Translations under genes and position numbers: made by a program
From: Terriglobales bacterium
GTDB lineage: Bacteria; Acidobacteriota; Terriglobia; Terriglobales; Acidobacteriaceae
Reading direction: 5' to 3'
Assembly (NCBI GenBank): GCA_025462725.1
Contig: JAOAPE010000011.1
Coordinates: 1 to 64,000 of the forward strand
Length of the DNA stretch: 64,000 bases
In this document: positions 1-64,000 of the stretch, one piece after another
How the letters are laid out: each line of letters starts with the position of its first letter
How positions within the stretch are numbered: position 1 is the stretch's first letter
Notes under the pieces: generated by a model
Told to the model about the DNA's origin: nothing
Database searches by the model: none
What the model saw: the letters and a program-made list of their open reading frames with translations, nothing else

Positions 1-238
1 TTCCGGGTATCCGCTTTCGTTCCACTTGCAAGAACTCCCTCAGCCCGTTCACAGCCTGCACTACGCTCTTATGCACCATAGCGTCACCAGCTGTGATCTT
101 GATGTAATTGCGTGCGCTTCGCACAAAGGCGTTGAACTCGGCCACAGGGTATTTGCGCTTGTCGGAAAGTGCCAAGTCGAACGCTATCCGTAGATCGGCA
201 ACCTGCTTAGCGAGCCGATCCTTCTCCGATTCCGCCAT
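1..238 (-). CDS. Hypothetical protein, partial (C-terminus off the left edge)
   Basis: The minus strand is open from an ATG at 236-238 to the window edge (79 codons, no stop). The visible part starts MAESEKDRLAKQVADL and is charged and mostly helical, with a likely short coiled coil at residues 2-20. No family is recognised. It is the last gene of a minus-strand set that includes the reductase and hydrolase to its right. The 5' end is inside the window; the rest cannot be judged. Confidence 0.5.
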   Translation of the reverse strand, partial: MAESEKDRLAKQVADLRIAFDLALSDKRKYPVAEFNAFVRSARNYIKITAGDAMVHKSVVQAVNGLREFLQVERKRIPG

Positions 239-537
239 GACCATTCCAGCTTGATCTATAGCGACCACACAATTCAAATGGATTATAGACGGAAACGGGA
301 TTTCCCGGTCCCAATCGGCTGCCAGCAAGCACATTGGCGATTCCTTACCAACTGAGGCGGGCATTCGTGTCGGTGAACAACTCATGGACGTCGAGTGTCC
401 GGTTTGGCCCTTTCTCGTCAACTTCCCGGCTTGAGGAAACCGAAAGCCTCGCCGACTCTCGACCACTAATGTTTGTGGAGCGCATCCTCATCGCGCCTTG
501 CTCCGACGAAATGAAGCCCTTGCCGGAAGCCCTCTTT
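239..537. other. Gap without a convincing gene
   Basis: Short open frames exist on both strands here, but none has a ribosome binding site or a recognisable family. They overlap the end of the reductase gene and look like noise. It most likely holds the promoter of the leftmost minus-strand gene. Confidence 0.4.
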
Positions 538-1185
538 CTACGCTTTCTCGAACACAAGATGGGTCGCATATTCCGAAGTCTTGCGTTCGGTTAAGGAAAA
601 TCCCAGCGCATGAAGGTCCAGACCATCGAACAGCGACTCTCCCTGACCAAGAAGAACGGGTGCCGACACGATGTGGAGCGAGTCGATCAAGCCGGCTCTT
701 AGATACTGCCGCACTGTGGCCACGCCGCCTCCGATCTTGACGTCTTTGCTGCCTGCAGCCTTCTTCGCGAGGATCAGTGCCTCCTCGAATCCGCCCCTCA
801 CAAAGTGGAAGGTGGTTCCACCTTCCATCACCAGAGGTTCACGGTCGTAATGCGTGAGAACGAAGGTAGGTGCATGGTACGGCGGATCGTCACCCCACCA
901 GCCCTTCCATGAGTCGTCTGGCCATGGGCCGCGCACCGGACCGACCATGTTGCGGCCGAGGATGAAGGCACCGAAGTTCTCCATCGACCGCTGAGCAAAC
1001 ATATCGTCTACATCCCCTGTGGTTCCCCCCTCCTTCCCGACCATGGAGCAAAAGGTCTTAGTATGAAAGAACCACTGAAACATCTCTGGTCCCCGCTTCC
1101 CCAGCGGATCTTCCAGGCTCTGTTCGATCCCAGCGCCGAAACCGTCCAACGAAACACCAAATCCCGCTACCCGAACCTTTGACAT
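538..1185 (-). CDS. Dihydrofolate reductase/RibD C-terminal family protein
   Basis: A 215-residue cytosolic protein of the RibD C-terminal/DHFR-like fold, a family of NAD(P)H-dependent reductases whose substrate usually cannot be told from sequence. Seen here are the N-terminal strand and loop (RVAGFGVSLDGF), a central FILGRNMVGP segment and a C-terminal GGGVATVRQYL stretch that matches the nucleotide-binding GG.. loop of the family. The ATG at 1183-1185 was chosen over a GTG 18 bases upstream because a purine-rich GGGAGAGG lies just before it. It follows the metallo-hydrolase gene on the same strand after about 275 bases, so co-transcription is possible but not shown. Confidence 0.8.
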   Translation of the reverse strand: MSKVRVAGFGVSLDGFGAGIEQSLEDPLGKRGPEMFQWFFHTKTFCSMVGKEGGTTGDVDDMFAQRSMENFGAFILGRNMVGPVRGPWPDDSWKGWWGDDPPYHAPTFVLTHYDREPLVMEGGTTFHFVRGGFEEALILAKKAAGSKDVKIGGGVATVRQYLRAGLIDSLHIVSAPVLLGQGESLFDGLDLHALGFSLTERKTSEYATHLVFEKA

Positions 1186-1459
1186 CCCAATCCTCTCCCT
1201 CACTATAGGTTATGCTGACTATTTGTAGCTTTGGCCGAAGCCGCGACAGCTTCAGCCAACCTCGACGGGCCCAAAATCCGCTCGCCGCCCAAAGATCCAG
1301 CGATGATCTTCATAACTCGGGGCACCCGGCCCCACGCTTAGCGGAAATGCGGATGGCGCCGCTCTAAGGTCAAAGCCGCGCCACCAATCATCTTCGCAGC
1401 CAAGAATCTCCTCAACACCAGCTCCAGAGCCGTGACCTACAACACACGCTGGGCCCGAA

Positions 1460-2464
1460 TTAAAGTGCCGAATCAATCATCCGCACAAAGAGGTCGCTGC
1501 TGAGCAATCCGTGACTCCACACAGGATCCAAATCAGCCAAAGGTTTGCTCGCCACTATTTCTTCGCTCGATTTGCCGAGGGCCTTCAGTGTTTGCACGCG
1601 ATGACGCACCGCAACCAGCATATCCCGAAACTTGATAAGGTCGGCTTTGTTGCCCAGCGGGCCATGTCCCGGAACGATCTTGGTGTTGTTGTCGGCCAAG
1701 GGCAGAACTTTGTCGGCGGCGACAATCATCCCGTCGATCTTTCCGCCGGTGCTGGCGTCGATTACCGGGTAAGAACCGTTAAAAAAAGTGTCGCCCATGT
1801 GAATCACGTTGGCTCTTTGGAAGTGAATGTAGATATCCGTGTCGGTATGCGCAGGCTGGAAATATTGCAGCATCACGACTTCACCGTTGGCCTGCAGTAT
1901 TTGGCTGGTACTGAATGTCTGCTGCGGCAAGGCATCCGCAGGCGATGCTGGAATATGCAAACCCAAAACCAGACTGTCGTGTGGCTCTGCCATGCGTGCT
2001 TTGGTGTTTTCATGGGCCAGCACTGTGGCGCCAGCGGCGTGCAGATTGGCGTTATTGTCCGTGTGGTCGAAGTGCCAGTGTGTGTCGATGACGGTCGTCA
2101 GCGGCGCATTGCCCAGCCCATCGAGCGTTTTTTTCAACTTCGGCCAGGCCGGCAGGAGAAACGTATCCACCAATATCTTGCCATCGGGCCCGTTCAACAC
2201 CACAACGTTTCCTCCGGGCCCGGAAAGCAACGTGAGATTTTTCGCCAACACTTGCGCCTCGATCGGAGCAGCACCCATCTGCGCCCGCATGGCCGCGAGA
2301 GGATCGGTTGGAGCAGTTGCCGCCTGTTGCCGAAGGCTAGGAAGGCCGGCGCTCAGAAGAGTTGAAGGGAAAAGTTTCACCAGCAACGCGCTTCCCGCAA
2401 ACCCGGCGCAATTTCGCAACATTTCGCGCCGTGTGCTTTGCTTCTCCAAAAACTTTGGGCTCAT
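1460..2464 (-). CDS. Tat-exported MBL-fold metallo-hydrolase
   Basis: A 334-residue metallo-beta-lactamase-fold hydrolase. The N-terminus has a twin-arginine signal (STRREMLRN followed by a hydrophobic stretch, residues ~11-35), so the enzyme is expected to leave the cytosol folded with its metals. The metal site is visible as THWHFDHTDN near residue 137 (the HxHxDH signature), with a later histidine in PGHGPLGN. The family covers lactamases, glyoxalase II-like enzymes and quorum-quenching lactonases; the substrate here is unknown. It is divergent from the AraC-type regulator at 2699, which makes that regulator a candidate controller (inference). Confidence 0.85.
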   Translation of the reverse strand: MSPKFLEKQSTRREMLRNCAGFAGSALLVKLFPSTLLSAGLPSLRQQAATAPTDPLAAMRAQMGAAPIEAQVLAKNLTLLSGPGGNVVVLNGPDGKILVDTFLLPAWPKLKKTLDGLGNAPLTTVIDTHWHFDHTDNNANLHAAGATVLAHENTKARMAEPHDSLVLGLHIPASPADALPQQTFSTSQILQANGEVVMLQYFQPAHTDTDIYIHFQRANVIHMGDTFFNGSYPVIDASTGGKIDGMIVAADKVLPLADNNTKIVPGHGPLGNKADLIKFRDMLVAVRHRVQTLKALGKSSEEIVASKPLADLDPVWSHGLLSSDLFVRMIDSAL

Positions 2465-2698
2465 CTTTGTCCGGCTTTCAAGTGTGGATTACGCGCTTTG
2501 AGATCTAACGAAAACTCGAATGGAAGAATGCCACAGCGACTGCGTCCGCATGGTGGATGTTCATTGCGTGAATCACTTTTCTCGCGTGCTTTGTTTCAGA
2601 ACTTCGATTCCTATCAGAGAAATAGTGTTGTGTTTCGTTCTTCTACCCAGTACTTTACCTATGTCCCGGTTGTTTCGCTAGCGGTAAAATGGCAATAA

Positions 2699-3523
2699 AT
2701 GTCGGAAAAGGGTCAATCTCGTAAATCCATGTTCTCAGGCGCGAAGAATATGGAAGAACTGCGCCGTCTGTATGAGAGCGATACGCCAGTATTGGCGTAT
2801 GAGTTCAAGAGACGGGCAGTTGAGGATTGGACGCCCGTGCACAGTCACCTGCGCGGGCAACTCGTCGCACTGACCCAGGGAATGCTAATCGTGGAGGTAG
2901 GAAGCGAACGATTGATGCACACCTCCCAGCGTTGCGCATGGATTCCCCCAAATTGTAAGCACGCGGGGCGTTCTGTTGGAAGCGCTGCTGGCTCGATGCT
3001 TGATTTGTCTCCAGAACTGTGTCGAGGACTACCCAAGACGCCCTGCATCTTTAACTCATCGGAGCTACTGTTCGCCATAGTTCATCGGATGCTCCGTTGG
3101 GACCTCCGCCAGCCGCTCAGCGCTGCGCAGAAGCACTTGATCGCTACGCTTCGTGATGAGATTCGAAAGCCTGACCAGGAGCCCTTGCGTTTGAAAATGC
3201 CAAAAGAAGAAAGACTGGCCAAGGTCGCAGATGCTCTGCTGGATGACCTTGGGGATGATCGCACGCTGGACGCTTGGGCGAATGTCGCCGGAATGGCCCG
3301 CCGTACTTTCATGCGCGCGTTTTCCGCAGAGGTAGATATGTCATTTGGTCGTTGGCGACAGCAGGCGCGGTTGTTTGCTGCCCTTGAAATGCTGGCACAA
3401 AAGAAATCTGTCACGGAAGTCGGGTGCGCAGTCGGTTACAGCAGTGTAAGTGCCTTCATTGAAATGTTTCGGACTACGCTGGGAGCCACACCACAGAGAT
3501 TCTTTCGAGACAGGCGTTCGTAG
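2699..3523 (+). CDS. AraC family transcriptional regulator
   Basis: A 274-residue cytosolic DNA-binding protein. Residues ~30-110 form a cupin-like sensor domain (HSHLRGQLVAL, IPPNCKHAG), and the C-terminal ~100 residues hold the two AraC helix-turn-helix motifs (MARRTFMRAFSAEV and VGCAVGYSSVSAFIEMFR). Length and order fit one-domain cupin AraC regulators. The effector is unknown. The gene is divergent from the Tat-exported hydrolase with a 234-base shared promoter region, the usual arrangement for a local regulator. Confidence 0.85.
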   Translation: MSEKGQSRKSMFSGAKNMEELRRLYESDTPVLAYEFKRRAVEDWTPVHSHLRGQLVALTQGMLIVEVGSERLMHTSQRCAWIPPNCKHAGRSVGSAAGSMLDLSPELCRGLPKTPCIFNSSELLFAIVHRMLRWDLRQPLSAAQKHLIATLRDEIRKPDQEPLRLKMPKEERLAKVADALLDDLGDDRTLDAWANVAGMARRTFMRAFSAEVDMSFGRWRQQARLFAALEMLAQKKSVTEVGCAVGYSSVSAFIEMFRTTLGATPQRFFRDRRS

Positions 3524-3631
3524 CCATGCGGCAGTGACCTTGACCTTGGGGTCCGTTATTGGTGAATGACGAGGCAAGAGCCAGCGGTTCACTCATTTCC
3601 ACTGTAAGCGACACTACAGTTCGCATCTATC

Positions 3632-3748
3632 CGCGGCTGCATTCCCAGTCGTGTCCAGAATAGTCCAATGTTGCATATGGGGATAGTGACACCGCTTCAC
3701 ATGCGCCTGCCGAGCGCCGATATCCTCGGTCGCATTCCCAGTTGTGGC
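3632..3748. repeat. Two imperfect ~25-bp direct repeats
   Basis: The segments 3632-3656 and 3724-3748 share a core reading GCATTCCCAGTYGTG with CGG just before it and CC just after it, about 92 bases apart. They lie in the gene-free stretch between the AraC gene and the tRNA-Pro repeat. Meaning unknown; they could be remnants of a mobile-element end. Confidence 0.4.
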
Positions 3749-3900
3749 CCGAGTAATCGAGTGAGGCAATGGAATCGATCGAGATGCCCATCAATTAGAC
3801 GTTGCATTTCAACAACACACTTCTGAGATTGATCCTAAGGACACTGTTTCTTGGGATGAAGTATGAACTGCCATTGATGAAGCGCGGTGGCGGTGGCGCC

Positions 3901-4047
<147 letters not shown>

Positions 4048-4101
4048 TCTTGATTTTTGGCTCTTTGGAATATCAGGTTTAAGGGCTTTCTGTATGTAGG
4101 C

Positions 4102-4233
4102 GTGAGAGTTACGCCGTCCGTCTGGCACGTCACGCACAAAGCTGGCACCGTTGTATGGGTGGCGGCACGAGAACATGCATTGGAGAATTTGGATGACGCG
4201 GCGATCGAAGCAATCGAAGTTGAATTGAAGTGA
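4102..4233 (+). other. Possible protein-coding remnant after the tRNA-Pro fragment
   Basis: A GTG-started frame of 43 codons reading RVTPSVWHVTHKAG at its start and ending AIEAIEVELK. It has a protein-like composition but no clear ribosome binding site and no recognised family. It sits just inside the repeat-bounded region and may be the tail of a broken gene. The stretch 4234-4677 holds nothing else I can support. Confidence 0.2.
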
Positions 4234-4677
4234 ATCGTGAACGACCCATAGCCTCTGTCACAGCGCCAGTGTTAGGACTACCCAAGAATCTTTCTCCGTC
4301 TACTTACATGCGAACTCCCCAAATATCTTCCGCCAATGAACTAACAGAACTGCAAACCCGCGAAAACTTCAGCGCAGCCTCTTAAAGATACAAAAACGGA
4401 GATGATAATGCGGCAGCTACTGTCATCCAGACGGGAGCTAGGGGATCTCATGCTAGATTACCCAAGAAGAACGATATTCAGGTTGTTCCCATTCCAACTG
4501 TTGCTTAGTTACCTCAGCGCTCACATTCTTCTTCAGCTAAAGTTCAGTCTTGAAACATACAATACCTGCAAAGCCATTGTTAGAGTCTTGAGCAGGAGTC
4601 AAAGCACCTTTCTAGACTGGTTTGTAAGGTAAATTAGGGCAGAGGATACGACTGGCTAAAATCCGGTATCTCTGGGG

Positions 4678-5478
4678 GTGGCTGTGGGCGGCGGCGATAG
4701 ACTGAGAGCACTAAGAGAAAGTCTTGGACTGACACTACGCGACGTGGAATTGGCGAGTGTGAAGATTGCTGAGCGGAGGAGCGATAACGAGTTCCTCCTT
4801 GCTATCAGCCGACTGTCTGATTTCGAGACAAAGGGCATCGTTCCCACTATTCATAAGCTCTACTCTTTAGCGGCAATATACAGAGTTGATTTTCTTGAGC
4901 TGCTCTCCATTTACAAAGTTGAGTTTTCTGAGATTGACAGAGACACTTCTGTTAGTGTCTCCCCGCGAAAGACGCACACTCTCGCTTCTCTCGATCAGTT
5001 GCCTTCTGTTCGTGTGCCCGTACAACTCGATCCGAGCTTTGACATTAGGAAGACAACAAACATAGGGAGAATGATCGCAAAGTGGGGAGTCGTGCCTTTC
5101 GCTTTTCTGGATCAATTCGCGGATCACAAATATACTTACGGCTACATTGGGGCAGATGACTTCACAATGTATCCGTTAGTCATGCCAGGGTCCTTTGTTC
5201 AGATTGATGAATCGAAGGACAAGGTTGCGGAGGGCATGTGGCGGTCCGAGTACGAACGCCCCATGTATTTCATTGAAACCAGAGAAGGCTTTACTTGTTG
5301 TTGGTGCACAATCCGCGGAACTGTGATCACGCTGCAGTCACATCCCTTGTCACCTGTTCCGGTCAGGACGGCGAAATATCCGCAGGAAGCCGAAGTGTTA
5401 GGGCAAGTGGTGGGAATTGCTATGCATTTTGACTGGCGCGCCGACTCTTCGCAGCCTCTAAAAGGCCATCTAGAGTAA
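4678..5478 (+). CDS. XRE-type HTH regulator with S24/LexA-like C-terminal region
   Basis: A 266-residue protein starting at a GTG. Residues ~7-70 resemble an XRE helix-turn-helix (RLRALRESLGLTLRDVELAS, then a helix ending in LYSLAAIYRVDF), with an unusual insertion between the second and third helices. Residues ~150-250 resemble the S24/CI-type C-terminal fold (YPLVMPGSFVQID, then a beta-rich stretch), but the Ser-Lys self-cleavage dyad is not clear, so it may be a non-cleaving repressor. Its position just inside the repeat at 4047 fits a regulator of an integrated element, though no phage structural genes are near. Its 3' end overlaps the convergent gene by 59 bases. Confidence 0.65.
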   Translation: MAVGGGDRLRALRESLGLTLRDVELASVKIAERRSDNEFLLAISRLSDFETKGIVPTIHKLYSLAAIYRVDFLELLSIYKVEFSEIDRDTSVSVSPRKTHTLASLDQLPSVRVPVQLDPSFDIRKTTNIGRMIAKWGVVPFAFLDQFADHKYTYGYIGADDFTMYPLVMPGSFVQIDESKDKVAEGMWRSEYERPMYFIETREGFTCCWCTIRGTVITLQSHPLSPVPVRTAKYPQEAEVLGQVVGIAMHFDWRADSSQPLKGHLE

Positions 5479-5830
5479 ATCGAAGATGTAAGTCATCTGT
5501 CTGGACACCCCGTTTAAGCTTCGTAGCGCCATCGCGTAGAGTTCCTAGGAATTCCTCCTTTGAACGACCTTCCGTGTCTGCACATAGAACGTCAATTTCA
5601 TTCCACAGATCTTGCGCGGGTGTCTTCAAAACGTCTCTAAGTATCGAGCAATATGCTTGCCGCAATGCTGAGCGGGCACTGTTCGTTCCATAAAGCCGCT
5701 CCAATCCCCAGTGAACAAACTCGCCGCTATCCTCGCATATATTCAACATGAAACTAAGCTTCTCCATTGTGTGAGGAATTGACGACAGGGTATTAACTAC
5801 GAAGTCTTCTTCTGCCGACGTAAATCTCAT
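5420..5830 (-). CDS. Hypothetical helical protein, convergent with the XRE regulator
   Basis: A 136-residue, probably all-helical cytosolic protein with no recognised family. It starts MRFTSAEEDFVVNTL and has an even spread of hydrophobic and charged residues typical of a real helical bundle. It converges on the XRE-like regulator with a 59-base tail-to-tail overlap, so antisense transcript interaction between the two is possible. Reading the overlap as coding for both proteins is uncertain. Confidence 0.5.
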   Translation of the reverse strand: MRFTSAEEDFVVNTLSSIPHTMEKLSFMLNICEDSGEFVHWGLERLYGTNSARSALRQAYCSILRDVLKTPAQDLWNEIDVLCADTEGRSKEEFLGTLRDGATKLKRGVQTDDLHLRFTLDGLLEAAKSRRASQNA

Positions 5831-5935
5831 ATTTGTTCCACCTTCGGAATCCTGAACATAACTCTAGATCACAACGTGTTCAAGCCCCAATTTGGGAAAC
5901 TCCTAGCGGCAAGTATCTCACTCAAGGAGTGCACC

Positions 5936-6070
5936 ATGAAAAAAGTAATCCGTTTTGTTCTGTGTTTGTCATTGTTGGCATTAGCTACCTCGACCGTGAA
6001 CGCCACCCAGACTAGCTCTTCAAAGGATGGGTCAGAAATCCCGCCAATGTGCTTCCCATGCGGGCGGTGA
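5936..6070 (+). CDS. Small secreted peptide precursor with a CFPC tail
   Basis: A 44-residue protein: a clear signal peptide (MKKVIRFVLCLSLLALATS, likely cleaved near VNA) and a mature part of about 20 residues ending PPMCFPCGR with two cysteines in a CxxC spacing. The start is supported by AAGGAG at 5924-5929, six bases before the ATG; the longer upstream frame has no such site. A membrane protein gene follows 60 bases later. A role as a secreted signal, a redox-active peptide or a lipid-anchored peptide is speculation. Confidence 0.6.
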   Translation: MKKVIRFVLCLSLLALATSTVNATQTSSSKDGSEIPPMCFPCGR

Positions 6071-6129
6071 AGTAATTATGTTGTTGAGGGCTGCTCGCTT
6101 AGGAGTTATGCTCACAAACCGAGCAGCCC

Positions 6130-6882
6130 ATGCAATCGATGTCCACAATATCCTTCGTGCTTTGGATCGCCTCGCCGATTCTGCAAAGCACCATGGTCAT
6201 AATCATTTCCAAAAATGGCGTTTGGAAAGAAATTCCAGTTTTCTTTGCATATACCGGATTTCACGTGTTCCGATCCGTTCTTCTGTTCTGGATCCGGAGC
6301 TCCGGCAGCCCGCAAACTTACGGACAGTCGTACTGGGCCGCTGAAGTGATTAGTGTCATTCTAGGGTTCGCTGTCATTTATGAAATCTTCAACCAAGTCT
6401 TGAAGCGCTATGAGGGAATTCGCCAACTCGGATTGATGCTGCTTCGCTGGTCGGGTTTTGTTTTAACGCTTGTCGCCATCATTTCTACTTCTACTTCCAC
6501 TTCTGGCGATTTTGCTGTTGCGATGGGGACCATTCTTTCTCTTGAGCGCAGTATTCGGTTCATTCAGTGCGGACTAGTCATATTCCTGTTTCTCTTTGCT
6601 TCTACTCTCGCATTGTCCTGGCGACATTATGCTTTTGGAGTTGCTGTTGGGTTTGGGTTATTTGCCGGTGTCGAACTGATACTTGTAGCCATTCGTGCGC
6701 AAGTTGGACCGAACGCTGATTCTGCCTACGTTTTGATTAAGCCAGTGACCTACGTTTGTGCTTGCCTTGTGTGGACAGGGTACTTGCTAGCCCCGGTACC
6801 AGCACCTAAAACCCTGACGGGCCCATCTACCAAAGATTTGGAAAAGTGGAACCAGACAGTGTTGGAGTTAATGCACCAATGA
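6130..6882 (+). CDS. Hypothetical multi-pass membrane protein (about 7 TM)
   Basis: A 250-residue inner-membrane protein with roughly seven hydrophobic segments (for example ISFVLWIASPILQSTMVII, AAEVISVILGFAVIYEIF, LVIFLFLFASTLAL and YVCACLVWTGYLLAPV) and a short cytosolic C-terminal tail. I do not recognise a named family. The stop overlaps the next gene's start as ATGA, so the two are translationally coupled. A later ATG (M4) is also possible as start. The small secreted peptide gene lies directly upstream. Confidence 0.7.
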   Translation: MQSMSTISFVLWIASPILQSTMVIIISKNGVWKEIPVFFAYTGFHVFRSVLLFWIRSSGSPQTYGQSYWAAEVISVILGFAVIYEIFNQVLKRYEGIRQLGLMLLRWSGFVLTLVAIISTSTSTSGDFAVAMGTILSLERSIRFIQCGLVIFLFLFASTLALSWRHYAFGVAVGFGLFAGVELILVAIRAQVGPNADSAYVLIKPVTYVCACLVWTGYLLAPVPAPKTLTGPSTKDLEKWNQTVLELMHQ

Positions 6883-7418
6883 CAACTCTCTTGATTTTCA
6901 TACTCACGGGACTGCTTTGTTCCGCCATCTCAGCCTACTTCGTAAAAGGTCAGGTATTTCCAGGCACCACTATCTCGTGCCTGCACGAGTGCACAACCCA
7001 TATAGATTTGGACGCATTTCAAAATCTCATTAATCCAGAGAACCAGCGGTTTTATGAATCCAAATTGTCTGGTGAGCAGTTAAAACGGTGGAGAAGAGAG
7101 CGCGATCGAATTGTAATGGCTTACCTCAAAGTAATTGCTTCGAATGCCGCCCGAGTTTTGTACGTGGCGCAACAGCTCCGAGAAGATCCAATCGAGAGTA
7201 CCCGAGTCGCCGCTGAGAAGGTAACAGCCTCGGCGCTTAGGCTGCGAATGAACTCGTTAGTTGCAATGGCCCGAATTCACTTGAGTCTGATATTTCCACT
7301 CCAAAGTTATGATTCCGTCTGCTGCGCGGTTGATTATCCTTCGTTTGTCTCCTCGGTGATGTGGTTGGTAATGCAACAAGATCCCAGGCAGACTACCTCA
7401 GTGCTCTCGGCACTTTAG
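6879..7418 (+). CDS. Hypothetical protein with one N-terminal membrane anchor
   Basis: A 179-residue protein with an N-terminal hydrophobic segment (TTLLIFILTGLLCSAISAYF) followed by a soluble, mostly helical part rich in Arg and Glu (KRWRRERDRIVMAYLKVI). The start was set at the ATG that overlaps the upstream stop (ATGA at 6879-6882); a longer frame upstream lacks support. Translational coupling suggests it works with the multi-pass membrane protein before it. No family is recognised. Confidence 0.65.
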   Translation: MTTLLIFILTGLLCSAISAYFVKGQVFPGTTISCLHECTTHIDLDAFQNLINPENQRFYESKLSGEQLKRWRRERDRIVMAYLKVIASNAARVLYVAQQLREDPIESTRVAAEKVTASALRLRMNSLVAMARIHLSLIFPLQSYDSVCCAVDYPSFVSSVMWLVMQQDPRQTTSVLSAL

Positions 7419-7444
7419 GCTAGTTCCTATCTCCCGGTTTTAAG

Positions 7445-7466
7445 CTTGTTCCGATTCTTGAACAAG
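7445..7466. promoter_or_regulatory. Perfect 7-bp dyad upstream of the HTH-GAF-PAS gene
   Basis: CTTGTTC at 7445-7451 and GAACAAG at 7460-7466 form a perfect inverted repeat with an 8-base spacer, about 75 bases before the GTG start at 7542. No T-run follows, so an operator is more likely than a terminator. The binding protein is unknown. Confidence 0.4.
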
Positions 7467-7541
7467 GTTCCTATGCCAAAAACGTCCTTCTGAATAAAGT
7501 TAACCTTTAGAGGTCACCGATCACGATCTAGGAACTTCGCC

Positions 7542-8660
7542 GTGATAGATGCGGGGCAAAAGATTAGCTTGAAACGGCTGTTCACATCTTGGAAAGATGT
7601 CGCCAATTATCTGGGCAAGACCACACGCACAGTGCAGCGTTGGGAAAAACATCTGGGTCTCCCTATCCACCGCCCGCCCGATCAGCCGGGCGTCATTCTT
7701 GCAAACTCCGATGAAATCGACGAATGGATTCGGGGCTGTAGATTGCTGCCAATTGCAACGCACTCAGTCAAACCCGGTACTTTGCCACGTCCTTCTGGAG
7801 GCTCGTTGCCGCGGGCTCACGCTCTGGTTATCGAAAGTATTGCGCGACAAGACACCAGTTCTGAAACTCTTGAGCTTTTAGTTCGCGCGATAGAACTAGA
7901 GCTGCAATGCAAATTCGCTTCGATCCTGCTTCTCGACAAGGGGAAACAGCGACTGATCCACGCTGCTGGGCCAAACGTTCCCAAGCCTTACAAACAAGCT
8001 GTTGACGGTCTGAAGATCGGACTGCATCAAGGTTCTTGTGGAACTGCTGCCTTCCTTGGCGAAACAGTGGTTGCGGAGAACGTGTTTGAAGATGAAGGTT
8101 GGACGAATTTCTGCGCACTCGCTCGCAAGCATGACTTCGCAGCGTGTTGGTCGACTCCGATATTAACGATTACTAAAGAGGTCATCGGTACATTCGCCAT
8201 CTACTACAGTAAACCTCATTTGCCGGATGCGAGCGAAGTACATGCTATGAGGCTAGCCTGCGATTTAGCAGCTATCGTCATGCAGTCGCAATTCCAAAAT
8301 TACATGAACAATGCTAATCATCGTTCAGGATTTATGGCGGTGGCCGAGGATTGGACCCTTACAGCTGTGAACGACGAGGCTACTCGTCTTCTAGAGCGTT
8401 CGAGGGGGAGTCTGCTTGGAAAAAACCTTTGGGACATTTTCCCAAAGGCATTGGGGTCGCTTTCCCATTCTGAGTATGAGCGAGCGCTTCGCGAGAACGT
8501 CACAGTGTTTTTTGAGACCTTCTCAGAGTCACTCGCTGAAACTTTTCTGGTCACCGCCCACCCTTACAAGGGGGGATTGTCTATTTTTTTCCGGGCTAAG
8601 GATCGGCTACACCATATGGCGAAAGCAACAGCGGATTCCTTCAACCCGATCTCGATGTGA
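7542..8660 (+). CDS. HTH-GAF-PAS sensory protein
   Basis: A 372-residue cytosolic sensor, GTG start. Residues ~12-65 form an excisionase/MerR-like helix-turn-helix (WKDVANYLGKTTRTVQRWEKHLGLP, ending DEIDEWI). Residues ~80-250 look like a GAF domain (ASILLLDKGK, GSCGTAAFLGETVVAENVFED), and residues ~260-355 a PAS domain (AVNDEATRLLERSRGSLLGKNLWDIFP). There is no kinase or output enzyme, so it probably senses a small molecule or redox state and acts through DNA binding or through the response-regulator proteins encoded just downstream. It is the first gene of the signalling block. Confidence 0.75.
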   Translation: MIDAGQKISLKRLFTSWKDVANYLGKTTRTVQRWEKHLGLPIHRPPDQPGVILANSDEIDEWIRGCRLLPIATHSVKPGTLPRPSGGSLPRAHALVIESIARQDTSSETLELLVRAIELELQCKFASILLLDKGKQRLIHAAGPNVPKPYKQAVDGLKIGLHQGSCGTAAFLGETVVAENVFEDEGWTNFCALARKHDFAACWSTPILTITKEVIGTFAIYYSKPHLPDASEVHAMRLACDLAAIVMQSQFQNYMNNANHRSGFMAVAEDWTLTAVNDEATRLLERSRGSLLGKNLWDIFPKALGSLSHSEYERALRENVTVFFETFSESLAETFLVTAHPYKGGLSIFFRAKDRLHHMAKATADSFNPISM

Positions 8661-8822
8661 GTTGCGAAAAACAGAGCTCAAGCCAAATCTGGTACGACTT
8701 TCCAATTTCGTAAATCACTTTAGAAAAAGATTCCGGTTTCTGGAAAATTGAAATCACGTTGTGCTGTCGCAATATGTCGTCCCAAATGTTGGATAAAACT
8801 GCGTCTAATGAAGGGTTGGGCC

Positions 8823-8842
8823 GCTCTCTCCCCCCGGAGAGC
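8823..8842 (+). promoter_or_regulatory. Hairpin overlapping the HD-GYP gene's Shine-Dalgarno
   Basis: GCTCTC (8823-8828) pairs with GAGAGC (8837-8842) around a C-rich 8-base loop. The right arm contains the likely Shine-Dalgarno GGAGAG (8836-8841) of the GTG at 8851, so folding could hide it and limit translation. Seen in sequence; the effect is inference. Confidence 0.35.
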
Positions 8843-8850
8843 TGTAAGGC

Positions 8851-9831
8851 GTGGAAATAACTCTAAATAAAACAACTATATATATGCCAACAGTGTTAGT
8901 CGCTGACGACGATGCCGCGAATCGTGAACTCTTGGTCGAATTGTTGGCGTTAGAAGGATTGGAATCAGTAACTGCCGTTGACGGCAAGACATGTCTCGAA
9001 CAATTTTTCCGTGTGCACCCGGATTTGGTTCTTCTTGACGTTGAGATGCCGAACATGGACGGGCTTACGGTTTGTAGGAAATTAAAGATTGACCCGGCAA
9101 CCCGGCTGACACCGGTGGTGTTAGTCACTGCCCAATCGGCATTTGAAGATCGAATTCGTGGAATAGAGGCGGGTGCCGATGATTTTCTGAGCAAGCCTGT
9201 AGATCGCATAGAGGTGTTAGCCAGAACGCGATCTCTACTGAGCCTAAAGTCATTCACGGATGAGTTGGAGCGAGCAGAATCGGTGCTCTGTGCCCTGGCT
9301 TTCAGCATAGAAGGTAAAGATCCATACACGGAAGGCCATTGCGAGCGGCTGTCTCGTTACTCGGTCGAACTCGCGGAGCGCATTGGTTTGCCAGTCGAAC
9401 AAGTTAAAGCACTTGAACGTGCATCGATCGTTCATGACATTGGTAAGGTAGCGGTTCCGGATAGCGTACTTCTCAAGCCTTCCCGGCTCACCCCCTCAGA
9501 ACAGGCCATTATGCGCGAACATCCAGTCGTGGGCGAGCGCATTTGCAAGCCTCTAAAATCCTTTCGCGTGGTGCTACCCACGATAAGGCATCACCACGAA
9601 AAGCTCGACGGATCGGGTTATCCAGATGGGCTTAAAGGATCCCGAATTCCCCTAAGCGCTCGAATACTGCAAATCGCGGACGTGTTCGATGCATTGACGA
9701 CACAAAGACCGTACAAGCGGGCATTTTCCGGTGCAGAGGCCCTCCAGATGATGGAGGACGAGGTTAAGAAGGGATGGTGGGATCCAGACCTTTTGAAGGA
9801 GTTCATTCAAATCCAGACCCGGGCAGCATAA
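8851..9831 (+). CDS. Response regulator with HD-GYP domain (probable c-di-GMP phosphodiesterase)
   Basis: A 326-residue protein: receiver domain at ~12-125 (VLVADDD, LVLLDVEMPNMDG with the phospho-accepting Asp, SKPVD) and HD-GYP domain at ~140-320. The HD-GYP core is complete: HDIGK, then RHHHEKLDGSGYPDG. The family hydrolyses cyclic di-GMP. The GTG start has GGAGAG nine bases upstream; an ATG at 8884 would give a shorter but intact receiver domain. It sits in a set of same-strand signalling genes and probably takes phosphate from a histidine kinase such as the hybrid kinase at 15683 (inference). Confidence 0.9.
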   Translation: MEITLNKTTIYMPTVLVADDDAANRELLVELLALEGLESVTAVDGKTCLEQFFRVHPDLVLLDVEMPNMDGLTVCRKLKIDPATRLTPVVLVTAQSAFEDRIRGIEAGADDFLSKPVDRIEVLARTRSLLSLKSFTDELERAESVLCALAFSIEGKDPYTEGHCERLSRYSVELAERIGLPVEQVKALERASIVHDIGKVAVPDSVLLKPSRLTPSEQAIMREHPVVGERICKPLKSFRVVLPTIRHHHEKLDGSGYPDGLKGSRIPLSARILQIADVFDALTTQRPYKRAFSGAEALQMMEDEVKKGWWDPDLLKEFIQIQTRAA

Positions 9832-9847
9832 GTACCAGAGGAGCCGA

Positions 9848-10087
9848 ATGGGAACTGCACTGGAAACACGCATGATTTCAGCAAAGAATGAGAATGGATG
9901 GCTGAAGAGAGTGAAATTCATGCCTTTGACTGTGCATGACGCAAGTCGGTATCTGTTCCCACCCTCCTTCAGAGCCATCCAATGTCCGATATGCAGCTAT
10001 TGGTTCGAAGTTGGCAGAACAAGGCATTATTGCCCACAGTTAAGCAAGCAAGTGTTCCTTACCAAGAACGAGAAAGACGTCTCATGA
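9848..10087 (+). CDS. Small cysteine-rich protein coupled to a response regulator
   Basis: A 79-residue frame with a good ribosome binding site (AGAGGAG at 9837-9843, four bases before the ATG). Its stop overlaps the start of the next gene as ATGA at 10084-10087. Residues ~44-63 read QCPICSYWFEVGRTRHYCP, a possible zinc-binding CxxC...HxC knuckle. No family is recognised. Ribosome binding site, coupling and motif together suggest a real small gene, but it could also be only a translated leader for the response regulator. Confidence 0.45.
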   Translation: MGTALETRMISAKNENGWLKRVKFMPLTVHDASRYLFPPSFRAIQCPICSYWFEVGRTRHYCPQLSKQVFLTKNEKDVS

Positions 10088-10536
10088 AAAGCATTCTCAT
10101 TGTGGAAGACAATGCGACCAATCGTGAACTGATCAGTGAGATCCTAAAGGCTCGCGATTACACGGTCATTGAAGCCGAAGATGGTGAGCAGGCTATGGAA
10201 CTGATTGGAAGCTGCCAACCAGATTTGGTTCTAACTGACATTCATATGCCCACTCTAGATGGTTTCGGTCTTATTCGCCGGATCCGCGACGACAAGTTGT
10301 CGGCAAAACTACCGGTTGTGGCGCTTACGGCCTTTGCTATGGCAGGAGATCGCGAGAACGCAATTCTCAGCGGCTTTGATGGTTATGTGACGAAACCGAT
10401 TGACTTGGTAGTTCTTACAGCAGAAATCCATCGCTGCCTGAAAAAGAATGAAATTCAATCGTCAGTTGATTATTTGACGACCGACAGCAGTGCAGCTACT
10501 GCACAGCGCACCAAGGTTCGTCGAGCGGGACAATGA
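10084..10536 (+). CDS. Single-domain response regulator (CheY/DivK-like)
   Basis: A 150-residue cytosolic protein made of one receiver domain plus a short unstructured tail. The acidic pocket (VEDN), phospho-Asp (LVLTDIHMPTLDGF), Thr switch (ALTAFAM) and Lys (VTKPID) are all present. With no output domain it should act by protein contact. The ATG at 10084 was chosen because it starts right before the first strand (MKSILIVEDN) and overlaps the upstream small gene's stop. DivK-like regulators often relay phosphate between hybrid kinases; the large hybrid kinase at 15683 is a candidate partner (inference). Confidence 0.85.
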   Translation: MKSILIVEDNATNRELISEILKARDYTVIEAEDGEQAMELIGSCQPDLVLTDIHMPTLDGFGLIRRIRDDKLSAKLPVVALTAFAMAGDRENAILSGFDGYVTKPIDLVVLTAEIHRCLKKNEIQSSVDYLTTDSSAATAQRTKVRRAGQ

Positions 10537-10626
10537 TTGATTGCCCCGAATCGGAATCCGGACCAATTGAAACTTTCTGGAGGTTCTGACGCCTGACCAG
10601 TATCCGCTCGAAAAACTCATGAATCC

Positions 10627-12042
10627 ATGTCTGCAATACCAGCTACAAGAGGCAAAATTTCAATGAACAAACGGGGACACCGGGTAACGCTAGTAGTAAT
10701 CGACGATGATCCAAGCAATCTGGATCTGATCACTTCCGCGCTGGACTGCGAAGGATTGGATGTCGTCTGCTACTCCGATCCCGAAGTCGGTGTGCGAGAT
10801 GTCATCGAGAAGCATCCGGAGATTGTGTTGGTAGATTTGATGATGCCCAAGTTAGGAGGAATGGAGGTACTCGAGAAAATAGTTGATGCGGATCCCGGCA
10901 TTGAAGTTATTTTGATGACAGCAAACTATTCGACTGAATCCGCAGTCGAAGCGATCCAGAAAGGGGCGTCTGACTATCTTCGTAAGCCGCTGGACGTCCA
11001 GAAATTGCGTGAAAGAATTGAGAAATTCATCGTCGAAGCTCAAGGACGCAAGAAGAATTCTGACCTCGACCGAGAACTTCTAAATGCCTATCAGTTTGAA
11101 GGGATTGTCGGACGAAGCCCTTTGATGTTGGATCTTTTTGCGAAGATCCGTCGAATAGCTCCGCATTTTCAAACAGTCCTTATCTCCGCTCCGACCGGAA
11201 GCGGTAAAGAATTAGTCTCGCGAGCCCTCCATCACCTGAGTCCCGTCAAATCATCTACCTTTGCGGTTTGCAATTGCTCAGCGATTGTTGAAAGTCTTTT
11301 TGAGAGTGAATTGTTCGGATATGTTCGCGGGGCATTCACCGGAGCTACACAGGACAAGGTCGGCTTGTTTGAGTTCGCTAACGGTGGGACTGTGTTTCTG
11401 GACGAGATTGGCGAGATGCCGCTGGCCGCCCAGGCGAAACTCTTGCGCGTGCTGCAAAATCAAGAGGTCCAACGAGTCGGATCTCCAGTTGCAAAAAAGG
11501 TAAATGTTAGGGTAATTGCAGCAACGCATCGCGACTTGCGGTCCTTGGCGGCGCAAGGAAAGTTCCGCGAAGATCTCTTCTATCGTCTTTCCATGGTTGA
11601 GATAACAATCCCTCGATTAGCCGAGCGAAAAGAAGACCTGCCGCTTCTTCAGCGCCATTTTGTAGAAAAGTATGCCTCTGTGTACAACAAACCGATAAGA
11701 GGAATCACGCGGCGGGCACAAGGGATATTGTCAAAATACTCTTGGCCGGGAAATGTTCGCGAAATAGAAAACGTGTTGGGGAATGCTTCCATGATGGTGG
11801 AAGGTGAGCTAATTGACGTGCATGACTTACCCGAGCACGTTCGCCAGAGCGTCTCGCACATACACGTTGAGGAAGAGGGCATGATCTCATTTGAAGAGTT
11901 GGAACGACGTCACTTGTTACGGGTTTTGAAACAAGTGAATGGTAACAAAATGCGAGCGGCTGAGATTCTGGGGATTGGTCGAGGCACCCTGTACAACATG
12001 CTTGCGAGAATCGAAATTGAAGCAAAAGCAGCTAGCGTATAG
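10627..12042 (+). CDS. Sigma-54-dependent response regulator (NtrC family)
   Basis: A 471-residue transcription activator with three domains: receiver at ~20-140 (VVIDDDPSN, IVLVDLMMPKLGG), AAA+ domain at ~155-390 with Walker A (APTGSGKELVSRAL), the sigma-54 contact loop GAFTGA and Walker B (GGTVFLDEIGEMP), and a Fis-like helix-turn-helix at the C-terminus (MRAAEILGIGRGTLYNML). Such proteins use ATP to open sigma-54 promoters. Two nearby secreted-protein genes (12614 minus, 13639 plus) have -24/-12 type sites upstream and are candidate targets. The start may also be the ATG at 10663. Confidence 0.92.
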   Translation: MSAIPATRGKISMNKRGHRVTLVVIDDDPSNLDLITSALDCEGLDVVCYSDPEVGVRDVIEKHPEIVLVDLMMPKLGGMEVLEKIVDADPGIEVILMTANYSTESAVEAIQKGASDYLRKPLDVQKLRERIEKFIVEAQGRKKNSDLDRELLNAYQFEGIVGRSPLMLDLFAKIRRIAPHFQTVLISAPTGSGKELVSRALHHLSPVKSSTFAVCNCSAIVESLFESELFGYVRGAFTGATQDKVGLFEFANGGTVFLDEIGEMPLAAQAKLLRVLQNQEVQRVGSPVAKKVNVRVIAATHRDLRSLAAQGKFREDLFYRLSMVEITIPRLAERKEDLPLLQRHFVEKYASVYNKPIRGITRRAQGILSKYSWPGNVREIENVLGNASMMVEGELIDVHDLPEHVRQSVSHIHVEEEGMISFEELERRHLLRVLKQVNGNKMRAAEILGIGRGTLYNMLARIEIEAKAASV

Positions 12043-12059
12043 AGATCCGTGTACGAAGC

Positions 12060-12614
12060 TTATTTGAGGGATAACACGATCGAGCACGTGGAAACACAAA
12101 CTTGACCTAGCGAGCTTGAACTCAAAACGATTTCTGTATCGAGCGCGTTGTCAGGACAGAGATCATTTCCCCGGCGAGAAATCCTTGCACCGGTGGCAAG
12201 GACGTTCGCATTACTTAGTTTTGAATTCAAGCCTACAAAGGATTCAACGGCTCCCGGTATCACCAATGCTCCGCTGCCGCTTGCCTGGGTCACGCCTATT
12301 TCAGCATGCATTTCGGATAAGCCTTCAGTCGCTCTCGCAGTGAGTTTGAATTGCACCATATTCGTGCGCAATTGTAGCGGTATTGAGATCCGCCCTTTTC
12401 GAATCTTCTCAGGCCAAGTGATATTAAGTTCAATGTCCCCATTACCCAAGGTGTGAACGCTAACCTTTATCTTGTCATCGGAAGTGACAGCCTGGCCAGC
12501 CGAGATTGTGGCGGCAACAGCTATGCTGCCATCGAGCTTCACCGATGCCGATCCTTGGGCTGCCGCGGGTGTCGAAAAGGCAATAATAAGAAAGACTGCT
12601 AGAGTCTTTGACAT
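12060..12614 (-). CDS. Secreted protein of unknown function
   Basis: A 184-residue protein with a signal peptide (MSKTLAVFLIIAFSTPAAAQG, cleavage likely after AAA) and a beta-rich mature domain with three cysteines near the end (DLCPDN, VCVSTCSIV). No family is recognised. The ATG at 12614 is preferred over one at 12632 because a sigma-54-like site at 12645-12660 would start transcription near 12634. The gene converges with the NtrC-type regulator, 17 bases tail to tail. Confidence 0.65.
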   Translation of the reverse strand: MSKTLAVFLIIAFSTPAAAQGSASVKLDGSIAVAATISAGQAVTSDDKIKVSVHTLGNGDIELNITWPEKIRKGRISIPLQLRTNMVQFKLTARATEGLSEMHAEIGVTQASGSGALVIPGAVESFVGLNSKLSNANVLATGARISRRGNDLCPDNALDTEIVLSSSSLGQVCVSTCSIVLSLK

Positions 12615-12644
12615 TTTGTGAGAGCTCGTCATGGCAATGAATAG

Positions 12645-12660
12645 TGCATGCGAGCTGCCA
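12645..12660 (-). promoter_or_regulatory. Candidate sigma-54 promoter of the secreted protein gene at 12614
   Basis: Read on the minus strand the site is TGGCAGCTCGCATGCA. It has GG and GC at the exact -24/-12 spacing, a full TGGCA on the left and TGCA on the right. The expected transcript start is near 12634, about 20 bases before the chosen ATG. The match is strong by eye; no score was computed. Confidence 0.5.
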
Positions 12661-12919
12661 TCCTTTGATTCTATTTGGCATTGAGATGAAGAGACTTACG
12701 CCACGTTGCAGAAGCTCTTGTCGGCCTCGCTGTCCAAAGATTGGTTAGTGTCCCGATTTGAGTCATTTTCGAAAGTGTCTTCACCTAGAGCGGATAACTG
12801 TGATTCCTTACATCCAGTGCCTTTTCAATGCTTTTTCGGAATGGCCTTCAACTTGCAATGTAGATAGGCAAGCAATCATTCCCGCAGGTAAGCGGATTCG
12901 AAATCGACTGGAGATGACA

Positions 12920-13306
12920 ATGGAAAATCGAGCTGAAAGGTTAAAGCGCGCAATAATTGAACTGAAGCAAATAGATATTGAGGTCTTGTTTCCCACCAGC
13001 GAGACCAAGTTTATTAACGACGATTCAGCGGAAGGTAGCCTATTGTTCGAACTGAAGGGTGTAGTGGACGACCTCCGCACCTCTATTTGGTGTCGTATGA
13101 AGCAAACGGCTCAGTCCGACGAGGAGACGATGAAAATGGTTGACCATTACCGAATGCGTCGGGTAGTCCAGATGCTTCGGCAGATCCGGACCAGCGAACG
13201 TCAGCCATCCAAAGAGCAGAGGCCGATCTCGGATTTCCAACGAATTCAGAGTTCCGCTGAAGCGGCGGTACAAATCCACTTCCTCGCAAGCAACAACGTG
13301 CACTAG
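12920..13306 (+). CDS. Hypothetical helical protein
   Basis: A 128-residue, charged, probably helical cytosolic protein (starts MENRAERLKRAIIELKQID). The ATG at 12920 was chosen because GGAG lies six bases upstream; an in-frame extension to 12758 is not supported. A strong terminator follows at 13340. No family is recognised. Confidence 0.5.
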   Translation: MENRAERLKRAIIELKQIDIEVLFPTSETKFINDDSAEGSLLFELKGVVDDLRTSIWCRMKQTAQSDEETMKMVDHYRMRRVVQMLRQIRTSERQPSKEQRPISDFQRIQSSAEAAVQIHFLASNNVH

Positions 13307-13339
13307 CTTCACCGATACGATTTCCTTTAACGTCTCTCC

Positions 13340-13368
13340 GCCCGCAGTGTTCTCCTGCGGGCTTTCTT
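13340..13368 (+). terminator. Intrinsic terminator after the hypothetical gene at 12920
   Basis: GCCCGCAG (13340-13347) pairs perfectly with CTGCGGGC (13355-13362) around a 7-base loop, followed by TTTCTT. It lies 34 bases after the stop at 13306. Confidence 0.7.
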
Positions 13369-13559
13369 ATTGCTGGCGACAAGAGGTGGCGCACAGCAAT
13401 TCTGTCTGTTAGCGGCAGTGTCCGCGTAAACGCGACTGTCTTGTTCACAGCATTCCGTATGTTTCTTGAACACAGCGGTTTGCCAAGTTGAGAGCCTAGA
13501 GGTGAGCAATTCTTCTGTAAGTGCAGCATTTCCAGCTACTTGCGAATCAAGAACTTCTT

Positions 13560-13575
13560 TGGCCATCAGTCTGCA
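13560..13575 (+). promoter_or_regulatory. Candidate sigma-54 promoter of the surface protein gene at 13639
   Basis: TGGCCATCAGTCTGCA has GG and GC at the correct -24/-12 spacing and keeps TGGC and TGCA. It would start transcription near 13586, giving a ~53-base leader before the ATG at 13639. Confidence 0.45.
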
Positions 13576-13638
13576 TTTAGAGGAAGTACAAGCGGCGCTG
13601 CAGTTCGCCTCTATGACTTCAAAAAAAGGATTACTAAA

Positions 13639-15339
13639 ATGAAACGCTTCGCTCTCGCAACCCTCTTCGGTTCACTGCTCTTAACGACTTCACTTTTCGG
13701 CCAGAACGATTTGACGAAGAGTGAAATCACAACGAATCTTTCCAATGACGCCACCCTTTCAGCGGCCCTCCCGAGATCACTGACGGTTAGCAATGTTTCC
13801 TGTGCGAATTTTCCCAATGCCGTGACATTTCGTCTGTATAGCAACGAATCGGATATCTCCGCAGTGTGGCAGGAAACCCAAGTAGTCGTTAGCCATCCCG
13901 GAAGTTACAACCATATAGCGTTGGTAGGTGCAACCACGAACGGCGTGCCCGCGGAGGTCTTCTCTTCTGAAAATGCTCATTGGTTGGGTATTCAATGCAC
14001 CGGTGAAGCCGAAATGGCGCGAACCATTCTCACAGCTACTTCCTATTCGGTCCACTCTGCCGATTCCGACAGCCTTGGTGGCAAGCCGGCATCGGCCTAT
14101 GCTCTTGCGGATTCAGTTAGCTCAGTCAATACGACGGCTCTAAATGCCAACCTGAACAGCGAGAGCTCGCGTGCTCAGATGGCCGAAGGCAATTTGTCAC
14201 AAGAGATCGCCGCCGAAGTTGCGGCTCGGAAAGATGCAATCTCGTCAATGACCACGACGAATCAGACCACAATGCTGCGGACGGACCAGCCCAACTCCTA
14301 TACCAGCAGCAATTCAAACGGTTACTCGGTGAAGGCAACGGTCACAACTTTCGGGAACTCTGGGTTTGAAGGCCTGCATGCAGAAACCGATCACCCTTAT
14401 GGCATGGCCCTGGTTGGCATAGGAAAGTCGACGAGCCTAAGTGCGACGGGGGTCTATGGATTAACCTACGGAGAATATGGTGGTTCAGGAGTATGGGGCT
14501 CGACGAATGCAGCACACGGCAGCAACTCGGCTGGTGTATACGGCGACACAAATGGGCCGGGCGTGGGTGGTTGGTTTGAAGCATATCCTGAACAGGGTTC
14601 GGCCACAGCTCTTTTCGCCAGAAGCTACACCTCGGAAACAGTACCCGCAGTATTTGCGAATGCTGGCACCGGCAAAATTATGAGCTTGCAAACCGGCTTG
14701 AACGAGACTTCGGTCACTAACGCGACAGAGGTATTGAGCGTAATGACGTCAGGCGACCTAACAACCATTGGGAAAGTGACTGCGGCATCTTTCGCGGGCG
14801 ACGGCTCTCTTTTAACCGGAGTGGCATCACAATCGAGTATCAATGCTGAAATCGCAAGAGCACAAGGAATTGAAACGAGCCTCACAGCTTCGTTGAATGC
14901 GGAAATCAACAATCGTCAAGCTGCTGTCGCAACAATGACATCGAACATTGGAGCAGAGATCACAAACAGGCAAACGGCAGTTGCGGCAGTCTCCACGGCG
15001 CTGAATTCGGAAGTTACCACTCGCGTTGCGGCAGAAGTGTCCTTGCAGGCGAGCATCAACGCGGTTGCGGCATCCGAAGTTACATTGCAGGCGAGTATCA
15101 ATGCCGTCGCGGCATCCGTCCCCAAGCAGGTATTTGGCAACTTGACTGTCAGCGGCGCATCGCAAAGTGCCAACTTCCCTGCCGGCTCGTTCACTTCAGC
15201 ACCGATCTGCGTCGTTGCCCCAACCAGCCTGCCCCCGACCGGCACGCCTTACGCCGTGACTTCCACAAGCACCACGATCACGGTAACGATTTCGGGTACC
15301 CACACAATTGCATTCAACTACTTCTGTTCAGGTAACTAA
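13639..15339 (+). CDS. Secreted surface protein with coiled-coil repeats (tail-fibre-like)
   Basis: A 566-residue exported protein. It has a signal peptide (MKRFALATLFGSLLLTTSLFG), a beta-rich N-terminal part, a Gly/Ser/Thr/Asn-rich middle with repeated GVYG/GVWG turns (residues ~260-340), then heptad-like repeats (SLTASLNAEINNRQAAV, LQASINAVAAS) at ~395-493, and a beta-rich C-terminal domain ending FNYFCSGN. This order (beta turns, trimeric-type coiled coil, small head) recalls phage tail fibres and trimeric adhesins, but no named family is certain. The ATG at 13639 starts right at the signal peptide. A sigma-54-type site lies upstream and a strong terminator follows. Confidence 0.7.
   Translation: MKRFALATLFGSLLLTTSLFGQNDLTKSEITTNLSNDATLSAALPRSLTVSNVSCANFPNAVTFRLYSNESDISAVWQETQVVVSHPGSYNHIALVGATTNGVPAEVFSSENAHWLGIQCTGEAEMARTILTATSYSVHSADSDSLGGKPASAYALADSVSSVNTTALNANLNSESSRAQMAEGNLSQEIAAEVAARKDAISSMTTTNQTTMLRTDQPNSYTSSNSNGYSVKATVTTFGNSGFEGLHAETDHPYGMALVGIGKSTSLSATGVYGLTYGEYGGSGVWGSTNAAHGSNSAGVYGDTNGPGVGGWFEAYPEQGSATALFARSYTSETVPAVFANAGTGKIMSLQTGLNETSVTNATEVLSVMTSGDLTTIGKVTAASFAGDGSLLTGVASQSSINAEIARAQGIETSLTASLNAEINNRQAAVATMTSNIGAEITNRQTAVAAVSTALNSEVTTRVAAEVSLQASINAVAASEVTLQASINAVAASVPKQVFGNLTVSGASQSANFPAGSFTSAPICVVAPTSLPPTGTPYAVTSTSTTITVTISGTHTIAFNYFCSGN
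15034..15117 (+). repeat. Two tandem 42-bp repeats inside the surface protein gene
   Basis: Units 15034-15075 and 15076-15117 encode EVSLQASINAVAAS and EVTLQASINAVAAS. They differ at several bases, mostly silent. This suggests repeat expansion in the coiled-coil region under selection to keep the protein sequence. Confidence 0.75.
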
Positions 15340-15367
15340 GCAACAAACGAGCGTTTCAACTTATCTC

Positions 15368-15396
15368 GAGGAGCCTTCCAAGGCTCCTCTTTTTTT
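15368..15396 (+). terminator. Intrinsic terminator of the surface protein gene
   Basis: GAGGAGCCTT (15368-15377) and AAGGCTCCTC (15380-15389) form a perfect stem followed by seven T residues, 28 bases after the stop codon. Confidence 0.9.
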
Positions 15397-15559
15397 GTGG
15401 GAAAATGCCGCCCGGCCTCCGGTTCGTTGCTTTTCATTTCCTCTTATGGACAAGAGTGATTGTTTGTTCCGAAAACAGAACAGCCTCAAATTTCACGGTT
15501 TCCCTCCCACGGCAATATCTAACATGTCGAGCTAGTTGCCACCCCTCAAGTTGGCAACC

Positions 15560-15593
15560 GCTCTACCGTTAACCTACTGGGCAACGGTAGAGC
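15560..15593 (+). promoter_or_regulatory. Strong hairpin between the surface protein and hybrid kinase genes
   Basis: GCTCTACCGTT (15560-15570) pairs perfectly with AACGGTAGAGC (15583-15593) around a 12-base loop, followed by ATCTTTA. A smaller dyad (GTTGCCA...TGGCAAC) lies just upstream. It could be a second terminator or a leader structure of the kinase gene. Confidence 0.4.
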
Positions 15594-15682
15594 ATCTTTA
15601 CGCCGCATAGCTAGAACACCTTGGTTTGCTGACTTTCGGTGTTGTACTGATTGGGAATTGCTATTGAGTTCAAGAGGCCTAT

Positions 15683-18610
15683 ATGAATAAGGCGAGACGT
15701 CTTAGCAGTTGGGTGAAAAGCAGTCCCTTTCGAATATACCTGGTGACCTTAGCGCTTTCGGCATTGCCTCTAGCTCTGTTTGTGTTTTCAGCCCACCAAT
15801 TGTTGGTTCATCAGGTAAGTTCAAAAATAGAGACCCAGGGAATTCAATCCGGCAACTTGATTGGGAATCTCATTGAACAACACATGGCTGAAAGCAAGCT
15901 CCTGCTGCAGTCTTTTGCAACTAGGCCGGACCTGTTAAACAGCTTCGAGACGCAGAATTTTCACAAGGTTACAGAGCACCTGCAACAAGCGCACGAGTTG
16001 CGTCCGGACTTTCTGTTCTTCAGCGTCTACGATTCGGCCGGCACGATGAAGGCAATTTATCCGGCAGATCCGGCCACCCTAGGAAAAAACTTTGCCTTTC
16101 GCGATTGGTACCGAGGCGCGAAGAGTCAGTCAAAACCTTATGTCTCTGAAGTCTATGAAACAGCCGTAGGCAAGCAGGTCCCGGTAGTGGCCATCGCTAT
16201 CCGACTCAATGACTCCCATGGTGATCTCGTTGGCTTTCTGATGGCGTCTGTTGAAGTGGATACCATATTCAAGGACATACGCAACCTTACGTTGCCGCAG
16301 AGCTCGTCCATGATCTCCCTTGTGGACCAGAGCGGTCACGTCTTCGGCAATGCAAAAACTAAGCTCAAGGAGATTAGCCCTCGACAACCCGTTGATTCCG
16401 ACTTATTAGCCCAAGTTCAAGCCGGGACGCCCAGTTTGAAGCTCCACCACTTGATGGGTCAAGACATGCTGCTGACCTATTGCCCAATCAAATCGCTAGC
16501 GTGGGGAGTCATCATCGAGATACAACCGTCAGCAATCAGTAAAGCGCTGTGGGAGTACGAGAAGAGCCTCGGAATATTGGGACTGCTGATCGCGGGTTTG
16601 GCAGCGGGCGCCGGCGGATTCGTGGCTTCCTTATACAAACAACTTCGAGATAGCGAACAGCAAACCAGAGTTGTCGTGGACAGAGCTCTTGATGCGTTCA
16701 TTGCGACAAATTTGGAAGGTGTCATTAACGACTGGAATGCGCAAGCTGAATCGACATTCGGATGGCAGCGATCCGAGATCATCGGCCAAAATGCCAAGGA
16801 TAAGATTTTTCCTCCTTACAGCGAAGTCCCGTTTGACCGAAAGCTCGATGAGAGTTCTAAAGACCTCGCTGAATCTTCTTTGAACAGCCGCTTCGAAACT
16901 ACAGCTCTCCATAAAGATGGGCACGAGTTCCCGGTCGAACTCTCGGTCTCTGCAGTTCGACATGGACGACATCGCGCGATCAATTGTTTTCTTCGCGACA
17001 TCACCGAACGTAACCGTTCGCACGCGGCAATCCTTCGGCTCAATTTTCAACTAGAAGCCACAAATTCAGAATTGCAGTCTCGCAATCGTGAAGTAGAGCG
17101 GGCCACTCTTTTGAAAAGCCAGTTTCTAGCTAGCATGAGTCATGAACTGCGTACTCCACTGAATGCAATAGTCGGTTTTTCAGATTTGCTGGCCGAGCGG
17201 ATTGCAGGAGATTTGAATGAAAAGCAGACGCGATTCGTATCCCACATAAAAACTGGAGCCAAGCACCTGCTCCAATTGATCAATGACATTCTGGACCTTT
17301 CAAAGATCGAATCCGGGCAGATGGATCTTTGCCGCGAGGACTTCTACGTCGGAGATGTTTTGCCCGAAGTCCTGTCCACGATCCGCCCGCTTGCGATGGC
17401 AAAGAAGATTGAAGTCATTCAAAACCTCGAAAGTTTCCTATCGATTAATGCGGATCGGGTCAGATTCAAACAAGTGATGTACAACCTGCTGAGCAATGCC
17501 ATCAAGTTCACGCCGGACGGCGGAAAGATCCGGATTGACGGTCTTGGGGATGGTCCTTTTTCAAGACTCGTGGTTTCAGACACCGGAATAGGAATCCGCA
17601 TAGAAGATCAAGCTCTAGTGTTTGAGGAATTTCGGCAATCCAGTGAGACCACAAAAGGCATAAAAGAGGGAACTGGATTAGGGTTAGCGATTACCCGCCG
17701 ACTTGTTGAACAGCATGGTGGAAGGCTGTGGCTCGAAAGCGAAGTTGGCAAAGGTAGCAGGTTCAGCTTCACAATGGAAAAGGCTATTGCTGATCCTGGA
17801 GTTCCCGTTGTTTCAGCAACAAGGGATTTAGCTGAGCACGAGGGGAAGGGTCTGATTCTTGTTGTTGATGATGACTCTTTAGCGCGCGAATTACTTTGCA
17901 ACCACATAATAAACGAGGGATTCAAGGTTGCAACGGCAACTAGTGGACAAGAGGCATTGGAGATGGCGCGAAATCTGAATCCGGACGCAATCACTTTGGA
18001 TATATTGATGCCAAATGGCAACGGGTTCGGCACCTTATACGAGTTGCGCAATTCACCCGCGACAGCAAACATCCCGGTCATCATAATCTCGGTAGTCGAT
18101 CAAAAAAGTTTGGGTGTGGCTTTGGGTGCGACAGATTATCTGCTCAAGCCCGTTGACAAGACAGTTCTCTTGGACACGATGCGCAGACATGTGAAAACAA
18201 ATTCAAAGGGGAACACCAACATATTGGTCGTCGATGACGATTCGCAGATTCGAGATTTTCTCCACCAGTCGCTACAGGCTGCCGGCTACACGCCCCATCT
18301 TGCGCAAAACGGCAAAGAGGCTTTGCAGTTGCTCAGTGAATTGGAAGTCTCCGCTATCCTGTTAGATTTGTTGATGCCTGAAATGGATGGGTTCCAGGTG
18401 CTTCACGAACTCAAGCGTAATGCAGTCCTCGATGGAGTGCCGGTGCTTGTGATTACCGCGAAAGACTTGACACCCCATGAATTGGGATTACTGGACAGAG
18501 AAGCCAAGTCGCTGATCCGCAAGGAAGGGTCTTGGAAAGAAGATGTGCTTGCTCAGTTACACAAAGTAGTGCGGACACAGAAGAATGCACGCTCCGCAGC
18601 TACTTCGTAA
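15683..18610 (+). CDS. Hybrid sensor histidine kinase (Cache-PAS-HisKA-HATPase-REC-REC)
   Basis: A 975-residue inner-membrane kinase. TM1 at ~17-39, an extracytoplasmic dCache-like sensor (~45-285), TM2 at ~294-317, PAS (~325-440), HisKA with the phospho-accepting His in SHELRTPLNAIVGF (His ~487), a HATPase domain (NLLSNAIKFTPDGG; DTGIGI; GTGLGLAI), then two receiver domains (VVDDDSLAREL with DILMPNGNGF; VVDDDSQIRDF with DLLMPEMDGF). Two C-terminal receivers suggest a phosphorelay that needs a separate His-phosphotransfer protein; none is seen in the window. It is the probable input for the response regulators at 8851-12042 (inference). Confidence 0.92.
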   Translation: MNKARRLSSWVKSSPFRIYLVTLALSALPLALFVFSAHQLLVHQVSSKIETQGIQSGNLIGNLIEQHMAESKLLLQSFATRPDLLNSFETQNFHKVTEHLQQAHELRPDFLFFSVYDSAGTMKAIYPADPATLGKNFAFRDWYRGAKSQSKPYVSEVYETAVGKQVPVVAIAIRLNDSHGDLVGFLMASVEVDTIFKDIRNLTLPQSSSMISLVDQSGHVFGNAKTKLKEISPRQPVDSDLLAQVQAGTPSLKLHHLMGQDMLLTYCPIKSLAWGVIIEIQPSAISKALWEYEKSLGILGLLIAGLAAGAGGFVASLYKQLRDSEQQTRVVVDRALDAFIATNLEGVINDWNAQAESTFGWQRSEIIGQNAKDKIFPPYSEVPFDRKLDESSKDLAESSLNSRFETTALHKDGHEFPVELSVSAVRHGRHRAINCFLRDITERNRSHAAILRLNFQLEATNSELQSRNREVERATLLKSQFLASMSHELRTPLNAIVGFSDLLAERIAGDLNEKQTRFVSHIKTGAKHLLQLINDILDLSKIESGQMDLCREDFYVGDVLPEVLSTIRPLAMAKKIEVIQNLESFLSINADRVRFKQVMYNLLSNAIKFTPDGGKIRIDGLGDGPFSRLVVSDTGIGIRIEDQALVFEEFRQSSETTKGIKEGTGLGLAITRRLVEQHGGRLWLESEVGKGSRFSFTMEKAIADPGVPVVSATRDLAEHEGKGLILVVDDDSLARELLCNHIINEGFKVATATSGQEALEMARNLNPDAITLDILMPNGNGFGTLYELRNSPATANIPVIIISVVDQKSLGVALGATDYLLKPVDKTVLLDTMRRHVKTNSKGNTNILVVDDDSQIRDFLHQSLQAAGYTPHLAQNGKEALQLLSELEVSAILLDLLMPEMDGFQVLHELKRNAVLDGVPVLVITAKDLTPHELGLLDREAKSLIRKEGSWKEDVLAQLHKVVRTQKNARSAATS

Positions 18611-19072
18611 AGAAATCAGCTGGCCCTGATTTTAGTCTAAGAATATTGAGTGCGGACGAGAACGGAGATACCAACGACGGTGCGTATTCCGCTTGTTGAG
18701 CTTGCCACAACCATTCACTTACATCAAAAGGCGAGACTCAATTCGCTATTCGGGCAGAGAACATCTAGGGGGCTGGATGAGCGGCAAACCCATTTCTCGC
18801 TAACGAAGTTTGGTACTTTTGAGTTTCGTCATAGCGCTCAACTGTAGGGAGTCTTGAGACAGCGAAAGCATCCAAGTTCAAGAAACTTCAACAGCTTTCA
18901 ACGAGCAGCCTACAAGCCATTCAACACCAAGCAGTTACAATCCTCCAAATTCAATAGATTTCAATAAGGCTCGGAATCTGGTTCGGGACCAGGGGAGGGG
19001 TGCTGGAGGAGCGGACAACCCCGTGCGATATGCACTCAAGCAGAGGAGTCTGTTGTGAGCTCGTGCTCGTTT
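18611..19072. other. Gene-free stretch before the second tRNA-Pro repeat
   Basis: No open frame with a ribosome binding site or known family is seen. The interval ends at the second copy of the tRNA-Pro-linked repeat, as expected for the non-coding end of an integrated element. Confidence 0.4.
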
Positions 19073-19306
<234 letters not shown>

Positions 19307-19456
19307 CCCAAGCGCCGTACCGTTTCAGAGAATTAAGAGGGGAACCATTTCTATCGGTTCGGATCCTCGGCTGGCAGTGTTGACCAAGCAGTAGCGCACC
19401 CATTCTTCCGTCTAGAACTTCGCCGGGTCCGATTCGACAACAACGCTCTTGAATCG

Positions 19457-20149
19457 TTAAGCGGCTTGGGCCTTCAAAGTCCTGGCGGCCTGTTCGATCA
19501 GTGATGCCACCGCACTGGGCTGCGATACGTAGATGGCGTGGCTGCCCTTGACCTCGACCACTGATGCGGACGCCCTCTTGGACATCGCACGTTGTGCATC
19601 GGGCGGGATCATCTTGTCTTCGGTGACAACCAGATACCAACTCGGTTTAGTCTTCCATGCCGGTTCGCTGATCGTACCGCTGAGAGCCGCTACGCCCCAT
19701 GGCACCTGGGAGTCCGCCATGAATGCGGCTTTCTCGGGGTCCACATCGGCTGCGAAGGATGCGGCAAACGCTTTTTTGTCGAGGAATAGATAGCCGTCTT
19801 GCGGTGGTAGTATTGGCGGTGCTGGCGCGCCTGGAGGCGCGTCCTTAATGAGCGAGGCTACGGATTCACCTTTGTCCGGCGCAAAAGCGGTGATATAGAC
19901 AAGGCCCGCGACATTCGGATGGTTACCGGCTTCAGTGATGACAGCCCCGCCGTAAGAATGACCGACGAGAATCGTCGGTCCGTCTTGGGCTGAAATAGTG
20001 CGCTTGGTAAACGCAACGTCATCTTCCAACGAGATAGTTGGGTTCTGAACGATACTGACGCTGTAACCGTTCTTCCTTAGGATCTTGTAGACACCCTCCC
20101 ACCCTGCACCATCCACAAATCCACCATGAACTAGAACGATATTCTTCAT
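19457..20149 (-). CDS. Alpha/beta hydrolase
   Basis: A 230-residue cytosolic alpha/beta-hydrolase of the short esterase type found in many soil bacteria. The start motif VLVHGGFVDGAGW gives the oxyanion loop, GHSYGG carries the nucleophile Ser (~93), and an Asp (in TEDKMIPP) and a His (GSHAIYVSQP) complete the triad. The substrate is unknown; relatives act on esters or lactones. A strong AAGGAGG ribosome binding site precedes the ATG. It lies just outside the repeat-bounded stretch. Confidence 0.85.
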   Translation of the reverse strand: MKNIVLVHGGFVDGAGWEGVYKILRKNGYSVSIVQNPTISLEDDVAFTKRTISAQDGPTILVGHSYGGAVITEAGNHPNVAGLVYITAFAPDKGESVASLIKDAPPGAPAPPILPPQDGYLFLDKKAFAASFAADVDPEKAAFMADSQVPWGVAALSGTISEPAWKTKPSWYLVVTEDKMIPPDAQRAMSKRASASVVEVKGSHAIYVSQPSAVASLIEQAARTLKAQAA

Positions 20150-20724
20150 AGTCGTACCTCCTTTCTTAAAGCTATGAGTGCATGCACTGGGTATGAAATC
20201 AGCTCAGCGACATCAGCCCCGTGACTGCTTGGCACTTAGGACATCCAGTAGGAGATATGAGGTTGCCTTGGTTGTAGAAGGTCGTCTCCAGAGGAGCAAG
20301 GAAGAAGTCGCGACGGCCGATTGAAGCACCACGAGCAAGATTCATAACCTATTAGTTTTGAGACACTTGTTCAATTCAGAATGCCGCCTATCTCCTGATC
20401 ATTGCGATCAGTACAGTCCTACTTGTATCCGCCGCGACAGGGGACGACCTGCAGAAGAAGTACACAGGGCAAAGTGATTGCTTGCCCGGCTGATCACTAC
20501 GGCATTCGGCTTGACAGTCAGGCAGCTTATTTGAATGTCTAACGTTTGCGCACCAAACGTCAGGCGCCTTGGGCAAGAAAAGTTCGGAAATCGTCTGCTA
20601 GGGCCGACCAATACGGCTTTTAGTTTCTCGTACAACCACCAGCTCAACTCTTCCCGAGAGCATGCTCTTGATTGTTAAGACGGCGCCGAGACGTCTCCAT
20701 CAACTCTGATTTACGCAGCCATCT
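20150..20724. other. Gap without a convincing gene
   Basis: About 575 bases between the hydrolase start and the phosphoketolase stop. Short frames here lack ribosome binding sites and family resemblance. It should contain the hydrolase promoter (right of 20149). No clear phosphoketolase terminator was found. Confidence 0.4.
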
Positions 20725-23115
20725 TTAACCTAACCATTTCCAATTCTTTATTTCAGGCATGTCGTCTCCGTGTTTGCAGATGTATTGTTTGTGTTCGATC
20801 AGTTTGTCGCGCACATGCTGCTTCACGTGTCCGGCCCTGTTTGCCAGTCCTGGGACGCGATCGATGACATCGCTGACTAGGTGCAAGCGGTCGATCTCGT
20901 TCAGGACAGTCATGTCGAACGGAGTTGTGGTTGTTCCTTGCTCTTTGTATCCGCGAACGTGGAAGTTGTCGTGATTGGTGCGGCGATAGGTGAGGCGATG
21001 AATGAGCCAGGGGTATCCGTGGAAGGCGAAGATCACAGGCTTGTCGGTGGTGAATATGGAATCGAAGTCGGCGTCGGTGAGTCCGTGGGGGTGCTCAGTC
21101 GAGGGTTGCAGAGTCATAAGATCGACCACGTTTACGACGCGGACTTTGATGTCAGGCAGGAAGTTTCGCAGCATGTCCACGGCTGCGAGCGTTTCTAAGG
21201 TGGGCACATCGCCGGCGCAAGCCATGACCACGTCGGGCTCTTGGTTGTCATCGTTGCTGGCCCACTCCCAGATTCCGAGGCCAGTGGTGCAGTGCCGCAC
21301 GGCGGATTCCATGTCTAGCCACTGAGGCGCCGGTTGTTTGCCAGCGATGATCACATTCACGTAATTCCGGCTGCGCAAACAATGATCCACGACGGAGAGA
21401 AGCGTGTTCGCATCCGGCGGAAGGTACACGCGGACGATCTCAGCGCGCTTGTTAGCGACATGATCTATGAAGCCGGGATCCTGATGGCTGAATCCGTTGT
21501 GGTCTTGCCGCCAGACATGAGAGGTGAGCAGGTAATTAAGTGAGGCAATGGGTTTTCGCCACGGAATCTCGCGCGTGGTCTTGAGCCACTTCGCGTGCTG
21601 GTTGAACATTGAATCGACGATGTGAATGAAAGCTTCATAGCAGGAGAAGAAGCCATGTCGTCCGGTGAGAAGATAGCCTTCGAGCCATCCCTGACAGAGA
21701 TGTTCACTTAGTACTTCCATAACACGACCGTCATTGGAGATGTGATCGTCGTCAGGACGAGTCTCTCCGGTGAAGACGCGATTTGTGGCTTCAAATACGG
21801 CGTCTAAGCGGTTCGAAGATGTTTCGTCTGGCCCGAAGAGGCGGAAATTCTTAGTCTCTGTGTTCAGCTTGAACACGTCACGCAGGAATTGACCGGCGAC
21901 GCGAGTGGCCTCGCCTTCCACGCTGCCCGGCTTGGGAACAGCGACGCTGTAATTGCGGAAATCCGGGAGGCGGAGATTTTTCAACAGAAGCCCGCCGTTT
22001 GCGTGAGGGTTTGCGCTCATTCGTTGCTCGCCTTTAGGTGGCAAAGCAGAGAGTTCCGGGACCAACCTACCGCTCCCATCAAACAGTTCTTCAGGCTTGT
22101 AGCTTTTCAGCCATTGCTCCAACATCTTCAAGTGCGCTGGATTGCTGCGAATCTCTGCGAGCGGGACTTGATGCGAGCGGAATGAGCCCTCAGTCTTCTT
22201 GCCGTCCACAAACTTCGGACCGGTCCAACCTTTGGGAGTGCTCAGGATGATCATCGGCCAAATTGGACGGGTGTGAAATCCTTGCTCGCGGGCGTCCTTC
22301 TGGATGGAAGCAATCTCAGGAATGACGACATCCAGTGTTCCTGCCAGCAGTTGGTGAACAGCACCCGGATCTTCTCCTTCGACGAAATACGGTTTGTATC
22401 CATAACCGACGAAAACTTGCGTGAGTTCCTCATGGGGGATGCGCGCCAGCACTGTGGGATTTGCGATCTTGTATCCGTTGAGATGAAGGATGGGCAGCAC
22501 AGCGCCGTCGCGAACGGGATTGAGAAATTTATTGGAGTGCCAGCTGGCGGCGAGAGGTCCGGTCTCTGCTTCGCCATCACCCACAACGCAACAGGCGAGC
22601 AGGTCGGGATTATCGAACACCGACCCGTAAGCGTGGACGAGTGAGTATCCTAGTTCGCCGCCTTCGTTGATCGAGCCCGGAGTTTCTGGCGCAACGTGGC
22701 TGGGAATGCCGCCGGGAAACGAGAATTGTTTGAAGAGGCGCTGCATGCCGAGTTCGTCCCGCGAGATATCGGGATAAACTTCGCTGTAAGTTCCTTCGAG
22801 ATATGTGTTGGCTACGATCCCGGGGCCGCCGTGCCCGGGGCCGGTGATATAAATGGCGTTGAGGTTGAATTTCCTAATCGCGCGATTCATGTGCGCATAT
22901 ATAAGGTTGAGCCCGGGAGTTGTGCCCCAATGTCCGAGGAGTCGCGGTTTTACATGCTCGACGGTCAGCGGTTCCCGCAAGAGTGGATTGGCGAAAAGAT
23001 AGATCTGTCCGACTGAGAGATAGTTCGCGGCGCGCCAGTATGCGTTTAATGATTTCAACTCCTGCGGAGTGAGGGCATTGCTCGTCGCTACGGCTTCAGT
23101 GAGTGTGGGATTCAA
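20725..23115 (-). CDS. xfp: Phosphoketolase (xylulose-5-P/fructose-6-P type)
   Basis: A 796-residue thiamine-diphosphate enzyme that splits xylulose 5-phosphate and/or fructose 6-phosphate with phosphate to give acetyl phosphate. Family landmarks are [10 protein letters not shown], the GPGHGGPG loop, the ThDP-binding [11 protein letters not shown] stretch, and a conserved SCYEAF region. Length matches the family (~790). The TTG at 23113-23115 was chosen as start because AAGGAG sits six bases upstream; a longer frame to 23175 would reach into acetate kinase. The start still overlaps the 3' end of ackA by 20 bases, so the two are coupled: acetyl phosphate made here becomes acetate and ATP through AckA. 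Confidence 0.95.
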
Positions 23116-24310
23116 GTTGATCTCCTTTGCTGACACGAGCTGAAGAAGAAACCAAGCGCAGGGTATGTCTTGCAATCATGAATTCTTCGTTTGTACGCAC
23201 AACGTAGATGGGGTTCGCAGAGTTTGAGGAATAAATCTCGAACAGGTTTGCCTGATTACCGAGTTCGTCCAATTGAAATCCCAGGAATGTCAGGTTTTGC
23301 AACACACGCCTGCGAATCTCGGCGGAGTTCTCTCCGATGCCGCCGGTAAAGACCAAGCCATCTACGCCGCCCATCGCTGCGGCGTACGCTCCGATCGTTT
23401 TCTGAATGGAATAGACAAAGGAGTCCACTGCGGCAGAGGCGCGTGGATCATCAGACCGCAGCAAGTCCTGCATGTTTGAAGTGAGACCGGAGATACCGAG
23501 CAGCCCGGATTTCTTGTCGACCAGTTTCTCGAGATCGGGAACGGTGTATCCGAGCTGCTGGGAGAGGAAGAGCAGAACGCCGGGATCGAGATCTCCGGAG
23601 CGAGTTCCCATAGGAATGCCGCCCGTAGGAGTCATCCCCATGGAAGTATCGATGCTCTGGCCGTCTTTGACGGCAGCCAAACTGGCGCCGTTGCCGAGAT
23701 GCGCGATGATCAAACGTCCGGGAAGCTTCCCGCGGGAACTTAATTCCTGCACGACGAATTCGAATGAGAGTCCGTGGAAGCCGTAACGCAAGACACCTTT
23801 CTCGACGAGTTCATGAGGGAGCGCGAAATGACGAGCGACTGGAGGAAGGTGATGGTGAAACGCTGTGTCAAAGGCAACAACTTGCGGGATGTCGGGACAC
23901 ATTTCAGCCACCGCTTCAATGGCTGCAATCTCTGAAGGCAAATGATTCGGAGCAAGGGGTTTGAGGGTTCGCAAACGAACCATGGCTTCCGCAGTCACGA
24001 TGGTGGGTGAGGTGAAAGCCAGACCACCATGCACGATGCGATGACCAATGGCGCTGGCGCGACGAAGATGTCCCTCCCGTTCCAGCCATTGCAGAAGAAA
24101 TTGAATTGCTGACTCGTAATCCGGAAGCGAGAGTTCTGACTTTGTTTCTCCGCCGGGCCCTTTGACTGTGAATGTCGAATGACTTTGGCCTATCCGGTCG
24201 AGCTTGCCGGATATTTCGGTCTTCAAATCTTCGTTTGCAGCCGGAGCGAACGATGCGAACTTGATGCTCGATGAACCGCAGTTGAAGACCAGAATGGTTC
24301 CTGTTGTCAT
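23096..24310 (-). CDS. ackA: Acetate kinase
   Basis: A 404-residue cytosolic ASKHA-fold kinase converting acetyl phosphate and ADP to acetate and ATP. Signatures include NCGSSSIKF at the start, [24 protein letters not shown] and FTGGIGENS. Length is as expected. It lies between the globin-ankyrin gene (30 bases upstream) and phosphoketolase (overlapping downstream), forming a phosphoketolase-acetate kinase ATP-yielding bypass. Confidence 0.96.
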
Positions 24311-24340
24311 GACAGTTAGATTCCTCCCATGTGGTCAGGG

Positions 24341-25360
24341 CTACCGGGCCCCATGCTCCTGCAACAACTGCGAGACGGCGTTCTTGCGACAATTGATTGC
24401 GCGTTGTAGAGGCGTGTCACCCTTGCGGTCGCGCGCATTCACTGCCGCACCGGAATCGAGCAACGCTCGGGCGATCTCCACATTTCCCCGGCGGGCCGCC
24501 ATATGGAGCGCTGTTGCCCGTGTTACGCCGCCACACGCGTTGATGTCCGCCCCGGCTCTCACCAGCGCACGTACCACCTCGGGGCCGGTCTCCGAAGCGC
24601 ATTCGTTTGCGACGCAATAGAGCGGCGTATGGTCACCGCGACCCCGGATGTTCGGGTCCACACCAAGCCGCAGGAGTAACTCCACGACTTCCAAGCAACC
24701 TGCGCCGACGGCGAAATGCAAGAGCGTGGTTCCGGCAAAACGCCGCGTTGCAAGTGAGGGGTCGCGCTCCGCGGCGTCGATGACGAAGTGAATCAACCTC
24801 GCACGGCCGGATTGAACCATCCGCGCAAGCAATCCAACGAACACCGATGGTCGGGCGGCGAAACGTGGTGCGAGAGCGAGCGCTTCATCGTCTCGGCCTT
24901 CCACAATGGCTGCGATAACGCTGTCCAATACACGCTGCTCGCTCCAACACGCAGCCAACTCATCATGATCCGACCCGGCAATATCGCTGCCAGTGACATA
25001 GGCGGAACTGTGCGAGAAAAATTCACGAAGCGCAGTTCTGGTTGCACCATCCAATGGGGCGGCATCAAGCGTTGCCTCCATATTCCTCAACCAAGAGCGT
25101 CGCGCCTCGGCGCCAATCTGGAAGCGGGCATGAGACTCGCGCAAGCTCAGCCACCATCGGCTCTGAGTCTGCATTTCATCTCCGCCAAGAAATTGAATGA
25201 GGAAAGCGGCAAACTCTTCGGTAGCACACCTTAGGCTCTTGCCGGGGAACAACGGGCGAAGAACTGGGTCATTACCAACTCGCGCGTAAAACGCTGCCGA
25301 CAATTTCCTGCAACCCTCTTCACCACCGAGTGATTCCAGCAATGCATTACGAGCGCGCAT
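24341..25360 (-). CDS. Truncated haemoglobin-ankyrin repeat fusion
   Basis: A 339-residue cytosolic protein. Residues ~5-125 look like a group II-type truncated globin (LGGEEGCRKLSAAFYARVGNDPVLRPLFPG, later ESHARFQIG with the likely proximal His, and SWLRNMEATLD). Residues ~150-335 hold ankyrin repeats (TTLLHFAVGAGCLEVVELLLRLG, TALHMAARRGNVEIARALLDSG, DTPLQRAINCRKNAV). The globin should bind haem and O2 or NO; ankyrins bind proteins. It heads the ackA-xfp operon, which suggests a gas-sensing or protective role tied to acetyl phosphate metabolism (inference). Confidence 0.8.
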   Translation of the reverse strand: MRARNALLESLGGEEGCRKLSAAFYARVGNDPVLRPLFPGKSLRCATEEFAAFLIQFLGGDEMQTQSRWWLSLRESHARFQIGAEARRSWLRNMEATLDAAPLDGATRTALREFFSHSSAYVTGSDIAGSDHDELAACWSEQRVLDSVIAAIVEGRDDEALALAPRFAARPSVFVGLLARMVQSGRARLIHFVIDAAERDPSLATRRFAGTTLLHFAVGAGCLEVVELLLRLGVDPNIRGRGDHTPLYCVANECASETGPEVVRALVRAGADINACGGVTRATALHMAARRGNVEIARALLDSGAAVNARDRKGDTPLQRAINCRKNAVSQLLQEHGAR

Positions 25361-25384
25361 GGAAGCGATTGTACCTGCGCGTTG

Positions 25385-25404
25385 CCTGCCGATAGCGCGG
25401 CAGG
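25385..25404. promoter_or_regulatory. Inverted repeat upstream of the globin-ankyrin operon
   Basis: CCTGCC (25385-25390) and GGCAGG (25399-25404) are perfect arms around an 8-base loop, 25 bases before the globin gene's start on the minus strand. It could be an operator or part of the terminator of the radical SAM gene. No T-run follows. Confidence 0.3.
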
Positions 25405-25480
25405 ATCACTTACAGGTTTCCAGTTCGGTTGTCGGCGACTCAAAGCTAAACGCTGAAACGCTCAGATCGAGCGCAACAGG

Positions 25481-27070
25481 CTAATTAAGTATTGTGAAGT
25501 TGGCATCGTTTGCCGGCGCTGCTCCTGCCATAAATGGCTCAGCGATTGCCGACGATCTGCTCTGCGGAACCTGCAGTTCGGGCATCGGCTTGGCTTGGAA
25601 GAGTTTGCGGCAAGGTTTTGCTAGCATGCGCGCCCACTGCGTCGCATTGCTACGCCGGGCGCTATCAGTGGCTATGCCGGTGCTCGCATACATCTGGCGA
25701 TACAGTTTGGAAATAAACATGAATGCCAGTCTTGCTTTGAGGTTCGGCGTGCAGTTCGAGCGTTTCCAGATCGCACTCAGACTGTAGAAGTTGTCCCACA
25801 CGCCCTGCGTGCGTTGCCGGAGATCTTCGGAAGTCATTGTGGGATGCGGCATAAACATCTTCGGACGCTTATCGGCCGGAATCAGCCAATACCGAGTCAA
25901 AGGCACTCCTTCGACCTTCGGTATAGCATCGCCCTCGCCCTGGGCTTTTTCCCAACGCTCGAAATCAACCGTGCCGGGGAAGGGTGTGAGCATCACGAAT
26001 TGCGCAAAGGTCAATCCTGCGCGTCGCGCGAGATCGAAGGTAGCCTCAAAGGTATCTTCGCGGTCCGTGGGCAGACCGAAGATGAATGATCCGAGAATGT
26101 GAATTCCGTGGTCGGCAAATTTCTGCAGCCGCTTTACCAGGTCTTCTCCTGAACAATTGAAATCTTTGTAGACAGCTTTCAATCCTTCCGGCGTGACTGC
26201 CTCAACGCCCACCAGCGCGCCCTTTATCTTGGCAGTGCGCATTGCGTTCAGGAACTGCGGGTCTTCCGCTGCTTCCATGGTGATCTGCGTGAAGAAGATC
26301 ATGTCCTTGGGAAGGTCTGCCAAGCGCGACATCAATTCGAATCGCTCGGCGCGAATTGACTTAAGCTCCTCGACCCGATGCTGGTTATTCTGACGTTGAG
26401 CCAGTTCGATGTCAGTCAGTGACACCGGATAGAAATTGTCATCCGCAAGTGCAATGAACCGGAAACCTCTGCGGCGCAATTCCACGATCTCTCGGATTAC
26501 TGCATCTGAAGGGCGTTGGCGAGGCTTCTGTCCGTCAGTCCGCCAAACGGAGCAGAACGAACAATGCTTCGGACATCCGCGTACCGTCTGCACCGATGCC
26601 CACATATAACTATCTTGCGGCAACAAATCCCAACGCGCCGCAGCGAATTGCTCGGCATCGATCCGGCCACCTTCATAGATGTGCCTCGGAGCGCCCTGTG
26701 CGCAATCGTTGAGAGCTTGTCCCCAGGCGACATCGCCATCGCCTTTGACAACGGCATGTGCAGCGCCGCGTTCAAAGGCCTCTTCCGAATATAGAGTGGC
26801 TTGAATGCCGCCGAATATCACCCAAGCGCCGCGCTCGCGAGCCATGCGTCCGACGGTGTATCCGCGCAATGCGTTGCCGGTATGTATGCCGATGCCAACC
26901 ACGTCGCCGGGTTGAACGCTTTCAGGATCCAGATGTTGAAGGGTCTCATCGCAGATGATGGGATCGCCGAATGAGCGGGGAGTAGCGCCCGCGAGCACAT
27001 ACAACCAGCGCGGGGTAATAACGGCAGTTCCAAAAGCAGTGTCACTAGGGTTAACAAGATGCACTCTCAT
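25481..27070 (-). CDS. B12-binding radical SAM protein
   Basis: A 529-residue iron-sulphur enzyme. Residues ~1-140 form a B12-binding-like domain (VVGIGIHTGNALRGY, WVIFGGIQATLYSEEA). The radical SAM core follows with C166-x3-C170-x2-C173 (RGCPKHCSFCSVW) holding the [4Fe-4S] cluster, then ALADDNF, GVEAVTPEGL and GSFIFGLPTD. The layout fits the B12-binding radical SAM family that includes hopanoid and bacteriochlorophyll methylases, but the product here cannot be assigned. The C-terminal ~60 residues are basic and not conserved-looking. Its end is 120 bases before the globin-ankyrin gene on the same strand. Confidence 0.88.
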   Translation of the reverse strand: MRVHLVNPSDTAFGTAVITPRWLYVLAGATPRSFGDPIICDETLQHLDPESVQPGDVVGIGIHTGNALRGYTVGRMARERGAWVIFGGIQATLYSEEAFERGAAHAVVKGDGDVAWGQALNDCAQGAPRHIYEGGRIDAEQFAAARWDLLPQDSYMWASVQTVRGCPKHCSFCSVWRTDGQKPRQRPSDAVIREIVELRRRGFRFIALADDNFYPVSLTDIELAQRQNNQHRVEELKSIRAERFELMSRLADLPKDMIFFTQITMEAAEDPQFLNAMRTAKIKGALVGVEAVTPEGLKAVYKDFNCSGEDLVKRLQKFADHGIHILGSFIFGLPTDREDTFEATFDLARRAGLTFAQFVMLTPFPGTVDFERWEKAQGEGDAIPKVEGVPLTRYWLIPADKRPKMFMPHPTMTSEDLRQRTQGVWDNFYSLSAIWKRSNCTPNLKARLAFMFISKLYRQMYASTGIATDSARRSNATQWARMLAKPCRKLFQAKPMPELQVPQSRSSAIAEPFMAGAAPANDANFTILN

Positions 27071-27557
27071 GCGTCGGCTATTTTCCTCGAATTTGCGTTT
27101 GCGGAATTGTCTAGCTTTGACGAGCTACTTCGGTTCTTGCAGGCAGACTGGACATAATCGGAAGATCCAGGACGCGGAGGGTATCAGGGGTTCAGCGCAG
27201 GCTCAACCGTAAGCTTCTCAGTCGCTCTAGTCAAGCTTCAAGGCGATTACGCCTGTGGCTTACGCATACCATGGACCCTGAATCGGTAGTCCGATTCCGC
27301 GCTACACCAGTCCGCCGTAGAAGGTAGATGCTGCCCGGTTTTCCTCAGTTGTTTGCGATATTCACTTGCAAAAACACCTTAATCCATGGCATGCTGAATG
27401 AACTTCTTACGAAAGGACGCCCAATTGGCAAATATGACGAAAACAAACAAAACGCCAAGCGGGCAACATCAGCCATTAAACATGCTGAGTTGCTATAGGG
27501 CGTCGTTCCGGTCGCGCTAACCGATCTCCGGCGCATTTTCCGCAAAAACTAAATACT
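27071..27557. other. Leader region upstream of the Y-RNA array
   Basis: No protein gene is supported. It contains a small hairpin (AATCGG/CCGATT near 27281-27296) and a near-match to a sigma-54 site at 27387 whose -12 GC is changed to GA. Promoters for the radical SAM gene (leftward) and for the RNA array (rightward) must lie here. Confidence 0.4.
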
Positions 27558-27626
27558 GCTGGGTGGCGCAAGCCGCGGTTACCTCGACTGTAAATCGACA
27601 ACGCCGCTGCTGTCTTTTCCCGCAGC
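27558..27626 (+). ncRNA. Possible compact Y-RNA-like RNA without a tRNA module
   Basis: Its 22-base 5' box (27564-27585) matches the same box of the RNA at 27850 at 16 of 22 positions, including GGTTAC. The 3' side ends TTTTCCC before a closing strand. GCTG-GG (27558-27563) pairs with CCC-G-CAGC (27619-27626) with one bulge. The tRNA-like part is replaced by a short hairpin (TCGA...TCGA). It is weaker than the other three copies and could be a decayed member. Confidence 0.4.
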
Positions 27627-27639
27627 TCTAACTTTCATC

Positions 27640-27747
27640 GGTCAGTGGTGATCGGATACGGATACTTCTCCGGCGAAACAGCCTTCGGGCTGTGAGGTTC
27701 GAATCCTCATGGGCGAAAGCCCTTCCGTAACCGCTTGTTCCCTGACC
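27640..27747 (+). ncRNA. Y-RNA-like RNA with reduced T-arm module
   Basis: About 108 nt. The closing stem GGTCAG (27640-27645) pairs with CTGACC (27742-27747). Next to it lie the shared 5' box TGGTGA-N8-GGATACTTC and the shared 3' box CGCTTGTTCC; an inner helix TACGG/CCGTA joins them. The head contains a UUCG-capped hairpin (CAGCC/GGCTG), a T-arm-like hairpin GAGG-TTCGAAT-CCTC, and a GAAA-capped hairpin (GGGC/GCCC). A D-arm is missing, so the tRNA mimic is reduced. The likely partner is the Ro60 protein at 29481. Ends are inferred from pairing only. Confidence 0.65.
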
Positions 27748-27764
27748 ACTGTTTCCATTTAGAC

Positions 27765-27792
27765 CCGCTGCGAGGTCTCGACCTTGCAGCGG
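27765..27792 (+). terminator. Hairpin after the second Y-RNA-like gene
   Basis: CCGCTGC (27765-27771) pairs with GCAGCGG (27786-27792), with an inner AGGTC/GACCT extension. It lies 18 bases after the RNA's closing stem. The following CAGTTATT is only weakly T-rich, so it may be a processing or partial termination signal. Confidence 0.4.
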
Positions 27793-27849
27793 CAGTTATT
27801 GTGCAAATTCATCGGCCTATTGGGCCGGCGATTACTGGTTCTTGAATTT

Positions 27850-27981
27850 GGCTGGTGGTGAAGACCACGGTTACTTCGCTTTGGGAGCGGGAGATGCAGG
27901 TTCGAATCCTGTCGCGGGAAATCATCCCCGTGTAGCTTAACGGCAAAGCGCCTCTTGTTCCGTGTCGCTTGTTCCCCAGCC
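27850..27981 (+). ncRNA. Y-RNA-like RNA with permuted tRNA-like domain
   Basis: About 132 nt. Closing stem GGCTGG (27850-27855) with CCAGCC (27976-27981); 5' box TGGTGA-N7-GGTTACTTC and 3' box CGCTTGTTCC; inner helix CACGG/CCGTG. The head is a permuted tRNA mimic: T-arm CAGG-TTCGAAT-CCTG (27897-27910), acceptor-like helix CGCGGG with CCCGTG closed by a short loop, then a D-arm GCTT-AACGGCA-AAGC (27935-27949). Known bacterial YrlA-type Y RNAs also mimic tRNA. It lies just upstream of the BCS1-like gene and may be in its transcript. A separate stem-loop flanks it at ~27801-27848. Confidence 0.75.
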
Positions 27982-28045
27982 AATTGAAATGTTGCGGGCC
28001 TTTTAGTCCGCGAAACCTCCGGCAATGGCCGGTTAGAAAGTCATT

Positions 28046-29302
28046 ATGTTCGACATTATCAAAACAATGCTGGCCGGGCACAACGAGTTCGCATCCGGCG
28101 GGCTGCTGCTCATGATCGTCGGTGGGGTCAGTGTCTGGCTGCGGGAGATTCCGCAAAGACTCTGGCACTGGCTCGTGGGACAGAGCACCATGATCGTCAC
28201 CGTGAAGGATGACGACGCCGCATTCCTGTGGGTAAAGGAGTGGTTTCTGGAGCAGACGTTTCTCGAGCGAGTTCGGCGTGTGGACTTGGACACAACGTTG
28301 CGAAGTGAACGCATTGCAATGATCCCTGCGCCGGGAAAACACTGGTTCTGGTATCGCGGCAGATTCTTTGAAGTTTGGTTCACGCGGACAGAAAACACTC
28401 GCGAAAGAACCGGCAGGCGGACAGAGTCATTCACTTTCCGGACGCTGGGACGAAAGCGGTCTGTTCTGCAACAGTTCGTTGATGACGTTATGGTCTGCCA
28501 CTTCCGGCGGCAGGGCGTGCGGTCGTACTTATATACCTATGACGACATGTGGGATTACGTGGAGGGCTACTCGCCGCGGCTGCTGGAGTCGGTGATTCTG
28601 GAACCGGGAGAGAAGGAGCTTCTGCTGAGAGATGTGGGGAATTTTCGCAAGTCGAAGCAAAGATATCAGCGCTTGGGAGTCCCGTACCATCGCGGTTATC
28701 TGATGTACGGGCCGCCGGGGACAGGGAAGACCTCGCTAGTGTCCGCATTGGCAGCGCATTTCGGACTTTCGATCTACTTGATCAACCTGGGCGAATTCAC
28801 CGACCGCGGATTAACGCGCGCGGTGAATCAGGTGCCGGGGAATTCAATCATTTTGTTCGAAGATATCGACTGCATGAAGAGCGGGCAGACGAGAATGGAA
28901 TGTGAACCTGGGGTGAGCGCCAATGCAAACACTGCTGTTCCCGCAAAGGAGAATGCTCAAAACGGAGTCACGCTTTCGGGATTGCTGAATGTGCTTGACG
29001 GTTTTTGTGCGCCGGCGGGAGTCTTGTTTGTGATGACGACAAATCATGTGGAGAAACTTGACGCGGCACTGCTGCGTCCGGGAAGGATCGACTACAAACT
29101 CTATATGGGCAGAGCGAGCGATCACCAGAAAGCGGAATTGTATCGCAGGTTTTTTCTGGAGCGATCGTGGGCGGAAGCGCAGGAATTTGTGGAGGCTTCG
29201 CAATCGGCGGAAACGATGGCGGAATTCCAAGGCCTGCTGCTGACGCTCGAGCAGGAGGGGCAATCGGATCCGATGAGAGAAAAAGAAGAGGTCTCAGCGT
29301 AA
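28046..29302 (+). CDS. BCS1-like AAA ATPase
   Basis: A 418-residue AAA protein. One probable N-terminal membrane segment (GGLLLMIVGGVSVWL, ~18-33) is followed by a BCS1-N-like domain (~35-190) and an AAA module: Walker A GPPGTGKTS (~222), Walker B IILFEDIDCM, and the terminal LLRPGRID with the arginine finger region. Mitochondrial BCS1 moves folded Rieske protein across a membrane; bacterial relatives have no settled function. A ~25-residue polar insert follows Walker B (ECEPGVSANANTAV...). The gene is sandwiched between Y-RNA-like RNAs and ends two bases before the next one, so it probably serves the Ro60 RNP system (inference). The ribosome binding site is weak. Confidence 0.85.
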   Translation: MFDIIKTMLAGHNEFASGGLLLMIVGGVSVWLREIPQRLWHWLVGQSTMIVTVKDDDAAFLWVKEWFLEQTFLERVRRVDLDTTLRSERIAMIPAPGKHWFWYRGRFFEVWFTRTENTRERTGRRTESFTFRTLGRKRSVLQQFVDDVMVCHFRRQGVRSYLYTYDDMWDYVEGYSPRLLESVILEPGEKELLLRDVGNFRKSKQRYQRLGVPYHRGYLMYGPPGTGKTSLVSALAAHFGLSIYLINLGEFTDRGLTRAVNQVPGNSIILFEDIDCMKSGQTRMECEPGVSANANTAVPAKENAQNGVTLSGLLNVLDGFCAPAGVLFVMTTNHVEKLDAALLRPGRIDYKLYMGRASDHQKAELYRRFFLERSWAEAQEFVEASQSAETMAEFQGLLLTLEQEGQSDPMREKEEVSA

Positions 29303-29303
29303 G

Positions 29304-29438
29304 TTTGTCGGTGGTGAAGACAAGGGTTACTTCAAGTCCGAGTGAGCAGGTTCGAGTCCTGTCACGGCTTTGAGCCGTGTAGCTCAATGGCAGAGCATCG
29401 GAAGGACAATTCCGTTGTCGACAAAGTTCCCCGGCAAA
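29304..29438 (+). ncRNA. Y-RNA-like RNA with permuted tRNA-like domain, upstream of Ro60
   Basis: About 135 nt, starting two bases after the ATPase stop. Closing stem TTTGTCGG (29304-29311) with CCGGCAAA (29431-29438, one G-U pair); 5' box TGGTGA-N7-GGTTACTTC; 3' side ending GTTCC; inner helix GACAA/TTGTC. The tRNA mimic is the best of the set: T-arm CAGG-TTCGAGT-CCTG, a perfect 6-bp acceptor-like helix CACGGC/GCCGTG closed by TTTGA (29363-29379), and D-arm GCTC-AATGGCA-GAGC (29382-29396). It ends 42 bases before the Ro60 start. Confidence 0.78.
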
Positions 29439-29480
29439 TGGTTTTGCATAATCGAAACTGAAGACAAAAGGAGGCAACAA

Positions 29481-30794
29481 ATGGCCAGACTAAATCTGTT
29501 GAATATTAATTTCCGACCACGCACGCACGAAGGGGCTCCCGCGAGAAATATCTCTACGGAGTTGCAACTGCGCCGGTCCGTGCTGGCCTGCCTTCTGTGG
29601 GAGAGCCAATTCTACGAAGACGGAGTCGAGATCGCAGGCCGCATCGCTGAGCTGGTGCCAAAGGTTGCTGCAGAGAAAGTTGCTGCGCTGGCGATTGAGG
29701 CGCGCGACACGATGAAGCTGCGTCACGTGCCGCTGTTGCTCGTCCGCGAGATGGCGCGGCACAAGACGCATCGTGCGCTGGTCTCGGAAACACTCGCTCG
29801 TGTAATTCAGCGAGCTGACGAACTCGCTGAGTTCGTTGCAATCTACTGGAAGGACGGGCGAGTGCCGCTTTCCGGGCAGGTGAAAAAGGGACTGGCAGCG
29901 GCGTTCCCGAAATTTGATGAGTATCAGCTTGCGAAATACGATCGCAGCGGACCCATCAAATTGCGAGACGTGCTTTTTCTTTCTCACGCCAAGCCGCGCG
30001 ACGAGGCACAAGCCGAAGTGTGGAAGAAGCTGATCGCGGGAACTCTCTCCGCACCTGACACTTGGGAAGTGGCCCTCAGCTCGGGGGCTGACAAGCGTGA
30101 GGCGTGGGAGCGATTGCTGCGGGAGCAGAAGCTGGGTGCGATGGCGTTGCTCCGCAACTTGCGCAACCTGCGTGATGTGGGAGTGGAGGAATCGTTAGTG
30201 CTCGCAGCACTTGATGCAATGAGTTCCAAGCGAGTGTTGCCTTTCCGTTTTCTGGCCGCGGCGCGTTATGCTCCGCAGTGGGAAGAGGCGCTTGAGAAGG
30301 CGATGCTGAAGTGCGTTGCTGAAGCGGAGAAGTTGCCGGGCAAGACGGTTGTGCTGGTTGACGTCTCAGGTTCAATGACTGCGCCGCTTTCGCGTCGCTC
30401 TGAGATGCAGCGCACAGACGCGGCATACGGACTGGCGGTGCTTCTGCGGGAAATCGCCGAGGCAGTCGCCGTGTATAGCTTCTCTGGCGAACTGGTACAG
30501 GTGCCGGCACGTCGGGGGTTCGCTCTGCGCGATGCGATTGACAGTTCGCAAAACCACAACGGCACACAGCTGGGTAAGGCGGTGGACAAACTTTACCGGG
30601 TTGAGAAGCTTGACCGTTTGATCGTTATTACCGACGAACAGTCGCATGACAGCGTGCCCGCGCCGAAGGGCCGCGGTTACGTGATCAATGTGGCGAGTCA
30701 CCGGAACGGTGTGGGCTATGGCAAGTGGATGCACATCGATGGCTGGAGTGAGGGCGTGATCGAGTACATCCGTGCGCTGGAGCAGAAGGCCTGA
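29481..30794 (+). CDS. rsr: Ro60/Rsr ortholog (TROVE-vWA RNA-binding protein)
   Basis: A 437-residue cytosolic ring-shaped RNA-binding protein. Residues ~1-270 are the helical TROVE repeats (starting near STELQLRRSVLACLLWE), and ~285-437 a von Willebrand A domain with a complete MIDAS: DVSGSM at 294-299, a later conserved Thr in NGTQLG, and ITDEQSHD. Bacterial Ro60 binds Y RNA and structured or misfolded RNA and can work with PNPase. The ATG at 29481 was chosen over an upstream frame because AAAAGGAGG lies six bases before it and the longer frame would run through the Y-RNA-like gene. No rtcB or rtcA gene is near, unlike in Salmonella. Confidence 0.93.
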   Translation: MARLNLLNINFRPRTHEGAPARNISTELQLRRSVLACLLWESQFYEDGVEIAGRIAELVPKVAAEKVAALAIEARDTMKLRHVPLLLVREMARHKTHRALVSETLARVIQRADELAEFVAIYWKDGRVPLSGQVKKGLAAAFPKFDEYQLAKYDRSGPIKLRDVLFLSHAKPRDEAQAEVWKKLIAGTLSAPDTWEVALSSGADKREAWERLLREQKLGAMALLRNLRNLRDVGVEESLVLAALDAMSSKRVLPFRFLAAARYAPQWEEALEKAMLKCVAEAEKLPGKTVVLVDVSGSMTAPLSRRSEMQRTDAAYGLAVLLREIAEAVAVYSFSGELVQVPARRGFALRDAIDSSQNHNGTQLGKAVDKLYRVEKLDRLIVITDEQSHDSVPAPKGRGYVINVASHRNGVGYGKWMHIDGWSEGVIEYIRALEQKA

Positions 30795-30853
30795 AAGATA
30801 CCTGCGTTAGCTTCGCGAACGTGGGTACCCGCGAGTAAGAGGTGGAGCGTGGA

Positions 30854-30882
30854 GGGCAGGCAGAGATTGCCTGCCCTTCGCG
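30854..30882 (+). terminator. Probable terminator of the Ro60 unit
   Basis: GGGCAGGCA (30854-30862) pairs perfectly with TGCCTGCCC (30868-30876) around a 5-base loop, 60 bases after the Ro60 stop. Only a weak T-run follows (TTCGCGTTTCT). Confidence 0.55.
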
Positions 30883-30957
30883 TTTCTATCGCGCGGGACG
30901 TGCTTGGTGCAAGAAGCTTTTAAGGTTAAAATGCGCGGACATTCTTCAGGGTGATAA

Positions 30958-33672
30958 ATGGCTTTGGCTGCGGGAACCCGCCTGGGTGCCTATGAGATCG
31001 TCGGTCCGCTTGGAGCGGGTGGGATGGGTGAGGTTTATCGCGGTCGCGATACGCGCCTCGACCGCACCGTCGCGATCAAAGTACTGAATTCGCAACTTGT
31101 AGTCAGTCCGGAATTAAAGGCGCGATTCGAGCGCGAAGCCAAAGTCATCTCACAGCTTCAGCATCCGCACATTTGCACTCTGTACGACGTGGGCTCCGAC
31201 AACGGCACTGAATTCCTGGTGATGGAATTTCTGGAAGGCGAGTCGTTATCTGAACGGCTCAAACGTGGTCCGTTGCCAAGCGACGAACTTCTAAAAGTGG
31301 CGATTGCGTTGGCGGACGCGCTGGATAAGGCGCATCGCGCGGGAATCATTCATCGCGATCTGAAGCCGGGCAATGTGATGCTGACGAAATCCGGCGCGAA
31401 GCTGCTCGATTTCGGTCTGGCGAAATCTATGGGTGCGGCCGCGGTTGGTGCGGCGAGTAATGCTTCCGCGTCAGTCTTCGCGGGGGCGTTGACGCAAACC
31501 AGTCCGGCTGGATCGCCGGTGTCGCCTTTGTCGAGTGCGGGCGCAGTGATCGGCACCATACAGTACATGGCCCCGGAACAGATCCAAGGACTTGAAGCGG
31601 ACGCTCGCTCGGACATATTTGGTTTCGGCGTGATGTTGTACGAGACTGCCACCGGCAAACGGGCGTTCGAGGGCAAGACACAGTCCAGTATTGTTGGACA
31701 GATCCTGGCGGTGGAGCCGCCGCCGCTCAGTTCGATACAGCCATTGGCGCCCGCTGGCCTGAGCAACCTGGTGCGTAGTTGCCTCGAAAAAGATCCGAAC
31801 GAGCGTTTTCAAACCATTCATGACGTGAAGCTGCGACTGCTTGAAATGGCAGAGACGCAGAAGTCGGGGACAGCGCAGTCAGCCACTGCGGCTCCATCAA
31901 AAAGCGCGCGGTTGATTTGGATCTCGACGGTCGCGGTGTTGGTGGTTGCATTGGCGACACTGTTCGCGGTGTCGCTTGGACGCAAGGCTGCGCAGCCCGA
32001 AGTGACACGATTCCAAGTGGACATGGCACCGTTGCAGATTGTGTTGCAGGCGGTGGGAAGCAGGCTGGCGATATCGCCCGACGGGCGAACCGTAGTCATG
32101 ATCCTGCATGGCGATACCAGCAAAGCCCAACTTTATGTGCGCAAGCTGGACAGTTTGGAACTTGTTCCGCTGCCGGGAACCGAAGGCGCAATGCAACCAT
32201 TCTTCTCGCCTGATGGCAAATGGGTGGGCTTTTCCGCGAGAGGTAAGCTGAAGAAGATACCTTTGGCGGGAGGTGTCCCGGTGACGATCTGCGAACTTCC
32301 GGGCGCAGATCAATCGGCAACATGGGGCGATAACGGCACGATCGTCTTCGATACATTCTTAGGGCCACTCAGCATTGTGCCAGCCGAAGGCGGAACCCCG
32401 GTGCGTGTTGACACGGGAAAAGAGAATTACCGCTGGCCTGTGTATTTGCCCGGCAGCCGCGCACTGCTGGCCATGGTGAGACGCGAGGGGCGCTTTGATA
32501 TCGATGTCATCCAATTGGATTCGCACAAGACCGAGAATCTCATTAGAGACGGAAGCTGGGCACGATATCTCTCGAGTGGGCGCATCGTGTATGCACAATA
32601 CAGCTCGGGCACGGATGCTTCGGGATTTACCGGTGGTCTGCTTTCCGTTCCGTTTGATCTAAGAAAACTCAAACGGACAGGCGCGTCAGAGCCGGTATTG
32701 CAAGATGTTCAAGTGGGAAGCGGTGGCGCAGGCTTCTTTGACATGTCGCCCAATGGCACCATCGCGTACGTGCCCGGCGCGGCAGAGACCCAATTGCTAA
32801 TGGATCTTATGTGGCTGGATCGTTCAGGGAAGGTCACGGAAGCAGGTGCTCCGCTGCACCATTTCCACGATATAAGGCTTTCGCCAGATGGAAAGCGCGT
32901 GCTTTTCACGATGATGGATAGTTCTGACCTTTACACCTACGACCTAGGACGCAAGACGCTGCAGCGCCTTACGTTCGACAAGCATAGCCAGGCGGGTATT
33001 TTCACTCCTGACGGCAAACGAATCATTTACTTTTCCAATGCGGTTCCGCCGCAGCAGTTGTGGTCAAAACCGTCGGACGGCGGCGGTGAGGCAGTACCCA
33101 TTGCACATTCCGAATTCTCGCCGGTACCGGACTCGGTCTCCCCGGATGGAGCTACCCTGGCATATTCGGAACTGCATCCGGGCACCGGTAATGATATTTA
33201 CCTGGCTTCGCTGCAGGGCGATCCCGCACCGCGTCCGTTCGTCAACACGCCGTTTTCCGAAGGCTATCCCGCGTTTTCTCCGGATGGAAAGTTTATTGCC
33301 TACTCCTCGAATGAAACCGGAGAGAGGCAAGTCTACGTGCAGAGTTTGCAGAAAGACGCCGGGAAATGGCAAGTCTCAAGCGGCGAAGGTTTTCGTCCTC
33401 GGTGGTCGCACGATGGGAAGAAGTTGTACTACGCTGCTGAAGGCAGAAAGTTGATGGAGGTGGACGTGAACACCAACGCGGGCTTTACGGCGGGGACCCC
33501 ACGCTTAATCTTCGAACTGACAGACTTCGGTCACGGTGGTTATGATGTGACCAGCGATGGGCGAGTCATCTGGGCAAAATCGTCGAGTTCCGGCTCAAAG
33601 TTGAACGTATTGAGGGTCATCGAGAACTTCGACACGGAGATCGCGCGGCGAGTGTCCGCGCCGCAACACTAA
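30958..33672 (+). CDS. Ser/Thr protein kinase with TolB-like beta-propeller
   Basis: A 904-residue membrane kinase of the PknB type. Cytosolic kinase domain at ~10-270 (LGAGGMGEVYRGRD glycine loop, VAIKVL lysine, HRDLKPGNVML catalytic loop, DFGLAKS, APEQIQG), one TM at ~317-340 (WISTVAVLVVALATLFAVSL), and an external part at ~355-895 built from WD40/TolB-like blades (repeated SPDGK, TPDGKRI, FSPDGKFIAYSS). The propeller should bind an extracellular or periplasmic ligand or protein. The ATG at 30958 lies close to a short GGTGA. A second kinase follows after 66 bases. Confidence 0.93.
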   Translation: MALAAGTRLGAYEIVGPLGAGGMGEVYRGRDTRLDRTVAIKVLNSQLVVSPELKARFEREAKVISQLQHPHICTLYDVGSDNGTEFLVMEFLEGESLSERLKRGPLPSDELLKVAIALADALDKAHRAGIIHRDLKPGNVMLTKSGAKLLDFGLAKSMGAAAVGAASNASASVFAGALTQTSPAGSPVSPLSSAGAVIGTIQYMAPEQIQGLEADARSDIFGFGVMLYETATGKRAFEGKTQSSIVGQILAVEPPPLSSIQPLAPAGLSNLVRSCLEKDPNERFQTIHDVKLRLLEMAETQKSGTAQSATAAPSKSARLIWISTVAVLVVALATLFAVSLGRKAAQPEVTRFQVDMAPLQIVLQAVGSRLAISPDGRTVVMILHGDTSKAQLYVRKLDSLELVPLPGTEGAMQPFFSPDGKWVGFSARGKLKKIPLAGGVPVTICELPGADQSATWGDNGTIVFDTFLGPLSIVPAEGGTPVRVDTGKENYRWPVYLPGSRALLAMVRREGRFDIDVIQLDSHKTENLIRDGSWARYLSSGRIVYAQYSSGTDASGFTGGLLSVPFDLRKLKRTGASEPVLQDVQVGSGGAGFFDMSPNGTIAYVPGAAETQLLMDLMWLDRSGKVTEAGAPLHHFHDIRLSPDGKRVLFTMMDSSDLYTYDLGRKTLQRLTFDKHSQAGIFTPDGKRIIYFSNAVPPQQLWSKPSDGGGEAVPIAHSEFSPVPDSVSPDGATLAYSELHPGTGNDIYLASLQGDPAPRPFVNTPFSEGYPAFSPDGKFIAYSSNETGERQVYVQSLQKDAGKWQVSSGEGFRPRWSHDGKKLYYAAEGRKLMEVDVNTNAGFTAGTPRLIFELTDFGHGGYDVTSDGRVIWAKSSSSGSKLNVLRVIENFDTEIARRVSAPQH

Positions 33673-33738
33673 AGCTATCGATCGACCGTCCGTTTACGCC
33701 TCCGTAAGACTTGCGACCGGAAAGCTGGTATTAAAGTA

Positions 33739-36123
33739 TTGATTGACGAGACAATTTCCCACTACCGCGTAATCGAAAAGCTCGGCGGCGGCGGCATGGG
33801 CGTGGTCTTCAAGGCCGAAGACATCGAGCTTGGCCGCTTCGTCTCACTGAAATTCCTTTCCGATGAGCTCTCGCGTGACTCGCAAGCTCTAGAACGCTTC
33901 CGGCGTGAAGCCCGCGCTGCATCGGCGCTGAACCATCCCAATATCTGCACCATCTACGAAATCGGCAAACACGGCGCACAGTCGTTCATCGCTATGGAAT
34001 TCCTCGATGGCGTCACGCTGCGAGATGTGATCGCGGGAAAGCCGATCGACATTGAAACGCTGCTCACGCTGGCGATTGAAATCGCCGATGGTCTAGACGC
34101 GGCGCACTCGCAGGGAATCGTGCATCGCGACATCAAGCCCGCCAACATCTTTGTGACGAAGCGCGGGCACGCGAAGATACTCGACTTTGGATTGGCGAAA
34201 GTCGCTCCAACCTCTATCTCTTCGAGCCAGGTCACATCAGGGAATTCCATGGCAGCGACGATGGAGGAACCGCATCTCACCAGTCCGGGATCCACGTTGG
34301 GGACGATCGCGTATATGTCTCCGGAGCAGGCGCGAGCGAAAGAGCTGGATGCGCGCAGCGATCTGTTCTCGTTCGGCACAGTGCTCTACGAGATGGCAAC
34401 GGGATCGCTTCCGTTTCGCGGAGGCAGCACTGCGGAAATTTTCAAGGCCATTCTGGACACCACGCCAGTTCCGGCTGTGCGGTTGAATCCTGATCTGCCG
34501 GCTGAGCTTGAACGCATCATTAACAAGGCTTTGGAGAAAGACCGCAACCTGCGATATCAGAGCGCGGCCGATCTGCGGACCGATCTCATTCGGCTCAAGC
34601 GGGACATCGAGTCTGGTCGCTCGTCGAGTGCATCAGGTTCGCAGGAGGTTGTCGCGCCGGCATCCTCCGGCAGGATGAGCATAGCTGGCAATCCGAAAAG
34701 ATATTGGGCAATCGGCATTGCAGCGGTGTTGGTGATTGCCGCTGCAACTGGTGTGTACTTCGTACGGAGAAAATCCGAAAACCAGCAGATCACTTCCATC
34801 GCAGTGCTGCCGTTCGTGAATGCGACGTCTGATCCGAACAATGAATATTTTAGCGATGGGTTGACCGAGGGGCTGATCGGCTCGTTGTCGCAACTGTCAA
34901 ACCTTAAGGTGATGGCGCGGAGCACGGTGTTCCGCTTCAAAGGAAAAGAGAGTGATCCGCAGCAAGTGGGTCAGACACTGAACGTAGGTGCGGTACTAGT
35001 TGGACGCGTCACACAGCACGGTGATGAATTCGCGGTCCAAGCGGACCTGGTCAATACTGCCGATGGCAGTGAAATCTGGGGATCACACTACTCGCGCAAG
35101 CTCGCGGACATCACGCAGATCCAGAGTGACATCACCCGTGATTTTTCGGATCACATGCGACTCAGCGTGCGTGGTGATGACAAAGCGCGCATGGGACGCG
35201 CGGGAACGACGAATCCTGAAGCGTACAAACTTTTTCTGGAAGGACGCCAGCTTTGGTACGGGCGCAGCCCAGAGGGCATTAAAAAAAGCATCGACTTGTT
35301 CCAACAGGCGATTGCGGCCGACCCTTCCTATGCGCTGGCTTACACGGGACTCGCTGACTCATACGTGGTGGCTCCTAGTTATGGCATCGGCATTACATCG
35401 CGTCAGGGGCAACTGCTTTCCGATGAAGCAACGCGCAAGGCGCTCGAACTCGATGACTCGCTTCCAGAGGCCCACACAGCCCGGGCAGCAGTGCTTGCGA
35501 ATGAGTGGAGGTGGACTGAGGCTGAGCGCGAAGCAAAGCGTGCAATGGAACTGAATCCAAATAGCGCGCAGATCCACTATGTATATGCTTTTCTATATCT
35601 CGTGCCGCAAAAGCGCACCGATGAAGCTTTGGAACAACTCCGCATTGCGCTGTCGCTGGATCCGTTGTCTCCAATCATGAACACTAACTTGGCCGCGACA
35701 TTGATGATCGCGCGACGGTATCCGGAAGCAATTGCCCAATTCCAAAAGACCCTTGCACGAGATCCAAATTTCAAGCCCGCTCACTACAAATTGGCGCACT
35801 TATACGCCACCACCGGAAACTTCGCCGCGGCAACCAGTGAATTGCAGAAGGTCAAGGCGAAAGTTCATTCCGCCACATCGAGCGCCAACGCCGAAAGCTA
35901 CAGTCATGCGGTTGAAGGTTTGACCAACCTGAATGCATTTTCAGCGACTGCCATAGGTTTTGCGCTCACCGGGGAGCGCAGCAAGGCGCTCGAGCTTCTG
36001 GAAAAAGCAGTCGCTGAGCACGATTCCGAACTGCTTCTTGCCATCCGGTACCCCGCATTGGACTCTTTGCGATCGGATCCGCGGTTTGCAGAAGTCCTAC
36101 GCAAGATGGGACTGCCGCAATAG
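33739..36123 (+). CDS. Ser/Thr protein kinase with TPR sensor region
   Basis: A 794-residue membrane kinase, TTG start. Kinase domain ~8-270 ([39 protein letters not shown]), TM at ~320-342 ([20 protein letters not shown]), then a FlgO/TolB-N-like domain (~350-460: [26 protein letters not shown]) and C-terminal TPRs (~495-770, for example [19 protein letters not shown]). The mix of adenylate-cyclase-associated TolB-like region and TPRs is common in acidobacterial kinases. It is probably co-transcribed with the kinase upstream. Confidence 0.92.
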
Positions 36124-36127
36124 GGAC

Positions 36128-37603
36128 TTAACGCTCGCGCGCGAAGTCTATGTATCCTCGGCGGGCGTCGGTGCGAATCAACTTCACGCTAAGACGGTCG
36201 CCGACATCGACACCCTGTTGTCCTTGCGCGAGCAATCCCTCAACACGCGGAGCCAGTACGCGGACGAACGTTCCTTTAGGGGAAACGCCGGTGACAATCG
36301 CATTGAAAGATTCGCCGATGCGATTTGCCATCGCGACCGCAGCCATCCGCTTCGTCATTTCGCGCTCGACTTTACGTGCGGCGTCTTCTTTCAACGTGCA
36401 GTTCTGTGCGATGGTGGCGAGGTCAGCGTCAGAATAAGGCGCTGGGGAACTTGCCAGCGCGGCTTTGATAAGGCGTTGCGTGACGAGATCAGCGAAGCGG
36501 CGGTTGGGAGCGGTGGAGTGTGTGTAGTCCTGCACGGCGAGACCGAAGTGTCCCTGTTCAGTGTCGCCCGGCTTTTCGAGGACGTACTCTCCGGGGCCCA
36601 TCAATTTGATGACAGCAAGCGACAGATCCGCGAAGTGATCGGGATCGGCAGCCTTGCGCGTGAGAAGGAAATCATTGAGGGCTCTGGAATCAGGCAGGGC
36701 GGGGAGATGTCCGCCTTGCTGCGAAGCCAGTTCGACGATGCGGTCCCATCGCTTGGGAGTTTTCACGACGCGGCGTATGGATGAGAGTTTGCGGTTCTCA
36801 AACAATCGCGCGACAACACCGTTCGCAGCGATCATGAAATTTTCGATGAGTTCAGTCGCGGGATTCTTCTGCTGCTCAACGATGTCCATGACCTGGTCAT
36901 GGGAAAGAATCGGGCGAGTCTCAATGGTCTCGATGTTCAATGCGCCGTGAGCGATGCGCTGAGCTTTGAGCGCCTGCGAAGCTTCGAATTGGAGTTTCAG
37001 CTGTGATTTCAGGTCAGGGGATGCGGCGACCTTGTCGGGTGCAGGTGAACCATTTTCTAGCCATTTTCCAACGGCGTTGTAAGTAAGCTGCGCTTTATTT
37101 CGCAAGAGCGCGGGATACAGGTTGCTCGAGTTAACGTTGCCATCTTTACTGACGACGAATTCTACGACCATGCAGAGCTTGTCGGCGCCTTCGAGCAGAG
37201 AGGTGTCGCCGGTGGAAAGCTGTTCGGGCAGCATGGAAAAATTATGGACTCCAGCGTAAACAGTCGTCGTCTGCTCGGCAGCATACTGATCGATCGGGGA
37301 ACCTTTAGCGACGAAGGCGTCAACGTCTGCGATCCCGATCAGCACTTTGATGTCGCCATTGGACAGGCGCTCTGCGACTTCAACCTGGTCCAAGTCGCGC
37401 GAGGTGTCGTTGTCGATAGATGACCATAAAAAATTGCGAAGGTCGAGGATGCTGCCGCTCGATGCAATCTGCGGGGGATGCGTTTTTAAAGCTGCAAGCT
37501 GTTGCGCCACTTGTGGCGGGAAGTCCGGATGAAAGCCGTTGTCCAGCATGGATTGTCTTGCGGCAGCTTGGAGGTCAACAGAAGAGGCAGAAGTCTGATT
37601 CAT
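36128..37603 (-). CDS. RNB-domain exoribonuclease (RNase II/R family)
   Basis: A 491-residue cytosolic 3'-5' exoribonuclease. The RNB catalytic domain spans ~45-400, with the metal-binding Asp cluster in SIDNDTSRDLDQ and later motifs HSTAPNRRFADLVTQRL. A C-terminal S1-like domain (GESFNAIVTGVSPKGTFVRVL) completes it. The N-terminal cold-shock domains of full-length RNase R are absent, making this a short RNB protein. It converges with the TPR kinase, four bases tail to tail. Confidence 0.88.
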   Translation of the reverse strand: MNQTSASSVDLQAAARQSMLDNGFHPDFPPQVAQQLAALKTHPPQIASSGSILDLRNFLWSSIDNDTSRDLDQVEVAERLSNGDIKVLIGIADVDAFVAKGSPIDQYAAEQTTTVYAGVHNFSMLPEQLSTGDTSLLEGADKLCMVVEFVVSKDGNVNSSNLYPALLRNKAQLTYNAVGKWLENGSPAPDKVAASPDLKSQLKLQFEASQALKAQRIAHGALNIETIETRPILSHDQVMDIVEQQKNPATELIENFMIAANGVVARLFENRKLSSIRRVVKTPKRWDRIVELASQQGGHLPALPDSRALNDFLLTRKAADPDHFADLSLAVIKLMGPGEYVLEKPGDTEQGHFGLAVQDYTHSTAPNRRFADLVTQRLIKAALASSPAPYSDADLATIAQNCTLKEDAARKVEREMTKRMAAVAMANRIGESFNAIVTGVSPKGTFVRVLAPRVEGLLAQGQQGVDVGDRLSVKLIRTDARRGYIDFARER

Positions 37604-37664
37604 TGTTTTCCGGTACTCGCGAGTTAGAAGGAAAGCCTAACACGCGAGCACGATCAGGTTGTTC

Positions 37665-38813
37665 TCAACTGATTTTCTGGCGACGTTCGATCTTACCGAG
37701 ACGGGATGTCAGCTCCACTTGTTTGGAGCCGCTGATCTTTGCGAACAGCGCGAGCGCCTGTGCGGTGACTTGGTCCATGTTGTAGTACTTGTACGTAGCG
37801 AGTCGACCGACGAAGTGGACGCCTTGCGTCGCATCCGCCAAGGCCTTGTATTTCTTGTAGAGCTCGCTGTTCTCCGGACGCGGAATTGGATAGTAGGGAT
37901 CGCCTTCCGCACGAGGGAATTCATAGACGATGCTCGTCTTGTGGTGTTGCTGTCCGGTGAGATGCTTGAACTCAGTCACCCTGGTATAGAGGTGCTCATT
38001 GGGATAGTTGATCACCGCGACCGGCTGCAACTGGGGCGTGTCGAGGGTCTCGTGTTTGAATTGAAGCGAGCGATAGGGAAGCTTGCCGAATTCGAAGTTG
38101 AAGAATTCGTCCACGGGTCCGGTGTAAATCATCTCGCGATAGGGGATCATGCCCTCAAGTTCGCGGTAATCGGTGTTGAGCATCACCTTGATATTCGGAT
38201 GATCAAGCATGTTCTCAAACATGCGCGTGAATCCGTGTAGCGGCATCGCCTGATAAGTGTCAGAGAAGTAGCGGTCGTCGCGATTGGTGCGGACGGGTAC
38301 GCGCGAGGTGACCGTGGCGTCGAGCTCTGAAGGGTCGAGGTCCCACTGCTTGCGGGTGTAATTGCGAAAGAACTTCTCGTAGAGCTCGCGTCCTACGCGG
38401 TTAACGACAACGTCTTCTGAAGTCCGAACCGGATTGCGGGCTTCCGCCACGCTCTGGAAGAAATCTTCCACCTGACTGGACGTGAGACTCAGGCCATAAA
38501 GCTTGTTGATGGTGTCGAGGTTGATGGGAATGGGGACAAGCTGTCCGTCAACGCTGGCGCGCACTCGATGTTCATACGAACGCCATTCAGTGAACTGGGA
38601 CAGATACTCGAAGACTGGCTTTGAGTTCGTATGGAAGATGTGCGGGCCGTATTTGTGCACGAGCACGCCGTGATCGTTGTAATGGTCGAAGGCATTTCCG
38701 CCGATGTGCGGGCGTTTGTCTACGATAAGTACATTCATCCCGAGCACTTTGGCGAGTCGCTCGGCGAGCACACTTCCGGCGAAACCGGCTCCGACAATCA
38801 GATAATCAAACAA
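37665..38813 (-). CDS. glf: UDP-galactopyranose mutase
   Basis: A 382-residue FAD enzyme converting UDP-galactopyranose to UDP-galactofuranose. It has the N-terminal FAD loop VGAGFAGSVLAERLA, the following HIGGNAFDHYN, and the conserved YTGPVDEFF and YPIPRPENSELYKKY segments. Length is typical (~370-390). It is the second gene of a pair with the glycosyltransferase upstream (21-base gap), so the galactofuranose made is probably used in a surface glycan. Confidence 0.95.
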   Translation of the reverse strand: MFDYLIVGAGFAGSVLAERLAKVLGMNVLIVDKRPHIGGNAFDHYNDHGVLVHKYGPHIFHTNSKPVFEYLSQFTEWRSYEHRVRASVDGQLVPIPINLDTINKLYGLSLTSSQVEDFFQSVAEARNPVRTSEDVVVNRVGRELYEKFFRNYTRKQWDLDPSELDATVTSRVPVRTNRDDRYFSDTYQAMPLHGFTRMFENMLDHPNIKVMLNTDYRELEGMIPYREMIYTGPVDEFFNFEFGKLPYRSLQFKHETLDTPQLQPVAVINYPNEHLYTRVTEFKHLTGQQHHKTSIVYEFPRAEGDPYYPIPRPENSELYKKYKALADATQGVHFVGRLATYKYYNMDQVTAQALALFAKISGSKQVELTSRLGKIERRQKIS

Positions 38814-38834
38814 GGCGAGTCCTCAATGGTAGTG

Positions 38835-40109
38835 TCATGCAGCGGCGGTGTCCTGCTGGACTGAAATCTCGGTTTCCAAATTCGGAGTTGCGACTTCTGC
38901 AACCAATGCGAACATGCGCTGAACCGTAAGGTCCCAGGAACTCTTGCGAAGAAAACGATCAACACGCGCCAGCCACTCTGAATCTTCAACGCCAGCCATC
39001 GATTGTTCGACAGCCCCAATGAATTCCTCGGGAGCATCAGCGATGCGAACCAGTCCGAGTTCCCCGTAAGGACGCACAACGTCGCGAATGGATGTCGAGA
39101 CCACAGGTTTTCCCGCGGCGAGGTATTCGGGCGTCTTCGTGGGGCTGATGTATCGGGTCGATTCGTTGCGCGCAAAGAGCAGCAAGGCCACGTCCCATCC
39201 GGCAATGTATGCGGGAAGTTCGCGGTACTGCTTTGACCCGAGATAGTGAATGTTCGGTGCCTTGGGCAGATCTTTGGGGTCGATCTTCACGACTGGGCCG
39301 ACCATAACGAAATGCCAGTCAGGGCGGGCGAGAGCTGCGTCGTGCAGGAGCGCACGATCAAAGCGCTCGTCGAGCACACCGAAAAAGCCTAATCGAGGGT
39401 GCGGTATCCCAACTTGATCTGTGGGGTCGGGCTGCATAACGCGCGCGTTCTTGAAATGCGCAGCATCAATGCTGCTGGGGAAAAGATGAACACTGGGATG
39501 CTTGTCCCGTTTGGCTTCGTACAGGGATTGCCCGCCAGTGAAGACGAGGTCGGCCATTCGAAAGAGCTTGGATTCGCGAATCTTCAACTCCGGAGGCGCG
39601 CCCTTGAAGGCGGAGAGCTCGTCCATGCAGTCGTACACGACAGCCTGCGGCTCAAGATGCGCAGTGAAAGACAAAGCCATAGGCGTGTAATACCAGAGTA
39701 TGAAATTGTTGATCTGCTGGGCTCGCATGAATTCGTCCAGTAACTCCCGTTGCAGAATGGCGACTTCCGCGGGAGTGGTACCGGCGGGCACGTGGGGCAC
39801 AGCGCGAACCACACCCTCTGAAGTGACAGTCACTTCCAGATGAGCGTCATCAGGAGAATCGAAATAGGGTTCTTCAAAATAAAAGACGCGGGCGTGCTTG
39901 GCGCGTCGACCTAATAAGTGCTGTGGGCGTTGATAGACAAAATCCCAGCGAAGGTGCGAGAGGCAAAGAACATCAAGTTCACTGGCGGGAATCTTTGAGG
40001 CGGTTGTGGTCAGAGTAGAAGTGAACGTTTTTTGGCCATTACCATTGTTCGCCCCGTTCTTGCCCGGCGGAGTATCAATCCTAACTTCGTTTGACAGTTT
40101 TAGTTTCAT
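38835..40109 (-). CDS. Glycosyltransferase (GT-B fold)
   Basis: A 424-residue cytosolic or membrane-associated glycosyltransferase. The N-terminal region has LSHLRWDFVYQRPQHLLGR, typical of group-1-like glycosyltransferases paired with Glf. The C-terminal half has LGFFGVLDERFD and the donor-site stretch ISPTKTPEYLAAGKPVVSTSI with the EYLAAGKPV signature. The acceptor and linkage are unknown; UDP-galactofuranose from the next gene is a likely donor (inference). The first ~35 residues are low-complexity and the true start may be later. Confidence 0.85.
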   Translation of the reverse strand: MKLKLSNEVRIDTPPGKNGANNGNGQKTFTSTLTTTASKIPASELDVLCLSHLRWDFVYQRPQHLLGRRAKHARVFYFEEPYFDSPDDAHLEVTVTSEGVVRAVPHVPAGTTPAEVAILQRELLDEFMRAQQINNFILWYYTPMALSFTAHLEPQAVVYDCMDELSAFKGAPPELKIRESKLFRMADLVFTGGQSLYEAKRDKHPSVHLFPSSIDAAHFKNARVMQPDPTDQVGIPHPRLGFFGVLDERFDRALLHDAALARPDWHFVMVGPVVKIDPKDLPKAPNIHYLGSKQYRELPAYIAGWDVALLLFARNESTRYISPTKTPEYLAAGKPVVSTSIRDVVRPYGELGLVRIADAPEEFIGAVEQSMAGVEDSEWLARVDRFLRKSSWDLTVQRMFALVAEVATPNLETEISVQQDTAAA

Positions 40110-40230
40110 TCCTCCGTTAGATGCAGACCTGAGATGTCATGCAAAGTAGCTGGATTCGTTTCGAGCGGAAAATTTCATGGCGCGGACGTCAACACACGCC
40201 ATGTTCCAAGAGAGAGTTGCTGAAGCGAGT

Positions 40231-43047
40231 CTAGCTTGAGGTGGAAACTGAAAATTCAGGAGTGGAGATATCCTGACGCTGTTGTGCGACTGTGATCATG
40301 TTATTCAGCAGGTGGGTGGCGTACGGGTCACGACTGTATTGATCGAACCGGTAGGTGGTGGCAAAAGCCAAACCTTGTGGCAGCCGAAGCCACTGAGTGA
40401 GAGCGGAATTTTTTGCGATCCAGCCGAATGCAACGCCGGAGAGCACGTCAGTGAAATCCTTGTTGCTCGCCGGGCGAATGATGTGGCGGGGCACAACGTG
40501 TCGAGACTCGAAACCGAGTACACGGGTGAACCAGAGTGCCTTGTAGAGCTCTGAGTCTGGATTGATCCAGTTAAAGTTGGAGAACCAGCGTCCGTCGAGG
40601 TCGCTTCCTTCGCGCGCGGCAACTGTCCAGGGGAGATCAGAAGGCAGACCCGCTGGCGAATCCAGGAGCAGGAGCAACGGGCCGCCGCTCGCGGCGTGAG
40701 CCTTGGCGATAGTGTCCAGTTGGGTGGCAATCATCAACTCTTCAGGACGATGGTCGTTGGCGTTGCGCAACGTGTATCCAGCATTCCGGAGTTGTTCGCC
40801 TAGGCCGCCGCTTGTGCCCAGGGGATCGTGCAAGCGGAGTGGCTGGATGTTGGCTTCGGCTTGCGGAAAAAGAAACAACTCAGCGCTGTTCTGCGCGATG
40901 ACTGCGCCCTTTGCGCTACGAAGTTCCATGTGGATGCGCTCTGAGCTAGCGAGTGCCAGTTCCGGAGCAGTGAAAGAGAGATGCTGAAGCCGCCGAACGG
41001 TTCCGCTGGGGATTGATTCCGAGATGGTGAATTGTCCGCCCAATCCGGAGTCAGTGGCCCAGCGCAGGCGACTGCCCTTCACGTCAGTGGTGCTGTAGTG
41101 AGACAGAATGACTTCGAAGTCGACAGTTTCCCCTGCGGTGAAGTTCTGCTTCGCAATGTCGATGAGGATCAAGTCTGGCTTTTGTAGCCGCTCGAGTTCG
41201 CCGGAGAAGACCTTAGGATCGCGCCACATGTCCAACAAGCCGTTAACTTCCCAATGGACATCAGTCATGCCAGTGACAACGTGCCCTTGGATCTCGCCGT
41301 GCTTGCGGATGTCCTCCATCTGGTGCTTGAGGGAAGAGAACTGGTGCCACTGCGTCTCTTCCGCGAAAGCATCGTAGCTGCCGAAGACACGGTCGAGGCC
41401 GTATTCGGTGAATCGCTCCAGGACGCCGACGGGAGTGGTGACTTCGCGTCCGCCGAAGCTGCAATGGAACCACCATGGAACTTCGTCCGGCAACTTAGGT
41501 AAACCCCAATTGCCGAACTCGGAAACTAGAATGGGTTCATGCCCGGTTCGTTCAGCATCGCCAAAAGGACTGAAAGTCCAAGCGGGGCGTGAAGCGAGCT
41601 CCGCTGTCCACTTGTCCCACTTGGCTGCATCGTCCGGCATAGAGTAGTAGTTGTGGAAGTCTTCGATGTCGCTCTTCAGGTGGAAATTCTTTTCGCACGC
41701 GCTGTTATCCACGACGAGGCGACCGAGAGGTGCGACCTCTTCTTTTATGCGATTGAACGTTTCCTTCAACCAAGTGCGCTGCTCCGCCTGCTGAAGATCG
41801 ATTCCCCAAGATTCATTCATGATGGTCTGAATGACGATGGAAGGATGGTTCCAATCGCGGTCGAGCACTTCCTCGAACATCTTGCGACCGCGATCTGCGG
41901 CCTTATGAGAGAAGTGATCAGCCGGATACCAGCAATCGCTCCATGAAGGCATCTCCGTCCAGAGAAGAAGCCCGACTTCATCAGCGACGGTGAGATAGAC
42001 CGGGTGTGCCACCTTTAAATGGCAGCGGAGAAGATTGATGCCCATCGCCTTGGCCTTCAGCATGGTGTCGCGAACATAAGCTTCAGAAGCCGGAGTGTGA
42101 ATGGTCTCAGGATAAAAGTCCTGATCAAGCGCTCCCATCAAATAAAAGGGTTTGTTATTCAGGAAGAGCTTCTGGTCGCGCGCTTCAAATTTCCGGAATC
42201 CGAAACGCACACGTTTTCGATATTGCACGGCACCCGTGACGGAGACTTCAACGGTGTAGAGAGCCGGACTGTCGGGACTCCACAAGCGATGGTTCCTTAC
42301 GTGAGCGTGCAACTGCTTTGAACTCAGGGTTGTGGGCCCCTGAACCTGAGTTTCCCATTCAACCTTACCGCTGCTGTCTTGCACGCTGACATGCAGTGAT
42401 GTGGCAGCGGAAACTTCAGCGGATTCGAGTCCGGCGCCGGCCAGTTGCACATCTATCTTGAGGTCGCCAGAGATGTTGGGCGTGATACGAATGTTTTCAA
42501 CGTAAATCGCGGGGCAGAGTTCCAGACGAACTCCCTGCCAGATCCCGGCGTTCTGGATGTACCAATTCTGTTTGCCGTGCGGAATCTCGTTGTACATCAT
42601 CTCCGGGCAAAGCTCCTGGTTGAGGGCTTCGTCCATGGGCGGATCGATGACTCGGACTACGAGTTCGTTGTCGCCAGGCTGAAGGAATTCCGTAATCTCA
42701 AAATGAAACGGAGTGTATCCGCCTTCGTGGGAGCCGATGCGACGGCCATTCAGAAAAACTTCAGCGAAGTAGTCCACCGCGCCGAACTTAATAAGGATGT
42801 GACGGTCGTCGCCATATGTGGGAATGCGGAACTTTGTCCGATACCAGCCGACACCCATGTAATCGCGCAGGTCAACAAATTGGGCATTCCAAGAGACACC
42901 GACACGCGCTACGCGCCAGCCCGGAGTTTCCGCAAGGTCAGGGAGGCGCAGTTTTCCGGTGACGTCCGCGAGGAACTCCCATCCGTAAAGGAGGTCGAGA
43001 CGAGGGGCATCATCAAACGAAGTGAGCTGGGGAAGGGTTGAATTCAC
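40231..43047 (-). CDS. Glycoside hydrolase family 2 protein
   Basis: A 938-residue sugar hydrolase. An N-terminal jelly-roll (~1-190), an immunoglobulin-like domain (~200-300) and a TIM barrel (~300-600) are followed by further beta domains. The acid/base Glu lies in IMNESWGI and the nucleophile Glu in LVSEFGNWG, the GH2 pair. GH2 includes beta-galactosidases, glucuronidases and mannosidases; the nearby galactose genes favour a galactosidase-like role (inference). No signal peptide is seen. The gene is divergent from galK-galE at 43226, sharing a ~180-base promoter region. Confidence 0.9.
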   Translation of the reverse strand: MNSTLPQLTSFDDAPRLDLLYGWEFLADVTGKLRLPDLAETPGWRVARVGVSWNAQFVDLRDYMGVGWYRTKFRIPTYGDDRHILIKFGAVDYFAEVFLNGRRIGSHEGGYTPFHFEITEFLQPGDNELVVRVIDPPMDEALNQELCPEMMYNEIPHGKQNWYIQNAGIWQGVRLELCPAIYVENIRITPNISGDLKIDVQLAGAGLESAEVSAATSLHVSVQDSSGKVEWETQVQGPTTLSSKQLHAHVRNHRLWSPDSPALYTVEVSVTGAVQYRKRVRFGFRKFEARDQKLFLNNKPFYLMGALDQDFYPETIHTPASEAYVRDTMLKAKAMGINLLRCHLKVAHPVYLTVADEVGLLLWTEMPSWSDCWYPADHFSHKAADRGRKMFEEVLDRDWNHPSIVIQTIMNESWGIDLQQAEQRTWLKETFNRIKEEVAPLGRLVVDNSACEKNFHLKSDIEDFHNYYSMPDDAAKWDKWTAELASRPAWTFSPFGDAERTGHEPILVSEFGNWGLPKLPDEVPWWFHCSFGGREVTTPVGVLERFTEYGLDRVFGSYDAFAEETQWHQFSSLKHQMEDIRKHGEIQGHVVTGMTDVHWEVNGLLDMWRDPKVFSGELERLQKPDLILIDIAKQNFTAGETVDFEVILSHYSTTDVKGSRLRWATDSGLGGQFTISESIPSGTVRRLQHLSFTAPELALASSERIHMELRSAKGAVIAQNSAELFLFPQAEANIQPLRLHDPLGTSGGLGEQLRNAGYTLRNANDHRPEELMIATQLDTIAKAHAASGGPLLLLLDSPAGLPSDLPWTVAAREGSDLDGRWFSNFNWINPDSELYKALWFTRVLGFESRHVVPRHIIRPASNKDFTDVLSGVAFGWIAKNSALTQWLRLPQGLAFATTYRFDQYSRDPYATHLLNNMITVAQQRQDISTPEFSVSTSS

Positions 43048-43225
43048 GTGTTTCCATTTTGATTCAAATCAGGGGCGACTCGAATCGAAATTAATACTTA
43101 GTTCCTGAAGAAAAGTGTTAAGTACTCGATTCAGTGCGGCACCCTAGATTTTGCGCAAGGGCGAAAGCACAAGGGCGGAGTTCCGCATCCAACTTCGATA
43201 CGGGGAACGCCCTTCTATTCCTGAG
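43048..43225. promoter_or_regulatory. Divergent promoter region between GH2 and galK-galE
   Basis: The interval has several dyads, for example ACTTA...TAAGT near 43099-43126 and GATTCAAATC near 43062. A shared operator controlling both the glycosidase and the Leloir genes is likely but no known operator was recognised. Confidence 0.35.
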
Positions 43226-45472
43226 ATGCAATCCAAGAGACAAGAAATCACCTCGCAGTTGGCGGAACGCTTCCAAAGCAAATTCGGGACCATGCCGCGG
43301 ATCTTCTGCGCGCCCGGACGCGTGAACCTCATCGGCGAGCACACGGATTACAACGATGGCTTCGTAATGCCGGCGGCCATTGAGTTTTACTCCTGGGTGG
43401 CCGTCGCGCCACGTGCAGACCGGATCGTGAGGCTGCAATCAGAAGAGTTTCGAGACCAAGCGGAATTCTCGCTGGACGATGCGTCTGCTCGGAAACGAAA
43501 TCACTGGAGCGATTATGTGCAGGGAGTCGCGATTGCGCTGCAGTCGGGTGGGTATCGGCTGCAAGGTGCGGAGATGCTCATCCACAGCGAGGTGCCGATT
43601 GGGGCAGGGTTGAGTTCATCCGCGGCGCTGGAAGTGAGCAGCGGGATGGCTCTGCTGGAAAACGTAGGTTATGGCATGAAAGGCATCCTGGAGCTGACGA
43701 AGCTCGCGCTTATGTGCCAGCGCGCCGAGAACGAGTTCGTTGGAGCGCGATCCGGGATCATGGACCAGTTCATCTCGTGCCACGGGCGTGAAGGTCATGC
43801 GCTGATGCTGGATTGCCGGTCGCTGCAGTTTACGGAGGTGCCGACGCCGGACTCGGCCACGATCGTAATCTGCAACACCATGGTGAAGCATTCGATTGCG
43901 TCAGGTGAATACAACACCCGGCGCGCAGAGTGCGAAAAAGCCGTTAAGCAGCTGGCATCGAAGATCCTGGGACTGCGAAGCTTGCGCGACCTCACTCTTG
44001 AGCAACTCGACGCACATCGCGAGCTGATTTCCGAAGTTCTTTATCGGCGGGCGCATCACGTCGTTACGGAAAACCTTAGAGTACAGGAGGCCGCTGCGGC
44101 ATTGGAGAAAGGTGACTTGGGCGAGTTCGGAAAGCTGATGCGCGAGTCACACGTGAGCCTTCGAGATGACTACGAGGTCAGTAGCAAGGAACTGGATGCG
44201 ATGGTGGAGATTGCTTTACAGCAGCCCGGGGTCTTCGGGGCACGCATGACCGGAGGCGGATTCGGCGGATGCACGGTGAACTTGGTCGAGAGCGCCGCGG
44301 TCGCAGGCTTCCGTTCAGCAGTGGCGCGCGGGTATCGGCAGCGGACGGGGATCGAGCCGCAATTGTATGTGTCTGAGCCCTCGGACGGCGTCCATGAGGT
44401 GACCGAAGTTGCGGAAGTGGCGACGGCGAACTACTCAGCAGCTCCTCGCATCGAAGTTCAGAGTTCCACGAAGGGGGATTCCTTGCGAGTTTTGGTCACG
44501 GGAGGCGCAGGTTACATCGGCAGCGTTGTAAGCGCCGAGTTGCTTGCTGCGGGACATTCAGTAGTGGTTTACGACAACCTGAGCCACGGGCATGCGAGCG
44601 CCATACCGGATGGCGCGGACTTTGTTGAAGGCGACATTGCCGAGGCGGAGAAAGTCGGGCGACTATTGCGCGAGCGTTCCATCGATGCCGTGATGCATTT
44701 TGCGGCATTCATCGAGGCGGGCGAATCGATGAAGGTCCCGGAGAAATATTTCCAGAATAATTCGGCAAACGCTCTTGTCCTGTTGCAAGCCGTGTTGGGA
44801 GCAGGAGTGAAGAAGTTTGTGTTTTCTTCGACCGCGGCCCTCTACGGCGATCCGCAGAGTATCCCGATCAAAGAAGACGATCCGTTGATCCCGACTAATG
44901 CGTACGGGGAGTCGAAGTTGCTGGTGGAACGCATGCTGCTTTGGTTCAATCGCATCCACGGATTGAAATATGCGAGCTTGCGATATTTCAATGCTGCGGG
45001 AGCGGCAGGCTGTTTAGGCGAAGCGCACCAACCCGAATCGCATTTGATCCCGCTGGTGCTGCAAGTCGCGCGCGGAGTGCGGGAATCGATCGCGATCTAC
45101 GGGACCGATTATCCGACGCATGATGGAACGTGTGTGCGCGACTACATTCATGTGTCCGACCTGGCGCAGGCGCATGTGCTTGCGTTGCAAGGTCTCGAAA
45201 CACGAGACAAACTTATCTGCAATCTCGGCAATGGCCGCGGCTTCAGTGTGCGTGAAGTGATTGAAGTTGCACGCAAGGTTACGAACCATGCCATTCCGGC
45301 GGTCGAAGCACCGCGTCGTCCCGGAGATCCAGCCGTGCTGGTAGCGAGTTCGGAGCGCATCATGAAAGAGTTGGGCTGGAAGCCGCGCTATCCGGAACTG
45401 GAGACGATCATCCGCAGCGCGTGGGAGTGGCACCAGCAACATCCGCATGGATATCTAGTCCAAGCCGCCTAA
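43226..45472 (+). CDS. Galactokinase-UDP-glucose 4-epimerase fusion
   Basis: A 748-residue two-enzyme protein. Residues ~1-395 are a full galactokinase ([48 protein letters not shown]). After a ~20-residue linker, residues ~420-748 are a complete GalE short-chain epimerase ([12 protein letters not shown] Rossmann loop, Ser/Tyr/Lys in FSSTAALYG and [19 protein letters not shown]). It phosphorylates galactose and interconverts UDP-galactose and UDP-glucose. The ATG at 43226 begins just before the first kinase helix; a TTG at 43151 is less likely. galT follows after one base. One continuous frame covers both domains, so this is not an annotation join. Confidence 0.92.
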
Positions 45473-45473
45473 T

Positions 45474-46496
45474 ATGCAATTGATCTCAGAACCGCATCGC
45501 CGGTTGAACCCGCTTACCGGCGAGTGGGTGCTGGTGTCTCCGCACCGCACGGCCAGACCATGGCAGGGTCAAGTAGAGACGACTCCCGCGCCGGTGCTGT
45601 TGCAATACGATCCAACGTGCTATCTGTGCCCGGGGAATGAGCGGGCCGGCGGAGTGCGCAATCCGAAATACACAGGGACATTTGTTTTTGAGAATGACTT
45701 TGCGGCGCTGCGTCTTGACGCTAAAAACAAAATTATCTCTGAAAATGAATTACTGACGGCGGAAGCGGAGCGGGGAATCTGCCGCGTGATGTGCTTTTCC
45801 CCGCGGCACGATCTAACGCTGTCCACGATGAACAATGAAGATGTTGTTCGCGTGGTAGACACATGGGTAGAGCAGTATGTGGAATTGGGAACGATGGATT
45901 TCATCCGTCACGTGCAGATATTTGAAAATCGTGGGGCGATGATGGGCGCGAGTAATCCGCATCCGCATTGTCAGATATGGGCTAATGAGACTTTGCCAAA
46001 CGAGCCTGCAAAAGAATTGCGGCAGCAGGGCAAATATCTCGAGAAGAACGGGCACTGCCTTTTGTGTCGTTATCTTGAAGTTGAGATCAATGCGAAGGAG
46101 CGATTGATCTTTGAAAATGATTCTTTCGCGGTAGTGGTGCCATTTTGGGCGGTGTGGCCCTTCGAGACGATAGTGTTGAGCAAGCGGCATTTCTCGGGGA
46201 TGGACGATTTGTCTTCGCAGGAACGAGAACAACTTGCAATGGTCCTGCGAGAGACAACTGCAAAGTACGACAATTTATTCGGCGTGAGTTTCCCTTACTC
46301 AATGGGATTTCACCAGCGCCCGACGGATGGCGAGCAACATCCGGAGTGGCACTTTCACGCACACTTTTATCCGCCGCTGTTGCGCTCGGCAACGATAAGA
46401 AAATTCATGGTTGGATACGAATTGCTGGGCTCGCCGCAGCGCGATTTGACTCCTGAAGCCGCAGCGGAGCGACTGCGCGCAGCTATCGCGAAATAA
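45474..46496 (+). CDS. galT: Galactose-1-phosphate uridylyltransferase
   Basis: A 340-residue HIT-superfamily enzyme that swaps UMP between UDP-glucose and galactose 1-phosphate. The active-site motif [10 protein letters not shown] carries the covalent His, and zinc-ligand regions are seen at [10 protein letters not shown] and CLLCRYL. Length is typical. It starts one base after the galK-galE stop, completing the Leloir pathway in two genes. Confidence 0.96.
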
Positions 46497-46502
46497 TCCA
46501 AG

Positions 46503-46520
46503 GTTGCTGAATCCAGCAAC
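46503..46520 (+). terminator. Small hairpin after galT
   Basis: GTTGCTG (46503-46509) pairs perfectly with CAGCAAC (46514-46520) around AATC, seven bases after the galT stop. No T-run follows, so termination is doubtful; it may mark an mRNA end or be a stabilising element. Confidence 0.3.
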
Positions 46521-46589
46521 AATCGTGGCGTATTTTGCCGCCATTGAACAGAGAACTTCTAAGTCCGGCAACGCATCGGAATTAGCATC

Positions 46590-48797
46590 ATGGATAACGA
46601 TCCGCAGATTCATCCCCTGCCCGAGCTATGGGCGGGGGTGGAAGCCACGATAAGCAGGATTGGGGACCGCTATTCTCAGCAGTTACTCCGCTCAGGACAC
46701 CTCGACCGTCTCAGTGATTTCGAGATGTTTGCGCACCTTGGGATCAAACGCCTGAGATTTCCTGTCCTCTGGGAACAGGTCGCCCCGTCCCCGTACGAAC
46801 AAGCTGACTGGTCGTGGACCGACGAAGCACTCAGCGAAGCCCGAGCGCAGGGGATAGAGCCGATCATCGGACTCTTGCATCACGGCAGCGGGCCAAAGTA
46901 CACGAATCTTCTCGATCTAAAATTTCCTGAACTGTTGGCGGAATATGCGGGCCAAGTGGCAAAACGCTACCCTTGGGCGGACGCGTACACGCCGGTAAAC
47001 GAGCCGCTTACAACGGCGCGGTTCAGCGCCTTGTATGGGCATTGGTATCCACATGAACGAGATGACCGCAGTTTTGTGCGGGCGCTGTTGAACCAGTGCC
47101 GCGGGACTGTGCTGGCTATGCAGGCGATCCGCCGCGTGAATGAAAAAGCAAAGCTCATCCAAACTGACGACCTAGGAAAAATCTTCAGTACGCCAAAGCT
47201 GGCGTATCAAGCAGAGTTCGAAAATGAACGCCGTTGGCTCACGTGGGACTTGTTATGCGGACGGGTTGATCGCGATCATTTCCTGTTTAAGTACCTGTTG
47301 AAGTTCGGGGTGAGCAAATCTGAACTCGAGTGGTTTCGAAACAATCCCTGCTCGCCCGACGTAATCGGCGTGAACCACTATCTCAGCAGCAATCGTTACC
47401 TCGATGATGATATTGCCCGTTACCCGAAGTCGGCACACGGGGCTAACGGCAAAGACCAATTCGCAGATGTGCTAGCTGCGAGAGTTCTGCCGGAAGATGT
47501 GGGATCTCCAGAATTGTTGCTTCGAGAAACGTGGGAGCGATATAGGATCACCATCGCGATCACGGAAGTGCACAACGGCTGCACGCGCGAAGAACAGGCA
47601 CGCTGGTACAAGTACATGTGGGAGGCGGCGGTATCAGCCAAGCGCAATGGCGCAGATATAAGAGCGTTCACGGCGTGGGCGCTGCTGGGATCGTTCGACT
47701 GGAACACGCTGCTCACTCAGGAAGAAAATTTCTACGAGCCGGGCGTGTTCGACGTTCGTGGCGATAGTCCGCGCCCGACCGCGCTGGCAACACTTGTTCG
47801 CGAGCTTTCAGATGGACGCAAGCCGAGCCATCCGGTATTGAAGTCTAAGGGATGGTGGCAACGCGATGACCGATTCCACTTCGGACACACCGGAAACGGA
47901 TTGGCGACGCACATCGACACCGAACACGACGTTCGCCCGATTCTGGTCACCGGTGCGACAGGAACTCTAGGGAGAGCGTTCGCCCGACTCTGCGTGATCA
48001 GAGGACTGCCCCATAGGCTGCTACGCCGGCAAGAGATGGACATTGCCGATGCTGAATCCGTGCGGTCGGCGGTGGAGAAACATCATCCGTGGGCAATCAT
48101 CAACACTGCCGGATACGTACTGGTGGATGAGGCCGAACTCGAACCGGAACGCTGTTTCCGCGAGAACACAACGGGACCGGAAATCCTTTCGCAGGTTTGT
48201 GCCGAGAGGGATGTGAAGCTACTGACGTTCTCCTCCGACCTGGTCTTTGATGGAAACAAGATGGAGCCGTATTGCGAAAGCGATTCGGTTTCACCCATTA
48301 ACGATTATGGTCGGTCAAAAGCCGCTGCTGAACTTGCGGTCTTGAAAAAGCTACACTCCGCGCTAGTCATCCGGAGCAGCGCGTTTTTTGGCCCGTGGGA
48401 TGAATACAATTTTGTCACCCTCGTGTTGCGTAGGCTTCGCGAAGGACTGGAGTTCGTCGCTGCGGAAGATGTCGCGGTCTCGCCCACGTATCTGCCCGAT
48501 CTGGTTCACAATGCGCTGGATCTGCTGATCGACGATGAATCAGGAATCTGGCACTTAGCAAATCAAGGAGCGATAGCGTGGGCTGAGCTAGCGCGCAAGA
48601 CGGCACGGATCGCTGGACTGGATCCCGGGTTGGTGAAAGGCGTGCCGCTGGAGATGTTGGAGTTGGCCGCCCCCCGACCACGTTACAGTGTGCTCGGTAG
48701 CGAACGCGGTCAGCTAATGCCGACACTCGAGAACGCCCTGGACCGATACTTCAAAGAGTGCGAAGTCGTGCCGCTCCAGTCAATGGCAACTCGCTAA
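46590..48797 (+). CDS. GH1-like domain fused to RmlD-type reductase
   Basis: A 735-residue fusion. Residues ~10-420 resemble a family 1 glycosidase barrel: TPVNEPL holds the acid/base Glu and ITEVHNG the nucleophile Glu (ITENG in classic members). Residues ~449-735 are an RmlD-like sugar-nucleotide reductase with VTGATGTLGRAFA, SSDLVFDG and YGRSKAAAE (Tyr-Lys pair). RmlD makes dTDP-rhamnose; whether this domain does so is unknown. No other rhamnose gene is present, and the galactose cluster context suggests glycan processing. The end overlaps the convergent DUF5916 gene by four bases. Confidence 0.85.
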   Translation: MDNDPQIHPLPELWAGVEATISRIGDRYSQQLLRSGHLDRLSDFEMFAHLGIKRLRFPVLWEQVAPSPYEQADWSWTDEALSEARAQGIEPIIGLLHHGSGPKYTNLLDLKFPELLAEYAGQVAKRYPWADAYTPVNEPLTTARFSALYGHWYPHERDDRSFVRALLNQCRGTVLAMQAIRRVNEKAKLIQTDDLGKIFSTPKLAYQAEFENERRWLTWDLLCGRVDRDHFLFKYLLKFGVSKSELEWFRNNPCSPDVIGVNHYLSSNRYLDDDIARYPKSAHGANGKDQFADVLAARVLPEDVGSPELLLRETWERYRITIAITEVHNGCTREEQARWYKYMWEAAVSAKRNGADIRAFTAWALLGSFDWNTLLTQEENFYEPGVFDVRGDSPRPTALATLVRELSDGRKPSHPVLKSKGWWQRDDRFHFGHTGNGLATHIDTEHDVRPILVTGATGTLGRAFARLCVIRGLPHRLLRRQEMDIADAESVRSAVEKHHPWAIINTAGYVLVDEAELEPERCFRENTTGPEILSQVCAERDVKLLTFSSDLVFDGNKMEPYCESDSVSPINDYGRSKAAAELAVLKKLHSALVIRSSAFFGPWDEYNFVTLVLRRLREGLEFVAAEDVAVSPTYLPDLVHNALDLLIDDESGIWHLANQGAIAWAELARKTARIAGLDPGLVKGVPLEMLELAAPRPRYSVLGSERGQLMPTLENALDRYFKECEVVPLQSMATR

Positions 48798-51100
48798 AAT
48801 CGAAATAGATAGCTAGCTTTCACAAAGATCTGGCGCCCATCGTTGATGAAGACATTAGGGCGCTGGACGAATCCATTCGGTCCGTTCACGAGAGTGGGAT
48901 CCAGCGTGGATAAATTTGTGTTGTAGCCGACATAGAGCGCCGTCCCAGGGTGAAGGAGCCACGTGAACAACAGGTCATAGTTGAAATTCTTCGTGGTATC
49001 GAGAGCGACGAAGGCTGGGCGCGCGAGATTGGTGTTGTACTGGCCGATAAATCGGACGCTCATCTCCTTGTTGATCTGGTAATTCCATTTCGAGCGAATG
49101 ATGTGGGTATTGTAGAGGTTCTGTTCGCGGATGATCGTGTCCTGCCAGTAGTCGCCGAGGTAGGTGGTGGTGATCTGAAATTGATTGATCGGCTTCACGG
49201 TCACGCTGACCTGGAAGTTCTGCTCGAATGCGTCCCTCGGGCCGCCGGTTGCGGGAATGACATTGGGTGTATTACCCCAAACCCCCTGAAAATTAAAGCT
49301 CACTTTCTTGAAGTAATCACTCTGCAAGTAGAATCCGCGGCCACCGTTGGCATAGTCCTGAACTGCTGTGAGAGTGTTGTAGTCCTTGGGGCGTAGATGC
49401 GAACGGGCAGCGTTGTAAAAAAAGTTCAAAGTGGTGTTGTGCTTGAATTCGAAATTGAAACCCGGATTGAATTGGTAGTCGAGCCTTAAACCGGAGTGGT
49501 CCCAATTGGTGCCTTCAAAAAGATTGGGCCCGAATGAGACCAGAATCTTGCCCTCAGGCCGCCAACGATAATTTATGAAGTTGCTGAAGCGGATGTAGTC
49601 AGGGCGCGAATAGAAACCAACCTGCGTCTGGTATCCGCTGCTGTTGTCTTCGAAGTATGTATTCGCGTTAAATCGTCGACCACTGTATCCGCCACCGGCC
49701 TTGAATGCTGGGCCGGCGGAATAATTTCCAACCAGATCGCGCGTCGAAGTCACAAGTGCCTGAAAAGTAGCAAAGTAATTTTTCTTCCATTTGAAGCTGC
49801 CATCGATGCCGCCAACACGGTTGAAACTACCGTCGAATTCGCGATCGGTATAGATAAGTCCGATAGTGGACTGCTTCAAAATGTCATAGTTCACGCGGCC
49901 AATCATGAAAGTGGCTTTCTTTCCGAATTCAGGATCGGTAGCAGGTACGCTCTGTCCGGGCGAGCGATCATTGGCGAAGATGAATCCCAGTGAGACTTTG
50001 CCGAGTTTGCCGGTGAGTCTGGCGCCGTACTCCGGATCGACGATGTTGCGGGTATAGAGCAGTGGATACGGCGTGTCAAAGTAATTACTGTTCTCCAGGA
50101 AGAAGGGACGTTTTTCCGGAAAGAAAACGGGGAAACGCTGGTTGACCGTGATTTGTGGCTCGTCGCTTTCGATCTGGCTGAAGTCAGGCTTAACCGTGAG
50201 GTCAAGTACCAGCGAGTCTTTCAAAACGATCTTCGCGTCCGTGCCCATGCGGCCGCCAAGTTTTTCACCTTCGAATCGGGGCGGAGTATCCAAGCTGTTG
50301 AGCGAGCGACTGGCGTGCCATACGCCATATGGATTGACCTCAATATTGCGCCCAGGCGAGATGTGGTCGAGACCGGTAAGCGTGCCGCTCTGATTCAGTC
50401 TTCCGTTGATCTTGCTGGAGACGAACGGCCAGAATGTTTCCTCATTATTCCGCGGGATACTGCGGTGAAGAATGAATCCCCATTGCTGCATGTCTTCATG
50501 GGAAAAACGCAAACTGCGAAACGGGATGCTCATGATGACGAAGTATCCGTTCGCGGTGCGACGGCCATTGGTGTTCCAAACTGTGTCCCAGGAATTATCA
50601 GTGCCGCCATCCTCTGACCAGAGGCCTTCCGATTGGACTCCGACGGGGTTGGAGGCGAAAACGTATCCGCGGCGTTGATCCTTGTATGTATCGAAAATCA
50701 CTTCAACGGAGTCATCCCCAATTGCATTCTCGCGTTTGGTCAGCTGCGAACGGATCTCATTCGGACTGGAATCGTGGCAAAGCCACACTATATATATGTT
50801 GGACTGGTCGTATCCGAGATAGGCGTCAGTGCGCTGCGTAGCGGGAGCGCCATCCGTGGGCTTGCTTTGGCGGAAATCTTCGGCATGCGCCATTTTCTGT
50901 GCGAGCGCAGTGCCCGGTTCCAAATCTTTGAAGTCATCGGGCGTTGGTGCTCGCTCAAGGCGCGGGATGCTCAAGGCAGAGCGTATCGCCGGTTTTCTAT
51001 TTGCCGACGCAAAACTCGGTAAGGATTGGCCTGCGAGACCGGTCGCGAGCAGGCAAACAAAAACGCTGAGAACTTGGCGGAATGAGATCGGGGTCTTCAA
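48794..51100 (-). CDS. Outer-membrane protein with CBM9-like and DUF5916 regions
   Basis: A 768-residue exported protein. Signal peptide at the start (FRQVLSVFVCLLATGLAGQS), a carbohydrate-binding-like (CBM9/DOMON fold) domain at ~45-240 (TDAYLGYDQSNIYIVWLCHD, DDSVEVIFDTYKD), then a long beta-barrel region of the DUF5916 type ending in FVKASYLFRF with the C-terminal Phe typical of outer-membrane proteins. Function is not established for the family; surface binding or transport of sugars is plausible next to a galactose cluster. It is divergent from the response regulator at 51320. Confidence 0.85.
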   Translation of the reverse strand: MKTPISFRQVLSVFVCLLATGLAGQSLPSFASANRKPAIRSALSIPRLERAPTPDDFKDLEPGTALAQKMAHAEDFRQSKPTDGAPATQRTDAYLGYDQSNIYIVWLCHDSSPNEIRSQLTKRENAIGDDSVEVIFDTYKDQRRGYVFASNPVGVQSEGLWSEDGGTDNSWDTVWNTNGRRTANGYFVIMSIPFRSLRFSHEDMQQWGFILHRSIPRNNEETFWPFVSSKINGRLNQSGTLTGLDHISPGRNIEVNPYGVWHASRSLNSLDTPPRFEGEKLGGRMGTDAKIVLKDSLVLDLTVKPDFSQIESDEPQITVNQRFPVFFPEKRPFFLENSNYFDTPYPLLYTRNIVDPEYGARLTGKLGKVSLGFIFANDRSPGQSVPATDPEFGKKATFMIGRVNYDILKQSTIGLIYTDREFDGSFNRVGGIDGSFKWKKNYFATFQALVTSTRDLVGNYSAGPAFKAGGGYSGRRFNANTYFEDNSSGYQTQVGFYSRPDYIRFSNFINYRWRPEGKILVSFGPNLFEGTNWDHSGLRLDYQFNPGFNFEFKHNTTLNFFYNAARSHLRPKDYNTLTAVQDYANGGRGFYLQSDYFKKVSFNFQGVWGNTPNVIPATGGPRDAFEQNFQVSVTVKPINQFQITTTYLGDYWQDTIIREQNLYNTHIIRSKWNYQINKEMSVRFIGQYNTNLARPAFVALDTTKNFNYDLLFTWLLHPGTALYVGYNTNLSTLDPTLVNGPNGFVQRPNVFINDGRQIFVKASYLFRF

Positions 51101-51319
51101 TATCTACCTAATATGGTGAACGCAGATTCAGATTGGGCCACAATTGTTGCTGGTTAGACGGTGAACCCGGCAAAGGGTTCGCAAGTGGATACCCATTATT
51201 TTAAAGATAGTTACAGGCCGACACCATCCAGCGAAAAGCGTAGAACTGTGGAAGGCAGCCAATGTATGGGCAGGTTCAGTAAATCTTCATGTGCTTCACG
51301 TAAGCTATCAAATGCACAT

Positions 51320-51985
51320 ATGAAGATTCTTCTGGTGGAAGACGAAACCAAGATGGCCCAGCTCATAAGCCGTGCCCTTAAAGAAGACATTCATTCGGTT
51401 GCGGTCGCGCATACCGGCCCTGAGGGTTTGGATCTCATCAACAGTGAGACGTTCGACTTGATCATCCTGGATGTGATGTTACCGGGTATCACCGGGTTCG
51501 AAGTGGCAACCCGCGCGCGGAAACGCGGCACCAAAACGCCAATCCTGATGTTGACGGCACGCGATGCTGTCCCTGATATTGTGGCGGGGCTGGATGCGGG
51601 AGCTGACGATTATCTGACTAAGCCATTCTCGCTGGCTGAATTCCTGGCGAGGGTAAGAGCCATCGCCCGCCGCGGACCACTTTCTCATGCAGCGCAGCTC
51701 AAGTTTAACGATCTGGTTTTGGATCCGGCTACGCATGAGGTGAATCGCGGAGGACGAAGGATCGACCTGACGAAAAAGGAATACATGCTGCTGGAGGTCC
51801 TGCTGCGGCAGGCGGGGCGGGTAGTGCAACGAGACCACATCATTGACGCGGTCTGGAGCAACGAAGAGAGTGTTGAAAACAACACGCTTGATGCATTCAT
51901 CAGCTCGCTGCGAAACAAGGTTGATGGCCGCAGCGCGACAAAATTGATCCGCACCATTCGCGGAGTGGGTTACAGAATAGGTTAG
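51320..51985 (+). CDS. OmpR/PhoB-type response regulator
   Basis: A 221-residue DNA-binding regulator. Receiver domain ~1-115 (LLVEDETKMA, LIILDVMLPGITGF, LTARD, TKPFSLAEF) and winged helix ~128-220 (YMLLEVLLRQAGRVV, TLDAFISSLRNKVD, IRTIRGVGYRIG). The sequence resembles the CusR/heavy-metal branch. The ATG at 51320 starts one residue before the first strand; the upstream in-frame extension lacks a ribosome binding site. The sensor kinase follows one base after the stop. It probably controls the efflux genes downstream. Confidence 0.92.
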   Translation: MKILLVEDETKMAQLISRALKEDIHSVAVAHTGPEGLDLINSETFDLIILDVMLPGITGFEVATRARKRGTKTPILMLTARDAVPDIVAGLDAGADDYLTKPFSLAEFLARVRAIARRGPLSHAAQLKFNDLVLDPATHEVNRGGRRIDLTKKEYMLLEVLLRQAGRVVQRDHIIDAVWSNEESVENNTLDAFISSLRNKVDGRSATKLIRTIRGVGYRIG

Positions 51986-51986
51986 A

Positions 51987-53378
51987 TTGAACTTTCCCAT
52001 CCGAATCCGACTGACAGCATGGTTCACAGCAGTCCTTTTTTGCGGGATGATGCTTCTTTCTTTCCTGTTGTTGTGGGGCCTTCGCCAAAGTATCCATTCC
52101 ACCGCAGATAGAGAACTCAAAGGGAAGATGGATGCTGTGACTGCGATGATGCAGGTCTCTGTTCCAAAATTGTCTTTAGCAGAACTTGAGGATGAATTTC
52201 GGGAACAGTCCTCCTTGGGCGGAGATCTTATTCAAGTGAAGTCGTCGGATGGAGGCTGGGTATTTCGCTCCCCATCAACACAGCAGTTCGCTCCAGAGCT
52301 GGTGAAGATCGCATCCGCGGACCAGCCCGGCGTGCATGAAACGGAAACCAAGGGCAAGAGGTATCGCGTGCTCACGCAACCGCTGGAGATCGGCGGCCGG
52401 AAATATCTCGTTCAAGTGGCTGCAAATATTTCCGACTTTGCAGAACTCCAGCGGAAGTTCTTCTGGCTCACCATGCTCCTGATCCCCCTGATGATCGTGG
52501 GGGCCTCAACGGGGGGGTATTGGCTTAGCGGGCGCGCATTCAAACCGGTTACGACGATCATCGAGAAAGCGCGGTCGATCAATGCAACAAACTTGTCGAG
52601 CCGGCTTGCCGTCAGCGGCAATAAAGACGAACTGCATAAACTTTCAGAGACTCTGAACGGAATGCTTGACCGCATTGAATCTTCATTCAAAAAAGTACAA
52701 CAATTCAGCGATGACGCATCGCACGAGTTGCGCACTCCGATCTCATTGATACGGACCACGGCAGAACTTGCGCTGAGGAGAGAGCGGGATCCGGAGACGT
52801 ATCGCACTGCGCTGAATGAGATATTGATCGAATCAGAGAAAACATCGGAGATGATCGAGAGCCTCCTCGTGCTGGCAAGAAGTGACGCGTCTTCCCAGCC
52901 TCAATTACCGCTACTGAAAACAGATATCGCCGCGATTGTTCGGGACTGCTGCAACAAAGTCGCTCCGTTCACCCAATCCAGAGAGCTTTCTCACGTTGTT
53001 GATTTGCCGAGTACGCCGACGGTCATCCTCGGGGACGCAAAATTCTTGGAGCGGCTATTGCTCTTAATACTCGACAACGCGATCAAGTACTCTCATCCTG
53101 GCGGGCAAATCCGAACGAAACTTGAACGGATCGCAGGCTCGGTAACGGTGACTGTCGAAGATACAGGCATTGGGATTTCAGAAGAGGACCTCCCTCGGAT
53201 ATTTGAGCGTTTCTACAGAGCGGACAAGGCGCGCTCGCGTGATGGTGCGGGTGCCGGTCTAGGATTGTCGATTGCGAAATGGATCGCTGACATGCATCAC
53301 GCTGAGCTATTGGTGGCGAGCAGCGTTGGCCAAGGCAGTTCGTTTACCATCCGGTTCCCGCAAATCTCTGTCGAATAG
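51987..53378 (+). CDS. Sensor histidine kinase (CusS-like)
   Basis: A 463-residue inner-membrane kinase, TTG start one base after the regulator's stop. TM1 ~9-31, periplasmic loop ~32-160, TM2 ~161-183 (FFWLTMLLIPLMIVGASTG), HAMP, HisKA with SHELRTPISLIRTT, and a HATPase domain (LLILDNAIKYSHPGG, DTGIGI, GAGLGLSI). It resembles heavy-metal sensor kinases of the CusS type. It should phosphorylate the regulator before it. The signal is not readable from sequence. Confidence 0.92.
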   Translation: MNFPIRIRLTAWFTAVLFCGMMLLSFLLLWGLRQSIHSTADRELKGKMDAVTAMMQVSVPKLSLAELEDEFREQSSLGGDLIQVKSSDGGWVFRSPSTQQFAPELVKIASADQPGVHETETKGKRYRVLTQPLEIGGRKYLVQVAANISDFAELQRKFFWLTMLLIPLMIVGASTGGYWLSGRAFKPVTTIIEKARSINATNLSSRLAVSGNKDELHKLSETLNGMLDRIESSFKKVQQFSDDASHELRTPISLIRTTAELALRRERDPETYRTALNEILIESEKTSEMIESLLVLARSDASSQPQLPLLKTDIAAIVRDCCNKVAPFTQSRELSHVVDLPSTPTVILGDAKFLERLLLLILDNAIKYSHPGGQIRTKLERIAGSVTVTVEDTGIGISEEDLPRIFERFYRADKARSRDGAGAGLGLSIAKWIADMHHAELLVASSVGQGSSFTIRFPQISVE

Positions 53379-53463
53379 ACAATCTGGTTTCAGCGAATCT
53401 TCAGGTGGGTCCCGTAGCTTAAAACCTGTAACTGGTATGCCAAGAGTTTCCAAAGGAGAAACA

Positions 53464-53925
53464 ATGAAACTAAAAACGCTTTCAGTGGCAACAATGATTT
53501 TTCTTGCCGCCATCGCGGTAAGCGCTGCCGACAAAAAAATCAGCAAAGACAAATTGCCGGCCGCAGTCCAAAAGACTGCCGATGAACAGAGCAAAGGCGC
53601 CACGGTCGTGGGCTTCTCAACAGAGCAGGAAAAAGGGCAGACGCTATATGAGGCGTCCCTCAAGGTGGATGGCCACAGCAAAGATGTTGTGATCGATGCG
53701 TCCGGGAAAGTCGTGGAGATAGAAGAAGAAGTGGCATTCGATTTGCTGCCAAAGGATGTTCAGGCAGGTCTTACCAAAGCTGCGGGTATAGGCAAGTTGG
53801 GGAAGGTAGAATCTCTTACCAAAGACGGCAAGCTTGTTGCGTACGAAGCCAAAGTGATGAAGGCAGGCAAGAAGTCTGAGGTGCAAGTGGGGCCTAGCGG
53901 CGAAAAGCTTAAACATGAAGAGTAA
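53464..53925 (+). CDS. Periplasmic PepSY-like protein
   Basis: A 153-residue exported protein: signal peptide MKLKTLSVATMIFLAAIAVSA, then two PepSY-like units of beta-strands with acidic stretches (YEASLKVDGHSKDVVIDASG; AYEAKVMKAGKKSEVQVGPSG). AAAGGAGA lies just before the ATG. PepSY domains are thought to bind and inhibit peptidases or sense envelope state. Its place between the two-component pair and the efflux genes suggests a regulatory or accessory role. Confidence 0.75.
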   Translation: MKLKTLSVATMIFLAAIAVSAADKKISKDKLPAAVQKTADEQSKGATVVGFSTEQEKGQTLYEASLKVDGHSKDVVIDASGKVVEIEEEVAFDLLPKDVQAGLTKAAGIGKLGKVESLTKDGKLVAYEAKVMKAGKKSEVQVGPSGEKLKHEE

Positions 53926-53937
53926 TCGTTGAAAAAG

Positions 53938-53972
53938 AGCGGACATCGACTGTTTACCTGTCGGTGTCTGCT
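53938..53972 (+). promoter_or_regulatory. Long hairpin between the PepSY and tolC-like genes
   Basis: A nearly perfect ~13-14-bp stem (AGCGGACATCGAC with GTCGGTGTCTGCT, two G-U pairs) around a 9-base loop, just after the PepSY stop and before the AGGAGG of the TolC-like gene. No T-run follows on the plus strand, so it may be a partial terminator or mRNA stabiliser giving uneven expression. Confidence 0.5.
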
Positions 53973-53991
53973 TCGAATTTAGGAGGGACGT

Positions 53992-55308
53992 GTGCGCGGC
54001 TTTCGTAATCTGATCTTTCCAGCAGCGGTCTGTTTCATTGCCAGCATTGGAGCGGGCCAAACGGTTCCGGCAGATGCATCTTCTTCGGCTCCCGCCACTA
54101 TCACGCTGCAAGATGCGATTGCGCGTGCGAAGGCCAACTCGCCTGACGTTCACGCCGCGATGACAGACGCTGGCATCGCGCAGCAGGACAAAGTGCAGGC
54201 ACGCGCAACGTTGTTGCCGTCACTCAATTACAACTCACAAATTGTTTATACGCAGCCTGCGCTGGACAGCTTGCCCCGTTTTATCGCTAACAACGGTGTA
54301 CGCGAATACATCGCGATAGGAAACGCGCATCAGGAATTGAACGTTGCCGATCTGGCGCTATATAGGCGGAGCATTGCTCTCGCGGAACTGGCGCGCGCAA
54401 AAGCGGAAATCGCGCAGCGAGGATTGATCGTCACAGTTGTCCAGAATTATTACGGCTTCGTGGTGGCGCAGAGAAAATATTCGACATCGCAAATGGCCGC
54501 CGCGGAAGCGACACGGTTTTTTGATATCAGCCAGAAGCTGGAACGCGGCGGCGAGGTAGCACATTCCGATGCCATCAAAGCGCATCTGCAGTTGAATGAT
54601 CGGGAACGAGACCTGCGCGAATCCAGCTTGAATCTGGAGCGTGCGCGCGTGGCATTGGCGCTGTTGATCTTCCCGGATTTCAACCAGAACTTCAGTGTCG
54701 TTGACGACCTTCGTCTTCCGGATGGCGTGCCTTCTTACGAAGAAGTCGAAAAGCTCGCCAAGCAGAACAATCCTGATCTGGCGGTAGCGCTCTCGGCGGT
54801 GAAGGCGGGGAACTTTGAAGTGCAGTCGGCGAAGGCGGGTTATCTGCCAGTGCTGGGATTCGACTACAACTATGGAATTGACGCGCCAAACTTTGCAACG
54901 CGAACCAATGGCGTTAGGAATCTCGGTTACTCTGCGGCGGCGACGCTCAATCTTCCCATCTGGAATTGGGGAGCGACGCACAGCAAAGTGAAGCAAAGTA
55001 TTTTGCGCCGCGACCAGGCAAAGCTGGAACTCACCTTCGCACAGCGTAAACTGCTGGGGCAGCTAAAACTTCTTTATCAGGAAGCGCAGACTTCCAGCGC
55101 GGAACTCGATCTTTTGCGGCAGTCGGCACAGATGGCGACTGAGAGCCTGAGGCTCACCACACTACGCTATCAAGGTGGGGAAGCAACAGTCTTGGAAGTG
55201 GTGGATGCGCAAAACACGCTGGCGCAAGCACGCAATGCTTTTGATGATGGTGAAGTCCGGTATAGGACGGCACTCGCAGGTTTGCAAACTTTGACAGGTA
55301 GCTTCTAG
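53992..55308 (+). CDS. TolC-family outer-membrane efflux protein
   Basis: A 438-residue outer-membrane channel subunit, GTG start with AGGAGGG upstream. A signal peptide (LIFPAAVCFIASIGAG) is followed by the TolC alternation of two beta and two long alpha-hairpin parts (TITLQDAIARAKANSPDVHAA at the start; the repeat half begins near SYEEVEKLAKQNNPDLAVALS). It should trimerise and connect to the adaptor and RND pump encoded next. Confidence 0.92.
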   Translation: MRGFRNLIFPAAVCFIASIGAGQTVPADASSSAPATITLQDAIARAKANSPDVHAAMTDAGIAQQDKVQARATLLPSLNYNSQIVYTQPALDSLPRFIANNGVREYIAIGNAHQELNVADLALYRRSIALAELARAKAEIAQRGLIVTVVQNYYGFVVAQRKYSTSQMAAAEATRFFDISQKLERGGEVAHSDAIKAHLQLNDRERDLRESSLNLERARVALALLIFPDFNQNFSVVDDLRLPDGVPSYEEVEKLAKQNNPDLAVALSAVKAGNFEVQSAKAGYLPVLGFDYNYGIDAPNFATRTNGVRNLGYSAAATLNLPIWNWGATHSKVKQSILRRDQAKLELTFAQRKLLGQLKLLYQEAQTSSAELDLLRQSAQMATESLRLTTLRYQGGEATVLEVVDAQNTLAQARNAFDDGEVRYRTALAGLQTLTGSF

Positions 55309-55312
55309 GACG

Positions 55313-56584
55313 ATGATCTCAAAACAGAAACAATCTGTGATTTCGCTGGGACTATTGTCTCTTGCCGTTTCGATCTCAGGATGTAAGAAGACTGAAGCGG
55401 AGCCGCAGCCCGTGGTCAACGTGCAAGTAGCGAAGGTGGAAGCGAAATCGCTGACTCAAACCATAAGCGCCGATGCAGTCTTGTTTCCGATCCGCCAAGC
55501 CGCTATCGTCTCCAAGTTAGCAGCGCCGATCAAGAAGCTCTATGTGCAACGCGGTGACCGCGTGCACGCAGGCCAATTGTTGGCAACGCTGGAGAATGCA
55601 GACATCGCCGCCTCCGTAGTCGAAAATCGCGGTGGTTACGAACAGGCGCAGGCAGCGCACGTTACGGCGACGGAGCAGGGAATCCCTGAAGAGACGCAGA
55701 AGGCGCAGCTCGATCTACAGCAAGCCAAAGAAAATCTTGATGCTCAGACGAAACTGGTTGAGAGCCGGCAGTCATTATTCGAACAAGGAGCGTTGCCGCG
55801 CAAAGACCTTGACGCGGCCCGAGTCTCATTTACGCAAGCGAAAGCGCAATATGAAATCACTGATCGCCATTTGCAGTCGCTGCTCGCGGTGGGGCATACG
55901 GCATCGGTTAAATCCGCGAACGCACAATTGGCGCAAGCTAAGGGAAAGTTTGAAGGGGCTGAAGCGCAGTTGTCGTTCACGGAGATTCACAGTCCGATAG
56001 ACGGCTTCGTTACCGAGCGTCCGAACTATTCCGGAGAGATGCCGCCAGCAGGATCGTCCAGCATCACGGTAATGGACACTTCTTCAATCATCGCGAAGGC
56101 TCACATCTCGCAAGTGCAAGCGATGCAGTTAAAGGTTAACGACCCCGCGGAAATTGTCGTCACTGGTGCGGAGGCGACATCGGGAAAGGTGACGTTGATC
56201 AGTCCGGCGCTTGACCCCAACAGCACAACGGTTGAGATTTGGGTAACGGCACCGAATAAGACTCAGCAATTGCGTCCAGGTTCGGCAGCGAAGGTCGAGA
56301 TCAAGACGAAGCAGGTGCAACAGGCGCTTGCGGTCCCGCTGAATGCGGTAGTGGTAGCAGATGGCAAGTCCACCGTCCTTGTTGTTGAAGGCGATGCGGC
56401 CCATGCTCGTGAGATCCAAACGGGAATAACAGATTCGGCAGCCGGACTGGTCCAAGTGGTTTCCGGACTGAAAGCTGGCGACGTGGTCGTGACGAACCAG
56501 GCATACGGGCTGCCAGACAAGACGAAAGTGAAAGTGGAAGCCGCAGAAACTCCGGGGCAGCAGCCCGCGAAAGAGAAAGACTGA
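55313..56584 (+). CDS. RND efflux periplasmic adaptor (membrane fusion protein)
   Basis: A 423-residue lipoprotein adaptor. The lipobox-like ISGC at ~21-24 follows a hydrophobic segment. Then come the lipoyl/barrel-sandwich half (AAPIKKLYVQRGDRVHAGQLLATLEN), a coiled-coil hairpin (~100-220), and the second half with FTEIHSPIDGFVTERPNYSGE. Linked to TolC (four bases upstream) and the RND pump (one base downstream). Confidence 0.93.
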   Translation: MISKQKQSVISLGLLSLAVSISGCKKTEAEPQPVVNVQVAKVEAKSLTQTISADAVLFPIRQAAIVSKLAAPIKKLYVQRGDRVHAGQLLATLENADIAASVVENRGGYEQAQAAHVTATEQGIPEETQKAQLDLQQAKENLDAQTKLVESRQSLFEQGALPRKDLDAARVSFTQAKAQYEITDRHLQSLLAVGHTASVKSANAQLAQAKGKFEGAEAQLSFTEIHSPIDGFVTERPNYSGEMPPAGSSSITVMDTSSIIAKAHISQVQAMQLKVNDPAEIVVTGAEATSGKVTLISPALDPNSTTVEIWVTAPNKTQQLRPGSAAKVEIKTKQVQQALAVPLNAVVVADGKSTVLVVEGDAAHAREIQTGITDSAAGLVQVVSGLKAGDVVVTNQAYGLPDKTKVKVEAAETPGQQPAKEKD

Positions 56585-56585
56585 C

Positions 56586-59500
56586 GTGGCTGCCAACCAG
56601 AACTACTGGGTCTCAGTGTATTCCAAGCCTGTCATCTTTTTGATCCTGGTGTTGGCCTGCGTCGGCGCGTATCTCGCATTTTCCATTCCTGTCGCAGTTT
56701 TCCCTGAAACGAATTTTCCGCGAATCGTCATCGGCGTGGAAAACGGCGTTATGCCGATCGAGCAGATGCAGGTCACAGTGACTCGTCCGATCGAAGAGGC
56801 GATGAACAGCATTCCCGGATTGCAATCTGTCCGTTCAATCACGAGTCGGGGCTCGGCAGAGATCGACTTGTTCTTCAATTGGCGATCGGACATGGTGCAG
56901 ACATTGCAATTCGTGGACGCAGCGCTTTCGCGCGCGCAAGCGGTGCTTCCCGCAACAGCCAAGATACAGACGCATCGGCTCACCTTCGCGAGTTTTCCGA
57001 TCCTTGGATACAGCCTGACATCGGACACCATCCCGCAAACGCGCCTTTGGGAGATGGCAACCTACGAGATCAAACCGCGACTGAATCGGCTAAATGGTGT
57101 GGCGAGCATCGTTGTGCAAGGCGGCAAGGAGCCGGAATACCACATCACTCCGGACCCTGCAAAATTGCAGATCGCGACCGTGACTGTGCCGGACATTCTT
57201 GCTGCCGTTGCGCGCAGCAACATGATTGACTCGCCAGGATTGTTTCAGCAGAACCATCAATTAGTTTTGGGATTGATCAGCGGTCAAGTTCATTCGCCTG
57301 AGGAGCTGGCGAAAATCTCGATCAAGACGACTGCAAGTGGCGTGCCGGTGCGTATTGGCGACGTGGCGACAGTAACGGCGGGAGTGAAACCGGTTTACAC
57401 GGTAGTGGCTGCGAATGGAAGGCCAGCAGTGCTTCTCAATATCAACCGCCAGCCAGACGGCAATACCGTGCAGGTGGCGGACGAAGTGGCCGCCGAGATT
57501 GCACAGATCAAAGGAACACTTCCGCCGGGGGTGCAACTCACGGCGTTTTATGACCAGTCGGGCTTGGTGCGCGACTCTATCGCAAGTGTGCGAGATGCCA
57601 TCATCCTTGGGTTGATACTAGCATCCGCGGTGCTGGTGCTTTTCTTGCGCGATTGGGGAAGCTCGCTGGTAGCGGGGCTGGTAATCCCTATCACAATTTG
57701 CGTGACGTTTATCTTTCTGCGCGTGCTGGGGGAAAGTTTCAATCTCATGACGCTGGGCGGATTGGCCGCGGCGGTGGGACTGGTGATTGATGACGCGATT
57801 GTCGTCGTCGAGAACATTGTTCTCCACCGCGATAGCGGGCAGAACCGGTTCGAAGCCATCCGCAGCGCGCTGAGAGAAATCACGGTGCCGCTGATCGGTT
57901 CGACGGTGACTCCCATCGTCGTCTTCCTTCCGCTGATCACGATGGGCGGCGTCATCGGAGTCTTCTTCCGCGCGCTCGCCATCACGATGTCTGTCGCGCT
58001 GGTGACATCGCTAGTGCTGGCGCTGACGTGGACGCCGAACCTGAGTCTATTTTTCATTCGCCGCAAATCGGACGAGCGTGAGCAGGCACAAGCCGAAGGA
58101 ACCGAACTTGAGCGACTAATGGCGGCGGAAGAGGCGACTCTGTCGGGAAGCTTCGGCCAAGTAGTGAGGTGGTACGAGAGGCGACTGAAATGGAGCTTAG
58201 AGCATCCGAAGGCGATTGCCATTGGCTGCTTGGTTCTCATAGTGCTCTCGTCCTTCTGCTACAAGGCGCTAGGAACGGATCTCCTTCCGGAGATGGACGA
58301 AGGCGGCTTCATCGTTGATTACTTGATGCCAGCGGGAAGCTCCTTGGCGGAGACGAACCGCGTTGTGTCGCATGTTGAGGAGATCATCCGGTCGGCGCCG
58401 GAAGTGGAAAGCATGTCACGCCGCACGGGACTCGAACTCGGTCTGGCAGCCGTGACAGAGGCCAATCGCGGAGACATTGCGGTAAAACTCAAGGCCAACC
58501 ACAAGCGCGATACAGAAGAAGTCACAAGCGATCTACGGCAACAAATCCTTGAAGCAGAGCCTGCGTTGAATGTCGAGTTCGTTGAAGTCTTGTCAGACAT
58601 GATCGGCGACCTCTCGAACGCACCGGAGCCTATCCGCATTAATCTGTTCTCGCAGAATGCGGACGAACTCGCAAAGTGGGCACCACGCATCGCGGATGCA
58701 ATCTCCAAGGTTCCCGGGGTAGTGGATCTGCGAAATGGGATCGAGAACACGATCAGCGGGCCTGCGGTGTCCTACCAGGTGAATCCAGCGGTCGCGGCGC
58801 GCGCGGGGTTCACGTCAGAAGAGTTGGCTTTGGACGCGGGGGCATTGATCGAAGGCGAAGTGGCTTCCACGCCATTGATCGTGAGCGGCAGGCCGTACAA
58901 CATCCGTGTGCGCTTCGGTGGAGCTGACCAGATGAACACCGAGCAGATGAACAATTTGCTTTTGGTGAGCAGCACTGGCAAGACAGCAACACTTGGGTCA
59001 GTGGCAACCGTGACCGAACTGCCGGGACAGACGGAAATCCGCCGAGAGAACCTGCAACAAGTAGTGGCCGTCACTGCGCGACTTGAAAACGTGGACTTGG
59101 GCACTGGCGTCGCCAATGTGCAGAAGGTAGTGAACAATCTACACGTACCACCTTCCATCCGCATGGAGTACGGCGGAACTTATCAGGAGCAGCAGCAATC
59201 GTTTCAAGAGTTAGGCGTGGTGCTGTTGTTGGCAATCGTGTTCATATTCGGTGTGCTGCTGTTTGAGTTCCGCAGCTTTGCGGCACCAACCGCGATTGTC
59301 GCTTCAGCAGTGCTGTCCACGTCAGGCGTCCTGTTCGCGCTACTTATCACCCGGGTCACATTCAACGTAGCTTCGTTCATGGGACTGATCATGGTGGTGG
59401 GAATCGTTGCAAAGAACGGCATCCTGCTGCTCGATGCGGAAAGCAAATTCCGCGCGTCTGGAATGGACCCGGAAGAAGCAGTGATCCAAGCGGGACGACG

Positions 59501-59708
59501 CAGATTGCGGCCTATCGCAATGACAGCACTGGCGACGATCGCTGGAATGTTGCCGCTATCATTTGCCATTGGCGCAGGCTCTCAAATGCTACAACCGTTA
59601 GCTATCGCTGTGATCGGCGGAATCTTGATCTCGATGGCTCTTTCACTTCTGGTGACGCCAGCAGTTCACTTCTATATGGAGCGATCCAGTTCGAGAAACA
59701 CTGCTTAG
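56586..59708 (+). CDS. RND-family efflux pump
   Basis: A 1040-residue inner-membrane proton antiporter, GTG start. Twelve TM helices are expected; TM1 (VIFLILVLACVGAYLAF) and TM4 with the proton-relay pair in GLVIDDAIVVVEN are clear, and two large periplasmic loops (~40-330 and ~565-860) are present. The second-half repeat has VGIVAKNGILLLD. It is closer to drug/multisubstrate or general RND pumps than to a clear CusA because the methionine ligands were not identified; the metal-like regulator upstream leaves the substrate open. Confidence 0.93.
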   Translation: MAANQNYWVSVYSKPVIFLILVLACVGAYLAFSIPVAVFPETNFPRIVIGVENGVMPIEQMQVTVTRPIEEAMNSIPGLQSVRSITSRGSAEIDLFFNWRSDMVQTLQFVDAALSRAQAVLPATAKIQTHRLTFASFPILGYSLTSDTIPQTRLWEMATYEIKPRLNRLNGVASIVVQGGKEPEYHITPDPAKLQIATVTVPDILAAVARSNMIDSPGLFQQNHQLVLGLISGQVHSPEELAKISIKTTASGVPVRIGDVATVTAGVKPVYTVVAANGRPAVLLNINRQPDGNTVQVADEVAAEIAQIKGTLPPGVQLTAFYDQSGLVRDSIASVRDAIILGLILASAVLVLFLRDWGSSLVAGLVIPITICVTFIFLRVLGESFNLMTLGGLAAAVGLVIDDAIVVVENIVLHRDSGQNRFEAIRSALREITVPLIGSTVTPIVVFLPLITMGGVIGVFFRALAITMSVALVTSLVLALTWTPNLSLFFIRRKSDEREQAQAEGTELERLMAAEEATLSGSFGQVVRWYERRLKWSLEHPKAIAIGCLVLIVLSSFCYKALGTDLLPEMDEGGFIVDYLMPAGSSLAETNRVVSHVEEIIRSAPEVESMSRRTGLELGLAAVTEANRGDIAVKLKANHKRDTEEVTSDLRQQILEAEPALNVEFVEVLSDMIGDLSNAPEPIRINLFSQNADELAKWAPRIADAISKVPGVVDLRNGIENTISGPAVSYQVNPAVAARAGFTSEELALDAGALIEGEVASTPLIVSGRPYNIRVRFGGADQMNTEQMNNLLLVSSTGKTATLGSVATVTELPGQTEIRRENLQQVVAVTARLENVDLGTGVANVQKVVNNLHVPPSIRMEYGGTYQEQQQSFQELGVVLLLAIVFIFGVLLFEFRSFAAPTAIVASAVLSTSGVLFALLITRVTFNVASFMGLIMVVGIVAKNGILLLDAESKFRASGMDPEEAVIQAGRRRLRPIAMTALATIAGMLPLSFAIGAGSQMLQPLAIAVIGGILISMALSLLVTPAVHFYMERSSSRNTA

Positions 59709-60152
59709 TCAAGCCACAGCCGGTGCAGCCGATCTCAACCAGTTTTCCATCTGCTCATGATTCACCAGCCCCGGCTGCTGTACCACGGGAAGTCCGCCAT
59801 AAAAAACCGCGAAGTATGGAATCCCCTGCACGTTGAATCTGGCCGCTAATTGCGGATGCCGCTCGGTGTCCACTTTGAGGACAACAGCTTTGCCGGCCAT
59901 ATGCATGGCTGTCTTCGCCACTTCAGGTGCTGCCATCCTGCACGGCCCGCACCATGCTGCCCAGAAATCGGCCAGTACGGGCACCTTCGAGTTCTGAATG
60001 ACCTCGTCAAATTGTGCAACATCAACATCCAGCGGCTCATTTAGCGGCGGCAGCGACGACTTACATTTTCCGCACCGGCCAGTGTCGGCGAGGTGATTGG
60101 CCGGAATGCGATTCTTCTGGCTGCAGTTCTTACATGTCCGCACGAGAGGCAT
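59709..60152 (-). CDS. Thioredoxin with N-terminal zinc ribbon (TrxC-like)
   Basis: A 147-residue cytosolic thioredoxin. Residues ~7-35 hold two CxxC pairs (CKNC, CGKC) that bind zinc as in thioredoxin 2, and the active site is WCGPC at ~67-71. The cis-Pro region (IPYFAVF) is present. It abuts the RND pump gene tail to tail with no spacer. Confidence 0.92.
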   Translation of the reverse strand: MPLVRTCKNCSQKNRIPANHLADTGRCGKCKSSLPPLNEPLDVDVAQFDEVIQNSKVPVLADFWAAWCGPCRMAAPEVAKTAMHMAGKAVVLKVDTERHPQLAARFNVQGIPYFAVFYGGLPVVQQPGLVNHEQMENWLRSAAPAVA

Positions 60153-60209
60153 AGTGATTAGAGGATGCCAATGCTGACTGAGTTGGGTTATCCGGCGAAG
60201 AGCTATTTA

Positions 60210-60570
60210 CAGCGCTCTTTTATCCGAGAGGAATGTCCGGCAGCAACTTGCCATCTACCGTCACGGCACACGAACACATCTGTAAAACGGGTTCTTTGCG
60301 GAGTAGGTGGATTGTCGTTCTTTGCAGAAGAATGATGGTGACCCGGCCGATTACAACTGCCGTGTTTCCGTACTTCATACGAAGCCGAGGACTTCTTGGC
60401 CCGACCGATCTCGTGCTCGATGTGAATCAGCGCTTTGTTTTTCTCGGTCGGGGTCCCGGCAGGTTTTGACGCGCGGAGTTGCCCAGCAACTACTTGCAAT
60501 GAGCAGCACGAAGAATTGTGACGCATGCCGTCGGCCTGCTGCAGAGATGCGAAATAACGCGACTTCCTCA
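60210..60570 (-). pseudogene. Decayed SnoaL-like/DUF4440 (NTF2-fold) gene
   Basis: Fragments in different minus-strand frames line up with one protein family. A signal-peptide-like FFVLLIASSCWA (one frame) is followed by a helix LIHIEHEIGRA, then KYGNTAVVIGRVTI (another frame), then RFTDVFVCRDGRWQVAAGHSSRI. That order matches the secreted SnoaL-like/DUF4440 family, but the middle is shortened and at least two frameshifts separate the pieces. No intact start-to-stop frame covers them. Family assignment is from memory of the motif. Confidence 0.55.
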
Positions 60571-60699
60571 TACCATTAAGCCCTCCGAAATCTACTCTGG
60601 ATATGAAAATCAGTGACATTCCTACCTACAAACCTTCAGAAATCTGAATTCCGAGTAGGTGTTTAAGCCTACTTCTCTCTGAGGTATTCACATTACTTT

Positions 60700-60715
60700 T
60701 GGCATGCTAAGTGCT
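60700..60715 (+). promoter_or_regulatory. Candidate sigma-54 promoter of the TonB-dependent receptor
   Basis: TGGCATGCTAAGTGCT has GG and GC at the exact -24/-12 spacing and a full TGGCA left element. Transcription would start near 60726, giving a ~44-base leader that contains GGAGA before the ATG at 60770. Confidence 0.5.
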
Positions 60716-60769
60716 TTTCAGAGGGTGGCTTCGAAAATTCGCATGAAGCACATTTGGAGAACATCAAAT

Positions 60770-63700
60770 ATGGAACGTCGTAGCACCACAAAAATCTTGT
60801 TTGCAGCAACCCTGCTCGTGATCTTCACAGGGTTCATGACGCTGCAATTGTCAGCGCAATCCGTTGTCTCCGGTGATATTACCGGCATCGTCACTGATCC
60901 GAGCGGGGCGATCATCCCCAATGCGACAGTGACCCTGAAGAATGATGCTTCAGGCGAGACGCAGACCACAACCTCCACAACGTCCGGTCAATATCGATTT
61001 TCTTTGTTAAGACCGGGCCCATACACGATCACAGCTGCTGCGAGCGGTTTTCAGGCAATAAATCGTAAGACGGTGGTCGCAACGGGACAAGCTACGCGCG
61101 TTAACTTGCCATTGGCAGTCACCGGAGCTTCCACCACCGTTGAAGTAACGGCACAAGCGCCCGTGTTGCAGACGGAAAATGGAAATATCTCGACGACCTA
61201 CGGAACGCGGGATATCGAACTGCTGCCAAATCCCGGTGGAGACACAACCTACGTAGCCCAGACCGCTCCCGGGGCCACTCAGAACACCGGCGGTGGATAC
61301 GGAAATTTTTCCACTTTCGGACTTCCTGCCACATCGAATTTGTTTACGGTGAATGGCAATGACAACATGGATCCGTACCTGAACCTCAACAATAGCGGTG
61401 CGACAAACCTGGCCCTCGGAGCCAATGAACTTCAGGAAGCCACCGTAGTGAACAACGGATATTCAGGACAATACGGCCGCCAGGCTGGAGCCCAAGTCAA
61501 CTACACCACCAAGTACGGCACCAATGCATTTCATGGCAATGCCATTTATTGGTGGAATGGCCGAATCATGAACGCGAACAACTGGTTCAACAAGAACGTG
61601 GATACGTCGGCGGGCAACACCATAACTCCACGTCCGTTTGTGAACGCGAACCAGTGGGCCGCATCGATCGGTGGGCCGATCTTTAAAGACAAGACGTTCT
61701 TCTTTGTCGATACGGAGGGCCTGCGTTTCGTTCTGCCAACTAACGCACAAGTGTTTGTGCCGAGCGCGGCTTTCCAGAGTGCAGTTCTCGGCAGCGTTCC
61801 TGCTGCGCAGCTGCCCTTCTATCAAACCATGTTCAACCTTTACAACAATGCTCCGGGTGCCGCAAATGCACCACCTGCGTCGGCAGCAGTCAATCCCTCG
61901 GATCCGACCGCTTGCGGTGACTTCACTGGCCTTGGCGCTGGAGTGCCGTGCGCAAACGTCTTCCGCTCAACGCAAGGGAATCTTTCGCACGAGTGGACTT
62001 TGGCTACTCGAATCGACCAGGTCGTCGGATCGCACGATAAACTTTTTGGCCGGTTCAGGACCGATCACGGTGTGCAAGCGACATTCACAGATCCGCTCAC
62101 GCCCTTGTTCAATGCCTTTAGCACCCAACCTCAATACGAAGGTCAATTGACGGAATCGCACACGTTTGGCAATTCTGCCGTAAACCAATTGGTGATCTCA
62201 GGAAGCTGGTACAGCGCCATCTTCGATCTCGCGGATCCGGCTGCTGCAACGGCGGCTTTTCCATTCCAGGTCCGGTTCTCCGACGGAAATTTCGCCCGAC
62301 TTGGACCTAGCCCCAGCTTCCCGCAGGGCCGAAATGTTACTCAATATCAGGGTATCGATGACTTTTCGATCCTTAAAGGCAAGCATAACCTGAAATTCGG
62401 CGTCAGCTACCGTCGGAATGACATTAACGACCAATCGGCCGGCGTATTCACTCGAGGTCGAGCTCGGGTGTTTTCGCTGACGGATTTCGCTTCCGGCATC
62501 GCTGACCAAGTGACGCAGGCGTTCCCGAAGTCAATAGGTCAGCCGATCGCTTTGTACGGTCTGGGCTTCTACGGGCAGGACCAATGGAAGGTCACGCAGA
62601 ACTTCTCCCTTGATCTCTCTCTGCGAATAGATCATGGCTCGAATCCAGTCTGCCAGACGAACTGCTTCTCGCGACTGGCCGGACCATTTTCTTCGATCGC
62701 GCATGACGAGACGATCCCTTACAACCAGGTCATCAATACAGGTCTGCATCAAGCATTGCCGGAACTTGAAGCCGTGCTGTGGCAACCGCGTTTAGGTTTT
62801 GCCTGGACACCAATGGGTCCGGATAGCAAGACTGTGCTGCGCGGTGGCGCCGGAATCTTCTACGACGCAGTGCCCGCTGTTGTTGTGGACAACTTCCTTC
62901 TCAACGCGCCCGGAGTGATCACGCTGACCGATAACACCGGTTTGCCTTTGAACGCCCCTACTGTGCCCGGCAGCGCATTCTCCAACCTGGCGGCATCCAA
63001 CGCAGCTTTCCAAAACCTGTTTGCCAGCGGAGGAACTCTAGCCTCTATCACGGCTGCGGTTCCAGCATTCTCCGCGCCGGACTTCAGTACCGTGAGCAGT
63101 AGGATCCGCACTCCCCAGTTCCAGGAATGGAATCTGGAGTTGCAGCAGGGGTTCGGCAATAACTCGGTGTTGTCGTTGAATTACGTCGGCAATCACGGGA
63201 TACACATTCCGGTCACAAACTATTGGCCGAATGCATTCTGTGATCCTGCGACATGCACCACTCCGTTAACGGGAGTCCCGGTGTCGGCCACTGCTCCAGA
63301 TCCACGGTTTGGCACCATCACCGAGCTCTCAAGTGCGGCTAATTCGAACTACAACGGCTTGACCGTCTCGTTCCAACGCAAATTCACCCGCGGTTTCCAA
63401 GTGCAAGCGAATTACACGTGGAGCCACGCTTTGGATGAAGTCTCGAATGGCGGAATCAGTCCGTATGCGTTTGCTACGTTCACAAGCGTTCAAAACCAAT
63501 TGGATCCGACAAACCTGCATCGCCTGAATTATGGCAACGCCGACTACGACGCGCGCCACAACTTCAACGCGAATTTCGTTTGGGATGCCGGATTCCATTT
63601 CAATAACGGTTTTGTGAACGAAGTGCTAGGCGGATGGGTGTTCTCCGGAACGGCCTTTGCGCGTAGCGCGTATCCATACACCGTGGTCGACAGCACGGCA

Positions 63701-64000
63701 AACGGCTTGTTCGGGAACTATGCCAATGCCTTTGCGTTCTTCCCCGGCGTTACATCCGCACCCACATCAACAATCAACGGCCAGGATTGCAATAATCCGA
63801 ACGTGCCTTGCTTAAATGCGGCAAGCTTTACTGCATTGGGAAGCTCGGGGCCATCCGCGTTTCCTGATCAACGCCGCAACCAGTTCCGCGGACCGCATTA
63901 TTTCAATGCCGATTTCTCAGTGCAGAAGAACTTCAAGCTGACAGAGGCGACGAGATTTGCGGTTGGCGCAAACTTCTTCAACGTGTTCAACCATCCCAAT
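60770..64000 (+). CDS. TonB-dependent receptor, Oar-like (partial, runs off the right edge)
   Basis: An open frame of 1077 codons with no stop before the window end. Signal peptide at ~1-31 (KILFAATLLVIFTGFM), a carboxypeptidase-regulatory-like domain at ~35-125 (GDITGIVTDPSGAIIPNATV), a plug-like region (~130-250) and a long outer-membrane beta-barrel. Aromatic-rich strands (YTWSHALDEVSNGG, GPHYFNADFSVQKNF) are typical of the Oar family in Acidobacteria, which imports unknown, often glycan-derived, ligands. GGAGA lies nine bases before the ATG and a sigma-54-type site precedes it. The C-terminal end is missing from the window. Confidence 0.93.
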   Translation, partial: MERRSTTKILFAATLLVIFTGFMTLQLSAQSVVSGDITGIVTDPSGAIIPNATVTLKNDASGETQTTTSTTSGQYRFSLLRPGPYTITAAASGFQAINRKTVVATGQATRVNLPLAVTGASTTVEVTAQAPVLQTENGNISTTYGTRDIELLPNPGGDTTYVAQTAPGATQNTGGGYGNFSTFGLPATSNLFTVNGNDNMDPYLNLNNSGATNLALGANELQEATVVNNGYSGQYGRQAGAQVNYTTKYGTNAFHGNAIYWWNGRIMNANNWFNKNVDTSAGNTITPRPFVNANQWAASIGGPIFKDKTFFFVDTEGLRFVLPTNAQVFVPSAAFQSAVLGSVPAAQLPFYQTMFNLYNNAPGAANAPPASAAVNPSDPTACGDFTGLGAGVPCANVFRSTQGNLSHEWTLATRIDQVVGSHDKLFGRFRTDHGVQATFTDPLTPLFNAFSTQPQYEGQLTESHTFGNSAVNQLVISGSWYSAIFDLADPAAATAAFPFQVRFSDGNFARLGPSPSFPQGRNVTQYQGIDDFSILKGKHNLKFGVSYRRNDINDQSAGVFTRGRARVFSLTDFASGIADQVTQAFPKSIGQPIALYGLGFYGQDQWKVTQNFSLDLSLRIDHGSNPVCQTNCFSRLAGPFSSIAHDETIPYNQVINTGLHQALPELEAVLWQPRLGFAWTPMGPDSKTVLRGGAGIFYDAVPAVVVDNFLLNAPGVITLTDNTGLPLNAPTVPGSAFSNLAASNAAFQNLFASGGTLASITAAVPAFSAPDFSTVSSRIRTPQFQEWNLELQQGFGNNSVLSLNYVGNHGIHIPVTNYWPNAFCDPATCTTPLTGVPVSATAPDPRFGTITELSSAANSNYNGLTVSFQRKFTRGFQVQANYTWSHALDEVSNGGISPYAFATFTSVQNQLDPTNLHRLNYGNADYDARHNFNANFVWDAGFHFNNGFVNEVLGGWVFSGTAFARSAYPYTVVDSTANGLFGNYANAFAFFPGVTSAPTSTINGQDCNNPNVPCLNAASFTALGSSGPSAFPDQRRNQFRGPHYFNADFSVQKNFKLTEATRFAVGANFFNVFNHPN

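Follow-up and report, generated by a model that had tools for sequence, protein, structure and literature searches.

Our data suggest that the locus in the window (the whole 64-kb stretch of DNA analysed) is probably a Ro60 (Rsr)-Y RNA operon, made up of a four-RNA array with swappable tRNA-mimic heads and a BCS1 accessory. The four Y RNAs are found upstream of the Ro60 gene and on the same strand, and would form one operon with it. The RNAs were matched with R1, a covariance model built on 28 RNAs with seeds hand-picked from a larger list, and the features are as follows:

27554..27632, + strand: mini Y RNA with a Ro60-type end stem and a 4-bp stem carrying the 7-nt loop CUGUAAA (Tyr GUA type); model R1
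27636..27753, + strand: Deinococcus-like Y RNA with end stem, UUCG-capped hairpin, T-arm-like hairpin and short acceptor-like hairpin; Rfam, R1
27846..27987, + strand: YrlA-like Y RNA made of a permuted T arm, acceptor hairpin and D arm plus an extra anticodon-type arm; Rfam YrlA, R1
28046..29302, + strand: BCS1-type AAA ATPase, 418 aa; Pfam BCS1_N and AAA
29302..29442, + strand: YrlA-like Y RNA with no anticodon-type loop, immediately 5' of the Ro60 gene; Rfam YrlA, R1
29481..30794, + strand: TROVE-vWA (Ro60/Rsr) protein, 437 aa; Pfam TROVE

The 29481-30794 product scored above the Pfam cut-off for TROVE, and its vWA part gave matches to VWA_2 (26.3 bits against a cut-off of 27, E 1.2e-5) and vWA_Ro60 (22.3 bits against a cut-off of 27.7, E 1.4e-4). 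Among TROVE proteins of known structure it matched 9L5Y and 9KOP (E 1e-28), with DVSGSM aligned to DVSGSM. Both hallmarks of a Ro60 are present, namely TROVE plus vWA with DxSxS and neighbouring Y RNA genes with a closing end stem. The Ro60 gene recognized by an earlier reading made without database searches (the sequence-only reading) is thereby confirmed. The host is a soil bacterium, whose genome contains this single TROVE match and a PNPase domain match; RtcB gave no match there, although the control for that search was positive in 9 of 14 genomes. A promoter scan of 27100-31000 returned no sigma-70-like candidate, and no gene family downstream of the TROVE loci was conserved in more than five of them.

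R1 matches all four RNAs of the window; at E 1 or better it has just one further match across the 64 kb, at E 0.74. Two of them are training-set members (27846-27987, E 9.4e-27; 29302-29442, E 5.6e-22) and two lie outside the training set (27554-27632, 32.4 bits, E 7.2e-5; 27636-27753, E 7.5e-7). The Rfam matches are partial and all below the gathering score: YrlA (RF02553, gathering score 69 bits) scores 43.6 bits over 29317-29424 (E 6.8e-7) and 30.1 bits over 27855-27982 (E 0.0056), and the Deinococcus Y RNA (RF01053) scores 22.5 bits over 27640-27750 (E 4.8). Nothing in Rfam matched the RNA at 27558 at E 5 or better, and YrlA at its gathering score had no match in 10 related loci. The box TGGTGA-N7/8-GG(A/T)TACTTC, said earlier to be common to the RNAs at 27640, 27850 and 29304, is indeed present in all three. 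Free-energy z-scores were -3.7 (27640), -2.3 (27850), -2.8 (29306) and only -1.0 (27558), so the last is supported by comparison and not by energy; the R1 match to this untrained sequence nevertheless identifies as a Y RNA what had been listed as a "weaker" one. Its loop is identical to that of the host's own tRNA-Tyr, and its 4-bp stem has pair probabilities of 0.92-1.0. The added arm of the 27846-27987 RNA has a 5-bp stem and the 7-nt loop UUUGGGA (anticodon UGG, Pro type), which differs from the loop of the host tRNA-Pro(UGG). This arm is supported by comparison but not by free folding, in which its pair probability is <0.01 and another fold is preferred (-52.4 vs -43.4 kcal/mol for the best hand-written comparative fold). 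Each of the four window RNAs has its own kind of head: the first has only an anticodon-type stem-loop, the second resembles the Deinococcus Y RNA, the third joins a permuted tRNA module to an anticodon-type arm, and the fourth is a plain YrlA-like module.

Across 57 distinct related TROVE loci (L065 and L066 removed as duplicates; near-identical genomes such as L020 and L072 counted separately), R1 finds one to six Y RNAs at each of 55, and Ro60 genes of this group typically come with several RNAs. Matches to an earlier regular expression lay exclusively upstream and on the TROVE strand across the 57 loci. The class was represented by 399 genomes; 38 of the 44 with TROVE contain a Y RNA at E <= 1e-6, versus 7 of the 355 with no TROVE match. 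The helices are conserved in relatives, as the sequence-only reading requires (pairing in 95.6% of cells; double changes in 117 cells vs 36 in shuffles), and its view of a Ro60-Y RNA locus carrying several tRNA-mimicking RNAs agrees with the Pfam, partial Rfam and covariance-model matches. Four phage records also carry arrays, of three to eight RNAs each (R1). The arrays are found in Acidobacteriota, Alphaproteobacteria and phages. These counts derive from 193 of 201 bacterial R1 matches (eight of E 0.02-0.74 were left out) and 70 of 77 phage-side matches (five from the already-counted contigs L176 and L177 and two weak ones were left out).

The BCS1 product, likewise recognized earlier, is above the Pfam cut-offs for both BCS1_N and AAA and matches mitochondrial BCS1 structures (6SH3, 6UKO and others) with a best E of 3e-55; by eye, its N-terminus includes a hydrophobic stretch. 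One hypothesis, following the idea of the sequence-only reading, has it work within the RNP as a membrane AAA ring, where it would load, remodel or move Ro60 or its RNA. In support of this, BCS1 lies near TROVE at 9 of the 57 loci, ending 0.2-2.2 kb upstream on the same strand, so the adjacency extends beyond this genome, and the co-occurrence that had been proposed as a check is significant (TROVE in 7 of 11 BCS1 genomes vs 44 of all 399, Fisher p = 3e-5), with the two genes adjoining in 4 of the 7 genomes that have both. In L123, a locus from a genome with no TROVE match, two weak Y RNA matches flank BCS1 (one, of E 0.11, was retained). Against this, no nearby BCS1 was found at 48 loci, some of which have little upstream sequence, and the eight BCS1 loci that could be placed on the tree all fall in one clade of 16 rows, where they are patchy. 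In L007 the gene is broken across reading frames and in L027 it is fragmented, which may reflect sequence error or gaps; TROVE has no match in 4 of the 11 BCS1 genomes; in L122, BCS1 is accompanied by a four-cysteine protein but by no Y RNA match; the BCS1 and TROVE genes are not adjacent in the nine jumbo-phage records with both (some 55-75 kb apart); and known BCS1 transports folded protein, according to an excerpt of PMC11143374. We regard a role as a working RNP part as doubtful. Y RNAs are present at 55 loci and BCS1 at 9, so the RNA arrays are not tied to BCS1: the earlier interpretation holds for the Ro60-Y RNA locus, its helices and an adjacency not unique to this genome, but fails for the proposed bond between the RNA set and the ATPase. 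Judged by gene neighbourhood, the link of BCS1 to the Ro60 locus is real but restricted, and BCS1 would be a clade-restricted accessory.

The four-cysteine protein, of a hitherto undescribed kind, is a commoner neighbour than BCS1 (37 of the 57 TROVE loci) and is absent from the host genome, which made it invisible to the sequence-only reading. Pfam (one copy scanned) and PHROGs and PADLOC (three copies) gave no match, NCBIfam gave one weak YcgN-type match among four copies (E 0.014), and the AlphaFold model, with a mean pLDDT of 46, was set aside.

Many of the Y RNAs contain a stem of 4-5 bp capped by a 7-nt loop of anticodon type, with U33 and a purine at 37, either as the sole head of mini RNAs or as an addition to the permuted tRNA module; two of the four window RNAs have such a tRNA-style loop. 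The earlier reading made no mention of these loops. When the arm was picked by spacing alone, 31 of 48 RNAs had a 7-nt loop closed by 3 bp or more, compared with a mean of 10.7 and a maximum of 18 in 2000 shuffles, and the arm covariation score was 0.411 (<=0.146 for slid pairings), that of the mini RNA arm being 0.172 (vs <=0.124; 34 of 36 mini RNAs aligned, two badly anchored ones left out and one re-anchored by 3 nt). For 182 anchored RNAs the best stem had a 7-nt loop in 53 and another loop size in 65, while 64 were stemless. Within the 53 loops, position 33 is U in 44 and position 37 a purine in 47, and positions 34-36 have entropies of 1.55-1.97 bits. At the level of alignment and predicted pairing, this shows loops built like those of tRNA anticodons, with near-free anticodon letters and covarying stems. 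Exact matches to the 43 host tRNA loops number 14 of the 53 against a column-shuffled mean of 6.4, which equals the maximum of 5000 shuffles and is suggestive only. ARAGORN scored 34 of 55 RNAs as tRNA once they were rotated out of their permutation and 4 of 55 in native order (55 of 133 long RNAs had the required landmarks), but shuffling the arm still left 115 of 275 controls positive, so the rotation test backs the permuted core and not the arm.

The loops could be relics of tRNA ancestry, drifting without function, a reading that we consider rather unlikely. The T, acceptor and D parts of the Y RNAs do appear tRNA-derived, and in 10 + 23 RNAs hand-picked from larger lists variability equals or exceeds the anticodon mean in 14 of 76 other mini RNA columns and 11 of 136 other longer RNA columns. 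Several of these columns lie at the ends of the aligned stretches, where the sequence is about as variable as the anticodon letters. However, positions 33 and 37 are kept while 34-36 vary, the arm stems covary, mini RNAs retain the arm as their sole head, and the arm is present in loci of Acidobacteriota, Alphaproteobacteria and phages. We considered whether the anticodon is under diversifying selection; this is not established, since the anticodon is no more variable than its flanking letters. The same comparison weighs against the loops being decoys or baits for anticodon-loop enzymes (e.g. anticodon nucleases) with anticodons shifting in an arms race, as does the statement in an excerpt of PMC7790460 that YrlA fragments were undetected and YrlA is hence not cut. 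In favour of decoys, close relatives exchange anticodons (GUU in L006 vs GAG in L027, in mini RNAs 97% identical elsewhere), phages carry similar arrays, and the same excerpt proposes YrlA as a possible competitive inhibitor of anticodon nuclease; we judge the arms-race reading improbable. That the RNAs are decayed ordinary tRNA genes is barely credible and was rejected on the covariation of the Y RNA helices, which are conserved together with their placement before TROVE, and ARAGORN finds no tRNA (no native-order cloverleaf) in the 64-kb window, although there are 3 tRNA matches above cut-off in 10 loci, the 4 native-order hits above, and some phage copies annotated as tRNA-Thr, -Ser and -Gln.

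We therefore return to the Ro60-Y RNA operon with swappable heads. The end stem and inner boxes of a Y RNA should seat it on the Ro60 ring, and those common to this array would hold its members there. Interchangeable tRNA-mimic heads would then present Ro60 to, or shield it from, tRNA-binding enzymes, with PNPase as the first candidate partner, as in Deinococcus RYPER, and anticodon-loop-acting enzymes as the second. The function of the Y RNAs would be tRNA mimicry or decoy on the Ro60 RNP, perhaps with PNPase. It is a long shot that the Ro60 RNPs of bacteria and phages display swappable-anticodon stem-loops as baits, decoys or sensors for anticodon-recognising enzymes, with Ro60 as a platform that acts once a bait is bound or cut; if so, the array would be an evolving display of tRNA identities. 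To our knowledge, tethering PNPase is the established role of bacterial Y RNAs. If the heads carry real anticodon loops, the displayed anticodons would point directly to the targets of the RNAs, which could be tested through three-letter swaps; similar arrays in Caulobacter and Xanthomonas phages offer genetic systems, and the four-cysteine protein and BCS1 are candidate Ro60 partners.

Among known systems, mitochondrial BCS1 shares BCS1_N and AAA with the present ATPase but differs in its genomic partners, and jumbo phages have both TROVE and BCS1, which an excerpt of PMC7824862 names in separate systems. The Salmonella rsr-yrlBA-rtcBA RNA repair operon also has more than one Y RNA per Ro60 gene (PMC7790460, in the excerpt available) and differs in its RtcB ligase, for which this genome has no match. 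The Rfam Deinococcus Y RNA consensus includes a GGUUaCuuC box like that of the window RNAs, whereas the YrlA consensus, inspected by eye, has no room for an anticodon arm; such an arm may be new to Y RNAs. The closest likeness is to Ro60-YrlA RNPs and the Deinococcus RYPER, which, as described in an excerpt of PMC8394870, share with this locus TROVE-vWA, adjacent Y RNAs, the end stem and a D/T/acceptor-like module; relative to the systems described there, the present group has larger arrays (as many as six RNAs in bacteria and eight in phages, counted with R1), anticodon-type arms, and a gene for BCS1 or the four-cysteine protein set between the RNAs.

The window carries a full-length BCS1-type ATPase gene and a TROVE-vWA (Ro60) gene, the only TROVE match in its 4.33-Mb genome, which is preceded on the same strand by four Y-like RNAs.

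27554-27632, + strand, mini Y RNA (end stem plus an anticodon-type stem-loop as its only head)
27636-27753, + strand, Y RNA
27846-27987, + strand, Y RNA
28046-29302, BCS1-type ATPase, full-length
29302-29442, + strand, Y RNA
29481-30794, + strand, TROVE-vWA protein

Rfam detects three of these RNAs, each under its gathering score, and a covariance model trained on 28 RNAs from the window and related loci recovers all four, two of them outside its training set. The Ro60 protein, BCS1-like ATPase and four RNAs proposed in the sequence-only reading are all present. The RNA helices are also conserved in relatives, with 18 pairs of the model structure changed on both sides in 117 such cells, compared with 36 in shuffles and 13-27 in slid controls. 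A terminator-like 12-bp hairpin (27765-27792), a kind of site that is not enriched in the region over shuffles, lies between the second and third RNAs, and 24341-25360 (- strand) encodes a single protein in which ankyrin repeats follow a bacterial globin domain.

Used as query against species genomes, the TROVE protein returned 30 loci in Acidobacteriota, Bradyrhizobium, Hyphomicrobiales and Hyphomonadaceae, those closest to the window's in the scan of named genomes being acidobacterial; TROVE is present in 29 of 120 genomes of the order and 44 of 399 of the class (E <= 1e-20). Among 57 TROVE loci compared (window included, two duplicates removed), 55 carry one or more Y RNAs by the model threshold used, with a maximum of six, and the remaining two (L008 and L028) have just 435 and 1 bases of upstream sequence. 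Under the strict filters of the class-wide scan, Y RNAs (E <= 1e-6) were found in 45 genomes, 38 with TROVE and 7 among the 355 without it. No downstream gene family was common to more than five of the TROVE loci. One Y RNA array (L006) contains on its opposite strand an Rfam Acido-Lenti-1 RNA (4276-4322, - strand; 42.5 bits, above the gathering score). A Deinococcus gobiensis plasmid (L200) carries one Y RNA match (3844-3980, 101 bits) just before a TROVE gene whose product is 57% identical to that of the window.

In many of the RNAs the box GG(A/U)UACUUC is followed 3' by UUCGN-7nt-NCGGG, or by UCGN-7nt-NCGA in short RNAs. At least 3 bp enclose a 7-nt loop in 31 of 48 RNAs picked solely by box-to-T-arm distance (shuffled mean 10.7, maximum 18 in 2000), the covariation score of the arm is 0.411 (slid pairings <= 0.146; mini RNAs 0.172 against <= 0.124), and its innermost pair occurs as C-G, A-U, G-C and U-A. 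By best stem, 7 nt was the commonest loop size among 182 anchored RNAs (53, with 65 of other sizes and 64 stemless), and these 53 loops have, like tRNA, U at position 33 (44) and a purine at 37 (47), with entropies of 1.55, 1.95 and 1.97 bits at positions 34, 35 and 36. Their pattern is that of anticodon loops with changing anticodons. Two mini RNAs (L006 and L027) are 97% identical outside the anticodon and read GUU and GAG, respectively, and two near-identical longer RNAs (L020 and L072) both read GUU. An anticodon arms race is not shown, because the anticodon columns are no more variable than letters at the ends of aligned stretches. The loop of the window mini RNA (CUGUAAA) is identical to the host tRNA-Tyr loop; that of the 27846 RNA (UUUGGGA, anticodon UGG) differs from the host tRNA-Pro(UGG) loop, and its arm does not form in free folding of this RNA. 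Amino-acid names follow the standard code and serve as labels only.

A BCS1 ortholog lies upstream of TROVE at nine of the 57 loci, some of the others having little upstream sequence (window, L003, L007, L010, L011, L014, L027, L064 and L067; split between frames in L007, in pieces in L027), so the adjacency extends beyond this genome. A tree built from 73 TROVE proteins places all eight BCS1-bearing rows that were long enough inside one strongly supported clade of 16, where they interleave with BCS1-less rows, an interleaving that the tree tool's own change count, covering labelled rows only, does not show. The co-occurrence put forward earlier was borne out in the class sample, where 7 of 11 genomes with a BCS1 ortholog (E <= 1e-60) also have TROVE (odds ratio 16.6, p = 3e-5, related genomes not being independent), adjoining it in four of the seven. 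The single-clade placement, enrichment and adjacency establish the link as real and lineage-restricted; what does not hold generally is a multi-RNA set tied to BCS1, which occurs at 9 of 57 loci versus 55 for Y RNAs. Among seven loci with BCS1 apart from TROVE (L122-L125 and L173-L175), Y RNA matches occur at L123 only, where two weak ones (E 0.001 and 0.11) that look truncated flank BCS1 in a genome without a TROVE match.

The gene seen most often upstream of TROVE encodes a protein of ~110 residues; it occurs at 37 of 57 loci and has the strand of TROVE at each of them. In an alignment of ten copies of the protein, four cysteines are invariant, the first pair forming CxxC, and from the cysteines we would guess that it binds zinc; by eye some copies (e.g., L007, L010) have a hydrophobic N-terminal stretch. 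It is not exclusive to Ro60, since 28 of the 57 class genomes (of 399) that carry it lack TROVE and 29 have it; the window genome has no match at E <= 1e-6. In one TROVE-less genome (G068) a Y RNA match (E 5.8e-12) lies just upstream of this gene (C2:1369463-1369914). Among the seven separate BCS1 loci it occurs at L122 only, directly after BCS1 (7001-8218, then 8232-8558), in a genome without a TROVE match and with no Y RNA match nearby; the two genes also adjoin in L007 and L010.

TROVE matches occur in 89 of 50,697 phage records, and all four phages examined with the model have Y RNA arrays directly upstream of TROVE: three RNAs in Xanthomonas phage 10KY502B, six in Brevundimonas phage Gurke (one of them at E 0.009), four in Brevundimonas phage Bambus and eight in Caulobacter phage CcrColossus. 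Each of ten viral contigs also contains at least one Y RNA match. With 3-bp stems accepted, a laxer rule, 33 of 70 retained matches from bacterial, plasmid and phage loci have a 7-nt loop (U33 in 27, purine 37 in 24), including 21 of the 44 from phage or viral-contig loci, and in ~8 of these 21 a stem of 4-5 bp is clear on visual inspection. Some phage matches are annotated as tRNA-Thr, tRNA-Ser or tRNA-Gln, and because such features overlap model matches beside TROVE (L196 3792-3859; L197 3817-3891; L199 3173-3240), some of the tRNAs annotated in phages may actually be Y RNAs. In nine Brevundimonas/Caulobacter jumbo-phage records (RefSeq copies uncounted) BCS1 and TROVE lie some 55-75 kb apart.

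In general Ro60 biology and in the account of PMC8394870, the Ro60 ring holds a Y RNA by its end stem, with PNPase at the tRNA-like head. The window RNAs would likewise place their end stem on the ring and their head toward PNPase, and the differing heads suggest that Ro60 may be offered to several tRNA-binding enzymes. A PNPase domain match and the lack of an RtcB match in the window genome would fit RNA decay or quality control better than an RtcB repair operon. Among the literature matches listed, titles and abstract openings described no link of Ro60/TROVE to BCS1 or AAA proteins and none of bacterial Y RNAs to an anticodon, the main bacterial Y RNA papers lying outside this comparison. 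The permutation is already known, since according to PMC11472068 a bacterial Y RNA can be superposed on tRNAs when circular permutation is allowed for, and so are phage Ro60-Y RNA loci, Y RNAs having been suggested near an Rsr-like gene of a Listeria phage (PMC12282133).
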